The position numbers and the translations under genes were made by a program. This document shows, piece after piece, positions 1 to 64,000 of a stretch of 64,000 nucleotides of DNA. The stretch lies in contig NZ_CP064048.1 of assembly GCF_020923495.1 (NCBI RefSeq), positions 2,853,001 to 2,917,000 on the forward strand, read 5' to 3'. Below the pieces are notes generated by a model that saw only the letters and a program-made list of their open reading frames with translations, made no database searches and was not told the DNA's origin. Position 1 is the stretch's first letter; every line of letters begins with the position of its first letter. The DNA is from Brevibacillus sedimenti. GTDB taxonomy: Bacteria; Bacillota; Bacilli; Brevibacillales; Brevibacillaceae.

Positions 1-1
1 C

Positions 2-967
2 GGTCCCAAGGTAATTGAGACAGTCACCGGCGAAAAAATCTCCAGCGAAGACCTGGGCGGTGCATCGGTTCATTCCGCCATCAGCGGCAACGCTCATTTC
101 ACGGCGGAGACGGAAGAGGACGTGCTCCAGCAGGTGCGCCGTCTGCTCACCTTCCTTCCGCAAAACTACCGGGAGGAACCGCCGTGCGTACCGTACGACG
201 GAGACCCGGGCGATTGGCTGGAAGAGCTGATCGAGCTGGTGCCCGTGGCCGGAACGAAAGTGTACGACGTGAAAAAAGTGCTGGAGAAAGTGGTGGACCA
301 CGGCGACTTTATGGAAGTGCAGCCCAATTTTGCCCGCAACATCGTGGTCGGTTTCGGCCGCATCAACGGTCAAAGCGTGGGGCTGATCGCCAATCAACCC
401 AAAGTGATGGCCGGCGGGCTGGATATCGATTCTTCGGACAAACTGGCCCGGTTTATCCGCACGTGTGACGCCTTTAACGTGCCGCTGATCACGTTTGTGG
501 ACGTCACCGGCTTTTTCCCGGGCATCAATCAGGAGCACGGCGGAATCATCCGCCACGGGGCAAAAATCTTGTACGCCTATTCAGAGGCAACCGTGCCGAA
601 AATCAGCGTAATCACGCGCAAGGCGTACGGCGGGGCGTACGTTGCGCTCAACTCCAAGGCAATCGGGGCAGACGTGGTCTACGCCTGGCCGAACGCGGAG
701 ATTGCCGTGATGGGGCCGGAGGGGGCAGCGAACGTCATCTTCGCCCGGGATATCGAGCAAAGCGACGACCCGGCTGGCACGCGGCAGGCGAAGATCGCCG
801 AATACCGCGAAAAATTCGCCAATCCGTACGTCGCGGCAGAGCACGGCATGGTGGACGACGTGATCGATCCGCGTGAAACGCGCAAGTACCTGAGGCTGTC
901 ATTGGAAATGCTGAGAAACAAACGGGAGCAGCGGCCCGACAAGAAGCACGGCAACATCCCGTTGTGA
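2..967 (+). CDS. acyl-CoA carboxylase carboxyltransferase subunit, 3' part
   Basis: This is the C-terminal 321 residues of a biotin-dependent acyl-CoA carboxyltransferase of the propionyl-CoA carboxylase beta / methylmalonyl-CoA decarboxylase alpha family, which moves carboxyl groups between carboxybiotin and an acyl-CoA. The frame is open from base 2, so the start lies outside the window; the family is usually about 510 residues. Visible family marks are the PGINQEHGGIIRHGAK stretch and the GGAYVALNSK oxyanion-type segment. The following M20 peptidase matches the yqjD-yqjE order I recall from B. subtilis, so this is probably the YqjD orthologue. The exact acyl-CoA substrate cannot be fixed from sequence alone. 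Confidence 0.9.
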   Translation, partial: GPKVIETVTGEKISSEDLGGASVHSAISGNAHFTAETEEDVLQQVRRLLTFLPQNYREEPPCVPYDGDPGDWLEELIELVPVAGTKVYDVKKVLEKVVDHGDFMEVQPNFARNIVVGFGRINGQSVGLIANQPKVMAGGLDIDSSDKLARFIRTCDAFNVPLITFVDVTGFFPGINQEHGGIIRHGAKILYAYSEATVPKISVITRKAYGGAYVALNSKAIGADVVYAWPNAEIAVMGPEGAANVIFARDIEQSDDPAGTRQAKIAEYREKFANPYVAAEHGMVDDVIDPRETRKYLRLSLEMLRNKREQRPDKKHGNIPL

Positions 968-1261
968 TCCGGCTGTTTATGGAAGCCTTCCGACGTTTGA
1001 TTGTCAGGCAGCAGGTTGGCAGGGGTTGCGGGAATACATGGTGTAAAAAAATTTTTTGCGGTATACTGGTACATGTAGGCAAGGTAGGAAGGTGAATGTT
1101 CCGGGCCATGGCGGCAAAAGCGTGCGGCATGTGCGTAAAAAGCCAGGACACGTCCGCATCGCTGGTGCGCCGGACCGGGATTCCCGCAAAAATCTGGACC
1201 CTGCCGGCTATGGTGCTATTGATCCCTGCGCGGCAGGACATCTTTCAGGGAGGAATCGGGT
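968..1261. other. intergenic region with possible peptidase promoter
   Basis: This 294-base gap holds no convincing gene. An A7T6 tract at 1045-1057 lies just upstream of a good -10 box (TATACT, 1062-1067) without a clear -35, which could be an UP-element-like promoter for the downstream peptidase. A short ORF beginning at 1096 has a fair ribosome site but runs into the peptidase gene and has no recognisable features. Confidence 0.3.
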
Positions 1262-2377
1262 GTGATCAACCAGGAACGTTTGCTAAACGAGTTTCTGGAG
1301 CTCGTCCAAATCGACAGCGAAACCAAACATGAGGCGGCCATTGCCAAGGTGCTGAAGGAAAAATTGACGGACCTGGGCTTTACGGTGGAGGAAGACGACG
1401 CGGCTGCCAAAACTGGCCATGGCGCAAACAACCTGATCGCAACGCTGGAAGGCACCGCCCCAGGGCCGGTCATTCTGTTCAGCAGCCACATGGACACGGT
1501 CGTGCCGGGCAACGGCGTCAAGCCGCAGGTGCGCGACGGGTACGTCTACTCAGACGGGACGACCATTCTCGGCGCTGACGACAAGGCCGGCATCGCGGCG
1601 ATTTTTGAAGCGCTGCGCACGTTGAAAGAGAAACAATTGCCGCATCCGACGATCCAGATCGTATTCACGGTGGGCGAAGAATCGGGCCTCGTTGGTTCCC
1701 GTGCGATGGATTCCAGCTTGCTGAAGGCGGAGATGGGCTTTATCCTGGATTCTGAGGGACCGGTGGGCAAGATCACGGTTGCCGGAGCGGGGCAGTATCG
1801 GATTGTGACAAAAATCTACGGCAAGGCTGCTCATGCAGGCGTCAATCCGGAGGACGGCATCAGCGCCATCACCGTCGCCAGCAAGGCCATTTCCCGCATG
1901 CCGCTGGGCCGCATCGACGCGGACACGACCGCCAATGTCGGCCGGTTTGAAGGCGGCAAGGCATACAACATCGTGACGGACTACGTGGAAGTCTGGTCCG
2001 AAGCGCGCAGCCTGGTAATGGACAAGCTGGAGGCGCAGGTGAAAAAGATGACCACCGCCTTTGAAGAAGCGGCGGCAGAAATGGGGGCGCGCTGCGAAAA
2101 CGACGTGATCTTCATGTATCACGGCTACAAATTCAACGAAGAGACGCCGGTGGTGCAAAAGGCAATCGCTGCCGTGAAGCGCGTGGGCCGCGAACCGGAG
2201 TTGATTGCCAGCGGCGGCGGCAGCGACGGTAACATTTTCAACGGGTTCGGCATTCCGAGCGTGAACTTTGGCATCGGGTACGAAGAAATCCATACGAAAA
2301 ACGAACGCATGCCGATTGCGGAACTGAACAAGGCAGCAGAGCTGGTGCTGGCGATTATCGCTGAAGTGCTGGAGTAA
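1262..2377 (+). CDS. M20 family metallopeptidase, peptidase T-like
   Basis: This is a 371-residue zinc aminopeptidase/tripeptidase-like enzyme of the M20 family, most like the PepT-like YqjE group. Metal ligands are visible: H76 and D78 in SSHMDT, D106 in GADDKAG and the catalytic E139/E140 in GEESGL. Start is GTG at 1262 behind GGGAGG about 6 bases upstream. It probably hydrolyses short peptides in the cytoplasm, in keeping with the peptide-uptake operon further along, although that link is inference. It is shorter than classical PepT (about 410), as is usual for the YqjE type. Confidence 0.88.
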   Translation: MINQERLLNEFLELVQIDSETKHEAAIAKVLKEKLTDLGFTVEEDDAAAKTGHGANNLIATLEGTAPGPVILFSSHMDTVVPGNGVKPQVRDGYVYSDGTTILGADDKAGIAAIFEALRTLKEKQLPHPTIQIVFTVGEESGLVGSRAMDSSLLKAEMGFILDSEGPVGKITVAGAGQYRIVTKIYGKAAHAGVNPEDGISAITVASKAISRMPLGRIDADTTANVGRFEGGKAYNIVTDYVEVWSEARSLVMDKLEAQVKKMTTAFEEAAAEMGARCENDVIFMYHGYKFNEETPVVQKAIAAVKRVGREPELIASGGGSDGNIFNGFGIPSVNFGIGYEEIHTKNERMPIAELNKAAELVLAIIAEVLE

Positions 2378-2392
2378 GCAATGCAGTGTGCG

Positions 2393-2427
2393 GGCCGGGT
2401 ACCCTGAGTGGGGTCCCGGCCTTTTTG
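2393..2427 (+). terminator. intrinsic terminator after M20 peptidase
   Basis: A GC-rich stem (GGCCGGG paired with CCCGGCC, plus inner CCC/GGG) is followed by CTTTTTG, directly after the peptidase stop. Confidence 0.75.
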
Positions 2428-2575
2428 TACGCGTGCGGGCAGTGAAAAAGCCTGGCCTTAGCCGCTTGGCAAAAGGAAGCCGATCGCGGGAGCACACAAA
2501 TGATTGGGCAAGCCATGCCAAACATAGACTGATCATGAGAAGACCCTGAAACGGCGGAAGAGGGGAGGAAGTGAC

Positions 2576-3763
2576 ATGCTTCGCGTGGCTGCGGGGATGG
2601 TGACAGAGGTACGGGAAAAACGGACGGGTGTGCAAATCCTGGACGTGCGCCTGCACGACAGCGGCCTCGTCGAACCGGCCGTCTCGTTTTTCGACGAAGA
2701 CCTCGCCGCGGGCGACGAGGTTCTGGTGAATACGACCGCTGTACGGCTGCAGCTGGGAACGGGCGGGTTTCACATCGTCATCGGAAAAACGAGGAGAACC
2801 GTCGAAGACGATCTGTCCCCGGGAGCGTGGGGCCACGTGATGAAAATGCGCTACGCGCCCTCGCAGCTGGCCGTCGATACAGTGGAAGAGCAGGACAGCC
2901 CGTACCATGAACGGTTTTGTGATGAATCGCTATCACTGGAGGGAACGCCCGTGCTGATCGGCGAACTGCACAGCCTGCTTCCGGCTGCCGCAGCGGCGGT
3001 CGCATGGGCGGCACCGGAAAAACGTCAGGTGTATGTAATGCCGGACGCCGCTTCCCTGCCGATCGCCCTGAGCCGGCAGGTGGCGCGCCTAAAGTCAGCA
3101 GGCGTGCTGGCGGCGACCGTCACCGCGGGACACGCCTGGGGCGGCGACAGGGAAACCGTGACGATCCACAACGGCCTCCTGGCGGCCCGGCATGTGGAAC
3201 AGGCGGACGTGATCCTGTGCTTTCTCGGCCCGGGTGTGACCGGAACAGGGACGCCGCTGGGCTTCTCGGGCATGCAGTTGGCGGAGGTGATTCACGCCGT
3301 CTCCCTTCTGGGCGGCATCCCGTTTTTCATCCCCCGTCTCAGCTTTGCCGATCCCCGCAAACGCCACTTTGGCATCAGCCATCACACGCGGACCGTTCTC
3401 GGCCGTTTTGCGCTGCGGCCGGTGCTGTTGGCAGTGCCCGAATTTGGCGACGGACGCGACGACATTGTCCGCAGTCAAACGGCTGAGCTGATCCGCAGCG
3501 GCAGTCATCTGGCCGTAAGCAGGCCGGCGCCGGATCATGAACAGCTGGAGCGGTTGGAGCAGACATTTGGCCTGTCGTTTGTCACGATGGGCCGGCACTG
3601 GCGGAACGATCCGGCCCCGTTTCAGGCGGCTGTTCTGGCCGCAGATCTCGCGGTGCAGAGCGCTCCCTTTTTGGCCGAATGTGCTAGCGGCGGGACGCAC
3701 CGCTGCGCCGGGCCAGATACTCTTGCAGCGTTAGCTCTTTTTTTGACCAGGAGCGGAGTGTAG
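2576..3763 (+). CDS. DUF3866 family protein
   Basis: This 395-residue soluble protein is recognised as the DUF3866 family of Firmicutes and Actinobacteria, whose function is unknown to me. There are no membrane segments. The N-terminal part looks like a beta-rich domain (VLVNTTAVRLQLGTGGFH region), and the rest is an alpha/beta domain with a glycine-rich GPGVTGTGTPLGFSG loop near residues 218-232. Start is ATG behind GGGGAGGAAGTGAC. It is preceded by a terminator and so has its own transcription unit. Its last 80 bases overlap mciZ on the other strand. Confidence 0.8.
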   Translation: MLRVAAGMVTEVREKRTGVQILDVRLHDSGLVEPAVSFFDEDLAAGDEVLVNTTAVRLQLGTGGFHIVIGKTRRTVEDDLSPGAWGHVMKMRYAPSQLAVDTVEEQDSPYHERFCDESLSLEGTPVLIGELHSLLPAAAAAVAWAAPEKRQVYVMPDAASLPIALSRQVARLKSAGVLAATVTAGHAWGGDRETVTIHNGLLAARHVEQADVILCFLGPGVTGTGTPLGFSGMQLAEVIHAVSLLGGIPFFIPRLSFADPRKRHFGISHHTRTVLGRFALRPVLLAVPEFGDGRDDIVRSQTAELIRSGSHLAVSRPAPDHEQLERLEQTFGLSFVTMGRHWRNDPAPFQAAVLAADLAVQSAPFLAECASGGTHRCAGPDTLAALALFLTRSGV

Positions 3764-3824
3764 CGCGGATTTCCCACGCTTTGCCGACCATGCGCAGATG
3801 CTTTTCGCTGACATAGGTTTTCAT
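3684..3824 (-). CDS. mciZ: MciZ, mother-cell inhibitor of FtsZ
   Basis: This is a 46-residue peptide whose core VGKAWEIRATL is nearly identical to the VGKAWEIRAKL core of the B. subtilis sporulation peptide MciZ as I remember it. MciZ is made in the mother cell, caps FtsZ filaments and prevents Z-ring formation after asymmetric division. Start is ATG at 3824 behind a good GGAGGC ribosome site. As I recall for B. subtilis, the gene sits next to nudF. The peptide is a few residues longer than the 40-residue B. subtilis form, with a basic C-terminus (RRSGASRR). The 3' end lies antisense within the DUF3866 gene. I found no clean sigma-E promoter upstream. Confidence 0.85.
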   Translation of the reverse strand: MKTYVSEKHLRMVGKAWEIRATLRSWSKKELTLQEYLARRSGASRR

Positions 3825-3846
3825 CCCAATACGCCTCCGATACAAT
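3818..3846 (+). promoter_or_regulatory. possible nudF promoter
   Basis: TTTTCA and TACAAT are separated by 17 bases, about 80 bases before the nudF start. The site overlaps the start region of mciZ on the opposite strand. The -35 is weak. Confidence 0.3.
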
Positions 3847-3926
3847 AAGGGTGGACAAGTGTCTTGCTCCACAATATGAGGCAGCCGGACGCGTTTAGAA
3901 CCAGATCTCGAAAAAGGATGATGAGC

Positions 3927-4484
3927 GTGAGCGATCAAGACCGTTTATACGAAAAGACCATCAGCAGTCAGACGATTTACGACGGACGGATTATCAAGGT
4001 AAAGGTGGATGAGGTGCTGCTGCCCAACGGCAAAACGGCAAAGCGGGAAATTGTCAATCACCAGGGAGCGGTGGCCGTTCTGCCGCTGACGCCGGACGGC
4101 AAGATGGTCGCCGTGCGCCAGTTTCGCAAACCGCTGGAGCGGACCATCGTGGAGATTCCGGCAGGCAAACTGGAGCCGGGGGAAGAGCCGCTCACCTGTG
4201 CCAAGCGCGAACTGGAAGAAGAGACAGGGTATCAGGCCGCCAGTTATGAGCTCCTGAGCTCGTTTTATACGTCACCGGGGTTTGCCGACGAACTTATGCA
4301 CGTCTACGTGGCGACGGGACTGACAAAAGGGGAAAGTCGTCCGGATGAAGACGAGTTTGTCGAGGTGCTGGAGCTGACGCTGGAAGAGGCGAAGGAACTG
4401 CACCGCACGGGAGAGATTTGCGACGCCAAGACCGTCGCCGCCCTGTTTGCCTGGGAGAATCGGGTGCTGCATGAACGTGGTTGA
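3927..4484 (+). CDS. nudF: ADP-ribose pyrophosphatase, Nudix family
   Basis: This cytoplasmic Nudix hydrolase splits ADP-ribose into AMP and ribose 5-phosphate. The Nudix box is intact at residues 80-102 (GKLEPG.E...REL.EETGY), with the QFRKPLERTIVEIPAG lead-in typical of NudF. I chose the GTG at 3927 (185 residues), nine bases after AAGG; ATG at 3918 or 3921 are close alternatives, while the ATG at 3864 has no ribosome site. It overlaps yqxK by 14 bases, so the two are probably cotranscribed. Confidence 0.92.
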   Translation: MSDQDRLYEKTISSQTIYDGRIIKVKVDEVLLPNGKTAKREIVNHQGAVAVLPLTPDGKMVAVRQFRKPLERTIVEIPAGKLEPGEEPLTCAKRELEEETGYQAASYELLSSFYTSPGFADELMHVYVATGLTKGESRPDEDEFVEVLELTLEEAKELHRTGEICDAKTVAALFAWENRVLHERG

Positions 4485-5666
4485 CAGACGGCTGCCGCGC
4501 TACTTCTGTGACATGCACATCCACATCGGCGGGACGAAGAGCGGCAAACCGGTCAAAATCACCGCATCCCGGCAGATGACCCTGACGCGGATTCTGGAAG
4601 AAGCGTCCGAGCGAAAAGGCATGGACGTCATCGGGATCATCGACGCTCACGCTCCCGAGGTGCAGGAAGAGCTGATTGGCCTGCTGGAAACGGGAGCGGC
4701 CGAAGAGCACAGGGATGGCGGCGTTCAGTACAAGCAGACCCTGCTGATTCTCGGATGCGAAGTGGAGATCAAAGAACCAGGACGAGGAGAGGCCCACTTC
4801 CTCTGTTACCTGCCGAACGTGGGGGAGATGCGCCTTTTTACCGACTGGCTGTCCCGACGCTGCAAAAACGTCAATCTCAGCTCCCAGCGGATCGGAGCCA
4901 CGCTGCGGGAACTGCAGGAGAGGGTGGCCGAAGGAGGCGGCGTGCTGGTTCCGGCCCATATTTTCACGCCGCACAAAGGCCTGTACGGCAGCTGCACCGA
5001 CTCGCTTTCGGAGGTGGCGGAGCCCTCTACCATCCCGGCCGTCGAGCTGGGGCTGAGCGCCAATACGGACATGGCCGACCGGTTGACGGAGCTGCATGAC
5101 AAGACATTCCTGACCAATTCGGACGCCCATTCGCTGGCGAAAATCGGCCGCGAGTATCAGGCGATGGCCATGGCCGAACGCTCGTTTCGAGAGTGGATGC
5201 GGGCTCTGCGCAGGGAAGCGGGGAGAGGCGTCGCTGTCAACTACGGTCTTCATCCGCAGTTGGGGAAGTACCATCAGACTGCCTGCCAATCGTGCCAATC
5301 GACACTTCCGGCAGACGCTGATGGCCGCTGTCCGCAGTGCGGCTTCAAACGGGTGGTCCGGGGCGTCTTTGACCGGATAGAACAGTTGGCTGATTGCCCG
5401 GCCGGCGTCCATCCGCCGTTTCGTCCCCGTACGTGGAACAGGTGCCGCTGGAGTTCATTCCCGGAGTAGGCCCGAGGCTGCGTGACAAGCTGTACTGTGC
5501 GTTTGGGACGGAGATGAACATTCTTCACCGGGTGGGCAGGGAAGAACTTGCCGGCGTGGTCGGTGAGCGAATCGCGGATCTGATCGTCCAGGCCAGGGAA
5601 GGGCGGCTGAACGTCAAGGCCGGAGGAGCCGGCACGTACGGCAGGATCGTGACAGGCAAGGCATAG
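4471..5666 (+). pseudogene. yqxK: endonuclease Q family protein YqxK, frameshifted
   Basis: The gene encodes an endonuclease Q / YqxK family protein, a PHP-type metal-dependent nuclease acting on deaminated bases in DNA in characterised relatives. The first frame (4471-5469) shows the DMHIH metal motif (D14, H16, H18), the TNSDAHS motif and a CxxC...CxxC zinc ribbon near residues 272-291. The homology then jumps to another frame that carries the C-terminal helix-hairpin-helix (FIPGVGPRLRDKL) and ends at 5666. The break is at a run of four C at 5425-5428; one more C would restore HPPFRPPYVEQVPLEFIPG and a protein of about 398 residues. It may be a real mutation or a homopolymer sequencing error. 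Confidence 0.85.
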
Positions 5667-5723
5667 GCGCCCGGACTTCCGCATAAGCTGTACAGTAATC
5701 AGCGTTGCGGGAGGGGAAACGGC

Positions 5724-6350
5724 GTGCGGGCAAGAGTTGGACAAACAATCCAGGCATATGCGCGAGAGCATCAGTCGCTTTACTGGTTTACGATCGTACT
5801 GTTTGCGATGGGCATTATTTTTGGAGCGGTGATCGTCAATTCCTTGCCGCTTTCCCAGCGACAGGAGCTGTTTGGCTTTCTGCAGTACTTTTTCAACACG
5901 CTCGGAAGCCAGGGCATTCCCGAGCCGACGGCCCATTTCCAACAGGCGTTCGGCCACTATGCAAAAACGGTGGGCATCTTGTGGATGCTGGGGCTGTCCA
6001 TCATCGGTCTGCCGATGATCCTGCTGCTGCTGTTTCTCAAAGGAGTGGTCGTCGGGTTTACAGTCGGCTTTCTGGTGAATCAGCTTCAGTGGCAAGGTGT
6101 GACGCTGGCGTTGGCGGGCGTATTGCCGCAAAATTTGCTGGTGGTGCCGGCCCTGTTTATCGTCGGGGTGAGCGGCATCTCGTTTTCCATGCGGCTGATC
6201 AAAACGCGGCTCCTGAGCAGACGGGACGTGATTCTGCCCCACTTCGTCGGCTACACCGTGTTGGTCGTTGTCATGCTGGCCGTCCTGATGGTGGCGGCGC
6301 TGTTCGAGACGTTCGTCTCCCCCAGGCTGATGCAAATGGTGCTTAATTAA
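5724..6350 (+). CDS. spoIIM: stage II sporulation protein M
   Basis: This 208-residue membrane protein is the SpoIIM component of the SpoIID-SpoIIM-SpoIIP peptidoglycan-degrading machine that drives engulfment of the forespore. About five hydrophobic segments are visible (for example residues 22-40, 90-115 and 180-200), with the SFSMRLIKTRLLSR loop typical of the family. Start is GTG at 5724 behind GAGGGG. It lies between yqxK and fur as in B. subtilis. I did not find a clear sigma-E promoter in the 57-base gap upstream. Confidence 0.95.
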   Translation: MRARVGQTIQAYAREHQSLYWFTIVLFAMGIIFGAVIVNSLPLSQRQELFGFLQYFFNTLGSQGIPEPTAHFQQAFGHYAKTVGILWMLGLSIIGLPMILLLLFLKGVVVGFTVGFLVNQLQWQGVTLALAGVLPQNLLVVPALFIVGVSGISFSMRLIKTRLLSRRDVILPHFVGYTVLVVVMLAVLMVAALFETFVSPRLMQMVLN

Positions 6351-6362
6351 GAATAATTCTCA
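6348..6362. promoter_or_regulatory. candidate Fur box before fur
   Basis: TAAGAATAATTCTCA matches 11 of 14 defined positions of the 7-1-7 Fur box TGATAATNATTATCA and is centred on an AATAATT dyad. It lies 18 bases upstream of the fur -35 and overlaps the spoIIM stop codon, which suggests iron-dependent autoregulation. Confidence 0.5.
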
Positions 6363-6379
6363 TTTAATAACGTATGTAT

Positions 6380-6409
6380 TTGACTTCTGGAACACCCCTC
6401 TACTATAAT
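6380..6409 (+). promoter_or_regulatory. sigma-A promoter of fur
   Basis: TTGACT and TATAAT are separated by 18 bases, 35 bases before the fur start codon. Confidence 0.75.
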
Positions 6410-6444
6410 AGGAGCAGGTTTCATGCGAGCGGGGAGGGGCATTT

Positions 6445-6909
6445 ATGTTGGAAGAAAAGTTAGAGAAGATCAAGCAGCAACTACATTCCCAGAACTATAA
6501 ACTGACGCCACAACGTGAAGCCACTGTTCGCGTTTTACTGGAAAACGAGGAAGATCACCTGAGTGCGGAAGACGTCTACCTTTTGGTCAAGGAAAAAGCC
6601 CCGGAAATTGGTCTCGCCACGGTGTATCGAACCCTGGAACTGTTGAGCGAGCTGAAGATCATTCACAAGATGAACTTCGGCGACGGGGTGGCTCGCTACG
6701 ATCTGCGCGACGACAACGCCGAGTACCACCACCACCATCTGATCTGCCTGAACTGCGGCACGGTGGATGAAATCTTTGAAGACCTGCTTGTCTCCGCAGA
6801 AGAAAAGGTCAAGAATGTTTACAACTTTTACATTACCGACCATCGGCTCACCTTCTACGGCATCTGCCATCGCTGCATCGACAAGGTGAACGTGGAGGAC
6901 TTTAAATAG
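6445..6909 (+). CDS. fur: ferric uptake regulator Fur
   Basis: This 154-residue iron-responsive repressor is very close to B. subtilis Fur throughout the DNA-binding half ([20 protein letters not shown]). Metal-binding residues are visible: the HHHH cluster at 95-98, and two CxxC pairs (C101/C104 and C141/C144) forming the structural zinc site. Start is ATG behind GGGGAGGGG. It has its own promoter, a candidate Fur box and a strong terminator, so it is monocistronic. The close match and the location next to spoIIM favour Fur over PerR or Zur. Confidence 0.96.
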
Positions 6910-6946
6910 AAAAACTTCTCTGTGCGGGAGAAGTTTTTCTTTTTTT
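6910..6946 (+). terminator. intrinsic terminator of fur
   Basis: A perfect stem AAAAACTTCTC / GAGAAGTTTTT with a 7-base loop starts right after the fur stop and is followed by CTTTTTTT. Confidence 0.87.
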
Positions 6947-7025
6947 CTGCCCCGGGTTATGGAGCAGGACCTCCGGTGGCATGATAAGGAAAGCGCAAAT
7001 GCGAGCCACAGGAGGCGAATGTGTG

Positions 7026-8156
7026 ATGATTATCGGGGTGCCAAAGGAAATCAAAGACAACGAAAACCGCGTGGGGCTGACCCCCGCCGGCGTGAGCGCA
7101 TACATACAGGCGGGCCATCGCGTGTTGGTCGAGACGCAGGCGGGGATCGGTTCCGGTTTTTCCGACGAGGATTTTTCGGCAGCCGGCGCGGAAATTCTCG
7201 ACAGTGCAGAGGAGGTATGGCAGCAGGCGGAGATGATCTGCAAGGTAAAAGAACCGCTGCCTGCCGAATACAAATTCTTTCGCGAAAACCTGATCCTGTT
7301 TACCTATCTGCATCTGGCGCCGGAACGCGAACTGACCGAGCAGCTCCGTGCCAAGAAAGTGGTCGCGATTGCCTACGAGACGATCCAGACTGACGACGGT
7401 TCGCTGCCGTTATTGATGCCGATGAGCGAGGTGGCCGGCCGCATGTCGGTGCAGATTGGCGCACAGTTTCTGGAAAAGCCGCACGGGGGAAAGGGAGTGC
7501 TCCTGGGAGGCGTTCCCGGTGTCCCACCGGCTCATGTGGTCATCGTCGGCGGCGGCATCGTCGGGACCAATGCGGCCAAAATGGCGGTCGGCCTGGGGGC
7601 GCAGGTGACGATTCTCGACATCAACGCCAACCGGCTGCGCGAACTGGACGATCTGTTCCAGGGACGATTGCGGACACTGATGTCCAACCACTACAACATC
7701 GCGCAGGCGGTAAAGGACGCCGACCTCCTGATCGGGGCGGTCCTGATCCCCGGGGCGCGGGCGCCCAAGCTGGTGACGGAGGAGATGGTCAAGTCGATGT
7801 CTCCCGGATCGGTCATCGTCGACGTGGCGATCGATCAGGGGGGCTCGATCGAGACTGTGGACCGGATTACCACACACAGCGAACCGACATACGTCAAGCA
7901 CGGCGTCGTCCACTACGCGGTGGCCAACATGCCGGGAGCGGTGCCGCGCACGTCGACAATCGCCCTGAGCAATGTTACAATACCTTACGGCCTGCAGTTG
8001 GCGAACAAGGGGGTCCGCGCCGCCATCACCCAAAACCGCGCGCTTGCCCGCGGCGTCAACGTGCTGAACGGCCATGTGGTGTACGAAGCAGTGGCCACCT
8101 CGCTGAATCTGCCGTATGTCCCGCTGGAAGACGCGCTGCATGACCTGCACGTATAG
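7026..8156 (+). CDS. ald: alanine dehydrogenase
   Basis: This NAD-dependent enzyme interconverts L-alanine and pyruvate plus ammonia, and in bacilli it serves alanine use and sporulation energy supply. It has 376 residues, the usual length. R15, K75 and H96 (in LHLAPE) match the substrate-binding and catalytic positions, and the NAD fold GGGIVG is at 175-180. I chose ATG 7026, 10 bases after AGGAGG; an in-frame GTG lies one codon upstream. The gene sits between fur and yqzK-xerD, where B. subtilis as I recall has no ald, so it is an insertion relative to that order. Confidence 0.95.
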
Positions 8157-8224
8157 CGTACCGAATGGAGCAGGAGACCAGCGCATATACTGGAGGTAAC
8201 ACGGAAACGGGGAGGATTGCATCG

Positions 8225-8464
8225 ATGCGAGTATCGTTTCGGCGGCTGATGGAGATTCTCCGGTTTTTCCTCCTGTTCGTTACCTGTGCGCTGTTGTCCT
8301 ACGGGATCATCAGCCTCTTGTCAGACAGGTTCCTGCCAGGCGATCCCTACCGCGAACCGCACGGCAATGCCGTCAAAGTGGTGAAGCTGATCAACGCCCA
8401 GGGAGGCGGAAGTTGGGACGGATACCTGTCCCGGCTGCAGTTGTTCTACCTGACGGGAGAGTAA
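8225..8464 (+). CDS. yqzK: YqzK family (DUF4227) small membrane protein
   Basis: This 79-residue protein has one N-terminal membrane segment (about 11-32) and a short tail containing [16 protein letters not shown], typical of the YqzK/DUF4227 family found just before xerD in bacilli. Function is unknown. Start is ATG at 8225 behind GGGAGG. Confidence 0.8.
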
Positions 8465-8477
8465 CCGTTACCTTTTT

Positions 8478-8510
8478 CGCGGGAAAAAAGAGGACTTTTC
8501 CGTTCCCGCG
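8478..8510 (+). other. stem-loop between yqzK and xerD
   Basis: An 8-base perfect stem CGCGGGAA/TTCCCGCG has further AAAAG/CTTTT pairing inside. There is no following T run, so it is more likely a processing or stability element than a terminator. Confidence 0.4.
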
Positions 8511-8552
8511 TGGAAAGCATATCAAGACACTTACCTGAAGGGGAACAGCTTC

Positions 8553-9440
8553 ATGGACACGCTGATTGATCAATTCATCCATTTCCTGGCTGTGGAAAAA
8601 GGGCTGTCGCCCAACACGCTCGAATCGTACCAGCGGGATATGGTTGCCTATACGGCATACCTGCAGGAGCAGGGGGTGACCCGGATCGAGGACTCCACGC
8701 GGAGCCAGATTATCGGCTATCTGATGACCCTCCAGGAAAAGGGACGGGCTACTGCCACCCTGTCCCGCAATCTGGCGTCAATCCGGGCCTTTTATCAATA
8801 TCTCGTCCGCGACAAGTACATAGACAAGGACCCGTCCATCCATCTGGAGACCCCCAAAATTGAAAAGCGCCTGCCCAAGGTGCTCTCGGTCGAGGAAGTG
8901 GAACGGCTGCTCGACAGCCCGCCGGTCGACTCTCCGGCAGGGCTGCGCGACAAGGCGATGCTGGAACTGCTGTACGCGACCGGTATCCGCGTCTCCGAAC
9001 TGGTCAACCTGGATGTAAGCGATGTCAACCTGGAGATGGGATTCGTCAAGTGCATGGGCAAGGGGTCCAAGGAGCGGATCATCCCGCTCGGCTCCGTCGC
9101 CATCCAAATGGTGCGCCACTATTTGCAGGCGGGACGGCCGAAGCTGGTGAAGCAGCCGGGCGAGACAGCCCTGTTTCTCAACCATCTGGGCAAGCAGATC
9201 ACCCGGCAGGGATTTTGGAAAATCATCAAGCGCTACGCGCAGAAGGCCAACATTCGGACCGAAATCACGCCGCACACGCTGCGCCATTCGTTCGCCACGC
9301 ACCTGCTGGAAAACGGAGCAGATCTCCGGTCTGTACAGGAAATGCTGGGTCACGCGGACATTTCCACAACGCAGATTTACACGCATGTGACCCGTTCGCG
9401 CATCAAGGACATTTACGCAAAAACCCACCCGAGAGCGTAG
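8553..9440 (+). CDS. xerD: site-specific tyrosine recombinase XerD
   Basis: This 295-residue tyrosine recombinase (RipX in B. subtilis) works with a XerC-type partner to resolve chromosome dimers at dif near FtsK. An N-terminal SAM-like core-binding domain (1-100) precedes the catalytic domain. The full catalytic set is visible: R146, K170, H241, R244 (HTLRHSF), H267 and the nucleophile Y276. The location after fur-yqzK and before phosphopentomutase is the conserved chromosomal place, so this is not a mobile-element integrase. Start is ATG 8553; GAAGGGG lies upstream. Confidence 0.95.
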
Positions 9441-9455
9441 TCTCTCTTTTTTTCC

Positions 9456-9473
9456 TCGTCAGACGTCTGACGA
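9456..9473. promoter_or_regulatory. 18-bp perfect palindrome, possible operator
   Basis: TCGTCAGACGTCTGACGA is a perfect palindrome without loop, 38 bases upstream of deoB. It lacks a T run and looks like a binding site for a dimeric regulator of the nucleoside operon. The regulator is unknown. Confidence 0.5.
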
Positions 9474-9510
9474 CTGAACACTTTGATGATTGTTGCAGGA
9501 GGCGGTTTTT

Positions 9511-10686
9511 ATGTCACGTTTTTCTCGAGTCTTCTTAATTGTGATGGACAGCGTCGGAATCGGGGAGCTGCCGGATGCGGCCCGCTTCAACGATGAAGGC
9601 GCTCATACGCTGGGCCATATCGCCGAGCGAGTCGACGGCTTTTCCCTGCCTCATCTGCAGGCGCTCGGCCTGGGCAATATTGCCCCGTTGCGAAACGTAC
9701 CGGCTGTTGAAGCTCCCAAGGCGCACTGGGGGAAAATGAAAGAGATCTCCATCGGCAAGGACACGACGACCGGACACTGGGAGATCATGGGCCTGCACGT
9801 GTCCACGCCGTTTCGCACCTATCCCGACGGCTTCCCGGCCGAGCTGATCCGCGAGTTCGAGCAGCGGATCGGACGCAAGGTGCTGGGCAACAAGGTGGCG
9901 TCCGGCACCGCGATTATTGAGGAACTGGGCGAGGAACACATGCGGACCGGCGATGTAATCGTCTACACCTCGGCCGACAGCGTGTTCCAGGTGGCAGCGC
10001 ACGAAGAAGTGGTGCCGCTGGAAGAGCTGTACCGCATCTGCCAGATCGCCCGCGAGCTGACACTGCGGGACGAATTTGCCGTCACCCGCGTCATCGCCCG
10101 TCCGTTCGTCGGCAAGCCGGGGGCGTTTGTGCGTACGCCCAACCGGCATGATTACTCCGTCAAGCCGTTTGCGCCGACGGTCATGAACCGGCTTGTGGAT
10201 GCGGGGCTGACGTCGATTGCGATCGGCAAAATCAGCGACATCTACGCCGACGAGGGAATTACCCGCTCCATTCGGACCAAGGACAACATGGACGGCGTTG
10301 ACCAGTTGCTGAAGACGATGAACGAGGATTTTACCGGCTTGAGCTTTGTCAATCTGGTCGATTTTGACGCCAAGTATGGCCACCGCCGCGATCCCGAGGG
10401 CTACGGCCGGGCGCTGATGGAGTTTGACGCCCGCATTCCGGAGCTTCTCAATGCGCTGGACAGCGGTGACTTGTTGATCATCACCGCCGATCACGGCAAT
10501 GACCCGGTACACCACGGCACGGACCACACCCGCGAATACGTGCCGCTTCTGGTCTACCACAAGGGCATCGCGCAGGGAAGCGATTTGGGCGTGCGCGGCA
10601 CGTTTGCCGACGTCGGCGCGACGATTGCCGAAAACTTTGGCGTCAAGGCGCCCGAGATCGGGGAAAGCTTTTTGGCCAGATTGTAA
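9511..10686 (+). CDS. deoB: phosphopentomutase
   Basis: DeoB (Drm) interconverts ribose 1- and 5-phosphate and their deoxy forms, linking nucleoside breakdown to the pentose pathway. It has 391 residues. D13 in IVMDSVGIG is a metal ligand and T85 in [10 protein letters not shown] is the phosphorylated threonine position known in the Bacillus cereus enzyme; the C-terminal DHGNDP and DHTREYVP metal motifs are present. I chose ATG 9511, directly behind AGGAGGCGG, over an upstream in-frame start. It leads an operon with punA and pdp. Confidence 0.95.
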
Positions 10687-10719
10687 GATGAAAAAATGAA
10701 ATCGAGAGGGGAAAACACG

Positions 10720-11529
10720 ATGAGCAGCATACAAGAAGCAGTTGCCTACATTCAACCGAAACTGACGGAAAAACCGACCATCGGCCTGGTGCTCGGCTCC
10801 GGTCTGGGGGTACTGGCAGACGAGATCGAAAATCCGGTCGTCATCCCGTACCACGAGATTCCCGGCTTTACCGTCTCCACCGTGGTCGGACACAAGGGAC
10901 AGCTTGTCATCGGCAAGCTGCAGGGCAAGCAGGTCGTGGCCATGCAGGGGCGTTTCCATTATTATGAAGGTCACGAACTGGACGCCGTGGTGTTCCCCAT
11001 CCGCGTCATGAAACAGCTCGGCGTGGAGACGATCATCGTCACCAACGCTGCCGGCGGGATCAATGAGAGCTACAAGCCGGGCAACCTGATGCTGATTGCC
11101 GACCACATCAACATGACGTTCCGCAACCCGCTGATCGGCCCCAACGACGACACTCTGGGTCCCCGTTTCCCCGACATGTCGGAAGCCTATTCCAAATCAC
11201 TTCGCGCTGTGGCAAAAGAAGTGGCGGCAGAGCTGGGCATCACCTTGCAGGAAGGGGTCTACGTCGGTCTGCTCGGCCCGAGCTACGAGACGCCGACCGA
11301 GATCCGCATGCTGCGGATTCTGGGAGGAGACGCCGTCGGCATGTCGACCGTGCCGGAGGTAATCGCGGCCCGTCACATGGGGATGAACGTGCTCGGCATC
11401 TCCTGCATCAGCAACATGGCGGCCGGCATCTTGGAACAGCCGCTTTCCCACGATGAAGTGATGGAGACGACCGAACGCGTGAAGGCCCAGTTCCTGTCAC
11501 TGGTGAACGGGATCGTGGCGAAATTATAG
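10720..11529 (+). CDS. punA: purine-nucleoside phosphorylase (trimeric type)
   Basis: This 269-residue enzyme cleaves purine (deoxy)nucleosides with phosphate to the base and (deoxy)ribose 1-phosphate, which DeoB then converts. Family marks are GLVLGSGLG near 24, GRFHYYEGHE and the SNMAAGI segment near the C-terminus. It is the guanosine/inosine-type PupG. Start is ATG 10720 behind GAGAGGGG, 33 bases after deoB. Confidence 0.95.
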   Translation: MSSIQEAVAYIQPKLTEKPTIGLVLGSGLGVLADEIENPVVIPYHEIPGFTVSTVVGHKGQLVIGKLQGKQVVAMQGRFHYYEGHELDAVVFPIRVMKQLGVETIIVTNAAGGINESYKPGNLMLIADHINMTFRNPLIGPNDDTLGPRFPDMSEAYSKSLRAVAKEVAAELGITLQEGVYVGLLGPSYETPTEIRMLRILGGDAVGMSTVPEVIAARHMGMNVLGISCISNMAAGILEQPLSHDEVMETTERVKAQFLSLVNGIVAKL

Positions 11530-11564
11530 GCTGGCGGCAGCACACGAGGGTGGGGTGAAACAGC

Positions 11565-12869
11565 ATGCGCATGGTGGATATTATCGCGAAGAAACGGGAC
11601 GGCAAGGAACTGAGCACGGAGGAGATTCAGTTTCTCGTCGACGGCTATACAAATGGAAGCATTCCCGACTACCAAATGTCCGCCTGGGCCATGGCCGTAC
11701 TGTTCCGCGGCATGACGCCGCGCGAAACCGGCGATTTGACCATGGCGATGGCAAGATCCGGGGAGCAGTTGGACTTAACGTCCATTCCGGGAGTAAAAGT
11801 GGACAAACACAGCACTGGCGGCGTGGGCGACAAGACGACGCTGGTCGTGGCGCCGCTGGTGGCGGCGGCCGGCATTCCCGTGGCCAAAATGTCCGGACGC
11901 GGTCTGGGACACTCGGGCGGCACGATCGACAAACTGGAGTCGTTCGCCGGGTTTCAGGTGGAACGCACCCGCGAGCAGTTCTTCCAACAGGTGCGGGACA
12001 TCGGTGTGGCGGTAATCGGTCAGTCCGGCAACCTGACGCCCGCAGACAAAAAACTGTACGCCCTGCGTGACGTAACTGCCACGGTGGAAGCAGTGCCGCT
12101 GATCGCCAGCTCGATCATGTCCAAAAAGATCGCGGCGGGGGCCGATGCCATCCTGCTTGATGTAAAAGTAGGCAAAGGCGCATTTATGAAGACGCTCGAA
12201 GAAGCAGAGACACTCGCCCGCGCAATGGTGGATATCGGCAGCCAGGTGGGGCGCAAGACGGTGGCTGTCATCAGCGACATGAATCAGCCGCTTGGCTTTG
12301 CCGTAGGCAACGCGCTGGAAGTAAAAGAGGCGATCGCAACGCTCGCTGGAAACGGTCCCAAGGATTTGACGGAATTGGCGCTGGCAATCGGCGCTCGCAT
12401 GCTCGTGCTGGGCGGGCTGGCGTCGTCTGTGGACGAAGGGCGAGGCCGTCTGGAGGAGATCATCGCCAGCGGCAAAGCCGTGGATAAACTGGCGCAAATG
12501 GTGGAGGCACAGGGCGGCAACAAACGTGACGTGTACGAACCGGACCGCCTTCCCCAAGCGGGATTGACCGCACAGGTCACGGCGCAGCAGGACGGCTACC
12601 TGGCCGGGATCGACGCAGAGACGGTTGGGCATGCCTCTGTCGTGCTGGGGGCGGGCCGATTGACCAAGGAGATGCCGATTGACCTGGCGGTTGGCATCGT
12701 GCTGCACAAAAAGCGGGGGGATCGGGTGCGCGCCGGCGAACCGCTGGCCACCCTGCACGCCAACGACGAGCGCTTGCTGCAAGATGCCCTCAAGGACGTG
12801 GCTGAAGCGTTTGCGTACAGCAGCGAGCAGCCGCCGGAGCAGCCGCTCATTTACAAGATTGTTGAATAA
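11565..12869 (+). CDS. pdp: pyrimidine-nucleoside phosphorylase
   Basis: This 434-residue enzyme phosphorolyses uridine, thymidine and deoxyuridine. The phosphate-binding [10 protein letters not shown] motif is near residue 81, and the start MRMVDII matches B. subtilis Pdp closely. It completes a salvage operon with deoB and punA; in B. subtilis, as I recall, pdp is elsewhere, next to nupC and deoC, so its position here differs. Confidence 0.95.
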
Positions 12870-12902
12870 TAGCGACGTGTGTGAGCCACCCCGAAGCAAA
12901 CA

Positions 12903-12931
12903 CAGGGAGTGCGGTGTTGCCGCACGCCCTG
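12903..12931 (+). terminator. stem-loop after pdp, terminator-like
   Basis: CAGGG-A-GTGCGG pairs with CCGCAC-G-CCCTG across a 5-base loop, with one mismatch. There is no T run, so termination is uncertain. Confidence 0.35.
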
Positions 12932-13140
12932 TTGCGCAGGGGAGAACCGCTGGAGAGCGCTCTGCGGTCGTTGTTATCTGGCAATTCGGATAAAAATGTG
13001 CAATCTCCGATAAATTATTATTGATTAATCAACTGAATTGCGGTTCAATGGTAGAAAAGAGGCTTGCCATATAATATAAAAAATTATTTATTGTTAAGAA
13101 TCCGTTTATAATTTTTTATAATTCTACTTGTCAAAATTCG

Positions 13141-13169
13141 TTGACACCAATAACAATTGCGTATATTTT
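13141..13169 (+). promoter_or_regulatory. promoter of Lrp-family regulator
   Basis: A consensus TTGACA is followed after 17 bases by TATTTT (or after 15 bases by TATATT), about 80 bases before the start codon and downstream of the 13106-13121 dyad. Confidence 0.45.
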
Positions 13170-13246
13170 TAAGGTGACAGGCAAAATGTTAACGATTTTT
13201 TCGAATTTCGTAAAAATCTGATGGAGGTTCTACAAAAATCGTATTT

Positions 13247-13717
13247 ATGAGAAAGCTGGACCATGTTGATAAACAGATCCTGCAGATCCTCCAGGAAGAC
13301 GGACGACGGCCCTATACCGAAATTGCTCAACAACTAGGCTTGAGCGAGGGCACCATCCGTTCGCGCATCACCCGCCTGTTGCAAGATGGCGTGTTTCAGT
13401 TCGTGATTCACCCCGATCCGGAAAAGCTGGGATTGCACGTTCAGGCCATTATCGGTCTGACCACCAAGCTGGGATGGCAAAACAGCGTGGCCGAGGAGCT
13501 GAGCAAGTTTCCCGAGGTTCGGTTCGTGGGTGCGTTCAGCGGCAAGCACGACTTGATCATTCAAGCGTGTTTCCATAATAACGAAGAACTCATCACCTTC
13601 GTCAACGAGCGGCTTTCGCAAATTGAGGGAATCGCCGCGGCCGACGTGTCGCTGGAACTGAAGCAGTACAAGGATTCCTTCTCGTTCGTTCGTGACGACG
13701 AAGTGCCGATCCAGTGA
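13247..13717 (+). CDS. Lrp/AsnC family transcriptional regulator
   Basis: This 156-residue regulator has an N-terminal helix-turn-helix (about 20-42: YTEIAQQLGLSEGTIRSRITRL) and a C-terminal ligand-sensing RAM domain. Such proteins form octamers and respond to amino acids. It stands just upstream of the opp operon in the same direction, so it may control peptide uptake or itself; this is inference. The ATG at 13247 is 19 bases from the nearest GGAGG, an unusually long gap, and no better in-frame start exists. Confidence 0.9.
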   Translation: MRKLDHVDKQILQILQEDGRRPYTEIAQQLGLSEGTIRSRITRLLQDGVFQFVIHPDPEKLGLHVQAIIGLTTKLGWQNSVAEELSKFPEVRFVGAFSGKHDLIIQACFHNNEELITFVNERLSQIEGIAAADVSLELKQYKDSFSFVRDDEVPIQ

Positions 13718-13752
13718 AAGGAGTTGATGCCAGTCAAAGTCATCGCGAGCAC

Positions 13753-13781
13753 TTGTCCATTTTTTGGTATTTGAATATTCG
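13753..13781 (+). promoter_or_regulatory. possible oppA promoter
   Basis: TTGTCC and TATTCG are separated by 17 bases in the short gap between the Lrp-family gene and oppA. Confidence 0.3.
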
Positions 13782-13840
13782 GAAAAAAGACAAAAGAAGG
13801 AAGAAAGAGAAAAAAGATCAGAGAATTGGGGGTTATTGCG

Positions 13841-15481
13841 TTGAAAAAGAGCATTTTTGCACTTGTCAGTTCTGTAGCTGTTCTCGGTGCGGCTTTGGCC
13901 GGTTGCGGTGGTCAGCAAGCATCTACGGGCGATCAAAACAAGCCTGCTGATCAACAACCAGCCGATAACAAAGAGAAAAAACCGCAAGTTCTGCGGCTGA
14001 ACCTGCATTCCGAGCCGCCGACTGCTGACCCGGGCATTGCCGAGGACACGACGTCCGGTGCGATCATTCAGGCGACCTTTGACGGCCTGACCCGGATTGG
14101 TAAGGACGGCAAAACACCGGAACCGTCTGTAGCGGAAAAAATTGACGTATCTGACGACGGTCTGACGTACACGTTCCACCTGCGAGAAAGCTACTGGAGC
14201 AACGGTGATCCGGTAACAGCCCATGACTTTGAATACGCCTGGAAGCGTGCCCTCGATCCGAAAACGGCATCCAACTACGCGTATCAGCTCTACTACATTA
14301 AAAATGGCGAAGCCTTCAACAGGAATCAAGCGAAAGCGGACGACGTCGGCGTAAAAGCGCTGGATGAAAAGACGCTGCAAGTGACACTGGAAAACCCGAC
14401 GCCGTTTTTCCTCGAACTGACCACGTTCAGAACGTACTATCCGGTCAATAAAAAACTGGTCGAATCGAATCCGAAGTGGGCGAACGAAGCGAGCACCCAC
14501 GTGGGCAACGGTCCATTCAAGATGGAATCGTGGGAGCACAAGAGCAAAATGGTGCTCGTGAAAAACGACAAATACTGGGACGCAGAAAACGTCAAGCTGG
14601 AACGCATCGAGTTCTCCATGGTAGAGGACGAGATGACCGAGCTGAACATGTATGAAAACGGCGATCTCGACTGGGCCGGCGCACCGATGAGCTCCCTGCC
14701 GACGGATGCCATTCCGGCGCTGAAAGACTCCGGAAAGATGACGACTCAGCCGATCGCTGGTGTCTACTGGTACAAGTTCAATACTGAGAAACCGCCGTTC
14801 AACAACGTGAAGATCCGGAAAGCATTTGCCTATGCGATCGACCGTCAGTCCCTGATTGACAACATCCTGCAGACCGGCCAGCTCCCGGCCATGGGCGCCG
14901 TGCCGCCATCCATGGCACTGAACAAGGACGGCTACTTCAAGGACAACGACGTGGACACGGCCAAGAAACTGCTGGAAGAGGGCATGAAGGAGCTGGGCAT
15001 TTCCAAGCTGCCTACGATCACACTCTCCTACAACACGCATGAGGGCCATCAAAAGATCGCTCAGGCGATTCAGGACCAGTGGAAGAAGAATCTCGGCGTA
15101 GACGTGAAACTGGAAAACAAAGAGTGGAAGGTGTACCTGGAAGACCTCCACGAGGGGAATTATCAGGTCGGCCGCATGGGTTGGCTGGGTGACTTCAACG
15201 ACCCGATCAACTTCCTGGAACTGTACAAGGATAAGGATGGCGGCAACAACGACACCCGTTGGGAACATCCGAAGTTCAAGGAGCTGCTGAACCGCTCCGC
15301 GAAGGAATCGGGAGAACAGCGCATGAAGACCCTCGCCGAAGCGGAAGCGATCCTGATGGACGAAATGCCCATCATGCCGATCTATTTCTACACCCTCTCC
15401 TGGGTGAAGGACGACGATGTCCATGGCGTCGTCATCGACGGTCTGGGCGGCGTCGACTGGAAATGGGCGTACATTGAGTAA
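13841..15481 (+). CDS. oppA: oligopeptide ABC transporter substrate-binding lipoprotein
   Basis: This is the extracellular peptide-binding protein of an Opp/Dpp importer (SBP_bac_5 family). A signal peptide ends in the lipobox LAGC, with the lipid-modified cysteine at residue 22 followed by a Ser/Gln/Asp-rich linker. It has 546 residues. The start is TTG 13841, eight bases after GGGGG; another TTG five codons upstream lies inside the ribosome site region. The family core motif LTYTFHLRES..WSNGDPVTAHDF is present near 105-130. It heads the operon oppABCDF. Confidence 0.93.
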   Translation: MKKSIFALVSSVAVLGAALAGCGGQQASTGDQNKPADQQPADNKEKKPQVLRLNLHSEPPTADPGIAEDTTSGAIIQATFDGLTRIGKDGKTPEPSVAEKIDVSDDGLTYTFHLRESYWSNGDPVTAHDFEYAWKRALDPKTASNYAYQLYYIKNGEAFNRNQAKADDVGVKALDEKTLQVTLENPTPFFLELTTFRTYYPVNKKLVESNPKWANEASTHVGNGPFKMESWEHKSKMVLVKNDKYWDAENVKLERIEFSMVEDEMTELNMYENGDLDWAGAPMSSLPTDAIPALKDSGKMTTQPIAGVYWYKFNTEKPPFNNVKIRKAFAYAIDRQSLIDNILQTGQLPAMGAVPPSMALNKDGYFKDNDVDTAKKLLEEGMKELGISKLPTITLSYNTHEGHQKIAQAIQDQWKKNLGVDVKLENKEWKVYLEDLHEGNYQVGRMGWLGDFNDPINFLELYKDKDGGNNDTRWEHPKFKELLNRSAKESGEQRMKTLAEAEAILMDEMPIMPIYFYTLSWVKDDDVHGVVIDGLGGVDWKWAYIE

Positions 15482-15533
15482 TCGTGAGTTCCCCGCCGTT
15501 TGAGCGCACGCCAACGGCCCCCGGTTCTGCAGG

Positions 15534-15569
15534 GATAAGGTATATGGAACCCCATATACCTTATCTTTT
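15534..15569 (+). terminator. strong hairpin between oppA and oppB
   Basis: A perfect 14-base stem (GATAAGGTATATGG / CCATATACCTTATC) with loop AACC is followed by only TTTT. It probably acts as a partial terminator or 3' stabiliser that raises oppA over the rest of the operon. Confidence 0.6.
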
Positions 15570-15661
15570 GCGGACTGGTTGCAAGAGACAGACGGCAGTA
15601 CGCCGATAGAGAGAGAATAAGAGCAAGAGATCTGCCACAAGGGTTATTTGCACAGCCGATT

Positions 15662-15694
15662 TTTGCACTGCTTTCCGTGGGAACGCAGTGCAAA
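15662..15694 (+). other. second hairpin between oppA and oppB
   Basis: TTTGCACTGC pairs perfectly with GCAGTGCAAA, with a further TTCC/GGAA inside. No T run follows. Together with the first hairpin it makes the 268-base oppA-oppB gap strongly structured. Confidence 0.55.
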
Positions 15695-15749
15695 GATGGG
15701 TCGTGAAAGCAACAACACCATCATTCAATGCATAAGGGGGTAAGTTTTT

Positions 15750-16682
15750 TTGATCCGTTATCTTGGCAAGCGTATCTTTTTTATGCTGCTCTCGCTATTC
15801 CTGATCATAACGGCCACCTTCTTCATCATGAAAGCGGTTCCGGGTGGTCCGTTTACGTCCGAAAAAAACGTTCCGGACGAAATTCGCGCCGCGCTGGAGG
15901 CCAAATACAAGCTGAATCTGCCGCTGCATGAGCAGTATCTCGATTATCTGATAGGCATCCTCAAATGGGATTTGGGGCCGTCATTTGCCGAAAAGTCCTC
16001 CACGGTAAATGAAATCATTAACCGCGGGTTCCCCGTATCTGCCCATCTGGGTGCGCAAGCCCTGCTGATTGCCATCTTTGGAGGCATCACGCTGGGTGTC
16101 ATTGCGGCGTTGAAGCACAACAAATGGCAGGACTATACTGCCATGGTTCTCGCTGTGCTCGGATTGTCTGTTCCCAGCTTTATTCTTGCGTCATTTTTAC
16201 AATACTTCTTTGCAATGAAAATGGGCTGGTTTCCCATTGCGAAGTGGGAAGGATTTGAGTATACGATTCTGCCTTCTCTTGCGTTGGCTGCCATGCCGAT
16301 GGCGTTTATCGCACGCCTCACCCGCTCCAATATGCTGGAAGTGATGAGTCAGGACTACATCAAGACGGCAAAAGCCAAAGGCCTCAACACGGTTACGATT
16401 ACCGTCAAGCACGCGATTCGCAACGCTCTCCTGCCTGTCATTACTTACCTGGGTCCGCTTGTTGCCAACATTTTGACGGGTGCGTTTGTCATCGAGCGCA
16501 TTTTCGGGGTGCCCGGACTGGGACGCGAGTTTGTCATGTCCATCACGAACCGCGACTACACGGTCATCATGGGAACGACAGTGTTCTACTCGATTATCCT
16601 CGTCACGGCGGTTTTGCTGGTAGACATCGCGTACACTCTGATTGACCCGAGGATCAAACTGAGTGACACAGGAAGGGAGTAA
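15750..16682 (+). CDS. oppB: oligopeptide ABC transporter permease
   Basis: This 310-residue inner-membrane permease has about six membrane segments. The BPD_transp_1 EAA-type loop is visible around residues 190-225 ([22 protein letters not shown]). The N-terminus [17 protein letters not shown] is typical of OppB/DppB. The start is TTG at 15750 behind AAGGGGG. It pairs with OppC to form the channel. Confidence 0.93.
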
Positions 16683-16688
16683 TGTTTC

Positions 16689-17603
16689 ATGCAACTGACG
16701 AAAGAGCATTTCGAGCCCATATCCGTCGATTTTCGCCAGGCGGAGGAAATCAAGCGTCCCAGCCTCTCTTTCTGGGCTGACGTCTGGCGCCGGCTGAAAA
16801 TGAACAAGGTGGCCATGGCCTCCCTGATCTTTATCCTGATCCTGGTCGCCTGTGCCATTTTTATCCCGATTTTCAGTTCCCATGACTACAGGACGACTGA
16901 ACTTACAGGCAAGAACCAGCCGCCGTCGGCTGAGCACTGGTTTGGGACGGATGACTTGGGCCGTGACGTTTTCGTCCGCGTCTGGTACGGCGCACGCATC
17001 TCGCTGGAAGTAGGGTTTGCTGCAGCCATCATCGACTTGATTATCGGGATGATCTGGGGCGGTATCGCCGGTTTCTACGGGGGCAAAGTGGATGAAATCA
17101 TGATGCGTATTGCCGATATTTTGTACGCAATTCCATACCTGCTCGTGGTGATTTTGCTCATGGTGGTGATGGAGCAGGGGGTTGGCACCATCATCATCGC
17201 TCTGACCATTACCGGTTGGATCGGGATGGCGCGGATTGTCCGCGGCCAAATTATCCAATTGAAGGCGCAAGAGTTTGTCCTGGCAGCCCGCTCCCTTGGT
17301 GCGGATAACAGCCGTCTGATTTTCAAACACCTGATCCCCAACGCGCTGGGGCCGATCATTGTAACGTTGAGTCTGACCGTACCGAACGCGATCTTTGCGG
17401 AGTCGTTCCTTTCCTTCATCGGATTGGGCGTTTCTGCTCCGGTCGCATCGTGGGGTACAATGTCGTCCGAAGGCTTGTCGGCCATGAGATACTACCCCTG
17501 GCGGCTGATGTTCCCGGCTCTCTTCATCTCCATAACAATGCTGGCATTCAACCTGTTCGGTGACGGTCTGCGCGACGCCGTAGACCCACGCTTGCGCAAA
17601 TAG
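16689..17603 (+). CDS. oppC: oligopeptide ABC transporter permease
   Basis: This 304-residue second permease subunit has an N-terminal OppC_N segment (SLSFWADVWRRLKMNKVAMASL) and about six membrane segments, with the EAA loop near 190-215 (MARIVRGQIIQLKAQEFVLAA). Start is ATG 16689 behind GGGAG, six bases after oppB. Confidence 0.93.
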   Translation: MQLTKEHFEPISVDFRQAEEIKRPSLSFWADVWRRLKMNKVAMASLIFILILVACAIFIPIFSSHDYRTTELTGKNQPPSAEHWFGTDDLGRDVFVRVWYGARISLEVGFAAAIIDLIIGMIWGGIAGFYGGKVDEIMMRIADILYAIPYLLVVILLMVVMEQGVGTIIIALTITGWIGMARIVRGQIIQLKAQEFVLAARSLGADNSRLIFKHLIPNALGPIIVTLSLTVPNAIFAESFLSFIGLGVSAPVASWGTMSSEGLSAMRYYPWRLMFPALFISITMLAFNLFGDGLRDAVDPRLRK

Positions 17604-17617
17604 GAGGGATCATCACA

Positions 17618-18613
17618 ATGGAACGCATTCTTGAAGTAAAAGACCTGCATGTCTCCTTCCACACGTACGCGGGGGAAGTAAAAGCGGTACGCGGCGTGAA
17701 CTTTTACGTCAATAAGGGAGAAGCAGTCGCGATTGTAGGGGAGTCCGGCTGCGGCAAGTCCGTGACGGCGCAAACCCTGATGAAGCTGATTCCGATGCCG
17801 CCGGGTGAAATCAAAAAAGGGGAAATCATCTTCAACGGCGAGAACATCGTCAATAAGTCAAACAAAGAGATGGAAGCGATTCGCGGCAAGGATATCGGGA
17901 TGATCTTCCAGGACCCGATGACCTCGCTGAACCCGACACTGACTGTGGGCAACCAGATCATGGAAGGGTTGATCAAGCATCAAAAGATGACGCGTGCCGA
18001 TGCCCGTGCGCGTGCCATCGAACTCTTGAACATGGTCGGCATCCCGCAGCCGGAAAAACGCGTCGACCAGTATCCGCACGAATTTTCCGGCGGGATGCGG
18101 CAGCGTGCCATGATTGCCATTGCGCTCGCCTGCTCGCCCAAGCTGTTGATTGCGGATGAGCCGACCACCGCGCTGGACGTGACGATTCAGGCGCAGATTT
18201 TGGACCTGATGAAAGAACTGCAGAAAAAGACAGGCACGTCGATCATCCTGATCACGCACGACCTGGGTGTCGTGGCGGAAATGTGCGACCGCGTCATCGT
18301 CATGTACGCTGGAAAGGTGATCGAAACGGGAACGGTCGACGACATCTTCTACAATCCGCAGCATCCGTACACCAAAGGGCTGCTGCGCTCCGTTCCGCGC
18401 CTGGACCTGAATCGCGACGAGCCGCTTACGCCGATTTTCGGCACTCCGCCGGACCTGCTTCGTCCTCCTGTCGGCTGCGGATTTACTGCCCGCTGCGAAT
18501 CAGCCATGCGCGTCTGCCAGGAGTACGATCCTGAATTGAAAGATATCAGCTCGACACAACGCGCCGCCTGCTGGCTGCAGCACCCGCTGGCGCAGAACCG
18601 CGCAGGATCGTAA
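17618..18613 (+). CDS. oppD: oligopeptide ABC transporter ATP-binding protein
   Basis: This 331-residue ATPase has Walker A GESGCGKS near 43, signature FSGGMRQR near 157, and Walker [13 protein letters not shown]. The C-terminal oligo_HPY region carries a cysteine-containing segment ([16 protein letters not shown]), which in several OppD/DppD proteins binds an Fe-S cluster. Start is ATG 17618 behind AGGAGGG. Confidence 0.94.
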
Positions 18614-18628
18614 GAGGAGGGGTAACCA

Positions 18629-19588
18629 GTGGAGAAACGCGATACACTCATTGAAGTACGCAATCTGAAGAAATTTTTCAAGATCGGTGACAATACCCTG
18701 AAAGCCGTAAACGATCTGACCTTTGAGATCAAGCGCGGCGAAACGCTTGGCGTGGTAGGGGAGTCTGGCTGCGGCAAATCCACGGCGGGCCGTACCATTC
18801 TTCGATTGTACGAGCCTACTGCAGGCGAAGTCCTGTTTGAAGGTCAAGATGTGATGAAACTGAACCATCAGGAAATGAAAGCAATGCGCCGCAAGATGCA
18901 GATGATTTTCCAGGACCCGTACGCGTCGCTCAACCCGCGGATGACGGTGGGCGACATCATCGGCGAGGCGCTTGACATTCACGGCCTGGCGACCGGCCAG
19001 AAGCGCAAGGAACGAATTCAAGAGCTGTTGTCGCTGGTCAGCCTGAACCCGGAACACATGAACCGCTTCCCACACGAATTCTCCGGCGGTCAGCGCCAGC
19101 GGATCGGGATCGCCCGCGCATTGGCGGTCGAGCCGAAGTTTATTGTTTGCGACGAGCCGATCTCCGCGCTGGACGTGTCGGTACAGGCGCAGGTGGTCAA
19201 CCTGCTGCAGCAGCTGCAGGAAAAGATGGGCCTGACCTACATGTTCATCGCCCACGACCTGTCGATGGTGAAGTACATTTCCGATCGCGTCGCCGTCATG
19301 TACCTTGGCAAAATGGTGGAGCTGGCCGAGAGTGAGAAGCTCTATGAAAAACCGCTCCATCCCTACACCCAGGCACTGCTTTCGGCCATCCCGATTCCGG
19401 ACCCGGAAGTGGAGCGGAAACGGGAGCGCATCGTCCTGCAGGGCGACGTGCCCAGCCCGATGAATCCGCCGAGCGGCTGCCATTTCCGCACCCGCTGCCC
19501 GAAGGCGATGCCGGAATGCGCCGCTGCCGAGCCGGTGTGGAAAGAGGTGGAACCGGGCCATTTCGCGGCCTGCCATTTATACAACTAG
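18629..19588 (+). CDS. oppF: oligopeptide ABC transporter ATP-binding protein
   Basis: This 319-residue partner ATPase of OppD has Walker A GESGCGKS near 49, signature FSGGQRQR near 156, and Walker [12 protein letters not shown]. The oligo_HPY tail has cysteines in [15 protein letters not shown]. The start is GTG 18629 behind GAGGAGGGG. It ends the operon. Confidence 0.94.
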
Positions 19589-19659
19589 AAACGCAAGGAC
19601 AGGCATTCCCGATCAATCCGATTGGGAATCCTTCCTTTCTTGACAACACGGTACATGTG

Positions 19660-19716
19660 GCCTCTGCGAAACGACTGGGTATCTTCACCTGATATCTGTT
19701 CGCAGAGGCTTTTTTC
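19660..19716 (+). terminator. terminator after oppF
   Basis: GCCTCTGCGAA pairs with TTCGCAGAGGC across a 28-base loop that contains a smaller GATATC-type hairpin, and is followed by TTTTTTC. A weaker stem (ATTCCC..GGGAAT) lies just upstream at 19605-19630. Confidence 0.65.
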
Positions 19717-19740
19717 ATTGCTGCCGGCCTGGCATATTAT
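19712..19740 (+). promoter_or_regulatory. possible promoter of chemoreceptor gene
   Basis: TTTTCA and TATTAT are separated by 17 bases; the -35 overlaps the T run of the upstream terminator. It does not resemble a sigma-D site. Confidence 0.4.
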
Positions 19741-19776
19741 GGAGCTTCTGATTGGAAAAAAGGGGGCTGTTGGCTC

Positions 19777-21870
19777 ATGAAAAAACTGCGACTGCCGCAT
19801 TTTCGGGACATGCGTCTGCGAGGAGTGCGCAAGGAAACATTGCCGAGTTGGCTGCGGAATACGCCCCGGGTGCTGGAGTCGTTCAAGGGACAGCTCCAGG
19901 GTTCGCTTGCCACCAAAATGATTGCGTTTGGCATTGTTCTTGTTTTGGTCATTATCGGTTCTCTTCAATTTATAGCGCTGTCCCTGTCCAAGTCGACGCT
20001 GATCGGGATCACGTCCACCCAGGCGAAAATGCTGGCGGAACAGCATGCCGCCAGCATGGAGGACTGGATCGTGGAAATGATGGACTCTGCACGGGAGACG
20101 GCGTCTAAGCGCGTGATGATGACGGAGATGGAGCCGCTGATTAAGGAGCAGTTCCAACTGCTGCGGCAAAGCCACAAGGAGATTGCGAAAATCTACCTGG
20201 TGGATACGGCCAGCGGAAAAGCGCTGTACTCGCTAACGGGGCGGGTTGAGACGGATTTCAGGCAGAAGAAGTTCGTTCAACAGGTCGTGTCGACAGAGGC
20301 CCCAGTCGTCTCGGATGAAGAGATCGTGCTGGGCGGTGACAGAAGCTATCTCTACATCGCCACACCGGTCGGCGAGAAAAACAAGGATACCTCTCGCGTG
20401 CTGGTAGTCGGCTTTACGATTGAGCCGATCATCAACAAGGTAGAGGCGATTCCGTTCATGCAGAACGGGTATGCGTTTGTGGTCCGGCCGGACGGGCTGG
20501 TCATTGCTCACCGCGACCCCGGGCAAAACGGAAAGCTTTCCCTTGCCGAAAACGGCGACTACGAGGAGATGCTCGAGTTGGCAGGACAAAAGCAAAGCAG
20601 CAGCTTGTTGTATGAAGCAGACGGGCTGGACTCCTTTGCGGCACTGGCGCCTATCCCGTCGATCGGCTGGAGTGTCGTCCTGACTACGGGCATCGACGAG
20701 GTGTACGGAGACGTAAACGGTATGGGGCTTTACTTCGCCCTCATCAGCCTGCCTGCCATTGCCCTGTCGTCCATGCTGATCTGGTGGTTCGCCAAGCGCA
20801 TCCGCAGGTCGCTGTACGCGATCGCCAAGGACATGGAGCGCATCGGTTCCGGCCGGTTTGACGTGGAGATCGAGGTCAAAGGCAGCGACGAACTGGCCAT
20901 GGTGGGCCGAAAAATGAACGAAATGGTGGCGGAACTGCGCACGCTGATCTCGCTCGTGCAGGGACAAGCCGCCCGTTTGAACGACGCCGCCGACGAGTTG
21001 TCGGCCTTCGCCCAGCAAAACAAAGGGGCGATTCAGCTGATCACGGACAACGTCTCCACCATTTCCGAGCGGGTCGCCCTGCAAACGGGTGAAGTGGCGG
21101 CTGCCGTCCGTACCGTGTCGGAGATTTCGCAAGGGGTGGAACAAGTGGCAGTAGCGGCGGAATCGACGACGCTGGCCACGACACGCACCTTCGAGCGGGC
21201 TTCGGACGGATTGGAACTGGTGGAAAATGTCATCTCCACCGTCCGGCACGCGACCGGTGAAGTGGAGCAGACGGCCCGTCAGATGCATGGCCTACGAGAC
21301 CGGGCCCGCCAGATTACCAGCATCGTGGAGATGATCAGAAACATCGCCGCGCAGACCAACCTGCTGGCGCTCAATGCGACAATCGAGGCTGCCCGCGCCG
21401 GCGAAGCGGGACGCGGTTTTGCCGTCGTCGCCAGCGAAGTCCGCAAGCTGGCGGAAGAGAGCAGTGCCTTCTCTGAACACATCGCCTCCATTGCCCATTC
21501 AATCAACAACGACGCGATGGGGATGAGCAGCCATATGGACGAGATCGTCGCGATGGTCAACAATGGACTTCAGTCCGTAGAGTCAGTGGGTGTTGCCTTC
21601 CAGCACATCGTCGCCGACATTCAATCGGCGGCGGAACAGAGCGAAGCGATGTCGGCCGCGTCAGAAGAGATGGCCGCCGGCAACCAGGTGGTTACCAGCT
21701 CGATGCACCGGCTCTCCGCCATGTCAGATGAGATCAATCAGTCGCTTGGCGGCGTCGTGGAAACGGTCGACGAACAGCTGAACGCCATTGCGCGGATCAG
21801 TGAAAATGTGGAACAACTGAAATCACTGGCGGATGAATTGTCCAACAACGTTCGCAAGTTTGTGATCTGA
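19777..21870 (+). CDS. methyl-accepting chemotaxis protein
   Basis: This 697-residue transmembrane chemoreceptor has membrane segment 1 at about 48-70, an extracellular sensor of about 245 residues (Cache-like in length and pattern), membrane segment 2 at about 317-338, a HAMP linker to about 395 and a long coiled-coil signalling domain. The conserved tip ([20 protein letters not shown]) is near 522-541. The N-terminus before the first membrane segment is unusually long and basic (about 47 residues). It sits alone between two terminators, beside the opp operon and dacF, and is an insertion relative to B. subtilis order. The ligand is unknown. Confidence 0.93.
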
Positions 21871-21877
21871 ATGCGGT

Positions 21878-21906
21878 CCCCTTTCGCCCGGGCGAAGGGG
21901 CTTTTC
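21878..21906 (+). terminator. terminator of chemoreceptor gene
   Basis: CCCCTTTCGCCC pairs with GGGCGAAGGGG (one bulged T) and is followed by CTTTTC just after the stop codon. Confidence 0.65.
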
Positions 21907-21994
21907 TTTAGCAAAAATGGGAAAGGTAGTGGTGGGAGCTGCCTGTCCCGTGTGAAGCGTTTCGCTCTCGGAAATCCGCTGTTGCCTTCCATGT

Positions 21995-22024
21995 GAATAT
22001 TTTCCTGTTTGATTGGTCAGAATA
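21995..22024 (+). promoter_or_regulatory. sigma-F promoter of dacF
   Basis: GAATA, a 15-base spacer and GGTCAGAATA match the sigma-F consensus (GWATA, N15, GGNNANAHTR) at every defined position, 28 bases before the dacF start. Confidence 0.78.
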
Positions 22025-22052
22025 AAACCATGAATGGAGGGAAGGGAATGCT

Positions 22053-23243
22053 ATGAAAAGGACGCTGAATCTGGGTCTGTCTGTGCTCATCACATGTGTT
22101 GCTTTCTTTTCTCCAATGGCGGCGGCAGCCAATGAAAAACCCGCCCCCGATCAAAAGGAGATGAATTTCGCGCCGCACGCGACGTCCGCCATCTTGATGG
22201 AAGCGGATACGGGCACCGTTCTGTTCGAGAAAAACGCGCATGAAAAACTGCCTCCGGCCAGCATCACCAAAGTGATGACGCTGCTGCTGATCATGGAAGC
22301 GCTGGATCGAGGCGAGATCAAGCTGACCGACAAGGTTCGCACCAGCGAACGGGCGGCGTCGATGGGGGGCTCACAAATCTTTTTGCAGCCCGGAGAAGAA
22401 ATGACCGTCGAAGACATGATCAAGGGTATCGCAATCGCGTCCGGCAATGACGCCTCTGTCGCCATGGCCGAGCATCTGGCCGGCACAGAAGAGGCATTCG
22501 TGGCCCGGATGAACGAGCGGGCCAAGCAGCTCGGCATGAAGAATACCCATTTTGTGAATTCCAACGGTCTGCCGGCCCCCAATCATTACTCCTCGGCGAT
22601 GGACATTGCGATTATGTCCCGCGAGCTGTTAAAACACGAACTGATTACCAAATATACCGGGACCTATCAGGACTATTTGCGAAAAGACACGGACAATCCG
22701 TTCTGGCTGGTCAACACCAACCGCCTCGTCCGGTTTTACGAAGGGGTGGACGGGCTGAAGACAGGTTACACCAGCGAAGCGAAATACTGCCTGACGGCAA
22801 CTGCCAAGCGCAACAACATGCGGGTGATCGCCGTCGTGATGGGAGAACCCGATACCAAGACGCGCAATGCGGAAGTGGCCACGCTGTTCACCTACGCGTT
22901 TACCCACTTCCAGGTGCAGCCGGTCTATAAAAAGGGAGAAGTGGTGCAGCCGATCACCGTGGACAAGGGAAAGCTGCCGCAGGTCAATGTCATTACACCG
23001 CAAGCGGTCAGTCTGCTGATGAAGCGGGGCGAATCGCCTGATCACTACACCAGGGAGGTCGTCCTGAATCAGACGGTAAATGCGCCCATCAGCAAAGACC
23101 AGGTTGTCGGTCACATCTTCATCCGAAACAAGGAAGGCAAAGAAGTAAGCCGTATTGATCTCTATCCGGAGCAATCGATAGAGAAGGCAGGCATGTGGGA
23201 GATTCTCAAGCGAACCACAAAACACGTCTTGATTGGCTATTGA
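22053..23243 (+). CDS. dacF: D-alanyl-D-alanine carboxypeptidase DacF
   Basis: This 396-residue low-molecular-weight penicillin-binding protein trims pentapeptides of spore peptidoglycan, made in the forespore. A signal peptide covers about 1-26. Active-site motifs are S70-x-x-K73 (PASITK), the SGN of ASGNDAS and KTG of KTGYTSEA. It lies just upstream of spoIIAA as in B. subtilis, and its sigma-F type promoter fits forespore expression with possible read-through into spoIIA. Start is ATG 22053 behind GGAGGGAAGGG. Confidence 0.93.
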
Positions 23244-23326
23244 ACTGTCAGCACGATCGCGAAAAGAATCGAGTTGCCACGAATGTGACCTTCGGCTGCT
23301 CGATTTTTTTGTTCTTTTGTCGCATG

Positions 23327-23354
23327 GCAGGAAATGGAACACGCCGGACAGAAA
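23327..23354 (+). promoter_or_regulatory. candidate sigma-H promoter of spoIIA operon
   Basis: GCAGGAAAT, a 12-base spacer and ACAGAAA fit the sigma-H pattern RNAGGAWWW, N11-12, RNNGAAT with one mismatch. The site is 39 bases before spoIIAA. I saw no clear Spo0A box check beyond this. Confidence 0.6.
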
Positions 23355-23392
23355 AGAGAGAGAACTACGGGATGAAGGAGAGTGTGTCAGCC

Positions 23393-23743
23393 ATGAGTCT
23401 ACGCATCGCCACGGAGACCAAGCAGGACGTGCTGGTCGTCCGTTTGCAGGGAGAACTGGATCACCACACGGCGGAAGAGTTGCGCAGCACGGTGGATGGG
23501 ATTCTGCGCAATACGCATATACGCCACATCGTACTCAGTCTGGCCGATTTGGCGTTCATGGACAGCTCTGGCATCGGAGTCATTCTCGGCCGTTACAAGC
23601 AAATATCTGCCCGCTCCGGCGAAATGGTCGTATGTTCGATCAATCCGACCATCTACCGGATTTTTGAGATGTCAGGCCTGTTCAAGGTGATCAAGTTCCG
23701 CGAAAGCGAAGCGGAAGCGCTGCATGTACTGGGGGTGGCGTAA
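23393..23743 (+). CDS. spoIIAA: anti-sigma F factor antagonist SpoIIAA
   Basis: This 116-residue STAS-domain protein releases sigma-F by binding SpoIIAB when unphosphorylated. The phosphorylated serine is S58 in FMDSSGIGV, the same number as in B. subtilis. The start at ATG 23393 gives MSLRI, as in B. subtilis (MSLGI); an in-frame ATG at 23372 overlaps the AAGGAG ribosome site. It is followed by one base and then spoIIAB. Confidence 0.96.
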
Positions 23744-23744
23744 G

Positions 23745-24191
23745 ATGACCACGCGCAATTTCATGACGGTCTCGTTTGCTGCCCTGAGCCAAAACGAAGC
23801 GTTTGCCCGTGTGGCCGTCGCATCGTTCATCTCGCAATGGGATGTGACGGTCGAAGAGTTGGAAGAGATCAAAACGGTTGTGTCCGAGGCTGTTACCAAC
23901 GCGATCATTCACGGGTACGAGGAAAACGCTGAAGGCGTGGTCCGCATCTCTGTCAGCATCGAAGACGGCCTGGTCGATCTGCTGGTAGAAGACCAGGGCA
24001 AAGGCATCGAGGACGTCGATCTGGCCATGCAGCCGCTCTACACCAGCAAGCCGGAACTGGAACGCTCCGGAATGGGCTTTACGATCATGGAAAATTTCAT
24101 GGACACACTGGAGGTGGTGACCGCCGTCGGAAAAGGAACCACCGTTCGCCTGACCAAACGCCTTTCGTGTGCCAAAGCCTTGCAAAATTAG
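23745..24191 (+). CDS. spoIIAB: anti-sigma F factor SpoIIAB
   Basis: This 148-residue serine kinase and anti-sigma factor of the GHKL/Bergerat fold binds sigma-F and phosphorylates SpoIIAA. ATP-site motifs are [11 protein letters not shown] (N box), DQGKGIED and RSGMGFTIM. The ATG at 23745 immediately follows the spoIIAA stop, with GGGGGTGG upstream, which implies translational coupling. Confidence 0.96.
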
Positions 24192-24202
24192 GGGTAGTGC
24201 CA

Positions 24203-24958
24203 ATGGGTGCCGATATCAAAAATGCCAGTCAGCCTTTTCTGACCAATGATCAAGTGAAGGAATTGATTGCCAAGAGCCAGAAGGGAGATGCTGAAGCCCG
24301 CGAGCTGCTCGTCAACAGCAACATCCGGCTGGTGTGGTCGGTCGTCCAGCGCTTTATCAACCGCGGCTACGAGGCGGACGACCTGTTCCAGATTGGATGC
24401 ATCGGCTTGCTGAAGGCCGTGGACAAGTTTGACCTGGCGTACGACGTCAAATTTTCCACCTACGCCGTGCCGATGATCATCGGGGAAATTCAGCGGTTTT
24501 TGCGCGACGACGGGACGGTCAAGGTGAGCCGCTCTCTCAAGGAGACGGCCAACAAGGTGCGGCGGGCAAAAGACGAGCTGTATAAAACGTACGGCCGGGC
24601 GCCGACCATTTCGGAAGTGGCGGAGGCTGTGGGCATTACGCCGGAAGAGGTGGTGCTGGCTCAGGAAGCGAGCAGGGCGCCGTCGTCGATTCACGAGACG
24701 GTGTTTGAAAACGACGGTGATCCGATTACGCTGATTGACCAGATTGCCGATGAAGGCGTCAACCGATGGTTTGAAAAAATTGCGCTGAAGGACGCTATCA
24801 GCCGGCTGAACGAGCGGGAGCAGCTGATCGTCTATCTGCGCTACTACAAGGATCAGACCCAATCGGAAGTGGCAGAGCGGCTGGGCATCTCGCAAGTGCA
24901 GGTGTCGCGGCTGGAGAAGCGCATCTTGCAAACAATCAGGGACCAGATTGAGCAGTAA
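24203..24958 (+). CDS. sigF: RNA polymerase sigma-F factor
   Basis: This 251-residue sporulation sigma factor (SpoIIAC) is active first in the forespore. Region 2 (RLVWSVVQRFINRGYEADDLFQIGCIGLLKAV, read in parts) and region 4 helix-turn-helix (SEVAERLGISQVQVSRLEKR) are almost identical to B. subtilis SigF. Start is ATG 24203, 11 bases after spoIIAB, behind GGGGTAG. Its last codons form the left arm of the terminator. Confidence 0.97.
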   Translation: MGADIKNASQPFLTNDQVKELIAKSQKGDAEARELLVNSNIRLVWSVVQRFINRGYEADDLFQIGCIGLLKAVDKFDLAYDVKFSTYAVPMIIGEIQRFLRDDGTVKVSRSLKETANKVRRAKDELYKTYGRAPTISEVAEAVGITPEEVVLAQEASRAPSSIHETVFENDGDPITLIDQIADEGVNRWFEKIALKDAISRLNEREQLIVYLRYYKDQTQSEVAERLGISQVQVSRLEKRILQTIRDQIEQ

Positions 24959-24977
24959 GCTCGTCTGGTCTTTTTTT
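24941..24977 (+). terminator. terminator of spoIIA operon
   Basis: GACCAGA..GAGC pairs with GCTC..TCTGGTC and is followed by TTTTTTT. The left arm lies inside the end of sigF. Confidence 0.82.
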
Positions 24978-25005
24978 ATGCGCGATAAAGTGTGAGGCTG
25001 CAACT

Positions 25006-25036
25006 GCATGATAGGACCGGCAAACGGCGCATACTA
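25006..25036 (+). promoter_or_regulatory. candidate sigma-G promoter of spoVA operon
   Basis: GCATG and CATACTA fit the sigma-G boxes GNATR and CANNHTA, but the spacer is 19 bases rather than the usual 17-18. It ends 35 bases before spoVAA. Confidence 0.45.
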
Positions 25037-25071
25037 GCGAAAGATCGGCAGGGCACAAAGGAGGGGTGGAC

Positions 25072-25686
25072 GTGCAAGAACCTTTGTATCTGCGACTGCG
25101 AAAACGGCTGTCTGTCAAACCGCAGGCGGTGATCACCCTGGGAGACATCTGCCAGCTCTACTGGGACGGGGAACGGGAGAAGGCATTAGCGAGAATGCCT
25201 GTCTATCGCGTGCAGCCGGAAGACGGCGATCTGATCATCATCGACATCATGCAGGTGATTCGCAAGATCCGGACCGCCTACCCGGAAACCCCGCTGGAGA
25301 TTCAGGGAGCGGCGCAAATCATCGTGGAAGTGCTCAACCCGCGGAAACGGCCCAAGCTGGTGCTGGTAGCCGCAGTATGGCTGCTGCTGTTTGTCGGGTC
25401 GGGTCTGGCGATCATGAACTTTCATACGGACGTGAGCATGCTGCAGGTTCATCAGCGGATCCACTACCTGATCACCGGGCAGGCGAGCGAGCAGCCGCTG
25501 TGGCTGCAAATCCCCTATTCGATCGGAATCGGACTGGGGATGATCCTGTTTTTTAATCATTTGTTTAAAAAACGGATTACAGAAGAGCCCAGTCCGCTGG
25601 AAGTGGAGTTGTTCATGTATCAGCAAAGCCTGGATCAGTATTACATCCAGCACGAAAACAAGGAAAACGAGCGGACCAAGACATGA
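25072..25686 (+). CDS. spoVAA: stage V sporulation protein AA
   Basis: This first protein of the SpoVA dipicolinic-acid channel has 204 residues, with a soluble N-terminal half and two membrane segments (about 98-116 and 147-166). Start GTG 25072 is seven bases after GGAGG; GTG 25066 overlaps the ribosome site. It overlaps spoVAB by four bases (ATGA). Confidence 0.92.
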   Translation: MQEPLYLRLRKRLSVKPQAVITLGDICQLYWDGEREKALARMPVYRVQPEDGDLIIIDIMQVIRKIRTAYPETPLEIQGAAQIIVEVLNPRKRPKLVLVAAVWLLLFVGSGLAIMNFHTDVSMLQVHQRIHYLITGQASEQPLWLQIPYSIGIGLGMILFFNHLFKKRITEEPSPLEVELFMYQQSLDQYYIQHENKENERTKT

Positions 25687-26102
25687 ACGTCTGGCACTAT
25701 CTGCTGCTGGTGCTGATCGGACTGGGAGGGGGAGTGGCCGTCGGCAGCGGATTCGTCGCCTTTATCACCGTGCTGGACATCATTCCGCGGCTGGCGCAGC
25801 TGACCAATGCCAAGCGCTACATTCAGGCGCTGGAATGGGCGCTCGTGGCCGGTGCCCTATTTTTTACCTTGGCTGACTTTTTTCAATGGGTGGCGCGTCT
25901 GCCGCTGGTGATCACTTCCCTGTACGGCATCATCGCCGGCGTGTTCGTGGGCATGCTGGCGGCGGGATTGACCGAGGTGCTGAACGTGTTTCCGATCTTG
26001 GCGAAAAGGCTGAACGTGGACGATAAGCTGATTGTCCTGCTGATGGCGATGGTGTTCGGAAAGATTGGCGGTTCACTGCTGCAGTGGCTGTTTCACTTGT
26101 AA
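25683..26102 (+). CDS. spoVAB: stage V sporulation protein AB
   Basis: This 139-residue membrane protein has about four hydrophobic segments (8-30, 50-68, 72-98 and 115-135) and a glycine-rich LIGLGGGVAVGSGFVAF start. It is part of the spoVA operon for dipicolinic acid transport; its own role is not defined. Confidence 0.92.
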   Translation: MNVWHYLLLVLIGLGGGVAVGSGFVAFITVLDIIPRLAQLTNAKRYIQALEWALVAGALFFTLADFFQWVARLPLVITSLYGIIAGVFVGMLAAGLTEVLNVFPILAKRLNVDDKLIVLLMAMVFGKIGGSLLQWLFHL

Positions 26103-26230
26103 TCGCGCACTATGATGGAAAACACATCCATTCATAGAAGTGAATCGTAATTGGAATCATATGGATATGCCATATGCATGCGGTCAGGAGTGGCAGCACT
26201 GCACTTATGAATCAATAAGGAGTGATCAAG

Positions 26231-26710
26231 GTGGGGACCAAGACGAAAACGTCCAATTCGATGCCCATGACGAAGCAACTGTATCAGCAACAGGCGGCCA
26301 AATACCAGCCAAAGCGAAACGTCCTGCTCAATTCGCTGCGCGCCTTTTGGGTAGGCGGGACGATCTGCCTCTTGGGACAAATCTTGCAGAACATGTATAT
26401 CAGCTTTTTCGGATTTACCGAAAAAACAGCAAGCAATCCGACCGTGGCCACCCTGATTTTTTTGTCCGTGCTGCTGACCGGCCTGGGCATCTACGACAAC
26501 ATCGGCCAGTATGCGGGAGCCGGCTCTGCAGTGCCGGTAACCGGGTTTGCCAATTCGATCGCCTCTGCCGCGATTGAGCATCGCAGCGAGGGATATGTGC
26601 TGGGGGTCGGCGGCAACATGTTCAAGCTGGCCGGTTCCGTCATCGTGTTTGGCGTGGTGGCCGCCTTTGTCGCGGGCATCTTGAAGACACTCTGGAAGAT
26701 GTTCACGTAA
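26231..26710 (+). CDS. spoVAC: stage V sporulation protein AC
   Basis: This 159-residue membrane protein is a SpoVAC-type channel subunit; B. subtilis SpoVAC behaves as a mechanosensitive channel. Hydrophobic segments lie at about 45-65, 75-98 and 125-150, with the SAVPVTGFANSIASAA motif shared with SpoVAE. I placed the start at GTG 26231, eight bases after AAGGAG. A 128-base gap separates it from spoVAB, the only long gap in the operon; I see no gene in it. Confidence 0.93.
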   Translation: MGTKTKTSNSMPMTKQLYQQQAAKYQPKRNVLLNSLRAFWVGGTICLLGQILQNMYISFFGFTEKTASNPTVATLIFLSVLLTGLGIYDNIGQYAGAGSAVPVTGFANSIASAAIEHRSEGYVLGVGGNMFKLAGSVIVFGVVAAFVAGILKTLWKMFT

Positions 26711-26723
26711 GGGGGGACGTATC

Positions 26724-27752
26724 GTGGGCAGCCAAGCAGGGGAATTCCGGGTTAGCCGGCAAACCTGGCAGTTCACCAGGGACGTGCGGCTTGTGTCTTC
26801 GGCGACTGCGGTCGGCCCCAAGGAAGGGGAAGGGCCGCTTGGGACCTATTTTGACAAGGTATACGACGACATGTATGCCGGCCAGGATTGCTGGGAGGAT
26901 GCAGAGCGTCAATTGATGGAGGATGCGGTGCAGCTTGCTCTGGACAAGGCGGGGCTGACCGAACAGGATGTCGACGTGATCATCGCCGGTGACCTTTTAA
27001 ACCAAAACATTACGACCAACTTCACGGCAGAGCAGCTGGCCATCCCGCTCATGGGCATGTACGGCGCTTGTTCCACCTCCATGCTCACTCTGGCGAACGC
27101 GGCAGCGCTGGTGAACGCCGGCTACGTCAACCGGGCGATTGCCGCCTGCAGCAGCCACAACGCGACAGCCGAGCGTCAATACCGCTATCCGACCGAGTAC
27201 GGCGGACAAAAGCCGCCGTCTGCCCAGTGGACCGTGACGGGAGCGGGGGCGGGACTGGTCGGTATCGGCGGAAACGGGCCGCGTATTACCTATGCGACCA
27301 TCGGCAAAGTGGTGGACATGGGAGTGAAGGACCCGTTTGACATGGGGTCGGCGATGGCGCCCGCTGCCGTCTCTACCTTGCAGACTCATTTCTCCGACAC
27401 CGGCCGAACTCCGCGCGATTACGATTTGATCGTCACGGGTGACCTGGCATCGGTCGGGTATCCAATCGTCAAGGAATGGATGCAGCGGGAAGGGTATGAC
27501 ATGGAAGGCGTATACAACGACTGCGGCTTAATGGTGTACTCACCCGAACAGGAGGTGTTCGCGGGCGGCAGCGGCTGTGCCAGCAGTGCTGTGGTCACCT
27601 ACGGCTACATCGTCGACCAGCTGAACAAAGGGCTGCTGAAAAAAGTGCTGGTGTGTGCCACCGGCGCGTTGTTAAGCCCGGTCAGCTACCAGCAGGGCAA
27701 TTCCATCCCGTGCATCGCCCACGCCGTGGCGTTGGAAGGAGGAGAAGCGTAA
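26724..27752 (+). CDS. spoVAD: stage V sporulation protein AD
   Basis: This 342-residue soluble protein with a thiolase-like fold binds dipicolinic acid at the inner membrane surface of the spore (known for B. subtilis). The cysteine-containing MYGACSTSM segment and the glycine-rich [12 protein letters not shown] segment are family marks. The start is GTG 26724 behind GGGGGG. Its stop overlaps the spoVAE start (TAATG). Confidence 0.95.
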
Positions 27753-28102
27753 TGGAATACCTCATCGCATTCGTGGTGGGCGGATTGATCTGCGTCGTGG
27801 GCCAACTGCTCATGGATGTCGCCAAACTGACTCCCGCCCATGTCATGAGCACGCTGGTCGTCTCCGGTGTCGTTCTGGACTTCATCGGCGTGTACGACAA
27901 GCTGATCGACTTTGCCGGCGCCGGAGCCACTGTGCCGATCACCAGCTTTGGCCATGCGCTGTATCACGGAGCGATCAGCGAAGCGGAACAACACGGACTG
28001 ATCGGCGTCATCACCGGTATATTCGAGGTTACCAGCGCCGGGATTTCTGCGGCGATTGCGTTTGGCTTTTTGGCATCACTTGTCTTCAAACCCAAAGGCT
28101 GA
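27752..28102 (+). CDS. spoVAE: stage V sporulation protein AE (AEb type)
   Basis: This 116-residue membrane protein is paralogous to SpoVAC, with three to four hydrophobic segments and the [13 protein letters not shown] motif. It forms the membrane part of the dipicolinic acid channel with SpoVAC. It is translationally coupled to spoVAD by a one-base overlap. Confidence 0.94.
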
Positions 28103-28131
28103 AATACCGATGCAGCGGGACGGTGATCCTC

Positions 28132-28773
28132 ATGGGCGGACAACGGCGAAAAGTCATTCTGGTGACCGACGGTGATCACGTCGCGCAAAAAGCGGTAGAG
28201 GCCGTAGCACGTCAGATCGGCGGCCGCGCCATTTCCCTGTCAGCGGGAAATCCCACGCCTCTGTCCGGCAAGCAGATCGTGGAACTGATCAAAACGGCTG
28301 CCTCCGATCCGGTGCTGGTCATGTTTGACGACAACGGCGACGTCGGACGTGGCCAGGGCGAACGGGCACTCGAATACGTGGTCCGGCATCCCGATATAGA
28401 GGTCCTGGGCGCCATCGCCGTCGCCTCCAACGCCAAAGGGGTGAGGGGGGCGTCAGTGAAGGTCTCGGTGGACAACCGGGAGCGGATTGTAGACGAGGCA
28501 GTGGACAAGAATGGTTTTCCCGATGACTCGCTGGAAAACCGCATCTACGGAGATACGGTTGACGTCCTCAACGAGCTGCAGGTGCCCAACATCATCGGCA
28601 TCGGGGACATCGGCAAGATGCAGGGCAGGGATCACCTGCACAAGGGGTGCCCGGTCACATTGAGAGCGGTGAAATGGATACTGGAAAGGAGCGGTTCCCA
28701 TGGCACAGAAAGTCGCGACGAAACGGCGCCCCATCTCGGAATTCGTGGACGAGAACAAGGAGTATCTGAATGA
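28132..28773 (+). CDS. spoVAEA: stage V sporulation protein AE (AEa type)
   Basis: This soluble protein of about 213 residues has the SpoVAEa N-terminus VILVTDGDHVAQKAVE and the SAGNPTPLSGKQIVELI segment. ATG 28132 is preferred; GTG 28123 is an in-frame alternative. Its 3' end overlaps spoVAF by 74 bases, a long same-strand overlap. The role within SpoVA is not defined. Confidence 0.92.
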   Translation: MGGQRRKVILVTDGDHVAQKAVEAVARQIGGRAISLSAGNPTPLSGKQIVELIKTAASDPVLVMFDDNGDVGRGQGERALEYVVRHPDIEVLGAIAVASNAKGVRGASVKVSVDNRERIVDEAVDKNGFPDDSLENRIYGDTVDVLNELQVPNIIGIGDIGKMQGRDHLHKGCPVTLRAVKWILERSGSHGTESRDETAPHLGIRGREQGVSE

Positions 28774-30172
28774 AAAGCTGGGGGTGGGGGTCAGTTTTGA
28801 TGTGGGTGTGCACGAGTTTACCGTGGGCGGCACGCGTCTCCTGCTGTACTACATAAACGGCTTTGCCAGTTCCGACATCGTCGTTCAGGTAATGCGCGAC
28901 CTGAACGATTTGCGGGAGCGGGACATGCAGTCCAACGTACTCGAACATTTGTACCACAAGTACATCCCGTTTTTTCAGTTGACCAAAGTGTCCACCACCG
29001 ACGAGTTTTTAGACAAGCTCCTCGTGGGCCAGGTGGGAATTATCATCGACCGGTCGACGGAAGCGATCATTATGGACGCCAAGGAACTGCCCACGCGTCA
29101 GCCGGAAGAGCCGGATACGGAGCGAATCGTCCGCGGCGCCCACGACGGGTTTACGGAAACGCTGGTGACCAACACCGCTCTGACGCGGCGGCGGATTCGG
29201 GACGAACGGCTGCGTTTTGAAATCATGCAGATTGGGGAGCGGACCAAAACCGACGTGGCTCTCGCCTACCTGAAGGATGTGGCCAACGAGGGATTGATCC
29301 AGAAGCTGAGACAGCGTCTGCAAAATATCCAGATTGACGGTATTCCGATGGCGGAAAAAACCGTGGAGGAATTCATCATCGGCAAAACGCTGAACCCGTT
29401 TCCCCTCGTCCGCTATACGGAGCGGCCGGACGTGGCGGCGGTTCATCTGCTGGAGGGACACGTACTGATCTACGTGGACACGTCGCCGAGCGTCATGATC
29501 ACGCCCGCCACCTATTTTCATCACGTCCAGCACGCCGAGGAGTATCGCCAGACCCCTGTCGTCGGTGCCTATCTGCGCTGGGTACGCTTTTTTGGAATCT
29601 TCGCCTCTGTCTTTCTGCTGCCAGTCTGGCTGCTGCTGGCGATGCACCCTTCGATGATACCGGATCAGCTTGCCTATATCGGCATTAAGAAAAAGGCGGA
29701 AATTCCGCTCTTGGGGCAGTTTGTCCTGGCGGAATTGGGACTCGATCTGATGCGGATGGCGGCGATTCACACGCCGCAGCCGCTGTCAATCGCGATGGGC
29801 TTGCTGGCGGCGATTCTGGTGGGGGAAGTAGCGATCAAGGTGGGGCTGTTCGCGCCTGAAGTGATCCTCTACCTGGCGGTGGCCGCCGTCGGCATGTTTG
29901 CCACCCCCAGTTATGAACTGGCGCAGGCCAATCGGCTTGTCCGCCTCTTCCTCATCCTGATGGTCGGCTTCTTTTCCACGGCCGGACTGATGATTGGGCT
30001 GACCGTCGTTCTGGTGGGATTGGCCGCCACCCGCTCGCTGGATACCCCGTACCTCTGGCCGTTTATTCCGTTCAACTACAAGGCGATGAAGGACGTGGTG
30101 ATCCGCATGGCCGTGCCGATGAAAAACAAGCGGCCGAGCATTGTCCGTTCCTCCGACTCGTCACGGCAGTAG
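28700..30172 (+). CDS. spoVAF: stage V sporulation protein AF
   Basis: This 490-residue membrane protein is homologous to the A subunits of GerA-type germinant receptors. A soluble N-terminal two-thirds (to about 295) precedes about five to six membrane segments. The PLVRYTERPDVAAVHLLEGHV and PLLGQFVLAELGLDLMRMA segments are family marks. It closes the spoVA operon. The start is inside spoVAEA. Confidence 0.94.
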   Translation: MAQKVATKRRPISEFVDENKEYLNEKLGVGVSFDVGVHEFTVGGTRLLLYYINGFASSDIVVQVMRDLNDLRERDMQSNVLEHLYHKYIPFFQLTKVSTTDEFLDKLLVGQVGIIIDRSTEAIIMDAKELPTRQPEEPDTERIVRGAHDGFTETLVTNTALTRRRIRDERLRFEIMQIGERTKTDVALAYLKDVANEGLIQKLRQRLQNIQIDGIPMAEKTVEEFIIGKTLNPFPLVRYTERPDVAAVHLLEGHVLIYVDTSPSVMITPATYFHHVQHAEEYRQTPVVGAYLRWVRFFGIFASVFLLPVWLLLAMHPSMIPDQLAYIGIKKKAEIPLLGQFVLAELGLDLMRMAAIHTPQPLSIAMGLLAAILVGEVAIKVGLFAPEVILYLAVAAVGMFATPSYELAQANRLVRLFLILMVGFFSTAGLMIGLTVVLVGLAATRSLDTPYLWPFIPFNYKAMKDVVIRMAVPMKNKRPSIVRSSDSSRQ

Positions 30173-30210
30173 ACTGCCGGGGAATTTTCTGACAATTAAG
30201 CCCTAACCCA

Positions 30211-30239
30211 TTGTCAAACGCACTTTATTGTAGTAAATT
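30211..30239 (+). promoter_or_regulatory. possible lysA promoter
   Basis: TTGTCA and TAAATT are separated by 17 bases in the spoVAF-lysA gap. No terminator was seen after spoVAF, so read-through is also possible. Confidence 0.4.
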
Positions 30240-30270
30240 GAATGGTAAGCCTCGGATGCTAGGTGGTTAC

Positions 30271-30301
30271 GGCAACTGGCCAATTGCGCTCAGTTGCCTT
30301 T
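30271..30301 (+). other. hairpin in lysA leader
   Basis: GGCAACTG pairs with CAGTTGCC and is followed by TTT. It lies between the candidate promoter and lysA and could be an attenuator; no lysine riboswitch or T-box sequence surrounds it. Confidence 0.4.
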
Positions 30302-30361
30302 ATGTATAAAGACACAACGCAACCGCACGGTATGCAGCAGGAGATTGGAGAGGATTTGGGG

Positions 30362-31684
30362 ATGTTTTTGCACGGGACCAGTCGAGTAAACGAACGGGGA
30401 CATTTGGAAATAGGCGGCTGTGACGTCACGGAGCTGGCTGTTCGGTACGGGACGCCATTGTACGTGTACGATGAAGCGCTGATTCGCAGCAAATGCCGGG
30501 CGTACATGGAGGCGTTCCGCCAGTCCGGGTTCCGTTTTCAGGTCGCCTACGCAAGCAAGGCGTTTTGCACCATGGCCATGTGCAAGCTGGTGGAGGAGGA
30601 AGGGCTGTCGCTCGACGTCGTCTCCGGCGGCGAATTGTACACCGCCCTGCAGGCCGGGTTTCCCGCCGAGCGGATTCACTTCCACGGCAACAATAAATCA
30701 TTGGAAGAGATTACGATGGCGTTGGATGCCGGCATCGGCTGTTTCGTCGTCGACAATTTTTACGAGCTGGACATCCTCCGGCAGTTGGGCGAGGAGCGAA
30801 ATGAGAAGGTGGCGGTGCTCCTGCGCGTGACGCCCGGTGTAGAGGCGCATACGCACGAATACATTTCCACCGGCCAGCAGGATTCCAAATTCGGGTTTGA
30901 TGTCAAGAGCGGGCAGGCATTGGACGCGATCAAGCAGGCCCACGAAAGCGACTGGCTGAACCTGCTCGGCGTACACAGCCATATCGGCTCACAAATCTTC
31001 GAGACGGACGGCTTTATCATCGCCGTTGAGCGACTGGCAGAACTACTTCTGGAAGCAAAAGAGCGGTTTGGCTATCTTCCGCAAGTGCTGAACGTTGGCG
31101 GCGGCTTCGGCATCCGCTATGTGGAGGGGGACACGCCGCTTCCGCCAGAGGAGTACGTCAAAGCAATCACGACAGCCGTGCGGCAGGAACTGACTGCCCG
31201 TGACATCCCGCTGCCGGAGCTGTGGATCGAACCGGGCCGCAGCATTGTCGGAGAGGCAGGCACCACGTTGTATCGCATCGGCTCTCGCAAGGAGATTCCT
31301 GACGTGCGCAAATACCTGGCCGTGGACGGCGGGATGACCGACAACCTGCGGCCGGCGCTGTACCAGGCCCAATACGAGGCGGCTGTCGCCAACCGCATGA
31401 ACGAACCGGCGACAGAACAGGTCTCGATTGCGGGCAAATGCTGCGAGACGGGGGACATGCTGATCTGGGATGTTACGCTGCCGCCGGCACAAGCGGGCGA
31501 CATCCTGGCTGTCACCAGCACTGGCGCTTACGGCTACGCCATGGCCAACAACTACAACCGGATTCCGCGCCCTGCGGTCGTCTTTGTCAAGGACGGCGAA
31601 GCGCAGCTGGTGGTGAAGCGGGAGAGCTTCGCCGATCTGATCCGTCACGACCTGCTTCCCACATGTGCTGAAGTGCTGCGCTAA
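30362..31684 (+). CDS. lysA: diaminopimelate decarboxylase
   Basis: LysA makes L-lysine from meso-diaminopimelate, the last step of the pathway. It has 440 residues; PLP-binding K66 is in VAYASKAF, and HFHGNNKS, GGGFGIRY and the CCETGD cysteine motif are present. I chose ATG 30362 (MFLHGTSR), which matches B. subtilis LysA; the frame is open further upstream but without homology. It follows spoVAF as in B. subtilis. Confidence 0.95.
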   Translation: MFLHGTSRVNERGHLEIGGCDVTELAVRYGTPLYVYDEALIRSKCRAYMEAFRQSGFRFQVAYASKAFCTMAMCKLVEEEGLSLDVVSGGELYTALQAGFPAERIHFHGNNKSLEEITMALDAGIGCFVVDNFYELDILRQLGEERNEKVAVLLRVTPGVEAHTHEYISTGQQDSKFGFDVKSGQALDAIKQAHESDWLNLLGVHSHIGSQIFETDGFIIAVERLAELLLEAKERFGYLPQVLNVGGGFGIRYVEGDTPLPPEEYVKAITTAVRQELTARDIPLPELWIEPGRSIVGEAGTTLYRIGSRKEIPDVRKYLAVDGGMTDNLRPALYQAQYEAAVANRMNEPATEQVSIAGKCCETGDMLIWDVTLPPAQAGDILAVTSTGAYGYAMANNYNRIPRPAVVFVKDGEAQLVVKRESFADLIRHDLLPTCAEVLR

Positions 31685-31770
31685 GACAGCAGCGGAAGAG
31701 ATTGGACGAGGGAAGTGCAGCGTGGTAAAATGGGGGCGTTATGACTCTTCCCACGTCTGGAGGCAATAGA

Positions 31771-32205
31771 ATGAAAAAAGCGTTGATCACCATGGAAAAC
31801 GGCAACCAGATCGAGCTGGAACTGTTCGATCAGGAAGCGCCGGGAACAGTGGCCAATTTTGAAAAACTGGCAAATTCGGGATTCTACAACGGCCTGACGT
31901 TCCACCGCGTCATCCCCGGATTCGTGGCGCAGGGCGGATGCCCGTACGGCACAGGAACCGGCGGTCCGGGCTACACCATCAAGTGCGAGACCGAAGGCAA
32001 TCCGCACAAGCATCTGCGCGGCTCCCTGTCGATGGCGCACGCGGGCAAGGATACGGGCGGAAGCCAGTTCTTCATCTGCTACGACTCCTTCCCCCACCTG
32101 GACGGCGTTCATACCGTTTTCGGCCGCGTGACGAAAGGCATGGAGCACGTGGATGCGATCAAGCAAGGCGACAGAATGGAAAAAGTGGAAGTGTTCGCTG
32201 AATAG
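31771..32205 (+). CDS. ppiB: peptidyl-prolyl cis-trans isomerase (cyclophilin)
   Basis: This 144-residue cytoplasmic cyclophilin speeds proline isomerisation during folding. The [13 protein letters not shown] catalytic segment and [15 protein letters not shown] are present. The start is ATG 31771 behind GGAGG, 86 bases after lysA. Confidence 0.95.
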
Positions 32206-32235
32206 CGGCAAGGGAGCATATCCGTTGCATTCATC

Positions 32236-32309
32236 AAATCCCCTCGCGGTGGACTGCGGGAAACGCCCAGGTGCGTATAGGGCGAAGCCAGTCTGCCGGA
32301 GGGGATTTT
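32236..32309 (+). other. long structured element after ppiB
   Basis: AAATCCCCTC, then CGGTGGACTG, pair with CAGTCTGCCG and GAGGGGATTT (one bulge and G-T pairs), giving a stem of about 20 base pairs. The loop carries its own GCCC/GGGC hairpin. It ends in TTTT, so it may end ppiB transcription, but it is far larger than a normal terminator and matches no riboswitch I can recognise. Confidence 0.5.
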
Positions 32310-32352
32310 GTGCTGCTTGTCGATAGAGCCCCGTTCTCCCATGCACTCGGGG

Positions 32353-32381
32353 TTGTATCCCTCCCAGTCTGCTGGTATGCT
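32353..32381 (+). promoter_or_regulatory. possible promoter of M50 protease gene
   Basis: TTGTAT and TATGCT are separated by 17 bases, 32 bases before the start codon. Confidence 0.45.
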
Positions 32382-32413
32382 AGAAGATAGCGATTTTTTC
32401 GGAGGAGAACGGA

Positions 32414-33088
32414 ATGGACTTTTCGGATCTGTTTCATTTTGAGTGGGAAACGGTGCCGTTTCGCTTGATTGCGTTCGTCATCGCCTTTACGCTGCACGAG
32501 TGGGCGCACGCCTACGTGGCCTGGAAGCTGGGGGATGACACGGCCAAGCGGGAAGGGCGTCTGACGCTCAATCCGATTCCCCACATTGACCCATTCGGGC
32601 TGATTTTGATTTTGTTCGGACCGTTTGGCTGGGCCAAGCCCGTGCCGATCAATCCACTGCAATTCCGCGGCAACAAACGGCTGGGGATCGTCTACGTGTC
32701 GGCGGCCGGCCCGCTGATCAACCTCGTGCTGGCTGTTTTCTTCATGACGATCTACGGCTGGGTGATGAAGTCGTACATGTTGATGGGCATGCACGAAAAG
32801 GCTGCTATCGCCATTCATGAAACGCTGTTTAACTGCGTGCTCATCAACTGTGCGCTGTTCGTGTTCAACCTGCTGCCGATTCATCCCCTGGACGGCTCCA
32901 AAATCGTCCGGTTTCTATCGCCGCGCCGCTGGGACGGATTCTTTTACAAGCTGGAGGTATACGGACCGTGGCTTCTGCTGCTGCTCATCTTCCTGCCGGC
33001 GCTGCGGGGCCTGATTCTCAATACGCCGCTGAGCATGACCATCTCGTTGGTGGCAGATGCGGCTACCGCCATCTTATCGCTGTTCTAG
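32414..33088 (+). CDS. site-2 protease family (M50) membrane metalloprotease
   Basis: This 224-residue polytopic protein has the zinc motif HEWAH (H28, E29, H32) inside the first membrane segment and a second metal motif HPLDG (157-161). It belongs to the short M50 proteases without PDZ domain. About five membrane segments are visible. The substrate is unknown. It stands upstream of scpAB, where B. subtilis has the rib operon and ypu genes, as I recall. The start is ATG 32414 behind GGAGGAG. Confidence 0.88.
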   Translation: MDFSDLFHFEWETVPFRLIAFVIAFTLHEWAHAYVAWKLGDDTAKREGRLTLNPIPHIDPFGLILILFGPFGWAKPVPINPLQFRGNKRLGIVYVSAAGPLINLVLAVFFMTIYGWVMKSYMLMGMHEKAAIAIHETLFNCVLINCALFVFNLLPIHPLDGSKIVRFLSPRRWDGFFYKLEVYGPWLLLLLIFLPALRGLILNTPLSMTISLVADAATAILSLF

Positions 33089-33113
33089 CCAGTGGGAAAC
33101 GAGGGAGTTACTT

Positions 33114-33881
33114 GTGTCATACAGCATCAAACTAGATTCCTTTGAAGGCCCGCTCGACCTGCTCCTGCACCTGATCGAAAAGGCGGAGGTAGACATCTAC
33201 GATATCCCGATTGCGGAGATTACCGAACAGTATCTGGCGACGATCGACACGATGCAGCAGCTTCAGCTGGATGTGGCCAGCGAATTCGTCGTGATGGCGG
33301 CCACACTGTTGTCGATCAAAAGCAAAATGCTGCTGCCGCGCAAGGAAGAGCACGTGTTTCAACCGCTGTTGGACATGGACGTGGAAGAGGCAGACCCGCG
33401 GGAAGAGCTGGTGCAGCGGCTGCTCGAGTACAAACGGTACAAGCTGTTGGCCGATCAGCTCCGCGAGATGGAGACAGGGCGCAACCAGGTGTTTACGCGT
33501 CCGGCGGAAGACTTGTCTCCCTACGTCCGCGAAGAGGAGCAGACGATCAAGGACGTCACCCTGTACGACCTGCTGAGCGCACTGGAAAAGCTGGTGAAAC
33601 GGGTCAAGGAGAAAGACCCGATTGCCAAGGTGTCGCGTGATGAAATTTCCATCAAGGACAGAATGCAGGACATCCGGCAGCTTTTGCGGGTGGGCGGCGG
33701 CATGATCCGCTTTTTTCAGCTTTTTTCACCAGGGGCGTCGCGTACGGAGATCGTCACCACGTTTCTCGCCCTGTTGGAGCTGATGAAGGCCAAACACGTT
33801 ACCTGCGTGCAGCACAAGCTGTTTCACGACATCATGATCTGCGAGAATACGGAGAAAGGAGCCCAAGCTGATGGACTATGA
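33114..33881 (+). CDS. scpA: segregation and condensation protein A
   Basis: This 255-residue kleisin bridges Smc heads in the chromosome-condensing Smc-ScpAB complex. The SFEGPLDLLLHLIEKAEVDIYDI N-terminal Smc-binding helix region and a C-terminal winged helix are recognisable. The start GTG 33114 is behind GAGGGAG. It overlaps scpB by 11 bases. Confidence 0.95.
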   Translation: MSYSIKLDSFEGPLDLLLHLIEKAEVDIYDIPIAEITEQYLATIDTMQQLQLDVASEFVVMAATLLSIKSKMLLPRKEEHVFQPLLDMDVEEADPREELVQRLLEYKRYKLLADQLREMETGRNQVFTRPAEDLSPYVREEEQTIKDVTLYDLLSALEKLVKRVKEKDPIAKVSRDEISIKDRMQDIRQLLRVGGGMIRFFQLFSPGASRTEIVTTFLALLELMKAKHVTCVQHKLFHDIMICENTEKGAQADGL

Positions 33882-34455
33882 CAAGCTGAAGGGCGTCATC
33901 GAGGGCTTGCTGTTCATCTCGGGCGACGAGGGCATTGACGCCAAGCAAATCAGCGAGATTGTCGAAGTGCCGGAAGATACCATCGTCGATTTGATCGAGG
34001 ACATGAAAGCAGATTTTCGCCGGGCGGGACGCGGCATTCAGATCGTGGAGGTGGCCCGCGCCTACCAACTGACCACCCTGCCGGAACACGCCCCCTATTT
34101 TGAACGGCTGGCCTCGTCGCCGAGCCAGTCCACATTGTCCCAGGCGGCGCTGGAGACGCTGGCAATCATCGCGTACAAGCAGCCTATCACCCGCTCGGAA
34201 ATCGAGGAGATACGCGGCGTGAAGTGCGAAAAGGCGCTGAACACGCTGCTCTCCAAACAGCTGATCCGTGAAGCGGGCCGGGCGGAAGGCGTGGGGCGGC
34301 CGATCCTCTACGCCACGACCAAGGAGTTTTTGGAACATTTCGGGCTGCGGGAATTGAGTGATCTGCCTGAGCCGCCTGTCAACCTGAACATCGAGGAAGC
34401 CCGGATGGAGGCGTCCGCCCTGTTTGGAAAAGCGGAAGAGACGACAAACGACTAG
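33871..34455 (+). CDS. scpB: segregation and condensation protein B
   Basis: This 194-residue double winged-helix protein forms a dimer that wraps ScpA. Typical segments are IEGLLFISGDEGI and ALETLAIIAYKQPITRSEIE, plus GRPILYATTKEFLEHFGL. It is translationally coupled to scpA. Confidence 0.95.
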   Translation: MDYDKLKGVIEGLLFISGDEGIDAKQISEIVEVPEDTIVDLIEDMKADFRRAGRGIQIVEVARAYQLTTLPEHAPYFERLASSPSQSTLSQAALETLAIIAYKQPITRSEIEEIRGVKCEKALNTLLSKQLIREAGRAEGVGRPILYATTKEFLEHFGLRELSDLPEPPVNLNIEEARMEASALFGKAEETTND

Positions 34456-34548
34456 CTAGTCGCCATCGGACAGTTTCGGTACTACCAAACGACTCGTCCC
34501 CATATACTGGTACAAACTGCCGGTACTACATTCGTTGGGGAGGACGTT

Positions 34549-35709
34549 ATGAAGGTACGGAAAAAACTGTGCGGCGTGCTCGTCGTTTTTCTTTTTTGGC
34601 AGATATTTTTCATGCAGCAGCAGGTGGAGGCCGCAAACGGGTTCCCCGACGTCTCCGCGGAAGCGGCCGCCCTGATTGATGTGGCCAGCGGGCGCATCCT
34701 GTACTCCAAAAACGGAACGAAAAAAATGCGGATTGCCAGCCTGACCAAAACCATGACGGCGATTGTGGCAATCGAGTCGGGCCGGCTTTCGGACGTCGTG
34801 ACCGTGCCGAAGGAAGCGGTCGGAGTGGAAGGCTCCTCCATCTACCTCAAGCAGGGCGAAAAGCTGAAGCTGGAAGAATTGCTGTACGGGCTGATGCTCC
34901 GCTCCGGCAACGACGCTGCCGTGGCCGTGGCCCATCACGTCGGCGGATCAGTGCCCGGTTTTGTCTACCTGATGAATGAAAAGGCGGCGCTGATCGGCAT
35001 GACCCACACCAACTTCACCAATCCACACGGTCTCGACGACAGCAACCTGCACTATTCCACCGCAGAGGATATGGCCAAGCTTTCCGCCTACGCGCTGCGC
35101 AATCCGATCTTTCGCCAAATCGTCTCGACCAAGGTAAAGACCATTTCGTGGGAAGGGGAGAAATGGGACCGGCGCTTGCAGAACAAAAACAAGCTGCTGC
35201 ATCTGTACAACGGCGCGGACGGAGTGAAGACCGGCTACACCAAGCTGGCCAAACGCTGTCTGGCTTCCTCCGCTACGCGGGACGGTCGGCAGCTGGCGGC
35301 CATTACGCTCAATGCGCCGGATGACTGGAATGACTCAATGAAGCTGTTGGACTGGGGGTTTGAGCACTTTGCCGTGAGCAAAGTCGTGGCCAAGGGGCAA
35401 ACGATTCAGGCAAATGTTGCAGCAGAAGATCCATCGCTGCGTCTGGTGACGATCAACGAGTTTGCCTACCCGCTGCAAAACGGCGAAGCCGAACAGATCC
35501 GCACGAAAGTGGAACTGCTCCAGCCGTCCGTGACGAAGCGCATGATCGGCAGTCACGTCGGATTTTTGCAGGTGTATCTCGGCGACCAATTGATCGGCCG
35601 GGTGCCGCTCACCGTGCAGGATACCTCACCGGCCTGGACGCCCGGGCGGACGCGGACGTTCTGGGACCATGTCTGGGAGATTATGGCGGGAGGGATGTGG
35701 AGTGCTTAA
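34549..35709 (+). CDS. dacB: sporulation D-alanyl-D-alanine carboxypeptidase DacB
   Basis: This 386-residue penicillin-binding protein (PBP5*) regulates cross-linking of spore cortex. A signal peptide covers about 1-29. Active-site motifs are S64-L-T-K67, SGN in RSGNDAAVA and KTG in KTGYTKLA. It leads dacB-spmA-spmB, a mother-cell sigma-E operon in B. subtilis. A CATATACT at 34501 resembles a sigma-E -10 box but no good -35 accompanies it. The sequence CGGTACTAC occurs twice just upstream (34477 and 34521). Confidence 0.93.
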   Translation: MKVRKKLCGVLVVFLFWQIFFMQQQVEAANGFPDVSAEAAALIDVASGRILYSKNGTKKMRIASLTKTMTAIVAIESGRLSDVVTVPKEAVGVEGSSIYLKQGEKLKLEELLYGLMLRSGNDAAVAVAHHVGGSVPGFVYLMNEKAALIGMTHTNFTNPHGLDDSNLHYSTAEDMAKLSAYALRNPIFRQIVSTKVKTISWEGEKWDRRLQNKNKLLHLYNGADGVKTGYTKLAKRCLASSATRDGRQLAAITLNAPDDWNDSMKLLDWGFEHFAVSKVVAKGQTIQANVAAEDPSLRLVTINEFAYPLQNGEAEQIRTKVELLQPSVTKRMIGSHVGFLQVYLGDQLIGRVPLTVQDTSPAWTPGRTRTFWDHVWEIMAGGMWSA

Positions 35710-36292
35710 CGTCATCTGGCTCGCCCTGATCGTCGTCAGCATCGTCGTGGCCGCCGTCAACGGACGGCTGGATGCGGTTAATCAGGCAGCATTTGAAGGA
35801 GCCAAAACAGGGGTGACCGTCGCGTTCGGGCTGGTAAGCGTGCTGGCCTTCTGGATGGGCTTGATGCGCATCGCCGAGAAAGCGGGGCTGCTGGATGTGC
35901 TCGCCCGGCTGATGGCGCCGCTGATCAAGCGGCTGTTTCCCGACGTGCCCAACGGACATCCGGCCATGGCCTACATCTTGTCCAATATGAGCGCAAATCT
36001 GCTCGGGCTGGGCAATGCGGCCACGCCGATGGGACTGAAGGCGATGGAGGAATTGCAAAAACTGAATCCCGACAAACAGCACGCCACCCCGGCCATGTGC
36101 ACACTGTTGGCGATCAACACGGCCAGCATTACCCTGATCCCCACGACGATGATTGCGATTCGCATGCAGTATGGCTCGGCCAATCCGGTCGAAATCGTGG
36201 GCACGACGCTCCTGGCGTCGTTCGGCGCTACGGCTGTCGCCCTGCTGCTGGATCGTTGGCACCGATACCGTCACACCCGCAGGCTGAGATAA
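35702..36292 (+). CDS. spmA: spore maturation protein A
   Basis: This 196-residue membrane protein of the nucleoside recognition (Gate) domain family is involved in spore core dehydration. The NMSANLLGLGNAATPMGLKAM signature is present. The start is GTG 35702, overlapping dacB by eight bases, behind GGGAGGG. Confidence 0.94.
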   Translation: MLNVIWLALIVVSIVVAAVNGRLDAVNQAAFEGAKTGVTVAFGLVSVLAFWMGLMRIAEKAGLLDVLARLMAPLIKRLFPDVPNGHPAMAYILSNMSANLLGLGNAATPMGLKAMEELQKLNPDKQHATPAMCTLLAINTASITLIPTTMIAIRMQYGSANPVEIVGTTLLASFGATAVALLLDRWHRYRHTRRLR

Positions 36293-36307
36293 AGGAGGGA
36301 AGCCGGC

Positions 36308-36841
36308 ATGTACCAATGGGTTTCCCTGATTTCGTTGTGGGCCATTCCGGTCACGATCGCGTTCGTGCTGGTGTACGGCTGGCACAGGCGGATTCCCGTG
36401 TACGAGACGTTTGTCGACGGAGCCAAAGGCGGGCTGACCACGTCCATCCGCATCCTGCCCCATCTGATCGCGATGATGGTGGCTGTTACGATGTTCCGTG
36501 AATCCGGAGCGCTGGAACTGCTGCTCTCCGTCCTGAAACCGCTGCTCGAGGTACTGCACGTGCCGGAAGAGATCGTCCCGCTCGCGCTGCTTCGCCCGCT
36601 TACCGGCACGGGGTCGCTGGCGGTGGCCACTGACCTGATTGCTCAGTACGGACCCGATTCGTTTATCGGCAGGCTGGCCGCCACGATGCAGGGAAGCACG
36701 GATACCACGCTGTACGTGCTGACCGTCTACTTTGGCGCGGTCGGCATCCGCAATTCCGCCTACGCCCTGCGGGTTGGGCTGTGGTCAGATCTGGCGGGCG
36801 TCATCTTTTCGCTGTTGATCGTCTCCTACGTCTTTGGCTGA
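36308..36841 (+). CDS. spmB: spore maturation protein B
   Basis: This 177-residue Gate-domain membrane partner of SpmA has ALLRPLTGTGSLAVATDLIAQYGPD, with about four hydrophobic segments. The start is ATG 36308 behind AAAGGAGGG, and the operon ends with a strong terminator. Confidence 0.94.
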   Translation: MYQWVSLISLWAIPVTIAFVLVYGWHRRIPVYETFVDGAKGGLTTSIRILPHLIAMMVAVTMFRESGALELLLSVLKPLLEVLHVPEEIVPLALLRPLTGTGSLAVATDLIAQYGPDSFIGRLAATMQGSTDTTLYVLTVYFGAVGIRNSAYALRVGLWSDLAGVIFSLLIVSYVFG

Positions 36842-36860
36842 ACCGTGATGCGCTGGTTGG

Positions 36861-36888
36861 AAAACTTCCCGGTCGAGGGAAGTTTTTT
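36861..36888 (+). terminator. terminator of dacB-spmAB
   Basis: AAAACTTCCC pairs with GGGAAGTTTT across a 6-base loop, followed by more T. Confidence 0.86.
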
Positions 36889-36895
36889 GTTGTTC

Positions 36896-36924
36896 TTGTC
36901 CACACTGGTAAGAATGGGTATGAT
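36896..36924 (+). promoter_or_regulatory. promoter of rluB
   Basis: TTGTCC and TATGAT are separated by 17 bases, 20 bases before the rluB start. Confidence 0.55.
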
Positions 36925-36944
36925 GTTGTAGAGGTGAACCATCC

Positions 36945-37694
36945 ATGGAACGGTTGCAAAAAGTGTTGGCGCACGCCGGCGTCGCCTCACGCCGCCACTG
37001 CGAAGAATTGATTGTGCAGGGGCGGGTGCAGGTAAACGGCAAAGTGGTGCGGGAATTGGGAACGCGGGTCGATCCCGACACGGACCGGATCGTCGTCGAC
37101 GGACGTCCGATTCGACTGGAACAGCACGTCTACCTGCTGCTGTACAAGCCGACGGGTGTCATCACCAGTGTCTCTGATCCGCAGGGCCGCCGCGTCGTCA
37201 CCGATCTGCTGAAAGGTGTAAAGGAACGGGTCTATCCAGTGGGACGGCTGGACTACGACACGTCGGGTCTGCTGCTGCTGACGAACGACGGGGAACTGGC
37301 CAACATGCTGACACACCCCTCCTACGAGATTGATAAGGTGTACCGCGCCTGGGTAAGAGGAGTGCCCAGCCCGGCAAAGGTTGACAGACTGGAGCGGGGA
37401 ATCAAGCTGGAGGACGGCATGACGGCTCCCGCACAGGCAAGGCTGCTGAAGACGTCGGCCGCCGGTGATCGGGCGCTGCTGGAGCTGACGATTCACGAAG
37501 GGCGCAATCGCCAGGTGCGCCGCATGTGTGAAGCGATCGGCCATCCGGTGTTGAGCCTGGAGCGCGTCAAGTTGGGGTTTCTCACGCTGGAAGGACTGGA
37601 GCCGGGACAGTACCGGCCGCTGACGACGTCGGAAGTGGAGCGGTTGAAACGGGGCCTGACCCGGGACCGCAAGCACTTGCCGCACCGCCGCTGA
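36945..37694 (+). CDS. rluB: 23S rRNA pseudouridine synthase B
   Basis: This 249-residue enzyme converts a specific uridine in helix 89 of 23S rRNA to pseudouridine. An S4 RNA-binding domain (1-60) precedes the catalytic domain with D103 in GRLDYDTSGLLL. The start ATG 36945 is behind GAGGTGA. Its position between spm and res genes matches B. subtilis. Confidence 0.93.
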   Translation: MERLQKVLAHAGVASRRHCEELIVQGRVQVNGKVVRELGTRVDPDTDRIVVDGRPIRLEQHVYLLLYKPTGVITSVSDPQGRRVVTDLLKGVKERVYPVGRLDYDTSGLLLLTNDGELANMLTHPSYEIDKVYRAWVRGVPSPAKVDRLERGIKLEDGMTAPAQARLLKTSAAGDRALLELTIHEGRNRQVRRMCEAIGHPVLSLERVKLGFLTLEGLEPGQYRPLTTSEVERLKRGLTRDRKHLPHRR

Positions 37695-37749
37695 ATCAGC
37701 GTTCAAAATCTGTTCATATCTTGTTCGCTGGCGGAAAATCAAGGAACGT

Positions 37750-37755
37750 TATAAT
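37750..37755 (+). promoter_or_regulatory. -10 box upstream of resA
   Basis: A perfect TATAAT lies 54 bases before resA without a recognisable -35, as expected for a promoter needing an activator; ResD activates resA in B. subtilis. Confidence 0.35.
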
Positions 37756-37809
37756 AAATAAAGGAAGCAAACAGGCCGGCAACAGGCACAGATGGGAGTT
37801 AGGACAATC

Positions 37810-38334
37810 ATGAACAAGAGCAATCGTACATACATCAGAGTGGCGATTCTGGGCGTTTTGCTGGCGGCACTGGTCTTCGCCGTTTATTCCAGCTTTGTAA
37901 AGGACCCCAACGCGGTGAAAGTAGGCAGAGACGCTCCAAATTTCAGCCTGGAACAGCTGAACGGCCCGTCCATCGCCTTGTCTGATTTGAGGGGAAAAGG
38001 CGTCGTGCTCAATTTCTGGGGGACGTGGTGCGGCCCTTGTAAACAGGAAATGCCCGCCCTGCAGAAGCAGTACGAAGCGTACAAGGACAAGGGACTGGTG
38101 ATTGTGGGAGTGAACATCGGCGAAACACCGGTCGCTGTGGAACCGTTTCTGAAGCAGTTTGGCGTGACTTTCCCGATCTTGATGGACCGCGAGTCGCAAA
38201 TCACAAAACTGTATCGCATTGATAAAATTCCGTCGACGTTTTTCATCGATCCGGACGGAGAAGTCAAGGAAATTTTCTTGGGGCCGTTAAACGAGGACAT
38301 GATCGCCGAAAAAGTGGCCAAAATCTTGCCGTAA
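37810..38334 (+). CDS. resA: thiol-disulfide oxidoreductase ResA
   Basis: This 174-residue membrane-anchored, extracytoplasmic thioredoxin-like protein reduces apocytochrome c haem-binding cysteines. One N-terminal membrane segment (about 10-28) precedes the thioredoxin domain. Active-site C74-G-P-C77 and E80 are at the same numbers as in B. subtilis ResA, where the motif is CEPC as I recall. It leads resABC-DE. Confidence 0.95.
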   Translation: MNKSNRTYIRVAILGVLLAALVFAVYSSFVKDPNAVKVGRDAPNFSLEQLNGPSIALSDLRGKGVVLNFWGTWCGPCKQEMPALQKQYEAYKDKGLVIVGVNIGETPVAVEPFLKQFGVTFPILMDRESQITKLYRIDKIPSTFFIDPDGEVKEIFLGPLNEDMIAEKVAKILP

Positions 38335-38346
38335 GAGAGGAGCAAC

Positions 38347-40002
38347 ATGGATCAGCGAAAATGTGAATGCGGACACGCCAATCCGGTTGGCACGCTGCTG
38401 TGTGAATCGTGCGGCAGGCCGCTGGAACAGGAGTTGACCGCACAAACCGGAGAGGCTGCACAGAATGGACGGGTCGCCTTTCCCGACATGCGTTACGAAG
38501 GGATGGCCCGTCGATCGCAGACCAATACGAAAAGCCTGATTGACCGGGTGTGGAATTTCTTCTCATCCGTCAAGGTCGCCATTGCCATTATCCTTGTGAT
38601 TTTGATCGCCTCCGCCATCGGTACGATCTTTCCGCAGCAGCAGTACATTCCCGTACCGGTTCCGACGGAGGATGACGTCGCCAGGTTTTACAGCGAGACG
38701 TACGGTACGCTGGGGCAGATCTACTACGCGTTGGGGTTCCACAACATGTACTCGTCGTGGTGGTTTGTCACGCTGCTGGTAGCCTTGGGCACATCTCTGA
38801 TCATCTGCAGCCTGGACAGGGTGATCCCGCTCTACAAGGCGCTGAACAAACCGCGCGTCAACCAACACGTTTCGTTCCTGCAAGGGCAAAAACTGTACGG
38901 CGAAGCGGAGCATCCCGCCGAGACCGAGCCGGGTGCGCTTGCCGATAAGGCAGCCGAAGCCCTGCGGAAAAAAGGCTACCGCATTTTCCGCGACGGCGAT
39001 GCGCTGATGGCGGAAAAAGGCCGGTTCAGCCGCTGGGGTCCCTATGTCAACCACATTGGGCTGATTATCTTCCTGATTGGCGTCCTGATGCGGAATATCC
39101 CCGGCTTTTACCTGGACCAGTTCGTCTGGGTGCGTGAGGGGCAGACCGTGGCGGTGCCGGATACGCCGTATTACATAAAAAACGTGGCGTACCATACCGA
39201 GTACTGGTCAGAAGAGGAGATGCCGCAAGCGCTTGATCTGAACGGGGGCGTAATCCCGAAAAAGTACCAGACGGACGCGATTCTCTATCTGAACAAGAAC
39301 GCCGATCTGCCCGGCGCCAAGCCGGAACTGGTCGAAGTGAAGCGGGGATCGATCCTGGTAAACCACCCCTTGATCCATGAAGACCTGTCTTTGGTCCAGT
39401 CGGGTGTGCAGGAGATGCAGTTGGGCGCACTCAACTTTGAGCTGATCGACAAGCAGGCTGGCGGCAAAGCGATCGGTCCGATCAGGCTGGATCTCTACGA
39501 GCCCAATCCGGAACTGCAGGTGGGCGACGGGATCAAGGTTCGCGTACTGGATTACTTTCCCGACTTTGTCATGGGAGAAGACAACAAACCGGCGACAAAG
39601 ACCAACCTGCCGAAAAATCCGATGTTCGCATTGGAAGTGATCTCGGAAAAAGACAACGTGCGGGAAAAATTGGTGTACGTGAGCGGCACGATCATCACGC
39701 AGAAAGCGGACTCCCGTTACACACTGGAGATCAAGATGCCGGACCTGATCGACATTTCGGGTCTGATGGTGCGCATCGACAAGGCGGTACCCGTGATCTA
39801 CTTCGGTTCGATCATCTTCATGATCGGCGTGGTGATGGGCTTTTTCTGGCAGCACCGCCGGATATGGGTGCAGTTTCATGAGGGGCGGCTGCTCCTGGCT
39901 GGCCACACCAACAAAAACTGGTACGGGTTGCGCAGAGAGATGCAGATGCTAATTGAACAGACGGGGCTGCAAATCGCGCTGCAGGACAGATCGAAAGCGT
40001 AA
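38347..40002 (+). CDS. resB: cytochrome c biogenesis protein ResB
   Basis: This 551-residue membrane protein is half of the ResBC (system II, CcsBA-type) haem transport and attachment machine. A small zinc-ribbon-like start (CECGHANP..LCESCG) precedes three N-terminal membrane segments, a large extracytoplasmic domain and one C-terminal membrane segment (about 485-505). It is 12 bases after resA. Confidence 0.94.
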   Translation: MDQRKCECGHANPVGTLLCESCGRPLEQELTAQTGEAAQNGRVAFPDMRYEGMARRSQTNTKSLIDRVWNFFSSVKVAIAIILVILIASAIGTIFPQQQYIPVPVPTEDDVARFYSETYGTLGQIYYALGFHNMYSSWWFVTLLVALGTSLIICSLDRVIPLYKALNKPRVNQHVSFLQGQKLYGEAEHPAETEPGALADKAAEALRKKGYRIFRDGDALMAEKGRFSRWGPYVNHIGLIIFLIGVLMRNIPGFYLDQFVWVREGQTVAVPDTPYYIKNVAYHTEYWSEEEMPQALDLNGGVIPKKYQTDAILYLNKNADLPGAKPELVEVKRGSILVNHPLIHEDLSLVQSGVQEMQLGALNFELIDKQAGGKAIGPIRLDLYEPNPELQVGDGIKVRVLDYFPDFVMGEDNKPATKTNLPKNPMFALEVISEKDNVREKLVYVSGTIITQKADSRYTLEIKMPDLIDISGLMVRIDKAVPVIYFGSIIFMIGVVMGFFWQHRRIWVQFHEGRLLLAGHTNKNWYGLRREMQMLIEQTGLQIALQDRSKA

Positions 40003-40027
40003 GCGGCTCCAAGGAGGGTAAATTGAC

Positions 40028-41257
40028 GTGCAGCTCATTCAACTGAGTGATTGGCTACTGGATATTGCCTTTGTGCTGTACGTGCTCTCGTCGATTGTAT
40101 TCGTCGTCGCGATGACGGGGAAAAACTGGGCGGGACGCGATCCGAAACAGCACGAATTGAAGTATGGCCGGACCGCCTACTGGCTGGCGGTGGTCGGTTT
40201 TCTCGCCCAAACCGGCTACGTGGTGACGCGATGGATTGCCGGCGGCCACAGCCCGACCAGCAACATGTTCGAATTTATCGCGTTTCTCGATTACTGTATC
40301 ATCCTGGCCTACCTGATCATCTACCGCATCTACAAGCTGACCGTGATTGGCATGTTCGTGCTGCCGCTCGGGGTCATCATGCTGGCGTACTCGTACGTCT
40401 TCCCCAAAGAGATTACGCCGCTGATCCCGGCACTGCAGAGCTACTGGCTGCACATTCACGTCACCACGGCTGCTCTGGGCGAGGGGATTTTGGCGGTCGG
40501 TTTTGCCGCCGGGCTGATGTACCTGGTGCGGACCGTCCCGCAAGACAGGGCGACGAAGAGCACCCGCTGGCTGGAAACGGTTCTGGCCGTGGTGCTGATG
40601 CTGGTCGGCTTCATCGGGATGGACTCCACGTTCGCCCGCATGGATGCCAAGACCGTCTTTGAGCTGAACCAAAATCAGGAGAACACTCAGAACCAGGCGG
40701 GCAACACGAAGATAGAGTATACCCTGCCGGCCATCGTTGCGCCGAACGGTTCCACGGTAGTCCAAGCAGGTCCGATAACGCCGCTGTTCGAGGCGCCCGC
40801 CTGGATGGAAGGCAAAGATGCGGCCCGGAAGCTGAACACGATGATCTGGTCCGTCATCTCCGGGCTGGTCCTGTACGGCGGCTTGCGGCTGATTTTCCGC
40901 AAACGGCTGGGAGCCGTCATACAGCCGTCGTTGAACAGCATTGAACCGGAACTGCTGGATGAGATCAGCTATCGCGCCATTAGTATCGGTTACCCCGTGT
41001 TTACGCTGGGGGCGCTGATTTTCGCCATGATCTGGGCGGAAGAGGCGTGGGGCCGCTTCTGGGGCTGGGACCCGAAAGAGGTGTGGGCGCTGATCGTCTG
41101 GCTGTTTTACAGCGCGTATCTCCACCTGCGCCTGTCTCGCGGCTGGATCGGCGCCAAATCGGCCTGGATGTCTGTCATCGGGTTTGTCATCATCCTGATT
41201 ACGCTGGTGGTGGTCAACCTGGTGATCGCCGGACTGCATTCCTACGCAGGGGTGTAG
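40028..41257 (+). CDS. resC: cytochrome c biogenesis protein ResC
   Basis: This 409-residue haem-handling membrane protein of the CcmF/CcsA family has the WWD-type haem motif WGRFWGWDPKEVWALIVWL near 342-360 and about eight membrane segments. The start is GTG 40028 behind AAGGAGGG. A short hairpin (GCTGGC/GCCAGC, 41279-41296) follows before resD. Confidence 0.94.
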   Translation: MQLIQLSDWLLDIAFVLYVLSSIVFVVAMTGKNWAGRDPKQHELKYGRTAYWLAVVGFLAQTGYVVTRWIAGGHSPTSNMFEFIAFLDYCIILAYLIIYRIYKLTVIGMFVLPLGVIMLAYSYVFPKEITPLIPALQSYWLHIHVTTAALGEGILAVGFAAGLMYLVRTVPQDRATKSTRWLETVLAVVLMLVGFIGMDSTFARMDAKTVFELNQNQENTQNQAGNTKIEYTLPAIVAPNGSTVVQAGPITPLFEAPAWMEGKDAARKLNTMIWSVISGLVLYGGLRLIFRKRLGAVIQPSLNSIEPELLDEISYRAISIGYPVFTLGALIFAMIWAEEAWGRFWGWDPKEVWALIVWLFYSAYLHLRLSRGWIGAKSAWMSVIGFVIILITLVVVNLVIAGLHSYAGV

Positions 41258-41352
41258 TGCCGGCAGACGCCGCAAAATGCTGGCCTGTCCGCCAGCGTTT
41301 GGGACGATCTGATTCATTTTGATTGAAAACATGGACCCAAGGGGTGTATGGT

Positions 41353-42069
41353 ATGGAAAAAGCGGCACGCATTCTAGTGGTGGATGATGAGGAACGCATT
41401 CGCCGTCTGCTGAAAATGTACCTGGAACGAGAAGCGTTTGTCATCGACGAAGCGGACAACGGGGAACAGGCATTGGAGATGGCGCTGGCGACCGACTACG
41501 ACATCATTTTGCTCGACCTGATGCTGCCCGGCATGGACGGGATTGAGGTGTGCCAAAAAATCCGCGAGCACAAAGCGACGCCGATCATCATGCTGACCGC
41601 CAAAGGGGAAGAGACCAACCGCGTGCACGGCTTCGAGGCCGGGGTGGACGATTACGTCGTCAAGCCGTTCAGCCCGCGTGAGGTCGTATACCGCGTCAAG
41701 GCGATTCTGCGTCGTTCTTCGGCTACCGCGTACCTCAAGACGGATAACTTCAACAGCCACTCGGTCCTCGTTTTCCCTGATCTGACGATTGACCACGACG
41801 CTCACAAGGTGATCGCCAGCGGGCAGGAAGTAAACCTGACGCCCAAGGAATACGAGCTGCTCCATTACCTGGCGCTGTCGCCTGACAAGGTCTTTACCCG
41901 TGAGGAGCTCCTGAAAGACGTGTGGCATTACGAGTTTTTCGGCGATCTGCGGACCGTCGACACGCACATCAAACGGCTGCGGGAAAAATTGAACCGCGTC
42001 TCACCGGCTGCAGCGCAGATGATTGCCACCGTCTGGGGCGTAGGCTACAAGCTTGAGGTGCCGAAGTAA
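41353..42069 (+). CDS. resD: response regulator ResD
   Basis: This 238-residue OmpR-family regulator controls respiration and anaerobic genes. The receiver domain has acidic D11/D12, phospho-acceptor D55 and KPF lysine; the C-terminal winged helix contains FTREELLKDVW. I chose ATG 41353 (MEKAARILVV) over an in-frame ATG ten codons upstream. It is two bases ahead of resE. Confidence 0.94.
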   Translation: MEKAARILVVDDEERIRRLLKMYLEREAFVIDEADNGEQALEMALATDYDIILLDLMLPGMDGIEVCQKIREHKATPIIMLTAKGEETNRVHGFEAGVDDYVVKPFSPREVVYRVKAILRRSSATAYLKTDNFNSHSVLVFPDLTIDHDAHKVIASGQEVNLTPKEYELLHYLALSPDKVFTREELLKDVWHYEFFGDLRTVDTHIKRLREKLNRVSPAAAQMIATVWGVGYKLEVPK

Positions 42070-42070
42070 C

Positions 42071-43852
42071 GTGGACGTCATCTTTAAAAGCGTAGTCGGC
42101 AAGCTGTGGATGACCATCATCGCACTGTTTGCCCTGGTGCTGACACTGTTTAGCCTGATGCTGGTTCAGTCGTTTGACTCCTTTTATTTTAACCGGCAGA
42201 CGAAAAACCTGCAGGAATTGGCAGAAGGCCTGTCCGAAAGCCTGGCTGCCTATCCGGACAAACGGGCAGCGCTCGGCATCGCCTCCAGTTTTGGCGCCAT
42301 TCACCGCACCGGTCTGGTGATGGTCGATCAAATGGGCAAGCTTGTGGGCAAAAGCGAAGGCATTGGAAAGCCAATGGTCCCGGTGGAACAACTTCTTGCC
42401 GCACCTGAGCTTAGGCTGTCCGAGGCACTGGCCGGCAAACACCCCGCGCCGGGACGCATCCTCTTTACCAACAATCCCACAGACCGGAACGCGCGCATGC
42501 AGATTATGGCCGTTGCCGTTCCGATCGAGCTTTCTCCGGGCATGCGGGGCGCGATTGTCATGTACCAGGCGATTGAAGATTTTGACGATACGGTGCGGGA
42601 AGTGCGCAAGCTGATTTTCGTCGTTGGCGTCATCGGGTTCATCTTGACCACGGTTTTCGCCTTTTTCCTGTCATCGCGCATCACTTCTCCGCTGCGGCAG
42701 ATGAAAGAGACTGCACACCGGATCGCGGAAGGGGATTTTCATGCCGAAATCCCGATCCGGACGACGGACGAGATTGGCGAGCTGGCAGCTTCGTTCAACA
42801 CCATGGCCAGCCGGTTGAACCAACTGGTGGATGCCCTTTCCAAGGAAAAGGAGCAGTTGGCCAGCGTCCTGCGCAGCATGGTGGACGGCGTGGTGATGAT
42901 CGACGAGCAAGGGAAGATCGCCGTCGCCAACCCGCCGGCCAAACATTTTTTGCGCGACTGGGAGTACGAGCACCCGGATGAACCGGTTCCGCTGTTTGCC
43001 TTTTACCAGCAGGTGGTGCAGAGCGGCCGGGAGGTAACCGAGGATCTTCCCGTTCAGGGACGGATCTGGTCGCTGGTGATGGTGCCGCTGAACGACCGGG
43101 AGCAGATTCGCGGGGCCGTGGCCGTGTTGCGCGACATGACCCGGGAGCGAAAGCTGGACAAGATGCGCAGCGACTTTGTGGCCAACGTGTCACACGAGCT
43201 GCGCACGCCGCTGTCCATGCTGCAGGGGTACAGTGAAGCGATCGTCGACGATATGGCCGCCTCGCCAGAGGAACACAAGGAATTGGCCCGGATCATTTAC
43301 GACGAGTCGGTCCGCATGACCAGGCTGGTCAACGAACTCCTGAGCATCGCCAGGATGGAAGCCGGCCACGTCGAATTGAATCTGGAGCAAATCGAACTGC
43401 GCCCCTACCTGGAGCGCATTCAACGGAAATTTTCCAACTTGGCGAAGGAACGCGAGATTCATCTGCTGCTCGAAATCGACACGAAGCAGACGACGGCACT
43501 CGTCGATCCCGACAAGATGGAGCAGGTGTTGACCAACCTGATCGACAATGCGCTGCGCCACACCCCCAACGAGGGGACGGTGACCCTTCGCGCTCGGGGA
43601 GACAAAACGCTTCTGCTCGAGGTGTGTGACACGGGCAGCGGCATTCCGCAGGAAGATCTGCCGTTCGTATTTGAGCGCTTTTACAAGGCAGACAAGGCAC
43701 GGACGCGGGGCAAGGCGGGCGGCACCGGACTGGGATTGGCCATCGCCAAAAATTTGGTGGAAGCCCACGGCGGAACGATCAGCGTGCAGAGCAAACTAGG
43801 AGAAGGCACGACCTTTACTATCGCTTTGCCGGACAAACCCAAGAACAAATAG
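42071..43852 (+). CDS. resE: sensor histidine kinase ResE
   Basis: This 593-residue membrane kinase phosphorylates ResD in response to oxygen and redox state. Membrane segments at about 10-32 and 180-202 flank an extracytoplasmic domain; HAMP, PAS, HisKA (H375 in NVSHELRTPL) and the ATPase domain (NLIDNALRHTP, DTGSGIP, GTGLGLAI) follow. The start is GTG 42071. Confidence 0.94.
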   Translation: MDVIFKSVVGKLWMTIIALFALVLTLFSLMLVQSFDSFYFNRQTKNLQELAEGLSESLAAYPDKRAALGIASSFGAIHRTGLVMVDQMGKLVGKSEGIGKPMVPVEQLLAAPELRLSEALAGKHPAPGRILFTNNPTDRNARMQIMAVAVPIELSPGMRGAIVMYQAIEDFDDTVREVRKLIFVVGVIGFILTTVFAFFLSSRITSPLRQMKETAHRIAEGDFHAEIPIRTTDEIGELAASFNTMASRLNQLVDALSKEKEQLASVLRSMVDGVVMIDEQGKIAVANPPAKHFLRDWEYEHPDEPVPLFAFYQQVVQSGREVTEDLPVQGRIWSLVMVPLNDREQIRGAVAVLRDMTRERKLDKMRSDFVANVSHELRTPLSMLQGYSEAIVDDMAASPEEHKELARIIYDESVRMTRLVNELLSIARMEAGHVELNLEQIELRPYLERIQRKFSNLAKEREIHLLLEIDTKQTTALVDPDKMEQVLTNLIDNALRHTPNEGTVTLRARGDKTLLLEVCDTGSGIPQEDLPFVFERFYKADKARTRGKAGGTGLGLAIAKNLVEAHGGTISVQSKLGEGTTFTIALPDKPKNK

Positions 43853-43872
43853 CACAATAGGAGTGGAGAGAA

Positions 43873-45009
43873 ATGATCAAGACGATACTGTTTGACGTCG
43901 ATGGTGTCATGTTGAGTGAAGAGCGCTATTTTGATGCATCCGCCCTGACTGTCTGGGAAATGCTCCACAGCCCGCGCTATCTCGGCTTGGCCGGGGATAC
44001 GTTCACGCCCAGTCCGGATGAAGCGGAAATTCGGCGCGTCCGCAAGCTGGTCTTTGCCGACGATGAAGTGCTCTCCTTTATCAAGTCGCGCGGCATCAAC
44101 TCCAACTGGGATATGGTGTTCCTGGCCTTCGCCTACCAGGTGATCCGGCTGTGCGAAGCTCTGAAACCGACACTGGGTCAGCAGGCCACCGATCTGCTAG
44201 CCGGCCAGCTGAACCGCGCCCAGCTTGCCCGCCTGTCGGAGTGGGCAAAGGCGTACGTCCCTGACTTTTCCATTGAATACGCCAAGTTTACCAAGGATTT
44301 TGCGCGAGGCTCCGCGCAGAAAGCGGAAATGCTGCTCTATCTGAACCAGATTGCATTTGAGCGCTGCGGCGTCGTGACCAATGCCTTCTCGCGCAACAGC
44401 GACTTGTGGCGGCTGTGTCAGGAGACGTTCCAGGAATGGTATCTGGGCGATGAACGTGTGGCTGCGTCCATCGGCCGAGAAACACACCAGCCGGGTAAAA
44501 AGGGGTTTTTGACCGACGAAATCCCGATAGTCAGCCCGGAGGAACTGCAAAAGCTGTTTCGCACGTTGAAGGAAAAGGGATATACGCTTGGCATCGGCAC
44601 GGGCCGTCCTACTATTGAGACGCATGTTCCGCTCAGCGAACTGAAGGTGCTGGAATTTTTTGATCCGGAACGGGTGGTGACCGCCAGCCACGTGTTGGAA
44701 GCGGAAGAGGAGATTCCGGCCAGCGCGCCGCTGTCCAAGCCGCATCCGTTTTCCTATCTGAAAGGGCTGCTGGGTCTGTCCACGCCCAATCGCGAAGTGC
44801 TTGACCAATCGCTGCCGATTGCCAACGGCGACGAGGTGCTGATCGTCGGCGATTCGCTCGCCGATCTTATGGCGGCCCGCGCCATCGGCTGCCGCTTTGC
44901 TGCTACAATGACCGGTTTGACCGGACAGGAAGCCCGCCGCAAGTTTGAAGACGAACAGGCGGATTATATTCTGAACGATGTCCGCGAAGTTCTCTCCATC
45001 CTCGAATAG
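43873..45009 (+). CDS. HAD family hydrolase
   Basis: This 378-residue protein has the HAD motif I LFDVDGVML (nucleophile D8), a later SKPHPFSYL segment and motif IV GDSLADLMAA. It is longer than usual phosphoglycolate-type HAD enzymes because of a helical insert of about 150 residues after motif I. The substrate is unknown. It follows resE by 20 bases and may be cotranscribed. Confidence 0.82.
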   Translation: MIKTILFDVDGVMLSEERYFDASALTVWEMLHSPRYLGLAGDTFTPSPDEAEIRRVRKLVFADDEVLSFIKSRGINSNWDMVFLAFAYQVIRLCEALKPTLGQQATDLLAGQLNRAQLARLSEWAKAYVPDFSIEYAKFTKDFARGSAQKAEMLLYLNQIAFERCGVVTNAFSRNSDLWRLCQETFQEWYLGDERVAASIGRETHQPGKKGFLTDEIPIVSPEELQKLFRTLKEKGYTLGIGTGRPTIETHVPLSELKVLEFFDPERVVTASHVLEAEEEIPASAPLSKPHPFSYLKGLLGLSTPNREVLDQSLPIANGDEVLIVGDSLADLMAARAIGCRFAATMTGLTGQEARRKFEDEQADYILNDVREVLSILE

Positions 45010-45070
45010 CGCATCAACCGGTTTCGCCGCCCCGGCATGGGGGACAGGCGAAGACTGATCTCTCCAATAC

Positions 45071-45100
45071 AAAAACGGCTCCCGCGGGAGCCGTTTTTTT
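45071..45100. terminator. bidirectional terminator
   Basis: AAAAACGGCTCCCG pairs with CGGGAGCCGTTTTT. With A and T runs on both sides, it serves the HAD gene (+) and the permease gene (-). Confidence 0.9.
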
Positions 45101-45125
45101 ACTGCCTGTCCATACAGTCTGTTTC

Positions 45126-46409
45126 CTACAGCACAAAATAACGAAGATAGACGTACACATGCGACAGGATAATGGACATGATCATCAGAGGAAACGCCAC
45201 TTTCAGAAAACCCAGAAAGCTGATGTGATGACCTTCCTTCGCAGCCAGCCCGGCCACGATTACGTTGGCGCTGGCGCCGATCAGCGTGCCGTTGCCGCCC
45301 AGGCATGCGCCCAGGGCCAGGCTCCACCACAGCGGTTCCAGATTGGTGATGCCCAGTGTGCCCATTTCCTTGATCATCGGGATCATCGTGGCAACGAACG
45401 GGATGTTGTCGACAAACGCGGATGCGATCGCGCTCAGCCAGAGAATCAGCAGGGAGGTGTGCAGCGTATTGCCGCCGGTCAGATTGATCGCCTCTTCTGC
45501 CAGTTTGGCGATCACGCCGGTGTGAACCAGACCGGAAACGAGGACGAACAGGCCGACAAAGAAAAAGATGGTGGTCCACTCCACCTGGCTGATCGCCTCT
45601 TCCAGGTAGTGCTCACCAGTGAGCAGCAGCAGCAGGAACGCCCCGCTCAGGGCGATGGTTGCCGATTCCAGATGCAGCACGCCGTGCAGTATGAAGCCGA
45701 TGATCGTCAACGCCAGCACGGCCAGCGACTTTTTCAGCAGCTTGACATCGGTGATTTCGGCGCGTTCGTTCAGGTTCATGATCTGGGCCTGCAGTTCCGG
45801 CGAGGTGACGAGCTGCTTGCGGTAGATCAGCACAAAACAGCCGATCGTGGCGGCCATGATAATCACGACAACAGGCGCCAGGTTGACCAGGAACGACATG
45901 AAGTCCAATTCCGGGACAGCGCTTCCAATCATGATGTTGGGAGGATCCCCGATCAGTGTAGCCGTGCCGCCCACATTGGACGAGATAATTTCGCTGATCA
46001 AAAAGGGCATCGGGTTTACCTGGAGCTGCCGGGCGATGCTGAAGGTCACCGGCACGATCAACAACACGGTGGTGACGTTGTCGAGAAAAGCGGAGGTCAC
46101 AGCCGTGACGAGACTCAGGTAGACGAGAATGCGCACGGGATTGCCCTTGGCCAACTTCGCGGCGCGAATGGCCATGTACTTGAAGACGCCCGTCTTGGCG
46201 GTAATTGCGACGAGAATCATCATCCCGATCAAAAGACCGAGCGTGTTGAAGTCAATGTGCTCGATTGCCTGCTCCTGGTTGACAATGCCAAACAGGACCA
46301 TCAGGATGCCGCCGGCCATGGCGACAATGGTGCGGTGAATCTTTTCACTGATAATAAACGCGTACGTTACCAAAAAAATGCCGATGGCGAGTAGTGCTTG
46401 GTTTGCCAT
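45126..46409 (-). CDS. ArsB/NhaD-type (SLC13-like) ion transporter
   Basis: This 427-residue membrane protein has about 11 hydrophobic segments. The duplicated motifs TSAFLDNVTTVLLIVPV and ASAFVDNIPFVATMIPM, plus NVGGTATLIGDPPNIMIG and GACLGGNGTLIGASANVI, are characteristic of the ArsB/NhaD/CitM superfamily. The ion or anion moved is not predictable; there is no arsenic gene nearby. It has its own promoter and the start ATG is behind GAGAGGAG. Confidence 0.87.
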   Translation of the reverse strand: MANQALLAIGIFLVTYAFIISEKIHRTIVAMAGGILMVLFGIVNQEQAIEHIDFNTLGLLIGMMILVAITAKTGVFKYMAIRAAKLAKGNPVRILVYLSLVTAVTSAFLDNVTTVLLIVPVTFSIARQLQVNPMPFLISEIISSNVGGTATLIGDPPNIMIGSAVPELDFMSFLVNLAPVVVIIMAATIGCFVLIYRKQLVTSPELQAQIMNLNERAEITDVKLLKKSLAVLALTIIGFILHGVLHLESATIALSGAFLLLLLTGEHYLEEAISQVEWTTIFFFVGLFVLVSGLVHTGVIAKLAEEAINLTGGNTLHTSLLILWLSAIASAFVDNIPFVATMIPMIKEMGTLGITNLEPLWWSLALGACLGGNGTLIGASANVIVAGLAAKEGHHISFLGFLKVAFPLMIMSIILSHVYVYLRYFVL

Positions 46410-46445
46410 ATCGATCTCCTCTCATGTGGTGGCTTGTCTCGTACT

Positions 46446-46474
46446 ATTATACCTGTAGCATTTCAATAGGTAAA
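46446..46474 (-). promoter_or_regulatory. promoter of transporter gene
   Basis: Reading the minus strand, TTTACC and TATAAT are separated by 17 bases, 37 bases before the start. The -35 overlaps the serA terminator. Confidence 0.5.
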
Positions 46475-46505
46475 GAAACGGCCTGGTGCATGAGGACCAG
46501 GCCGT
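46471..46505 (-). terminator. terminator of serA
   Basis: On the minus strand GGCCTGGT pairs with ACCAGGCC, followed by GTTTCTTT. Confidence 0.7.
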
Positions 46506-46536
46506 GTACAGGAGACCATGCGGCAACCATTTCTGC

Positions 46537-48120
46537 CTACAGTTCGATCTGCGTCACGCTTTTGACTTCCGGCAGCTCGCCCATGCTGTCCAGCAGTTCG
46601 GCGGAGACCGGCTTGTCGACAGAGAGCATCATGATCGCGTCGCCGCCAATGTCACGCCGTCCTACCTGCATGGTGGCGATGTTGACGTCGTTGTTGCCGA
46701 GAATCGATCCGACGCGGCCGATGACGCCGGGACGGTCGTTGTGGTGGATGTACAGCAGGTACCCTTCCGGAGCCACGTCGATGGCAAAGTCGTCGATCTT
46801 GACAATTCGCGCTCCGTAACCGTTGAGGCGGGTACCGGCGACGGTGCGCGTCTGCTGTGTGGTCTTCAACGTGACTGTCAGCAGGTTGGTAAAACCGCGA
46901 TTGTGCGCCGATTTTTTCTCCGTGACCGTAATGTCGCGCACTTTGGCCAGAAGCGGCGCATTGACGTAGTTCACTTCTTCGCCCAGGCGGAAGGAGAGTA
47001 CACCTCTCAGCACGGTTCTTGTCAGCGGTGCCGTGTCCACATCGGCCAGTTCGCCGCTGTACGTGATCGCGATTTCCTGAATCGAGCCGACCGTCACCTG
47101 TGCCAGGAAGTTCCCCAGCTTTTCGCCGAGGGTAAAGTACGGCTGCAGGCGTTCCATCACGTGCGCCGGAATGGACGGGAGGTTGACCGCGTTTTTGAAC
47201 GGCTCGCCGCGCAGCACCTTGAGAATTTCGGCCGATACGTCAACCGCCACGTTCTCCTGTGCTTCCTGTGTGGAGGCGCCCAGGTGGGGAGTGACCACGA
47301 CCTGCGGCAGGCCGATCAGCGGGTTGTCTACCGGCGGTTCTATTTCAAACACGTCCAGGGCAGCCCCTGCCACTTTCCCGGTCAAGATGGCTTCATACAG
47401 CGCCTTTTCGTCGATAATGCCGCCGCGGGCACAGTTGATGATGCGAACGCCGTCTTTCATCTTCATAAACTCGCGGGAGCTGATAATATGGCGCGTCTCC
47501 TTCGTCAGCGGAGTATGGACGGTGATGAAATCAGCCTGCCGGCAGATGTCGTCGATCGTAGCGTGGGTGACGCCCAGCTTTTTCGCCCGTTCTTCCGTCA
47601 GGAACGGATCGTAGGCCAGCACGGTCATGCCGAACGCCTTGGCTCGCTTGGCCACCTCTGTGCCGATCCGGCCCAGGCCGATGATGCCGAGCACTTTGTT
47701 GTTCAGCTCTACGCCCTGAAAGCTTTTTCGGTCCCAGGTTCCATCCGTCAGTTTTTTGTGTGCCTGCGGGATGTTCCGAGCGACGGCCATCAGCATGGCG
47801 AAGGAGTGCTCCGCCGTGGAGATCGTGTTGCCGTCGGGAGCGTTGATGACGACAACCCCGGCTTCGGTGGCCGCATTGATGTCGATGTTGTCCACGCCCA
47901 CGCCGGCGCGGCCGACCACTTTCAGTTTCTTGCCGGCAGCCAGCACCTCAGCGGTCACCTGCGTCTGACTGCGGACGAGCAGGGCGTCATAGTCCCCGAT
48001 TACGGAAAGCAGATCGGTGGGGGAGAGGTTGGTTTGACGCACCACTTCCACGTCGGGGGCGTCAAGCAGTTGCTGAATGCCGTGTTCGCTAAGCGGGTCG
48101 GTAATCAGGATTTTATACAT
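46537..48120 (-). CDS. serA: D-3-phosphoglycerate dehydrogenase
   Basis: SerA catalyses the first committed step of serine synthesis. It has 527 residues: split catalytic domain, NAD fold (IGLGRIGTEVAKRAKAFG near 146), an intervening ASB-type domain and a C-terminal ACT domain (LLYIHHNDRPGVIGRVGSIL) for serine feedback. NCARGGIIDE is conserved. ATG 48120 follows AGGAGG; upstream in-frame codons lie inside the preceding gene. It overlaps that gene by eight bases, so both are controlled by the T-box leader. Confidence 0.95.
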   Translation of the reverse strand: MYKILITDPLSEHGIQQLLDAPDVEVVRQTNLSPTDLLSVIGDYDALLVRSQTQVTAEVLAAGKKLKVVGRAGVGVDNIDINAATEAGVVVINAPDGNTISTAEHSFAMLMAVARNIPQAHKKLTDGTWDRKSFQGVELNNKVLGIIGLGRIGTEVAKRAKAFGMTVLAYDPFLTEERAKKLGVTHATIDDICRQADFITVHTPLTKETRHIISSREFMKMKDGVRIINCARGGIIDEKALYEAILTGKVAGAALDVFEIEPPVDNPLIGLPQVVVTPHLGASTQEAQENVAVDVSAEILKVLRGEPFKNAVNLPSIPAHVMERLQPYFTLGEKLGNFLAQVTVGSIQEIAITYSGELADVDTAPLTRTVLRGVLSFRLGEEVNYVNAPLLAKVRDITVTEKKSAHNRGFTNLLTVTLKTTQQTRTVAGTRLNGYGARIVKIDDFAIDVAPEGYLLYIHHNDRPGVIGRVGSILGNNDVNIATMQVGRRDIGGDAIMMLSVDKPVSAELLDSMGELPEVKSVTQIEL

Positions 48121-49267
48121 GAGCAAAAAGCACCTCCTGTGCAGCTTTGACACCTGCTCCCAGCTCAACGGGAGCACCAATTTGACGAAGCGACAGTTCG
48201 AGGGCGGCAATCACCTGCAGCACGTCGAGCGGTTCGCAGTAGCCCATGTGGCCAATGCGGAAAATCTTGCCCTTGAGGTGCTGCTGGCCGCCGGCGATAA
48301 CAACGTTGTGGCGGGTGCGGAGTACTTTTCGCAGCTCCTCTGCGTCGAATGCTCCTTGGGGATCGCACGAGGTGACCGTCGGCGAAGCGTAGGCGTCCTC
48401 GGCCATCAGCGGCACGTTCAGCGCGCGCATCGCGGCGCGGGTCATGTCGCGCATCAGTTCATGCCGCTTGATGATGGCCGGCAGTCCCTCTTCCTCCAGC
48501 ATGGAGCAGACTTCGTCCAGACCGAATACCAGCGACACGGCTGGCGTGTAAGGCGTCGTGTTTTCGGCCAGGCTTTTGCGGTAGGCCTTCAAGTCGAGGT
48601 AAAAGGCCAGCGGCTTCTTCTGGTCAATCACCTGCCAGGCTCGTTCGCTCGCGGCCAGGAAGGCCAATCCGGTCGGAAGCATAAACGCCTTTTGCGAACC
48701 GGTTACTACGATGTCCACGCCCCAGGCGTCCATCTCGCAGGCGACCGCGCCCAGACAGCTTACCGCATCCACGATGAACAGGGCGTCCGAATGCTGGCGC
48801 ACCACCTGTGCCAGTTCGCGAATCGGGTTGAGCACGCCGGTCGACGTTTCGCAGTAAGTGGCGAATACGGCTTTTACCTGCGGCTTGTCAGCCAGAAACG
48901 CCTGAAGCAGATCCGGAGTGACCGCCTTTCCCCAGGGAACTTCCAGGCGGTGGGCAATGACGCCGTAGCGTTCGCAGATTTTGGCAAACCGTTCGCCAAA
49001 CGCGCCGCTTACCAGAATCACCGCCTCTTCGCCCGGCTGCAGCGTGTTGACCACGCTCATCTCCAATGCGCTGGTGCCGCTGCCAGCGAGGATGAACACG
49101 TCCTGGCTCGTGCCGAAGTACGGCTTCAACCGTTTGGCAGTGCGGGCGAACAGCTCGGAAAACTGTCCGCTGCGATGGCCGATCATCGGCTGGTTCATCG
49201 CCTGCTGGACGCGAGGGGGGATGGGGGTAGGTCCTGGTATGCGCAGGATCATTTTGTCTGCAAACAT
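48113..49267 (-). CDS. class V aminotransferase (serine-pyruvate / alanine-glyoxylate type)
   Basis: This 384-residue PLP enzyme of the AGXT-like class V family has PLP lysine K193 in GSQKAFMLPTG and a GSGTSALE phosphate cup. By family it could act on serine, alanine or glyoxylate; by context with serA it may supply the phosphoserine transamination step, since no serC is in the window. This is inference. The ATG start is behind AAGGAGGAG, directly after a T-box leader. Confidence 0.9.
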   Translation of the reverse strand: MFADKMILRIPGPTPIPPRVQQAMNQPMIGHRSGQFSELFARTAKRLKPYFGTSQDVFILAGSGTSALEMSVVNTLQPGEEAVILVSGAFGERFAKICERYGVIAHRLEVPWGKAVTPDLLQAFLADKPQVKAVFATYCETSTGVLNPIRELAQVVRQHSDALFIVDAVSCLGAVACEMDAWGVDIVVTGSQKAFMLPTGLAFLAASERAWQVIDQKKPLAFYLDLKAYRKSLAENTTPYTPAVSLVFGLDEVCSMLEEEGLPAIIKRHELMRDMTRAAMRALNVPLMAEDAYASPTVTSCDPQGAFDAEELRKVLRTRHNVVIAGGQQHLKGKIFRIGHMGYCEPLDVLQVIAALELSLRQIGAPVELGAGVKAAQEVLFAHV

Positions 49268-49297
49268 GGATTTCTCTCCTCCTTGACAAGTGCATAT

Positions 49298-49612
49298 AAA
49301 AAACCTCCCGTTCCCACACTGCTCCTGTTCGCGGAACAGTGAGGGACGAGAGGCTTGCTTCGCGGTGCCACCCTCATTCGTTCTTCTTCTCGCAAAGAAG
49401 AACCTTGCCAGGTACGAGACCTGTGAGATAACGGATCAACCGTTCGCGCCTACTGGATGCCCGGGACATCGGTTCAGCGCAACAACTCGGAAGTGCTCAT
49501 CCTTGGTGGGAACCACCGATTCGCAGCGACCATCGGCTCTCTGAGGGTTTCCCGTGCCAGGCATCTCTTCGTCATCGTTGTTGAAGTATTGAAGCTGTTT
49601 CAGATTTGTAAT
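49298..49612 (-). promoter_or_regulatory. T-box riboswitch leader, probably tRNA-Ser
   Basis: On the minus strand the leader contains the T-box AGGGTGGCACCGCG at 49374-49361 (perfect to consensus), a distal stem I loop resembling AGAGAGCCGATGGTCG near 49540, and a terminator (CCTCTCGT...ACGGGAGG then TTTTTT, 49353-49298). A serine codon AGC lies at 49497-49495 and UCC a few bases on, within the 3' side of stem I where the specifier is expected. Uncharged tRNA would favour antitermination and expression of the aminotransferase-serA operon. Confidence 0.88.
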
Positions 49613-49614
49613 TT

Positions 49615-49643
49615 ACAATATCACGAGGGTTTGCAGACGTCAA
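49615..49643 (-). promoter_or_regulatory. promoter of T-box operon
   Basis: TTGACG and TATTGT are separated by 17 bases on the minus strand, directly before the leader. Confidence 0.62.
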
Positions 49644-49729
49644 GCAAAAAAAGAACATTACTTAACAAATTAGATTTTTTGTTCGTAAAATAGTAGCGTT
49701 TTCACTGATGGAAGGTGTATTTTGGGGTT

Positions 49730-49797
49730 AAAAACCGAACGTTATCCAATTGGTTTTATAAAAAATGGAAAATTTCCAGTTGGAATGTTCGGTTTTT
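49730..49797. other. 68-nt fold-back between ppa and T-box operon
   Basis: AAAAACCGAAC pairs perfectly with GTTCGGTTTTT, and inside it TCCAATTGG pairs with CCAGTTGGA, leaving an AT-rich centre that can also pair. The A and T runs on both ends allow bidirectional termination, but it lies beyond the ppa terminator. Confidence 0.6.
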
Positions 49798-49821
49798 CCG
49801 TGCAGCGGGAGCTGATGTATG

Positions 49822-49857
49822 CAAAAGCCCTGTGTCTCGGTGCAAGACACAGGGCTC
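49822..49857 (-). terminator. terminator of ppa
   Basis: On the minus strand AGCCCTGTGTC pairs with GACACAGGGCT across a 9-base loop, then TTT. Confidence 0.77.
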
Positions 49858-49879
49858 ATCGAAGATCGGCCCCACGCGA

Positions 49880-50377
49880 TCAGTTGTTGGCGGCGTAGCG
49901 AGCCAGGCACTCGTCGATCAGGGCTGCTGCCTTTTCGGGGCCTTCCCAACCCTCGATCTTGGTGGTTTTGTTCTCCAGGTCTTTGTAGCGCTCGAAGAAG
50001 TGGGAGATCTCCTTCAGCACATGTGGCGGCACGTCGTCCAGGGACTTCACATGGTCGAAGCGCGGATCGTCCACCGGAACGCCGAGCAGTTTTTCGTCCT
50101 GCCCTTTGTCGTCAGACATGATCAGCACACCGATTACGCGGGATTTGATCACGCAGCCCGGGAAGGTCGGGAACGTGGTCAGCACGAGGATATCCAGCGG
50201 ATCGCCGTCCAGCGCCAGCGTTTTGTCCAGGTATCCGTATTCGGTCGGATAGTGCATCGGCGAGTAGAGGACGCGGTCCAGGCGGAATACGCCGGCTTCC
50301 TTGTCATACTCGTATTTGTTTTGGCTGCCCGCGGGAATTTCGATAAACGCGTCAACGACTTTGTTTTCGAAAGACAT
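49880..50377 (-). CDS. ppa: inorganic pyrophosphatase (family I)
   Basis: This 165-residue soluble enzyme hydrolyses pyrophosphate. The signature DGDPLDILVL with metal aspartates, KYEYDKE, and YPTEYGY(L) are intact. This is the E. coli-type family I enzyme, not the manganese family II PpaC of B. subtilis. The start ATG is behind AGGAGG. Confidence 0.95.
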   Translation of the reverse strand: MSFENKVVDAFIEIPAGSQNKYEYDKEAGVFRLDRVLYSPMHYPTEYGYLDKTLALDGDPLDILVLTTFPTFPGCVIKSRVIGVLIMSDDKGQDEKLLGVPVDDPRFDHVKSLDDVPPHVLKEISHFFERYKDLENKTTKIEGWEGPEKAAALIDECLARYAANN

Positions 50378-50422
50378 CTTTGCTCCTCCTCACAAAAAGA
50401 TGATTATGTACGGACTGTCCAC

Positions 50423-50431
50423 ATTATAGCA
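50423..50431 (-). promoter_or_regulatory. extended -10 promoter of ppa
   Basis: TGCTATAAT on the minus strand is an extended -10 with a perfect TATAAT and no good -35, 46 bases before ppa. Confidence 0.45.
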
Positions 50432-50458
50432 GGAACCGGCAGCAAAAGAAAGAAATGA

Positions 50459-50497
50459 AAAAACCCCCCATGTCTCGAGAGGCATGAGCGGTTTTTT
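50459..50497 (-). terminator. terminator of ferredoxin gene
   Basis: On the minus strand AAAAAACC..CATG pairs with CATG..GGTTTTTT around a 10-base loop, with an internal mismatch. Confidence 0.55.
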
Positions 50498-50510
50498 GTT
50501 TGTGGGTAAA

Positions 50511-50765
<255 letters not shown>

Positions 50766-50767
50766 TC

Positions 50768-50796
50768 ATTTTATTCGTTGTATGAAAAGATTTCAA
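50768..50796 (-). promoter_or_regulatory. promoter of fer
   Basis: TTGAAA and TAAAAT are separated by 17 bases on the minus strand, about 48 bases before fer. Confidence 0.65.
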
Positions 50797-50823
50797 GAAT
50801 GAATCACATCTAAAAATAGACCC

Positions 50824-51741
50824 CTATCGGAATATGGGAAGTTCCGGCGTCTTCACGGCCGGGTACAGTTTGAGCTGAAGCTGCTTGAAATCGCCAACTT
50901 TCACCATGTCGGCGGTCGTTAACAGCCGGAGGGCTGCATTCACGTCTTGAAGTCCGAGGCTCTGCCATTCGTTGGACGACATCAGCATGTCCAGCCGCGC
51001 CGTCAAATCTTCCGGATTGTACGCCGTCCATTGTTTGTGATGGGTCAGCGCGGTTGCGGCCAGGTACGTGCGATAGTGAAACGGGTACTGTTTCCACTGG
51101 GCGATGCTGAGTGTCTTCGGCGCTTCTTTCGGCATTGGCTGTTTGGTGACATACGATGACTCCCACAAGGCCAGCGCCTGGTAGAGCAGTTCCTGTCCCT
51201 TCAGCCAACTGTTCTGGGACAACGTGAGGCGAGAGGCAATCTCCTCGGGTTCGAGTATATTACTATTCTGATCGGAGAGCAACTGCTCGATACTATCCAA
51301 ATAAGCCCGGACGCTGTCCAGGAAGATGCTTTGGGACTGGTTCAGCAGGGGAGCGGTGGTGAGTGCCGCCGGTTTCTCCAATTGCTTGATCGTCTCTTTG
51401 GCTGCCTTCACCAGTTGGTTGAGCGAATCGGTCCGCTGCTGTGTGTCCATGCGGCTCCAGTCTGCCATCTTGTCAAAGTGGGCTTGCTTCAGTTCCAGCA
51501 GCGGAGCGTACACGGCGTAATGAAAACGGATAAAGTCCTGTTCACTGTACAGTTTTTGTTCCCGCAGCAGCTTTTCCTGCTCCAGCATTTGCTTCTCTGT
51601 CTGGGAAGCTGCCGCTTGCTGTTCCTCCATCGCAGCTTTCATGTACCGGGCGCCGAAAAAAAATCCGCCAACAAAGCAGGCAAGTGTTATGATGATCATG
51701 TACGCAACGAGAAATTCAGATTTGGTTAAACGTTTGTTCAT
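50824..51741 (-). CDS. membrane-anchored protein of unknown function
   Basis: This 305-residue protein is not recognised. One membrane segment (about 11-30) is followed by a predicted coiled coil (AAMEEQQAAASQTEKQMLEQEKLL region) and a helical, probably extracytoplasmic domain rich in Q, L and S; a Type II (N-in) orientation is likely from the KR-rich start. There are no cysteines in enzymatic motifs. It is divergent from ypbB, with 69 bases between the starts, and upstream of fer in the same direction. The start ATG is behind GGAGG. Confidence 0.75.
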   Translation of the reverse strand: MNKRLTKSEFLVAYMIIITLACFVGGFFFGARYMKAAMEEQQAAASQTEKQMLEQEKLLREQKLYSEQDFIRFHYAVYAPLLELKQAHFDKMADWSRMDTQQRTDSLNQLVKAAKETIKQLEKPAALTTAPLLNQSQSIFLDSVRAYLDSIEQLLSDQNSNILEPEEIASRLTLSQNSWLKGQELLYQALALWESSYVTKQPMPKEAPKTLSIAQWKQYPFHYRTYLAATALTHHKQWTAYNPEDLTARLDMLMSSNEWQSLGLQDVNAALRLLTTADMVKVGDFKQLQLKLYPAVKTPELPIFR

Positions 51742-51810
51742 ACGATCCTCCAGTATCCTTTTGTACGATAGTAAGTGTGTAGTATGTGGGGAGTGAAAAA
51801 TCGAGTACCC

Positions 51811-52929
51811 ATGAGCAGTCCTACCTTAGCCGAACTGGAGCATGATTTCATGCAGGCTGTCACCCTCAACGGATTGCGTCCGCTGGCGGGAGAACGGACC
51901 ATCCAGGCGCTGTATTACATTCTGCGCGGCCGCAAGACCAACCAGACGCTTCAGGATGTGCATTTGTTCGCCCTTTATCCGTATTATCGGATGATTCCCC
52001 GCCTTTTGAAAGAGGATTGGGAGAAAATTGTCGACGCGCTCATGCAGCAGGGATTGATCCGCCTGGTGAGCCCGCCGGGGGAAGGACGCAAGCCGTCCTA
52101 TGAACTGACGGAAGCGGGGGAGACCTGCGCCGCAGCCGGACGGGAGAGGTATCAGCTGGGATTCTGGTTCCAGCCGTTTGCCGGGACCGAGGTGGCTGAG
52201 CCGCTGGACCTCTTTTGGCGCCGCCTGCACCTGCTCGTCCAGACCGTCTCCCACCTGCTGGCAAACGACTTGTCCTTTCAGCCTGTCGTACAGGACAAGC
52301 AGGTGCAGCAGTGGGTGAAGCAGCGTCTGGGAAGACCGGAGCAGCGGGAACGCTGGCAGGAACATCTGGCGGACGAGCTGTACCGCCTGCTGGAACCGCT
52401 TCCCGCCTCTGTCCAGGAAGTAGTCGTCACCCGCTTTTCCGGTGCGGCCCAATCGGGGCAAACCTTGACCCAACTGGCGCTGCACAGGCGGGAAGCCCCT
52501 TCGTACATACAGCTGCAATTTCGATACGGGCTGGCGCGGGCGTTGGACGCGCTGCGAAGCGAGAGCGAACGGTTTCCGCTGCTGGCCGAGCTAGCCGGTC
52601 CGTCCGGCAGCGGGGAACGGCGGCTGAGCGATAGCGCCGAGCAGACGTACGCGCTCCTGCGACAAGGCTTCTCAGTCGCGGAGATCGCCCAGAGACGAAG
52701 AATCAAACCCAGCACGGTGGAGGATCACCTGGCGGAAATCGCCCTGCGCTGCCCGGAGTGGGACTGCTCGCGCTTTCTCTCGCCCGCGTTGGCAGAGAGG
52801 ATCGTGCAGGCTAGTGAACAGTTGGGCACGAACCGGCTGCGCGTCGTGAAGGACCACCTGGGGCCAGACGTATCCTATCTGCAAATCCGTTTGGCGCTGG
52901 CGCGGCGGAAGGGAGGGACGACGACGTGA
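51811..52929 (+). CDS. ypbB: YpbB family helix-turn-helix protein
   Basis: This 372-residue protein of the YpbB family has an N-terminal LAGERTIQALYYILRGRKTNQT segment and a C-terminal helix-turn-helix (about 287-330, with GFSVAEIAQRRRIKPSTVEDHL). It is almost always encoded just before recQ and overlaps it by four bases here; a RecQ-associated role is likely but unproven. The start is uncertain; ATG 51811 is best supported by length. Confidence 0.85.
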   Translation: MSSPTLAELEHDFMQAVTLNGLRPLAGERTIQALYYILRGRKTNQTLQDVHLFALYPYYRMIPRLLKEDWEKIVDALMQQGLIRLVSPPGEGRKPSYELTEAGETCAAAGRERYQLGFWFQPFAGTEVAEPLDLFWRRLHLLVQTVSHLLANDLSFQPVVQDKQVQQWVKQRLGRPEQRERWQEHLADELYRLLEPLPASVQEVVVTRFSGAAQSGQTLTQLALHRREAPSYIQLQFRYGLARALDALRSESERFPLLAELAGPSGSGERRLSDSAEQTYALLRQGFSVAEIAQRRRIKPSTVEDHLAEIALRCPEWDCSRFLSPALAERIVQASEQLGTNRLRVVKDHLGPDVSYLQIRLALARRKGGTTT

Positions 52930-54503
52930 TAAACGTTGATCTGCTGACCCAAGCGCTGCGCCGTCACTTTGGCTATGAAACGTTTCGTCCCGGCCAGCAG
53001 GAGATTATTTCTCGCCTGCTGCAGGGAAAAAACGTGCTCGGGCTGTTGGCGACCGGCGGCGGAAAGTCGCTGACGTACCAACTGCCCGCGCTTCTCTTGC
53101 CAGGAGTGGTCGTCGTGGTCTCTCCGTTGATTTCCTTGATGGTGGACCAGGTGCAGCAGCTTCGCGCCAGGCGGAAAATTCCCGCTGCCTACCTGAACAG
53201 CACCCTGGACCCGGCAGATTCCCGGCAAATCATGCGCGACATCAGAAGCGGCGCCTGCAAACTGCTCTATGTATCTCCGGAAAAGCTGCAGCAGCCGATC
53301 GTGCAGGAGACGCTGCGCAGCGCAGGTGTTTCGATGGTCGCCGTCGACGAAGCCCACTGCATCTCCCAGTGGGGGCATGATTTCCGCACGGACTATCTGC
53401 GGCTGCCGGACGTGATAGAGAAGCTCGGCGGTCCGCCGGTACTGGCTGTAACCGCCACCGCCACGACAGCGGTGAGAGAAGAGATATGCCGCTTGTTGAA
53501 GATTGAACCGGAGGACGTGGTGGCGCTTCCGCTCAATCGAGCCAATATTGCGATCGACGTGATCGCCGCAGCCAGCGAAGCCGAGCGCCGGGAACAGGTG
53601 ATGGCCGCGATGGACCGCCTGCGCGGGCCGGGGATTGTCTACTGCAGCACACGGCAGGCTGTGGAGACGCTCGTCGCCGCTTACCAGTTGGACGGAAAAA
53701 AACGGGTTCACGCATATCACGGCGGCATGAACAGCATGGAACGGATGCTGGTACAGACGCAGTTTTTGCGCGGAGAGCTGGAAGTGATCGTGGCGACCAA
53801 CGCATTTGGCATGGGAATCGACAAGGCCGACATCCGCTACGTGATCCACTACCACTTTCCCGCCAGCCTGGAAGCCTACGCCCAGGAAATCGGACGGATC
53901 GGCAGGGACGGGGCACCCGGTTATGCTGCGCTGTATTACGTGGCGGATGATTTGCACATTCACGCGCACATGCTGGAAAACGAGTACCCGACCGCAGAAG
54001 AGGTGGCCCGCTTTCTTCGCCTGCTGAACAGGGAGGGTTCACTGCCTGCAGAGGTGCTCACCGCGGCGGAGATCGACGCAGACATGGCCCGGCTGCTGTT
54101 CTTTTACGCTGAACAGAGCGGCCTGTTGAGGGAAGTGGCGGTCACGCGCGAACAGTACCACTACACCTTGTCCGATGTGCCGTCGGACGGTGAAGCGCTC
54201 CAAAACCACGTGCAGCGGGTTTGGCAGGCCACGGAATGGAGCAGGCGGCAAAAGCGGCAAAAGCTGTCGGACATGCTGCGCTGGCTGGAGGGTAGCGGCT
54301 GTTTGCGCCGCGAGTTGAACCGGTACTTTGGTGAGGATGACCAATCCTATTCGCTGGCTTGCTGCTCCCGCTGCGGCCTGGAGCTGTCCCCCTATCTGGA
54401 GGAGACGCACTTGGCTCGTCCGCCTCAGAGAGAAACGATCTGGAATTTGCGGGAGGCATTGGCCCGGCTGCTGCCGAATCGTAAGGGAGGGAAGGGGCCG
54501 TGA
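52926..54503 (+). CDS. recQ: ATP-dependent DNA helicase RecQ
   Basis: This 525-residue 3'-5' DNA helicase functions in recombination and fork repair. Walker A is ATGGGKS at 42-48 and the DEAH box at 141-144, followed by motif FRTDYLRL and the VATNAFGMGIDKADIRYVIHY motif. A shortened C-terminal part has a zinc-type CCSRCG; no clear HRDC domain. The start GTG overlaps ypbB by four bases and its end overlaps the next gene. Confidence 0.94.
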   Translation: MINVDLLTQALRRHFGYETFRPGQQEIISRLLQGKNVLGLLATGGGKSLTYQLPALLLPGVVVVVSPLISLMVDQVQQLRARRKIPAAYLNSTLDPADSRQIMRDIRSGACKLLYVSPEKLQQPIVQETLRSAGVSMVAVDEAHCISQWGHDFRTDYLRLPDVIEKLGGPPVLAVTATATTAVREEICRLLKIEPEDVVALPLNRANIAIDVIAAASEAERREQVMAAMDRLRGPGIVYCSTRQAVETLVAAYQLDGKKRVHAYHGGMNSMERMLVQTQFLRGELEVIVATNAFGMGIDKADIRYVIHYHFPASLEAYAQEIGRIGRDGAPGYAALYYVADDLHIHAHMLENEYPTAEEVARFLRLLNREGSLPAEVLTAAEIDADMARLLFFYAEQSGLLREVAVTREQYHYTLSDVPSDGEALQNHVQRVWQATEWSRRQKRQKLSDMLRWLEGSGCLRRELNRYFGEDDQSYSLACCSRCGLELSPYLEETHLARPPQRETIWNLREALARLLPNRKGGKGP

Positions 54504-55081
54504 AGCGTCGATGGGAAGAATTCGATCCGGCCGCTCTGAGGCTCAATTTGTGGCTGACCCAGTTCATCGTGCTGGCGGTGGCTGCAATCGGCAGCTTATG
54601 GGTGCACGGTTGGAAAGGTACCCTGCTGCTGTTTGCGCTGCCGACCCTGCCGGAACTGGCGCGTGCAGGAGCCGTCGCGCTTGCGGTCGTTCTGGCCAGC
54701 ATCCTGATGGACCGGTATCTGCCGCGACGATGGCAGGATGACGGCGACATTAATGAACGAATTTTTCGCGGTCTGCCTTTTGGGACCACCGCTTTGCTGT
54801 GCGCAGTGATCGGAATCGGGGAAGAATGGCTGTTTCGCGGTGTGCTTCTGCCGCTGATCGGCAATGGATGGACAAGTCTGGTCTTTACCCTGGTTCACGT
54901 CCGGTACCTGCAAAAGCCGCTGCTTGTCGCAAGCGTCTATGGCACCAGCTGGCTTTTGGGCTGGCTGTTTGAATCGGGCGGGCAGCTCGTCACACCGATA
55001 CTGGCCCACATGGCGATCGATTTGCTGCTGGCTCTCTACATTCAATACGGATGTGCAAGCGAGAGGAGGAATCAGGAGTGA
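54500..55081 (+). CDS. ypbD: CPBP (CAAX-type) intramembrane metalloprotease YpbD
   Basis: This 193-residue polytopic protein of the Abi/CAAX protease family has catalytic EE at 108-109 (GEEWLFRG), a second motif with H in LVHVRYLQK, and HMAIDLLLAL. There are about five membrane segments. It is coupled to recQ by a four-base overlap. The substrate is unknown. Confidence 0.86.
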   Translation: MKRRWEEFDPAALRLNLWLTQFIVLAVAAIGSLWVHGWKGTLLLFALPTLPELARAGAVALAVVLASILMDRYLPRRWQDDGDINERIFRGLPFGTTALLCAVIGIGEEWLFRGVLLPLIGNGWTSLVFTLVHVRYLQKPLLVASVYGTSWLLGWLFESGGQLVTPILAHMAIDLLLALYIQYGCASERRNQE

Positions 55082-55779
55082 CAAAGGGCAGAAGCAAACG
55101 GATGCCGGAAACGTTCCGGGTGAGTCCGGAATTGGACGTGCACGAACTGCCTCCGCGGCGGTTGCGCCACAAAAGGGGGCGGCTCTCATACAAAGCTGTT
55201 CTCAGTTCCGGCCTGGCCATTTTCGGCTCGCTGTTTCTCGTGCTGGTGGCCGCAGAACTGTACCAGGCCCATCAAACGTTGTCGAATCCCCCAGCTAATG
55301 AGACAGCACGAGCGGAGCAAGCCGCAGCCGGACAGCCGTCTGCTATCGCCCAAGCGGACGGCTCGGCTCCGTCTGCTTCCCCCGTCGGTTCGGCCGCTGT
55401 TAGTGGCGGTGAGGGAGGACAGGCAGCGGCCATCGTGAACAACCCAAGCAGCGGATCGCTGCCTAATGAATCGGCGCAGACAAAAGCGAATGCTGTCGCG
55501 GGAACGGCGTCAGAAAAGCCTGCCACAGAACAGACAAACGCCACCACTCCTGCCTCCTTCGGGCATACTTCGTCTTCCGGTAAAGTCCAAGCCGCCAAGC
55601 CGGCGCCTAAGCCTAAGGTAAAGCACCACGTCGTTCAAAAGGGGGAGACGCTGTTCATGCTGTCCCGACTCTACTATGGAAACAACGGAGGGGTCTCCCG
55701 GATTGCGAGATACAATGGGATTAGTCCGGAGGCCAAGTTGAAAGCAGGTGACGTATTGTCGATTCCTCTGTCGCCGTGA
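55078..55779 (+). CDS. ypbE: LysM domain membrane protein YpbE
   Basis: This 233-residue protein has a basic cytoplasmic head, one membrane segment (about 39-60), a long Ala/Ser/Thr/Gln-rich linker and a C-terminal LysM peptidoglycan-binding domain (about 181-231, KGETLFMLSRLYYG). It resembles B. subtilis YpbE in order and layout. The start GTG 55078 overlaps ypbD (GTGA), behind AGGAGG. Confidence 0.88.
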   Translation: MTKGRSKRMPETFRVSPELDVHELPPRRLRHKRGRLSYKAVLSSGLAIFGSLFLVLVAAELYQAHQTLSNPPANETARAEQAAAGQPSAIAQADGSAPSASPVGSAAVSGGEGGQAAAIVNNPSSGSLPNESAQTKANAVAGTASEKPATEQTNATTPASFGHTSSSGKVQAAKPAPKPKVKHHVVQKGETLFMLSRLYYGNNGGVSRIARYNGISPEAKLKAGDVLSIPLSP

Positions 55780-55840
55780 TGAGCCGGCAGTCAAACGGAC
55801 ATGCTAAGGGAAAACCGAGAGACGGGCAGGTGACGATGGC

Positions 55841-56746
55841 ATGGTTTTTGACACGATTATCATTGGCGGGGGAATTGCAGGATTGCAGACTGCCATTCAG
55901 CTTTCCCGATGCCTGCGAAACGTCGCCGTGGTAGATGCCAGCAATGGCAGGTCAACGGTGGCCAAAGCGTACCGCAACATCCTCGGATTTCCCGACGGCG
56001 TCAGCGGAAAGGCGCTGCGCGATGCCGGACGAACCCATGCGCTCCGTCTGGGCGTTCGCTTTTTTTCTGACGAGGTGTCAGAGCTCTCGGAACACGAGGG
56101 ACGTTTTTTTGCCCGTCTCCGCGTCTCCGGTTACCGGCTCGAGGGACGTACAGTGGTGCTGGCAGCAGGAATCAGCGACCCGTTTCCGGACATTCCGGGG
56201 CTTGTCGACTGTCTCGGAAAATCAATCTTCATCTGCCCCGATTGTGACGGGTACGAGACGGTCGGTCAGGCGGCAGCGGTCATCGGAGCTGCTCCGCAAG
56301 CGGCAGAAATGGCCGTCCAGCTTCGTTATTACACCGACCGCCTGACGGTGATCAACCACGCGGGATCGCCGCTCGGAGCGCAGGAAGGCGAAACAATCCG
56401 ATCGCTCTCGATCGACGTGATCAACGAGCGGGTAGAACGGCTTGCACACCAAAACGGAATGCTTACCGGCATCGTCTTGTCCGGCGGCGCCACGTTGTCA
56501 GTCAGCCGGGCCTTTCTCGCGTTTCCCGGCGCCCGTGTAAACACAGACTTGCTGCGTCCGTTTGCCGTCCGCTTCAACGAAAAGGGGCACGTCCTGGTCG
56601 ATCCCCGTACCAAGGAAACAGACCACCGGAATATATGGGCCGTGGGCGACGTGATTCCCCATTCCCAGCAGGTGGCGATCGCAATGGGAGATGGGGCGCA
56701 GGCCGCGATCTGGATTCACAAGCGCCTGCAGGAAAGCATCACATAG
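55841..56746 (+). CDS. thioredoxin reductase-like NAD(P)/FAD oxidoreductase
   Basis: This 301-residue two-dinucleotide flavoprotein has an FAD fold IIGGGIAGLQTAIQLSR at 7-22 and a C-terminal FAD motif WAVGDVIPHSQQVAIAMGDG. The active-site-like motif is CPDCDG, with both cysteines, where thioredoxin reductases have CATCDG. The electron acceptor is unknown. It starts at ATG 55841 with a weak ribosome site; an overlapping ATG at 55836 is in another frame. Confidence 0.85.
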   Translation: MVFDTIIIGGGIAGLQTAIQLSRCLRNVAVVDASNGRSTVAKAYRNILGFPDGVSGKALRDAGRTHALRLGVRFFSDEVSELSEHEGRFFARLRVSGYRLEGRTVVLAAGISDPFPDIPGLVDCLGKSIFICPDCDGYETVGQAAAVIGAAPQAAEMAVQLRYYTDRLTVINHAGSPLGAQEGETIRSLSIDVINERVERLAHQNGMLTGIVLSGGATLSVSRAFLAFPGARVNTDLLRPFAVRFNEKGHVLVDPRTKETDHRNIWAVGDVIPHSQQVAIAMGDGAQAAIWIHKRLQESIT

Positions 56747-56861
56747 CATATCACGGGACGGATCGCATTTTGTATTCATTTGGTGACCAGGCACAAGCAA
56801 CCGCAGTCCACCGTATGCTTTGTTTGATCGAACATGGGCAGTACGGAGGGACATTGGCAAG

Positions 56862-57329
56862 ATGATTACCTACCTGAGAGATTTGTTGCTGGGACTTTTG
56901 GCATGGTGGTGCGGAAACGGTGCGATTCGGCTGTTTCCCGTCACGCCGCTTCACCCTGATCGGCTGGGGGACTGGGTTGCCTTTTTGCTGTTCAAGCCGG
57001 TCGAACTGGTAATGGCGGCCATCTTGTTTGTGCTGGGGTCGGTCTTGTTGGGTGGACTGATCCGCACCCATGCGGCCGAGGCCATCCGGCGAGGGGTGTT
57101 TGGCGAGGGCTGTCTGAACGCTCTGCTGTGCGTATACGCAGGTTTCCTCGGGTACATTCAGTATCTCAAAATGCCCATGCCGACGCTCATTTTCGGCGGA
57201 GCTGCGATCTTGATCCTGTTGGTTCGGATGCGGCGCAGGCGGGCGCTGCAGGCGGAAATCATTGAATTGATGAAAAGCACGCAGAAGCAGTTCCTGTCCA
57301 CGGCTTTCCCGGGAAAGCGCAGAATCTGA
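56862..57329 (+). CDS. small membrane protein of unknown function
   Basis: This 155-residue protein is not recognised. It has three to four hydrophobic segments (about 5-22, 45-66, 92-112 and 115-127) and an Arg-rich cytoplasmic stretch (RMRRRRALQAE). The start ATG 56862 is behind GGAGGGAC. It lies between the flavoprotein and mecA, where B. subtilis has ypbF/ypbG, but I see no clear match to these. Confidence 0.7.
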   Translation: MITYLRDLLLGLLAWWCGNGAIRLFPVTPLHPDRLGDWVAFLLFKPVELVMAAILFVLGSVLLGGLIRTHAAEAIRRGVFGEGCLNALLCVYAGFLGYIQYLKMPMPTLIFGGAAILILLVRMRRRRALQAEIIELMKSTQKQFLSTAFPGKRRI

Positions 57330-57583
57330 CAGACCTTTACAGAATCAACCGTTCTGCGTGTCCGGTCGACAGGATTCCCGGTTGCTCCTCCCTTCAGCAC
57401 ACACGAATGGACCCGAGCGCTATATTCTTCCGCGCAACTATGTTATGATAGAGCCAGTCCCCTTTTTTTCACGACATTGTGAAAATGGTGGATGGCCGAG
57501 GGGTATCCGCCGGAAATGCGGAGAACTCTTACAGGCTCTGGTTCATACTTTGTAATACGACTGGATGGCGAGGAGGGACAGTC

Positions 57584-58186
57584 ATGCGTGTTGAACGCCT
57601 TGGTCAAGACAAGATACGGATCTTCCTAACGTTCGACGATCTGTCGGAGCGAGGAATTGAAAAAGAAGACATGTGGCGTGACATTCCAAAGGTACATGAA
57701 CTGTTCAACGACATGATGGAACAGGCCTACCACGAATTGGGCTTTGAAGTGTCCGGGCCTGTCGCCGTTGAAGTGTTTGCCTTGCCAGCACAGGGAATGG
57801 TCGTAATCGTAACGCGCGGCAAAACAGGCTCAATGCTTGAGAAGGAAGAGGAAGAGTACGAGGACGATGACGTATATGAATTGGAAGTCACTCTGGAAGA
57901 GAGTGAACTCGTCATCTATTCCTTCCGCGACTTTGAGCATCTGGTTGAAGCAGCTCATCGCATAAACGCGATGTTGACCAATGGCGGAGCCGCTTATTTT
58001 TACCAGGGCAAATACTACCTTGTACTGGGAGAGCTCGATTTGGATCAGGAGCAGTACCAGAAGCTGATTGCGATCCTCTCTGAATACGGAGAAGCGACGC
58101 CGACTACCGTTTACGTCCTGGAGGAATACGGCAAGGTTGTCGTTGCTGACGACGCTGTCAAGGAGATTTGCAGACATTTTCAGTAA
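57584..58186 (+). CDS. mecA: adaptor protein MecA/YpbH
   Basis: This 200-residue adaptor delivers substrates to the ClpC ATPase. The N-terminal substrate-binding part (MRVERLGQDKIRIFLTFDDL) and a C-terminal ClpC-binding domain are joined by an acidic linker (KEEEEYEDDD). By place before gudB it fits YpbH (MecB) of B. subtilis, but MecA and YpbH are paralogues and cannot be told apart with certainty. The start is ATG 57584 behind GAGGAGGG. Confidence 0.93.
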   Translation: MRVERLGQDKIRIFLTFDDLSERGIEKEDMWRDIPKVHELFNDMMEQAYHELGFEVSGPVAVEVFALPAQGMVVIVTRGKTGSMLEKEEEEYEDDDVYELEVTLEESELVIYSFRDFEHLVEAAHRINAMLTNGGAAYFYQGKYYLVLGELDLDQEQYQKLIAILSEYGEATPTTVYVLEEYGKVVVADDAVKEICRHFQ

Positions 58187-58215
58187 AATGTCTGGCGGAC
58201 ATTCCTGTACAATAA

Positions 58216-58245
58216 AACAGCACCTAGCGGTTGCTAGGTGCTTTT
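58216..58245. terminator. terminator between mecA and deacetylase
   Basis: GCACCTAGC pairs with GCTAGGTGC, loop GGTT, followed by TTTT; A residues on the other side suit the minus-strand gene. Confidence 0.78.
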
Positions 58246-58252
58246 GCTGTTC

Positions 58253-58999
58253 TTACAGCCCGGCGAACAGGTCGCTCTCCTTGCCTTCGCGATCGGGCAC
58301 GTATCCCTTGAGGTTGTGCCAGACGAGCATGAACTGATTCACGGTGCGGACGTTGTCGAGGCGGCCGGCCAGCACCCCCGGGAAAACACGCTCCACGGAC
58401 ATGTGCTGTGTCCGGTGAGCCGCCAGCGCCCGGGCCACCTGCAGGGCGTACTCCGGCGCGCGGATTTCCGTCGTGATCGCTTCGTAGGGATCCGTGCAGG
58501 GAGGCACAAACATCCCGGCGGGTGCGCCCGCCGCGTACGTCACGTGATACAGCTTGCGCACCGGAGAGCCGGGAGGAAGCTGTTTGACGGCCTGCGTCGT
58601 CGCTGCGGATATGGCCTGATGGTCCGGATGGCCGGAGATGCCATGCGGCGCGAAGGTGACCACGACCTGAGGCTGACAGGAGGCGATGACGGCCTGGATG
58701 CGACTGATCAATTCGTCTTCGGGAACGGAGGAGAGCCGTTTGTCAGTGTAGTCGAGGAAAAGCAGGTTGTCGATGCCCAGGATGGTTGCCGCCTCACGCA
58801 GTTCCCGCTCCCGGAAGCTCGGCAGTTCGGCTTGTGTGCACAGCGGCGGATCTCCCGCTTTGCCAGCCTCTCCGCGAGTGGCGCACACCAGGGAAATGGT
58901 CGTGTCCGGTTGCTGCGCGTACTTGCAAATCGTCACTCCAGACGTGAACGTTTCATCATCTGGATGGGCAAACACAAACAGGATATGTTTTGGTTCCAT
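58253..58999 (-). CDS. PIG-L family deacetylase, possible bacillithiol BshB2
   Basis: This 248-residue zinc-dependent N-acetylglucosamine deacetylase-like enzyme has metal motif AHPDDE near 11-16 and HPDH later. The overall pattern (CATRGEAGKAGDPPLCTQAELPS..R..EL) resembles BshB2 of B. subtilis, which deacetylates GlcNAc-malate in bacillithiol synthesis; I give this as likely rather than sure. The start ATG 58999 is behind GGAGGGG. It is convergent with mecA. Confidence 0.82.
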   Translation of the reverse strand: MEPKHILFVFAHPDDETFTSGVTICKYAQQPDTTISLVCATRGEAGKAGDPPLCTQAELPSFRERELREAATILGIDNLLFLDYTDKRLSSVPEDELISRIQAVIASCQPQVVVTFAPHGISGHPDHQAISAATTQAVKQLPPGSPVRKLYHVTYAAGAPAGMFVPPCTDPYEAITTEIRAPEYALQVARALAAHRTQHMSVERVFPGVLAGRLDNVRTVNQFMLVWHNLKGYVPDREGKESDLFAGL

Positions 59000-59229
59000 T
59001 ACAACCCCTCCGTCTTGCAACATGCTGCTCTGCCGTTTATTATCGCACAACACGGACGATTTGACATGCGCGGGTGTAAGTCGGGGCAATATAATCTTCT
59101 ATCGTTTCGGGCACGCTAACAGTACTGCCCTGCGTGTGAAGCGCCTCGTTCCGGAACGATTTCAGGACGCGCCCGGGACAGAACAAATACCTGCAAACTC
59201 TTTTTCGGAGACAAATGGGAATTTTCATC

Positions 59230-59258
59230 TTCTCATCCCTGATACAAGCGTGTATACT
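59230..59258 (+). promoter_or_regulatory. possible promoter of gudB
   Basis: TTCTCA and TATACT are separated by 17 bases, 42 bases before gudB. Confidence 0.38.
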
Positions 59259-59300
59259 TAACGGTGGGTCTACCGACAACTATTTTGAGGTGAATATGTA

Positions 59301-60593
59301 ATGGGTAATCAAGAAACGGTAACCGAAAACACCCGAGGGAAAGAACAAAAGGAAGAGAAAGCGAACTTGCTTGAATCTACCCAGACGGTGATCAAGGAAG
59401 CACTGGAGAAACTAGGTTACCAGGAATCGATGTATGAACTCCTGAAGGAGCCGCTGCGCGTGCTGACTGTACGCATCCCTGTCCGCATGGATAACGGGGA
59501 GGTAAAGGTGTTTACAGGCTATCGCGCCCAGCACAACGACGCAGTTGGACCGACCAAGGGGGGCATTCGTTTCCACCCGGATGTTACAGAGGAAGAAGTT
59601 AAAGCGCTTTCTATTTGGATGAGTTTGAAAGCGGGCATCGTCGACCTGCCATACGGCGGCGGGAAAGGCGGAATTATCTGCGATCCTCGTGAAATGTCTT
59701 TCCGCGAGCTTGAGCGTCTCAGCCGCGGTTACGTACGTGCGGTCAGCCAAATCGTGGGACCGACGAAAGATATTCCGGCACCAGACGTCTTCACCAACTC
59801 TCAAATCATGGCCTGGATGATGGACGAGTACAGCCGCATCCGCGAGTTCGACTCGCCGGGATTCATTACGGGCAAGCCGATCGCGCTGGGCGGTTCGCAC
59901 GGACGCGAAACAGCGACGGCCAAAGGTGTAACCATCTGCATCCGTGAAGCAGCCAAACGTCGTAACATCGACCTGAAAGGCGCTCGCGTCGTCGTGCAGG
60001 GCTTCGGCAACGCCGGCAGCTACCTGTCCAAGTTCATGCACGATGCAGGGGCGAAAGTAATCGGCATCTCCGACGCTTACGGCGCCCTGTACGATCCGAA
60101 CGGATTGGACATCGATTACCTGCTGGACCGCCGCGACTCGTTCGGCACGGTTACCAAGTTGTTTACCGATACGATTACAAATAAAGAACTGCTTGAGCTG
60201 GATTGCGACATTCTCGTTCCGGCGGCGATCGAAAACCAGATCACTGCTGCCAACGCTCACAACATCAAGGCGAAAATCGTGGTGGAGGCAGCCAACGGCC
60301 CGACCACGCTCGAAGCGACCAAAATTCTCACCGAACGCGGCATCCTGCTGGTACCTGACGTGCTGGCAAGCGCCGGCGGTGTAACCGTTTCCTACTTCGA
60401 ATGGGTTCAAAACAACCAGGGTTACTACTGGACCGAAGAAGAAGTTCAGGAGAAATTGGAAAAAGTAATGGTGAAAGCGTTTGAGAACGTGTACACGCTG
60501 GCTCAAACGCGCCGTGTTGACATGCGTCTGGCTGCCTACATGGTGGGCGTGCGCAAGATGGCCGAAGCCTCCCGCTTCCGCGGTTGGGTGTAA
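59301..60593 (+). CDS. gudB: NAD-specific glutamate dehydrogenase
   Basis: This 430-residue hexameric enzyme oxidises glutamate to 2-oxoglutarate and ammonia. The substrate motif PYGGGKGGI and the GFGNAGSYLSKFMHDAGAK NAD fold are intact. The EVKALSIWMSLK segment has a single VKA, without the 9-base duplication that inactivates the B. subtilis 168 gudB allele as I recall it, so it should be active. The start ATG is behind TTTTGAGGTGAAT. Confidence 0.94.
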   Translation: MGNQETVTENTRGKEQKEEKANLLESTQTVIKEALEKLGYQESMYELLKEPLRVLTVRIPVRMDNGEVKVFTGYRAQHNDAVGPTKGGIRFHPDVTEEEVKALSIWMSLKAGIVDLPYGGGKGGIICDPREMSFRELERLSRGYVRAVSQIVGPTKDIPAPDVFTNSQIMAWMMDEYSRIREFDSPGFITGKPIALGGSHGRETATAKGVTICIREAAKRRNIDLKGARVVVQGFGNAGSYLSKFMHDAGAKVIGISDAYGALYDPNGLDIDYLLDRRDSFGTVTKLFTDTITNKELLELDCDILVPAAIENQITAANAHNIKAKIVVEAANGPTTLEATKILTERGILLVPDVLASAGGVTVSYFEWVQNNQGYYWTEEEVQEKLEKVMVKAFENVYTLAQTRRVDMRLAAYMVGVRKMAEASRFRGWV

Positions 60594-60623
60594 GAGAATC
60601 GGTCAAACGCAAGTGCGAAAAAC

Positions 60624-60660
60624 AAAACCTCCTTGGTTCGTCCAAGGAGGTTTTTGTTTT
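60624..60660. terminator. bidirectional terminator, gudB / ansA
   Basis: AAAACCTCCTTGG pairs with CCAAGGAGGTTTT, followed by TGTTTT; it ends gudB (+) and ansA (-). Confidence 0.87.
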
Positions 60661-60701
60661 GAGTGAGGGTGTGAGTGCTGACCGCCTGCAGAAGTCAGGG
60701 C

Positions 60702-61670
60702 TTACTGCTCGAACAAGCGCTGCAGTTCGCCAAAGTCGCGGGTCTGCTGCAGCACCACCATCAGCTTGATGCGTGCTTTCTGGCCGTTCAGGCCGTTGGA
60801 AAAGACGATGCCCAGCTCTTTCAGCTTGCGGCCGCCTCCCTCGTAGTCGTACACGTCCTGTACCTGGCCATTGTAACAGCGGGAAACCAGGACGATTGGC
60901 ATTCCCTTGTCCAGGAGCTTACCCAGCACTGGCACGACAGCAGGGGGCAGGTTGCCCAGGCCGAACGCCTCCACCACCAGGCCGTCCACCTGCTGCGTGA
61001 AGAGAAAATCCAGCCAGTTTGGGTCCATTCCGGCGACCGCTTTTATCAGCGGCACGTTGGCGTTGGCATGTTCGATCGCATAGTGCTCGCGAACCAGGGG
61101 AGCATGGTGGTAGTTGACGCTTTTTTTGGAAATGGTGCCAATCGGGCCGTACGCCGGCGACTGGAACGTGGCCACGTTGCTGGTATGCGTTTTGGTCACG
61201 TGGCGGGCAGCGTGGATTTCGTCGTTGAACACGACCAGAACACCCTTGTCGCGGCTTTGCGGATCAGCTGCCACACGTACAGAGGAAATCAGGTTGACCG
61301 GGCCGTCTGCGCCCAATTCGTTGCTGCTTCGCATGGCGCCGGTCAGCACGACGGGCACCGTCACCGGCAGGGTGATGTCGAGGAAGTAGGCCGTTTCTTC
61401 CAACGTGTCAGTGCCGTGCGTCACGACTACACCGTCGTAGCCGTGCTGGTCCAGTTCCTGTTGGATAAAGAGACGCAGGTCGTTCATTACGGCAGGAGTG
61501 ATGTGGGGGCTTGGCAGATTCAAAAAGTTGACCATCGTCACATCCGCATACCGCTGCAAAAAGGGCAGATTTTTTACCACAGCCTGATCGTCCAGCGGTT
61601 TGACACCCTCGGATGCGTCGACAGACATGGCGATGGTACCGCCTGTATTGATCACCAGAATTTTTTTCAT
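60702..61670 (-). CDS. ansA: L-asparaginase
   Basis: This 322-residue enzyme hydrolyses asparagine to aspartate and ammonia. Catalytic segments are NTGGTIAM near 8-15 and VVTHGTDTLEETAYFL, plus GAMRSSNELGADGP. No signal peptide, so it is the cytoplasmic type. The start is ATG 61670. With ald and gudB it forms part of the ammonia-releasing amino-acid use in this window. Confidence 0.93.
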   Translation of the reverse strand: MKKILVINTGGTIAMSVDASEGVKPLDDQAVVKNLPFLQRYADVTMVNFLNLPSPHITPAVMNDLRLFIQQELDQHGYDGVVVTHGTDTLEETAYFLDITLPVTVPVVLTGAMRSSNELGADGPVNLISSVRVAADPQSRDKGVLVVFNDEIHAARHVTKTHTSNVATFQSPAYGPIGTISKKSVNYHHAPLVREHYAIEHANANVPLIKAVAGMDPNWLDFLFTQQVDGLVVEAFGLGNLPPAVVPVLGKLLDKGMPIVLVSRCYNGQVQDVYDYEGGGRKLKELGIVFSNGLNGQKARIKLMVVLQQTRDFGELQRLFEQ

Positions 61671-61712
61671 GTGCCGTCTCTCCTGTAGCGGGGTTTCAAT
61701 CAAGACGTATTC

Positions 61713-61742
61713 ATGGTACGATGAGTGATAGTCTTGTGTAAA
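61713..61742 (-). promoter_or_regulatory. possible promoter of ansA
   Basis: TTTACA and TACCAT are separated by 18 bases on the minus strand, 43 bases before ansA. Confidence 0.35.
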
Positions 61743-61756
61743 GGAGCAATACGCAG

Positions 61757-62431
61757 ATGATTGCTGTCATCGGAGCGGCGATTGCCCCCGGTATTGCCAT
61801 TCTAAGCTATTTTTACCTGCGCGACAATCTTCAGCCGGAGCCCATCTCGATGGTCATCCGGACATTTATTTTTGGCGTTTTGCTCGTCTTTCCGGTGATG
61901 GTGCTGCAGTACATCATGCAGACCGAGTGGAACTGGCGGAGCGAATTCGTCGCCGACGTGGTACAGTCCGCGGTGGTGGAAGAGTTTTTCAAATGGATGG
62001 TCGTTTATTTTACCGCATACAAGCATGTGGAGTTCGATGAGCCGTACGATGGCATTGTGTACGCGGTGGCGGTCTCACTGGGTTTTGCTACGCTGGAAAA
62101 CTTGTTCTATCTGCTCATCAACGGGCTGGATATCGCGTTTTGGCGTGCGTTGTTGCCTGTGTCGAGCCATGCGCTCTTTGCCGTCTGGATGGGGTATTAT
62201 CTCGGCCGGGCGAAATTTTCCGGCACGGCGCGAAAAGAGGCCGGATACCTGTGGATCTCGGTGGGGCTGCCGATCAGCCTGCACGCGGTCTACAACGCCA
62301 TATTTCTTGCAACCCAACACTGGCTTGTGCTCATCGTGCCGTTCATGGCCGTCCTCTGGTGGCAGGGGCTGAAAAAAGTGCAGCGCGCGCACGATTTTGG
62401 TTCTAAAACGCTTACCTCCCGTCCACACTAG
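61757..62431 (+). CDS. prsW: intramembrane protease PrsW
   Basis: This 224-residue polytopic metalloprotease is PrsW, which makes the first cut in anti-sigma factor RsiW in B. subtilis. Catalytic VVEEFFKW near 75-82 and the conserved H residues in SSHALFAVWMGY and SLHAVYNAI are present, with about seven membrane segments. It precedes sleB-ypeB in B. subtilis. The start ATG 61757 is behind AAAGGAG. Confidence 0.92.
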   Translation: MIAVIGAAIAPGIAILSYFYLRDNLQPEPISMVIRTFIFGVLLVFPVMVLQYIMQTEWNWRSEFVADVVQSAVVEEFFKWMVVYFTAYKHVEFDEPYDGIVYAVAVSLGFATLENLFYLLINGLDIAFWRALLPVSSHALFAVWMGYYLGRAKFSGTARKEAGYLWISVGLPISLHAVYNAIFLATQHWLVLIVPFMAVLWWQGLKKVQRAHDFGSKTLTSRPH

Positions 62432-62452
62432 GACGTAAGGAGGAGGGTCATC

Positions 62453-62614
62453 GTGCCAAAAAGCCAACGAGCAAAAGTGACGATACGCTGCAACGTATGT
62501 GGAGAAACTTTCACCCTTCGCGGCCGCAGGGAACCCGGCGGCGGTGTGGACACCGGCTTCAAGCAGTGTCTGTGCGACAACGACAAGCATTTCAGCATTC
62601 AGGAAGAACCCTGA
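62453..62614 (+). CDS. small zinc-ribbon-like protein
   Basis: This 53-residue protein is too short for many gene callers. The start GTG 62453 has a very strong AAGGAGGAGGG ribosome site. It has CNVC near 15-18 and CLC near 39-41, a likely metal-binding knuckle pair, and a basic start (PKSQRAK). It is 21 bases after prsW, so likely cotranscribed. Function is unknown. Confidence 0.7.
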   Translation: MPKSQRAKVTIRCNVCGETFTLRGRREPGGGVDTGFKQCLCDNDKHFSIQEEP

Positions 62615-62690
62615 ATCCCCTGCGTGCGGCAGCAGCCAGGGGCGAACATATGGAATGGCGGCGGGGGAAAGCCCTGCCGCAAGCAGTGGG

Positions 62691-62715
62691 ACCGGCAAGC
62701 GCCGGTTCTTTTTTT
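62691..62715 (+). terminator. terminator after prsW unit
   Basis: ACCGGC pairs with GCCGGT, loop AAGC, followed by TCTTTTTTT. Confidence 0.72.
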
Positions 62716-62818
62716 GTCGGTAACACGCTTCGCCCTTTCCATACGCATATGCATAATCCGCTCTCGCTCCACCAACACTATGCAAAGATTTCATTACGTG
62801 CCAAGGGGGATGTAAACC

Positions 62819-63010
62819 GTGCGAACCAAGCTGACTGCCATAAGGCCTGTAACGGCGGCCAGGGGCGGTTTTCCTTGGAAGGCCGGCGGGACTGAAGCGG
62901 ACAGCGCCCCGGCAGCAAAGGAAGCAACGGGCCCCAGGATAAACGGTTCGACTGGCACAGTGATGACCGCCAGCAATGCGGCTGGAATTGGTGAAGGGAG
63001 GATTGGATAA
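62819..63010 (+). CDS. doubtful small ORF before ypeB
   Basis: This 63-residue frame starts GTG behind AAGGGGGA and stops two bases before ypeB, which would suit translational coupling. The product is basic and rich in Ala, Gly and Thr with no recognisable domain, signal or membrane segment. It could be a leader ORF or chance; low confidence. Confidence 0.3.
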   Translation: MRTKLTAIRPVTAARGGFPWKAGGTEADSAPAAKEATGPRINGSTGTVMTASNAAGIGEGRIG

Positions 63011-63012
63011 AA

Positions 63013-64000
63013 ATGGGATACGGAACGGTTGCGCGCGTCCTCTTTCCCGTCACCTTGATTGCGCTTGTCGGTGTCGGGGTGTGGGGCTATCAGGAGCACA
63101 ACGAAAAAAACTCCATTTTGATCAAGGCGGAAAACCAGTATCAGCGCGCCTTTCACGATTTGAACTACCACATCGACAACTTGCATGACGAATTGGGTAA
63201 ATCGCTGGTTATCAACACGCGCAGGCAGATGACCCCCTGCCTCACCAATGTCTGGCGGCTTGCCAACGAGGCCCGGTCGGAGGTCGGTCAACTGCCGCTG
63301 ACCTTGATGCCGTTCAACAACACGGAAGAGTTTTTGTCCCGCGTCGCTGACTTTTCATACCGGGTAGCGGTGCGCGATCTGGACAAGGAGCCGCTGACAG
63401 CAAAGGAGTACCAGACGCTGAAAGAGCTGCACAAACACTCCAAAAACATCCAGAACCAGTTGCGCAACGTGCAGGCCAACGTGTTTGCCAAACAACTGCG
63501 CTGGATGGACGTGGAGACGGCGTTGGCCTCGGACGACAAAAAATCGGACAACACGATTATTGACGGGTTCCGCACGATTGAAAAAAAACATGTCGAAAAA
63601 CCCCGAGATCGACTGGGGCGTCGGCATTCGGAGCCTGGAAACAAAAAAACTGAAGCGGATCAAAGGTATCGATGGCAAACCGATTGACAAGGAAGAGGCG
63701 AAGCGGATCGCGCTGGCATTCACAGGATTGAATCCCGCGGAAGCGACGGTTGAAGTGGACGATAACGGCAAGGCCGAAGGGTACACCGCCTACAGCGTCC
63801 GGATAACCTCCAAGAAAGCGGGCGCCCCGATCAACCTGGATGTGACCAAACGGAGCGGAAAAGTTGTCTGGATGATGAACGAACGGGAAGTCGGCGAAGA
63901 ACGCATCAGTCTGGACGAAGCGGAGGAAAGCGCGCGCAAGTTTTTGCGGGATCACGGGTTCGGCAACATGGTGGTGTCGGAAAGCGACACCTATGACAGA
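63013..64000 (+). pseudogene. ypeB: germination protein YpeB, frameshifted and cut by window end
   Basis: YpeB is a spore inner-membrane-associated protein needed for SleB localisation and stability. The first frame gives an N-terminal membrane segment (about 6-24) and the NSILIKAENQYQRAFHDL start of the YpeB domain. Homology leaves this frame after GFRTIEK at an eight-A run (63581-63588) and continues in another frame with MSKNPEIDWGVGIRSLETKK and a PepSY-type region to the window end. Removing one A would rejoin the frames. It is an actual mutation or homopolymer error. The start ATG is behind GGGAGG. Confidence 0.85.

Follow-up and report, generated by a model that had tools for sequence, protein, structure and literature searches.

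A serine-specific T-box leader precedes serA and an AGXT-type aminotransferase predicted to replace SerC in Brevibacillus sedimenti

How does Brevibacillus sedimenti make phosphoserine when no SerC can be detected in its genome, and how is that synthesis tied to the charging of tRNA-Ser? Both questions are raised by a two-gene operon within the 64-kb window (the whole stretch of DNA that was analysed). We consider it highly likely that a single arrangement answers both, in which a serine T-box would govern an operon encoding SerA and an aminotransferase that takes the place of SerC. The two genes are the following:

48113..49267, minus strand: 384-aa aminotransferase of class V (AGXT type, PF00266), predicted to act as a phosphoserine aminotransferase (SerC3)
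46537..48120, minus strand: serA, 3-phosphoglycerate dehydrogenase, 527 aa (TIGR01327)

Upstream of the pair, in the direction of transcription, we located these features of a leader:

49615..49643, minus strand: sigma-A-like promoter TTGACG-17-TATTGT (consensus scan, 9/12 matches, TG preceding the second hexamer)
49339..49584, minus strand: T-box leader, from Stem I to the antiterminator (RF00230, 95.8 bits, model 1-219)
49495..49497, minus strand: specifier codon AGC (serine), from its column position in the Rfam alignment
49361..49374, minus strand: T-box sequence AGGGUGGCACCGCG; the predicted partner of its UGGC is the terminal GCCA of tRNA-Ser
49298..49356, minus strand: intrinsic terminator that would compete with the antiterminator (RNA fold and U run)

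A first-pass annotation of this DNA had described a T-box upstream of an AGXT-like aminotransferase overlapping serA, and that description stands. The RF00230 covariance model matches 49584-49339 on the minus strand over its full length at 95.8 bits (gathering score 93, E 8.9e-20), the only match above a gathering score within the window; the 14-mer AGGGTGGCACCGCG lies at 49374-49361 on the same strand, and the two reading frames share 8 nt. The terminator hairpin (49356-49300) folds at −38.5 kcal/mol with a z of −7.5 and is followed by a U run that reaches 49298; a simple terminator scan returned 0 and missed it. The antiterminator pairing is present in the Rfam match, and its stability when folded alone is no better than that of shuffles (z −0.4); folded alone, Stem I did not show its canonical stem (z +1.2). 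Two promoter-like sites occur in the stretch scanned, against 0.5 expected in shuffles, a number weakly above chance and weak evidence. The leader and its specifier are read from the sequence; tRNA binding and antitermination we infer. With tRNA-Ser charged, the serine-specific leader would end transcription early. Uncharged tRNA-Ser would pair with the AGC specifier through its anticodon, GCU, and with the T-box UGGC through the GCCA left free at its end, and the antiterminator formed on tRNA binding would allow the two-gene operon to be transcribed.

The identity of the specifier is crucial to this scenario. Serine codons had been noticed in the expected region, and the Rfam alignment places one of them, AGC, in register; UCC follows 3 nt after it and AGU slightly further on. 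The covariance-model check that had been proposed for the specifier thus reads a serine codon, and no non-serine specifier was found in it. Among 66 distinct leaders of relatives, 62 carry a T-box, with AGC as specifier in 60 and UCC in 2, so that serine identity has been held over two unconnected codon boxes; the T-box was absent at four loci with the aminotransferase and serA (L064, L067, L069, L071). Mutation of the Paenibacillus polymyxa serA leader showed AGC to be the working specifier there (PMC8002221). We rejected the downstream UCC and AGU as specifiers on the combined strength of the Rfam register, the conservation of AGC and the P. polymyxa mutations. That the T-box responds to an amino acid other than serine is extremely improbable: triplets taken out of register can read otherwise and no support for such a response was found, whereas all 62 distinct T-box leaders of relatives have AGC or UCC as specifier, and the P. 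polymyxa mutational result points the same way. The same 62 leaders support the earlier proposal that serine synthesis is under the control of tRNA-Ser charging.

All five recovered tRNA-Ser genes end in GCCA, and the C of the T-box would face the discriminator G of these five, a set without tRNA-Ser(GCU). A UGGU T-box occurs in 24 of the 62 relatives' leaders, where a discriminator G would have to be met by G-U pairing. The tRNA-Ser(GCU) gene was not found by a tRNA model (58 matches), by ARAGORN around those matches (58 genes) or by two patterns. The recovered set is incomplete, however, because tRNA-Ile(GAU), tRNA-Ala(UGC) and other indispensable tRNAs are also missing from it, and we therefore conclude nothing from the missing tRNA-Ser(GCU).

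What, then, does the aminotransferase do? SerA, which scores 737.5 bits against the TIGR01327 cut-off of 454, would convert 3-phosphoglycerate to 3-phosphohydroxypyruvate, and the aminotransferase, in place of SerC, would convert the latter to phosphoserine. The enzyme matches PF00266 at 95.8 bits against 21.5. It reaches only 31-32 bits with the SerC model TIGR01364, under the curated cut-off of 443.6, and therefore falls outside the SerC family. Its best NCBIfam models are all aminotransferases, each scoring below its cut-off and headed by aspartate-glyoxylate aminotransferase; the glyoxylate aminotransferase model BhcA gives 305 bits without reaching its cut-off of 650, and no AGXT or PucG model is among its NCBIfam matches. 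The gene directly after the aminotransferase is serA at 85 of 85 loci (32/32, 29/29 and 24/24 by set, with species recurring across sets), a count that covers the 35 orthologs in Brevibacillaceae except G026 and G032 and, like the T-box counts, does not extend to the 35 of 65 class-level genomes with the aminotransferase for which no locus was returned. The enzyme is thus a PF00266 protein in an operon with serA, as expected of SerC3, the class V substitute for SerC (PMC9026213).

A second mark of SerC3 is a genome without SerC, and the search for serC elsewhere that the first-pass annotation had called for found none in this genome, which is 99.95% complete. With E up to 10, TIGR01364 matched the aminotransferase alone (31 bits against 443.6); as a control, the same model was positive in 12 of 14 control genomes. 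A hidden SerC was also sought among the 18 places in the genome that match PF00266, one of them the aminotransferase itself, and was rejected since no frame start looked SerC-like by eye; a Pfam scan was run in addition on three of the other places (L027, L029, L039). Across genomes the two enzymes nearly exclude each other. Of 39 Brevibacillaceae genomes, 34 have the aminotransferase only, 4 SerC only and 1 both (Fisher p 6e-5, uncorrected for kinship); of 160 genomes across the class, the corresponding numbers are 62, 78 and 3, with 17 having neither (Fisher p 1.5e-24, likewise uncorrected). Genomes of both types occur within each of five families, and both enzymes are present in G008, G095, G167 and G182.

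A further sign of replacement comes from four loci at which the T-box lies immediately upstream of serA. In three of these genomes (G014-G016), all of them SerC genomes, 19-20 of the 21 nt before serA resemble the 3' end of the aminotransferase gene, an apparent remnant of it. The resemblance at the fourth (G035) is 5 of 21 nt, and there the order is T-box, serA, serC, with serC directly after serA. Operon order, the lack of a detectable SerC, near-exclusion and these in-place swaps all come from comparing sequences; the substrate of the aminotransferase we infer.

Individual residues bear on that substrate as well. K193 is the putative PLP lysine, assigned by motif. A His-Arg pair, H31-R32, is kept in 66 of 66 distinct orthologs; its place is occupied by Gln-Phe in all nine paralogs taken and by His-Arg in four SerC proteins, those that aligned. 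Aligned via Arabidopsis AGT1, the pair corresponds to His41-Arg42 of E. coli PSAT. The best PDB match, 2dr1, carries His-Arg-Ser; we take it to be a Pyrococcus protein orthologous to TK1548 of Thermococcus kodakarensis, an archaeon, in which a T-box would not be expected. The earlier proposal that an AGXT-type enzyme takes the SerC step thus gains from the near-exclusive distribution, the replacement at the same locus and the shared His-Arg pair, all of which favor it. Because of the T-box specifier, the absence of SerC, the distribution, the swaps and the His-Arg pair, the aminotransferase very probably forms phosphoserine under tRNA-Ser control.

A different role is suggested by the nearest sequence models and structures, which include glyoxylate and serine aminotransferases. 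The enzyme could be a serine:glyoxylate or serine:pyruvate aminotransferase linking serine with glycine and hydroxypyruvate, with some other promiscuous transaminase making phosphoserine. The serine-using AGT1 of Arabidopsis carries Tyr-Arg where our enzyme has His-Arg, and in Clostridioides difficile an AGT-family aminotransferase gene discussed for serine metabolism adjoins one annotated as hydroxypyruvate reductase, an arrangement that fits a hydroxypyruvate route there (PMC6110889). We nonetheless judge this role improbable. The partner is a full-length SerA above the phosphoglycerate dehydrogenase cut-off, the pairing with serA holds at every locus examined, and the aminotransferase is missing where SerC is present in several families and sometimes at the same locus; nothing obvious would make a glyoxylate enzyme and SerC exclusive of each other. 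Phosphoserine synthesis might also be combined in one enzyme with a serine or alanine:glyoxylate reaction, a reading that overlaps the one we prefer. Class V enzymes often accept a wide range of substrates and the enzyme belongs to the same family as AGT, but nothing in the analysis directly favors a second activity, and we hold it to be possible though rather doubtful.

Phosphoserine aminotransferase activity outside the SerC family has precedents. Synechocystis Sll1559 (SerC2), a class V enzyme, is reported to have phosphoserine transaminase activity (PMC9997740, PMC9026213), the role predicted for our enzyme. The TK1548 aminotransferase is described as cooperating with 3-phosphoglycerate dehydrogenase in the steps that link 3-phosphoglycerate and phosphoserine (PMC5120207). 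The regulatory half of our model also has a close parallel, in that the P. polymyxa leader shares AGC followed by UCC and AGU, the T-box, the terminator and the control of serA (PMC8002221). In P. polymyxa, however, serC is found at another place and serA is the gene under the leader, whereas in B. sedimenti the aminotransferase stands between leader and serA and SerC was not found; serA T-boxes are cited in the same source for B. clausii, B. halodurans and clostridia. A SerC3-serA operon, a gene pair like that of B. sedimenti, was predicted together with SerB4 in its own genus, Brevibacillus, and in others, from co-occurrence and co-location over gut genomes (PMC9026213); the available text of that paper has no in-place swaps and does not mention "T-box".

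Novelty is accordingly modest: both ideas were already published for relatives in these two sources, and our comparison confirms, strengthens and extends them without pointing to a system of a new kind. What may be new are the swaps, the presence of a T-box on SerC3-serA and the use of different specifiers by serS and serA. Many Bacilli lack a detected SerC, and pathway calls that rely on SerC alone would label them as lacking serine synthesis. In the serine-specific leader, the distribution of the two enzymes and the swapped loci, taken together, we see a strong case, open to direct test, for an AGXT-type enzyme as the phosphoserine aminotransferase of these Bacilli.

The T-box of serS has UCC as its specifier, corresponding to tRNA-Ser(GGA), and that of SerC3-serA has AGC, corresponding to tRNA-Ser(GCU). 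We tentatively raise the idea, with rather less than even confidence, that serine charging and serine supply are sensed through different tRNA-Ser species within one cell. If so, the degree of serine starvation that turns on the serS operon could differ from that which turns on SerC3-serA, and the split could explain the strict retention of AGC on the biosynthetic operon across Bacilli.

The final step would probably be completed by a HAD phosphatase encoded nearby, on the opposite strand to the operon and on a separate transcript:

43873..45009, plus strand: 378-aa HAD hydrolase (PF00702, HAD_2), a candidate for the phosphoserine phosphatase named SerB4 in PMC9026213

The canonical SerB model TIGR00338 gave ten weak matches, the best at 39.3 bits against a cut-off of 144.15, and none at this gene. 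PMC9026213 describes SerB4 as a HAD protein that carries an additional N-terminal portion, a description which the 378-aa product fits. The HAD gene was matched within the fetched flank at 18 of 32 loci, and partly at three loci that lack the aminotransferase (L104-L106).

Downstream of a T-box leader on the minus strand, serA is preceded by a class V (AGXT-type) aminotransferase gene, hereafter AT, whose product is a predicted phosphoserine aminotransferase (SerC3) standing in for SerC. The genome that holds the window (G000:C1:2853001-2917000) is one contig of 3.93 Mb, 99.95% complete, and among the named relatives found, the nearest by AT protein is Brevibacillus thermoruber 423 (97% identical), on which ground the genome is assigned to Brevibacillus. 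The order on the minus strand is promoter-like site, T-box leader, terminator, AT, and serA:

49643-49615, minus strand: promoter-like site from a scan, weakly above chance
49584-49339, minus strand: T-box leader (RF00230, 95.8 bits)
49497-49495, minus strand: specifier codon AGC, in the register of the Rfam alignment
between T-box leader and AT, minus strand: terminator, strong by folding, missed by a simple terminator scan
49267-48113, minus strand: AT, 384 aa (PF00266)
48120-46537, minus strand: serA, over the phosphoglycerate dehydrogenase cut-off across its full length
43873-45009, plus strand: HAD hydrolase, a candidate phosphoserine phosphatase that fits SerB4 of PMC9026213

The AT and serA frames have 8 nt in common, and AGGAGGTG lies inside the AT frame, upstream of the serA start.

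This arrangement is conserved. We found serA directly after AT in 32/32 loci of a first ortholog set, in 29/29 of a Brevibacillaceae set (some species occur in both), and in 24/24 further class-wide loci (3 Brevibacillaceae, 21 from other families), the last taken from the best-scoring genomes and leaving out the 35 of 65 AT genomes with no returned locus. A T-box, recognised either by its motif or by the covariance model, lies 5' of AT in 28/32, 29/29, and 24/24 loci of the same sets, several of the class-wide ones scoring under the Rfam gathering score.

The first-pass annotation had suggested that the aminotransferase possibly takes the SerC step, and a search for SerC elsewhere in the same genome is in keeping with this: with TIGR01364 at E values up to 10, the sole match was the window AT itself, at 31.3 bits against a cut-off of 443.6. 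Among control genomes, 12 of 14 gave a match, four of them over the cut-off, and the SerC proteins of Escherichia coli and Bacillus subtilis still matched at E 1e-60. A PF00266 search returned 18 places in the genome, among which no SerC-like frame was seen when frame openings were judged by eye; three (L027, L029, and L039) were also profile-scanned.

Across genomes, AT and SerC largely exclude one another. Among 39 Brevibacillaceae, this one included (SerC over cut-off, AT ortholog at E up to 1e-40), 35 carry an AT ortholog (74 to 100% identical), which is missing from G014, G015, G016, and G035; SerC is found in these four and in G008, giving 34 genomes with AT only, 4 with SerC only, and 1 with both (Fisher p 6e-5, not kinship-corrected). 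In a class-wide sample of 160 genomes, the same set for both searches (with E limits of 1e-70 for AT and 1e-60 for SerC), AT occurs in 65 and SerC in 81, of which 71 are over the cut-off; 62 genomes have AT only, 78 SerC only, 3 both (G095, G167, and G182), and 17 neither (Fisher p 1.5e-24, not kinship-corrected). AT genomes and SerC genomes occur together within five families (f1, f3, f14, f20, and f27), which makes several independent exchanges likely.

Some exchanges can be viewed in place. In G014, G015, and G016 a full T-box (98 to 103 bits) stands directly 5' of serA, AT is gone, and serC lies elsewhere in the genome. The 21 nt upstream of serA match the last AT codons of a relative at 19 to 20 positions, some of the matching bases being the ribosome site, against 5/21 in G035; the stretch resembles a scar left behind by loss of the AT gene. 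The order in G035 is T-box, serA, serC, with the scar absent. G008 has AT-serA plus a serC on another contig (L119, G008:C2), in a different context: frame openings there read as PEP-synthase-like and transporter-like nearby and as a transposase-like fragment farther away.

A pair of residues offers a hint at the substrate. H31 and R32 of the window AT are invariant across 90 AT rows (66 distinct), and the nine paralogs taken, 29 to 32% identical to AT and bearing a PucG-like GQFD motif, have Gln-Phe at that place. The four SerC proteins that aligned (L120 to L123, by weak blastp, E 2e-6 to 7e-4) have His-Arg there. Through Arabidopsis AGT1, whose Tyr35-Arg36 falls opposite H31-R32 in a phmmer alignment, the pair maps to His41-Arg42 of the E. 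coli phosphoserine aminotransferase (AGT1 paper), and a review states that the phosphate of phosphoserine is held by His41, Arg42, His327, and Arg328 (PMC12011608). The pair agrees with a phosphorylated substrate, short of proof because AGT1 itself was modelled to bind serine with Tyr-Arg. Enzymes of the AT family may serve a hydroxypyruvate route elsewhere, as is suggested by an AGT-family aminotransferase gene of Clostridioides difficile that adjoins one annotated as hydroxypyruvate reductase and was discussed under a serine-producing pathway (PMC6110889). The partner in the window is over the phosphoglycerate dehydrogenase cut-off at full length.

The specifier had been placed among serine codons, and this held throughout: AGC is in register in the window, and every one of the 62 distinct T-box leaders from relatives has a serine codon, AGC in 60 and UCC in 2 (L063 and L065). 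These come from 87 extracted AT leaders (66 distinct, window excluded), among which a T-box was not found in 4 distinct leaders (L064, L067, L069, and L071). Register was taken from Rfam alignments for the window, L093, L070, L098, L101, L063, and L065, and for the AT-less loci L104 and L105, and in the remaining leaders was read via shared surroundings; the codons of L152 and L160, missed by a regular expression, were read from the leader sequence. Since no single-base change between AGC and UCC stays within serine, the pattern argues that selection keeps the serine identity of the specifier. For Paenibacillus polymyxa serA, PMC8002221 reports that mutation showed AGC to be the working specifier, and the UCC and AGU behind it not to be.

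In the genome that holds the window, the T-box model matches 21 places with E no higher than 0.001 (L001 to L021), 14 of them over the gathering score. One (L001, G000:C1:1148517-1148746, plus strand) lies upstream of serS (TIGR00414, 606 bits) with UCC in register, as against AGC at AT-serA, and the two T-boxes would thus sense different tRNA-Ser species. Five tRNA-Ser genes were recovered, three with the anticodon GGA and one each with CGA and UGA, and every one ends in GCCA; tRNA-Ser(GCU) is absent from the recovered list, which is incomplete because other necessary tRNAs are also missing from it. The window T-box base facing the tRNA discriminator is C. Of the 62 distinct leaders, 38 have C at this position and 24 have U; a U would need a G-U pair, the tRNA-Ser genes recovered from the window's genome having G.

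Parts of this system are already in print. PMC8002221 describes serine T-boxes on serA of the AGC and UCC types, and UCC ones on serC in two other Firmicutes, with P. polymyxa as the experimental case. SerC3 with serA in Brevibacillus is an earlier prediction (PMC9026213), and Sll1559 is reported as a characterised class V phosphoserine transaminase (PMC9997740 and PMC9026213). No paper among the matches listed treats a T-box on SerC3-serA or a SerC3/SerC exchange, but older T-box surveys may list such leaders, for example from B. clausii and B. halodurans. We therefore regard the operon as an additional case of a known kind, extending the serine T-box and SerC3 themes; the T-box on SerC3-serA is possibly new.

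Canonical SerB (TIGR00338) reached at best 39.3 bits in this genome, under the cut-off of 144.15. SerB4 has been placed beside serC3 and serA in Brevibacillus (PMC9026213). The HAD hydrolase was matched inside the fetched flank in 18/32 first-set AT loci, where misses may sit past the flank, and partial matches lie at the ends of the AT-less loci L104 to L106; judged from these sequences, it seems to go with serA, not AT.

Three further loci deserve mention. A Chloroflexi MAG contig (L071) has a 45% identical AT and then a serA match at the locus end, T-box absent, which could mean that the two genes predate the leader or move more readily than it does. T-box-AT-serA also occurs, at 77% identity and as close as some Brevibacillus, in a record labelled Fictibacillus gelatini (L057), through either transfer or a misnamed record. 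In Ornithinibacillus halophilus (L064, 1905-2356), SAM and manganese riboswitches lie ~1.6 to 2.1 kb upstream of a T-box-less AT-serA and probably belong to other genes.
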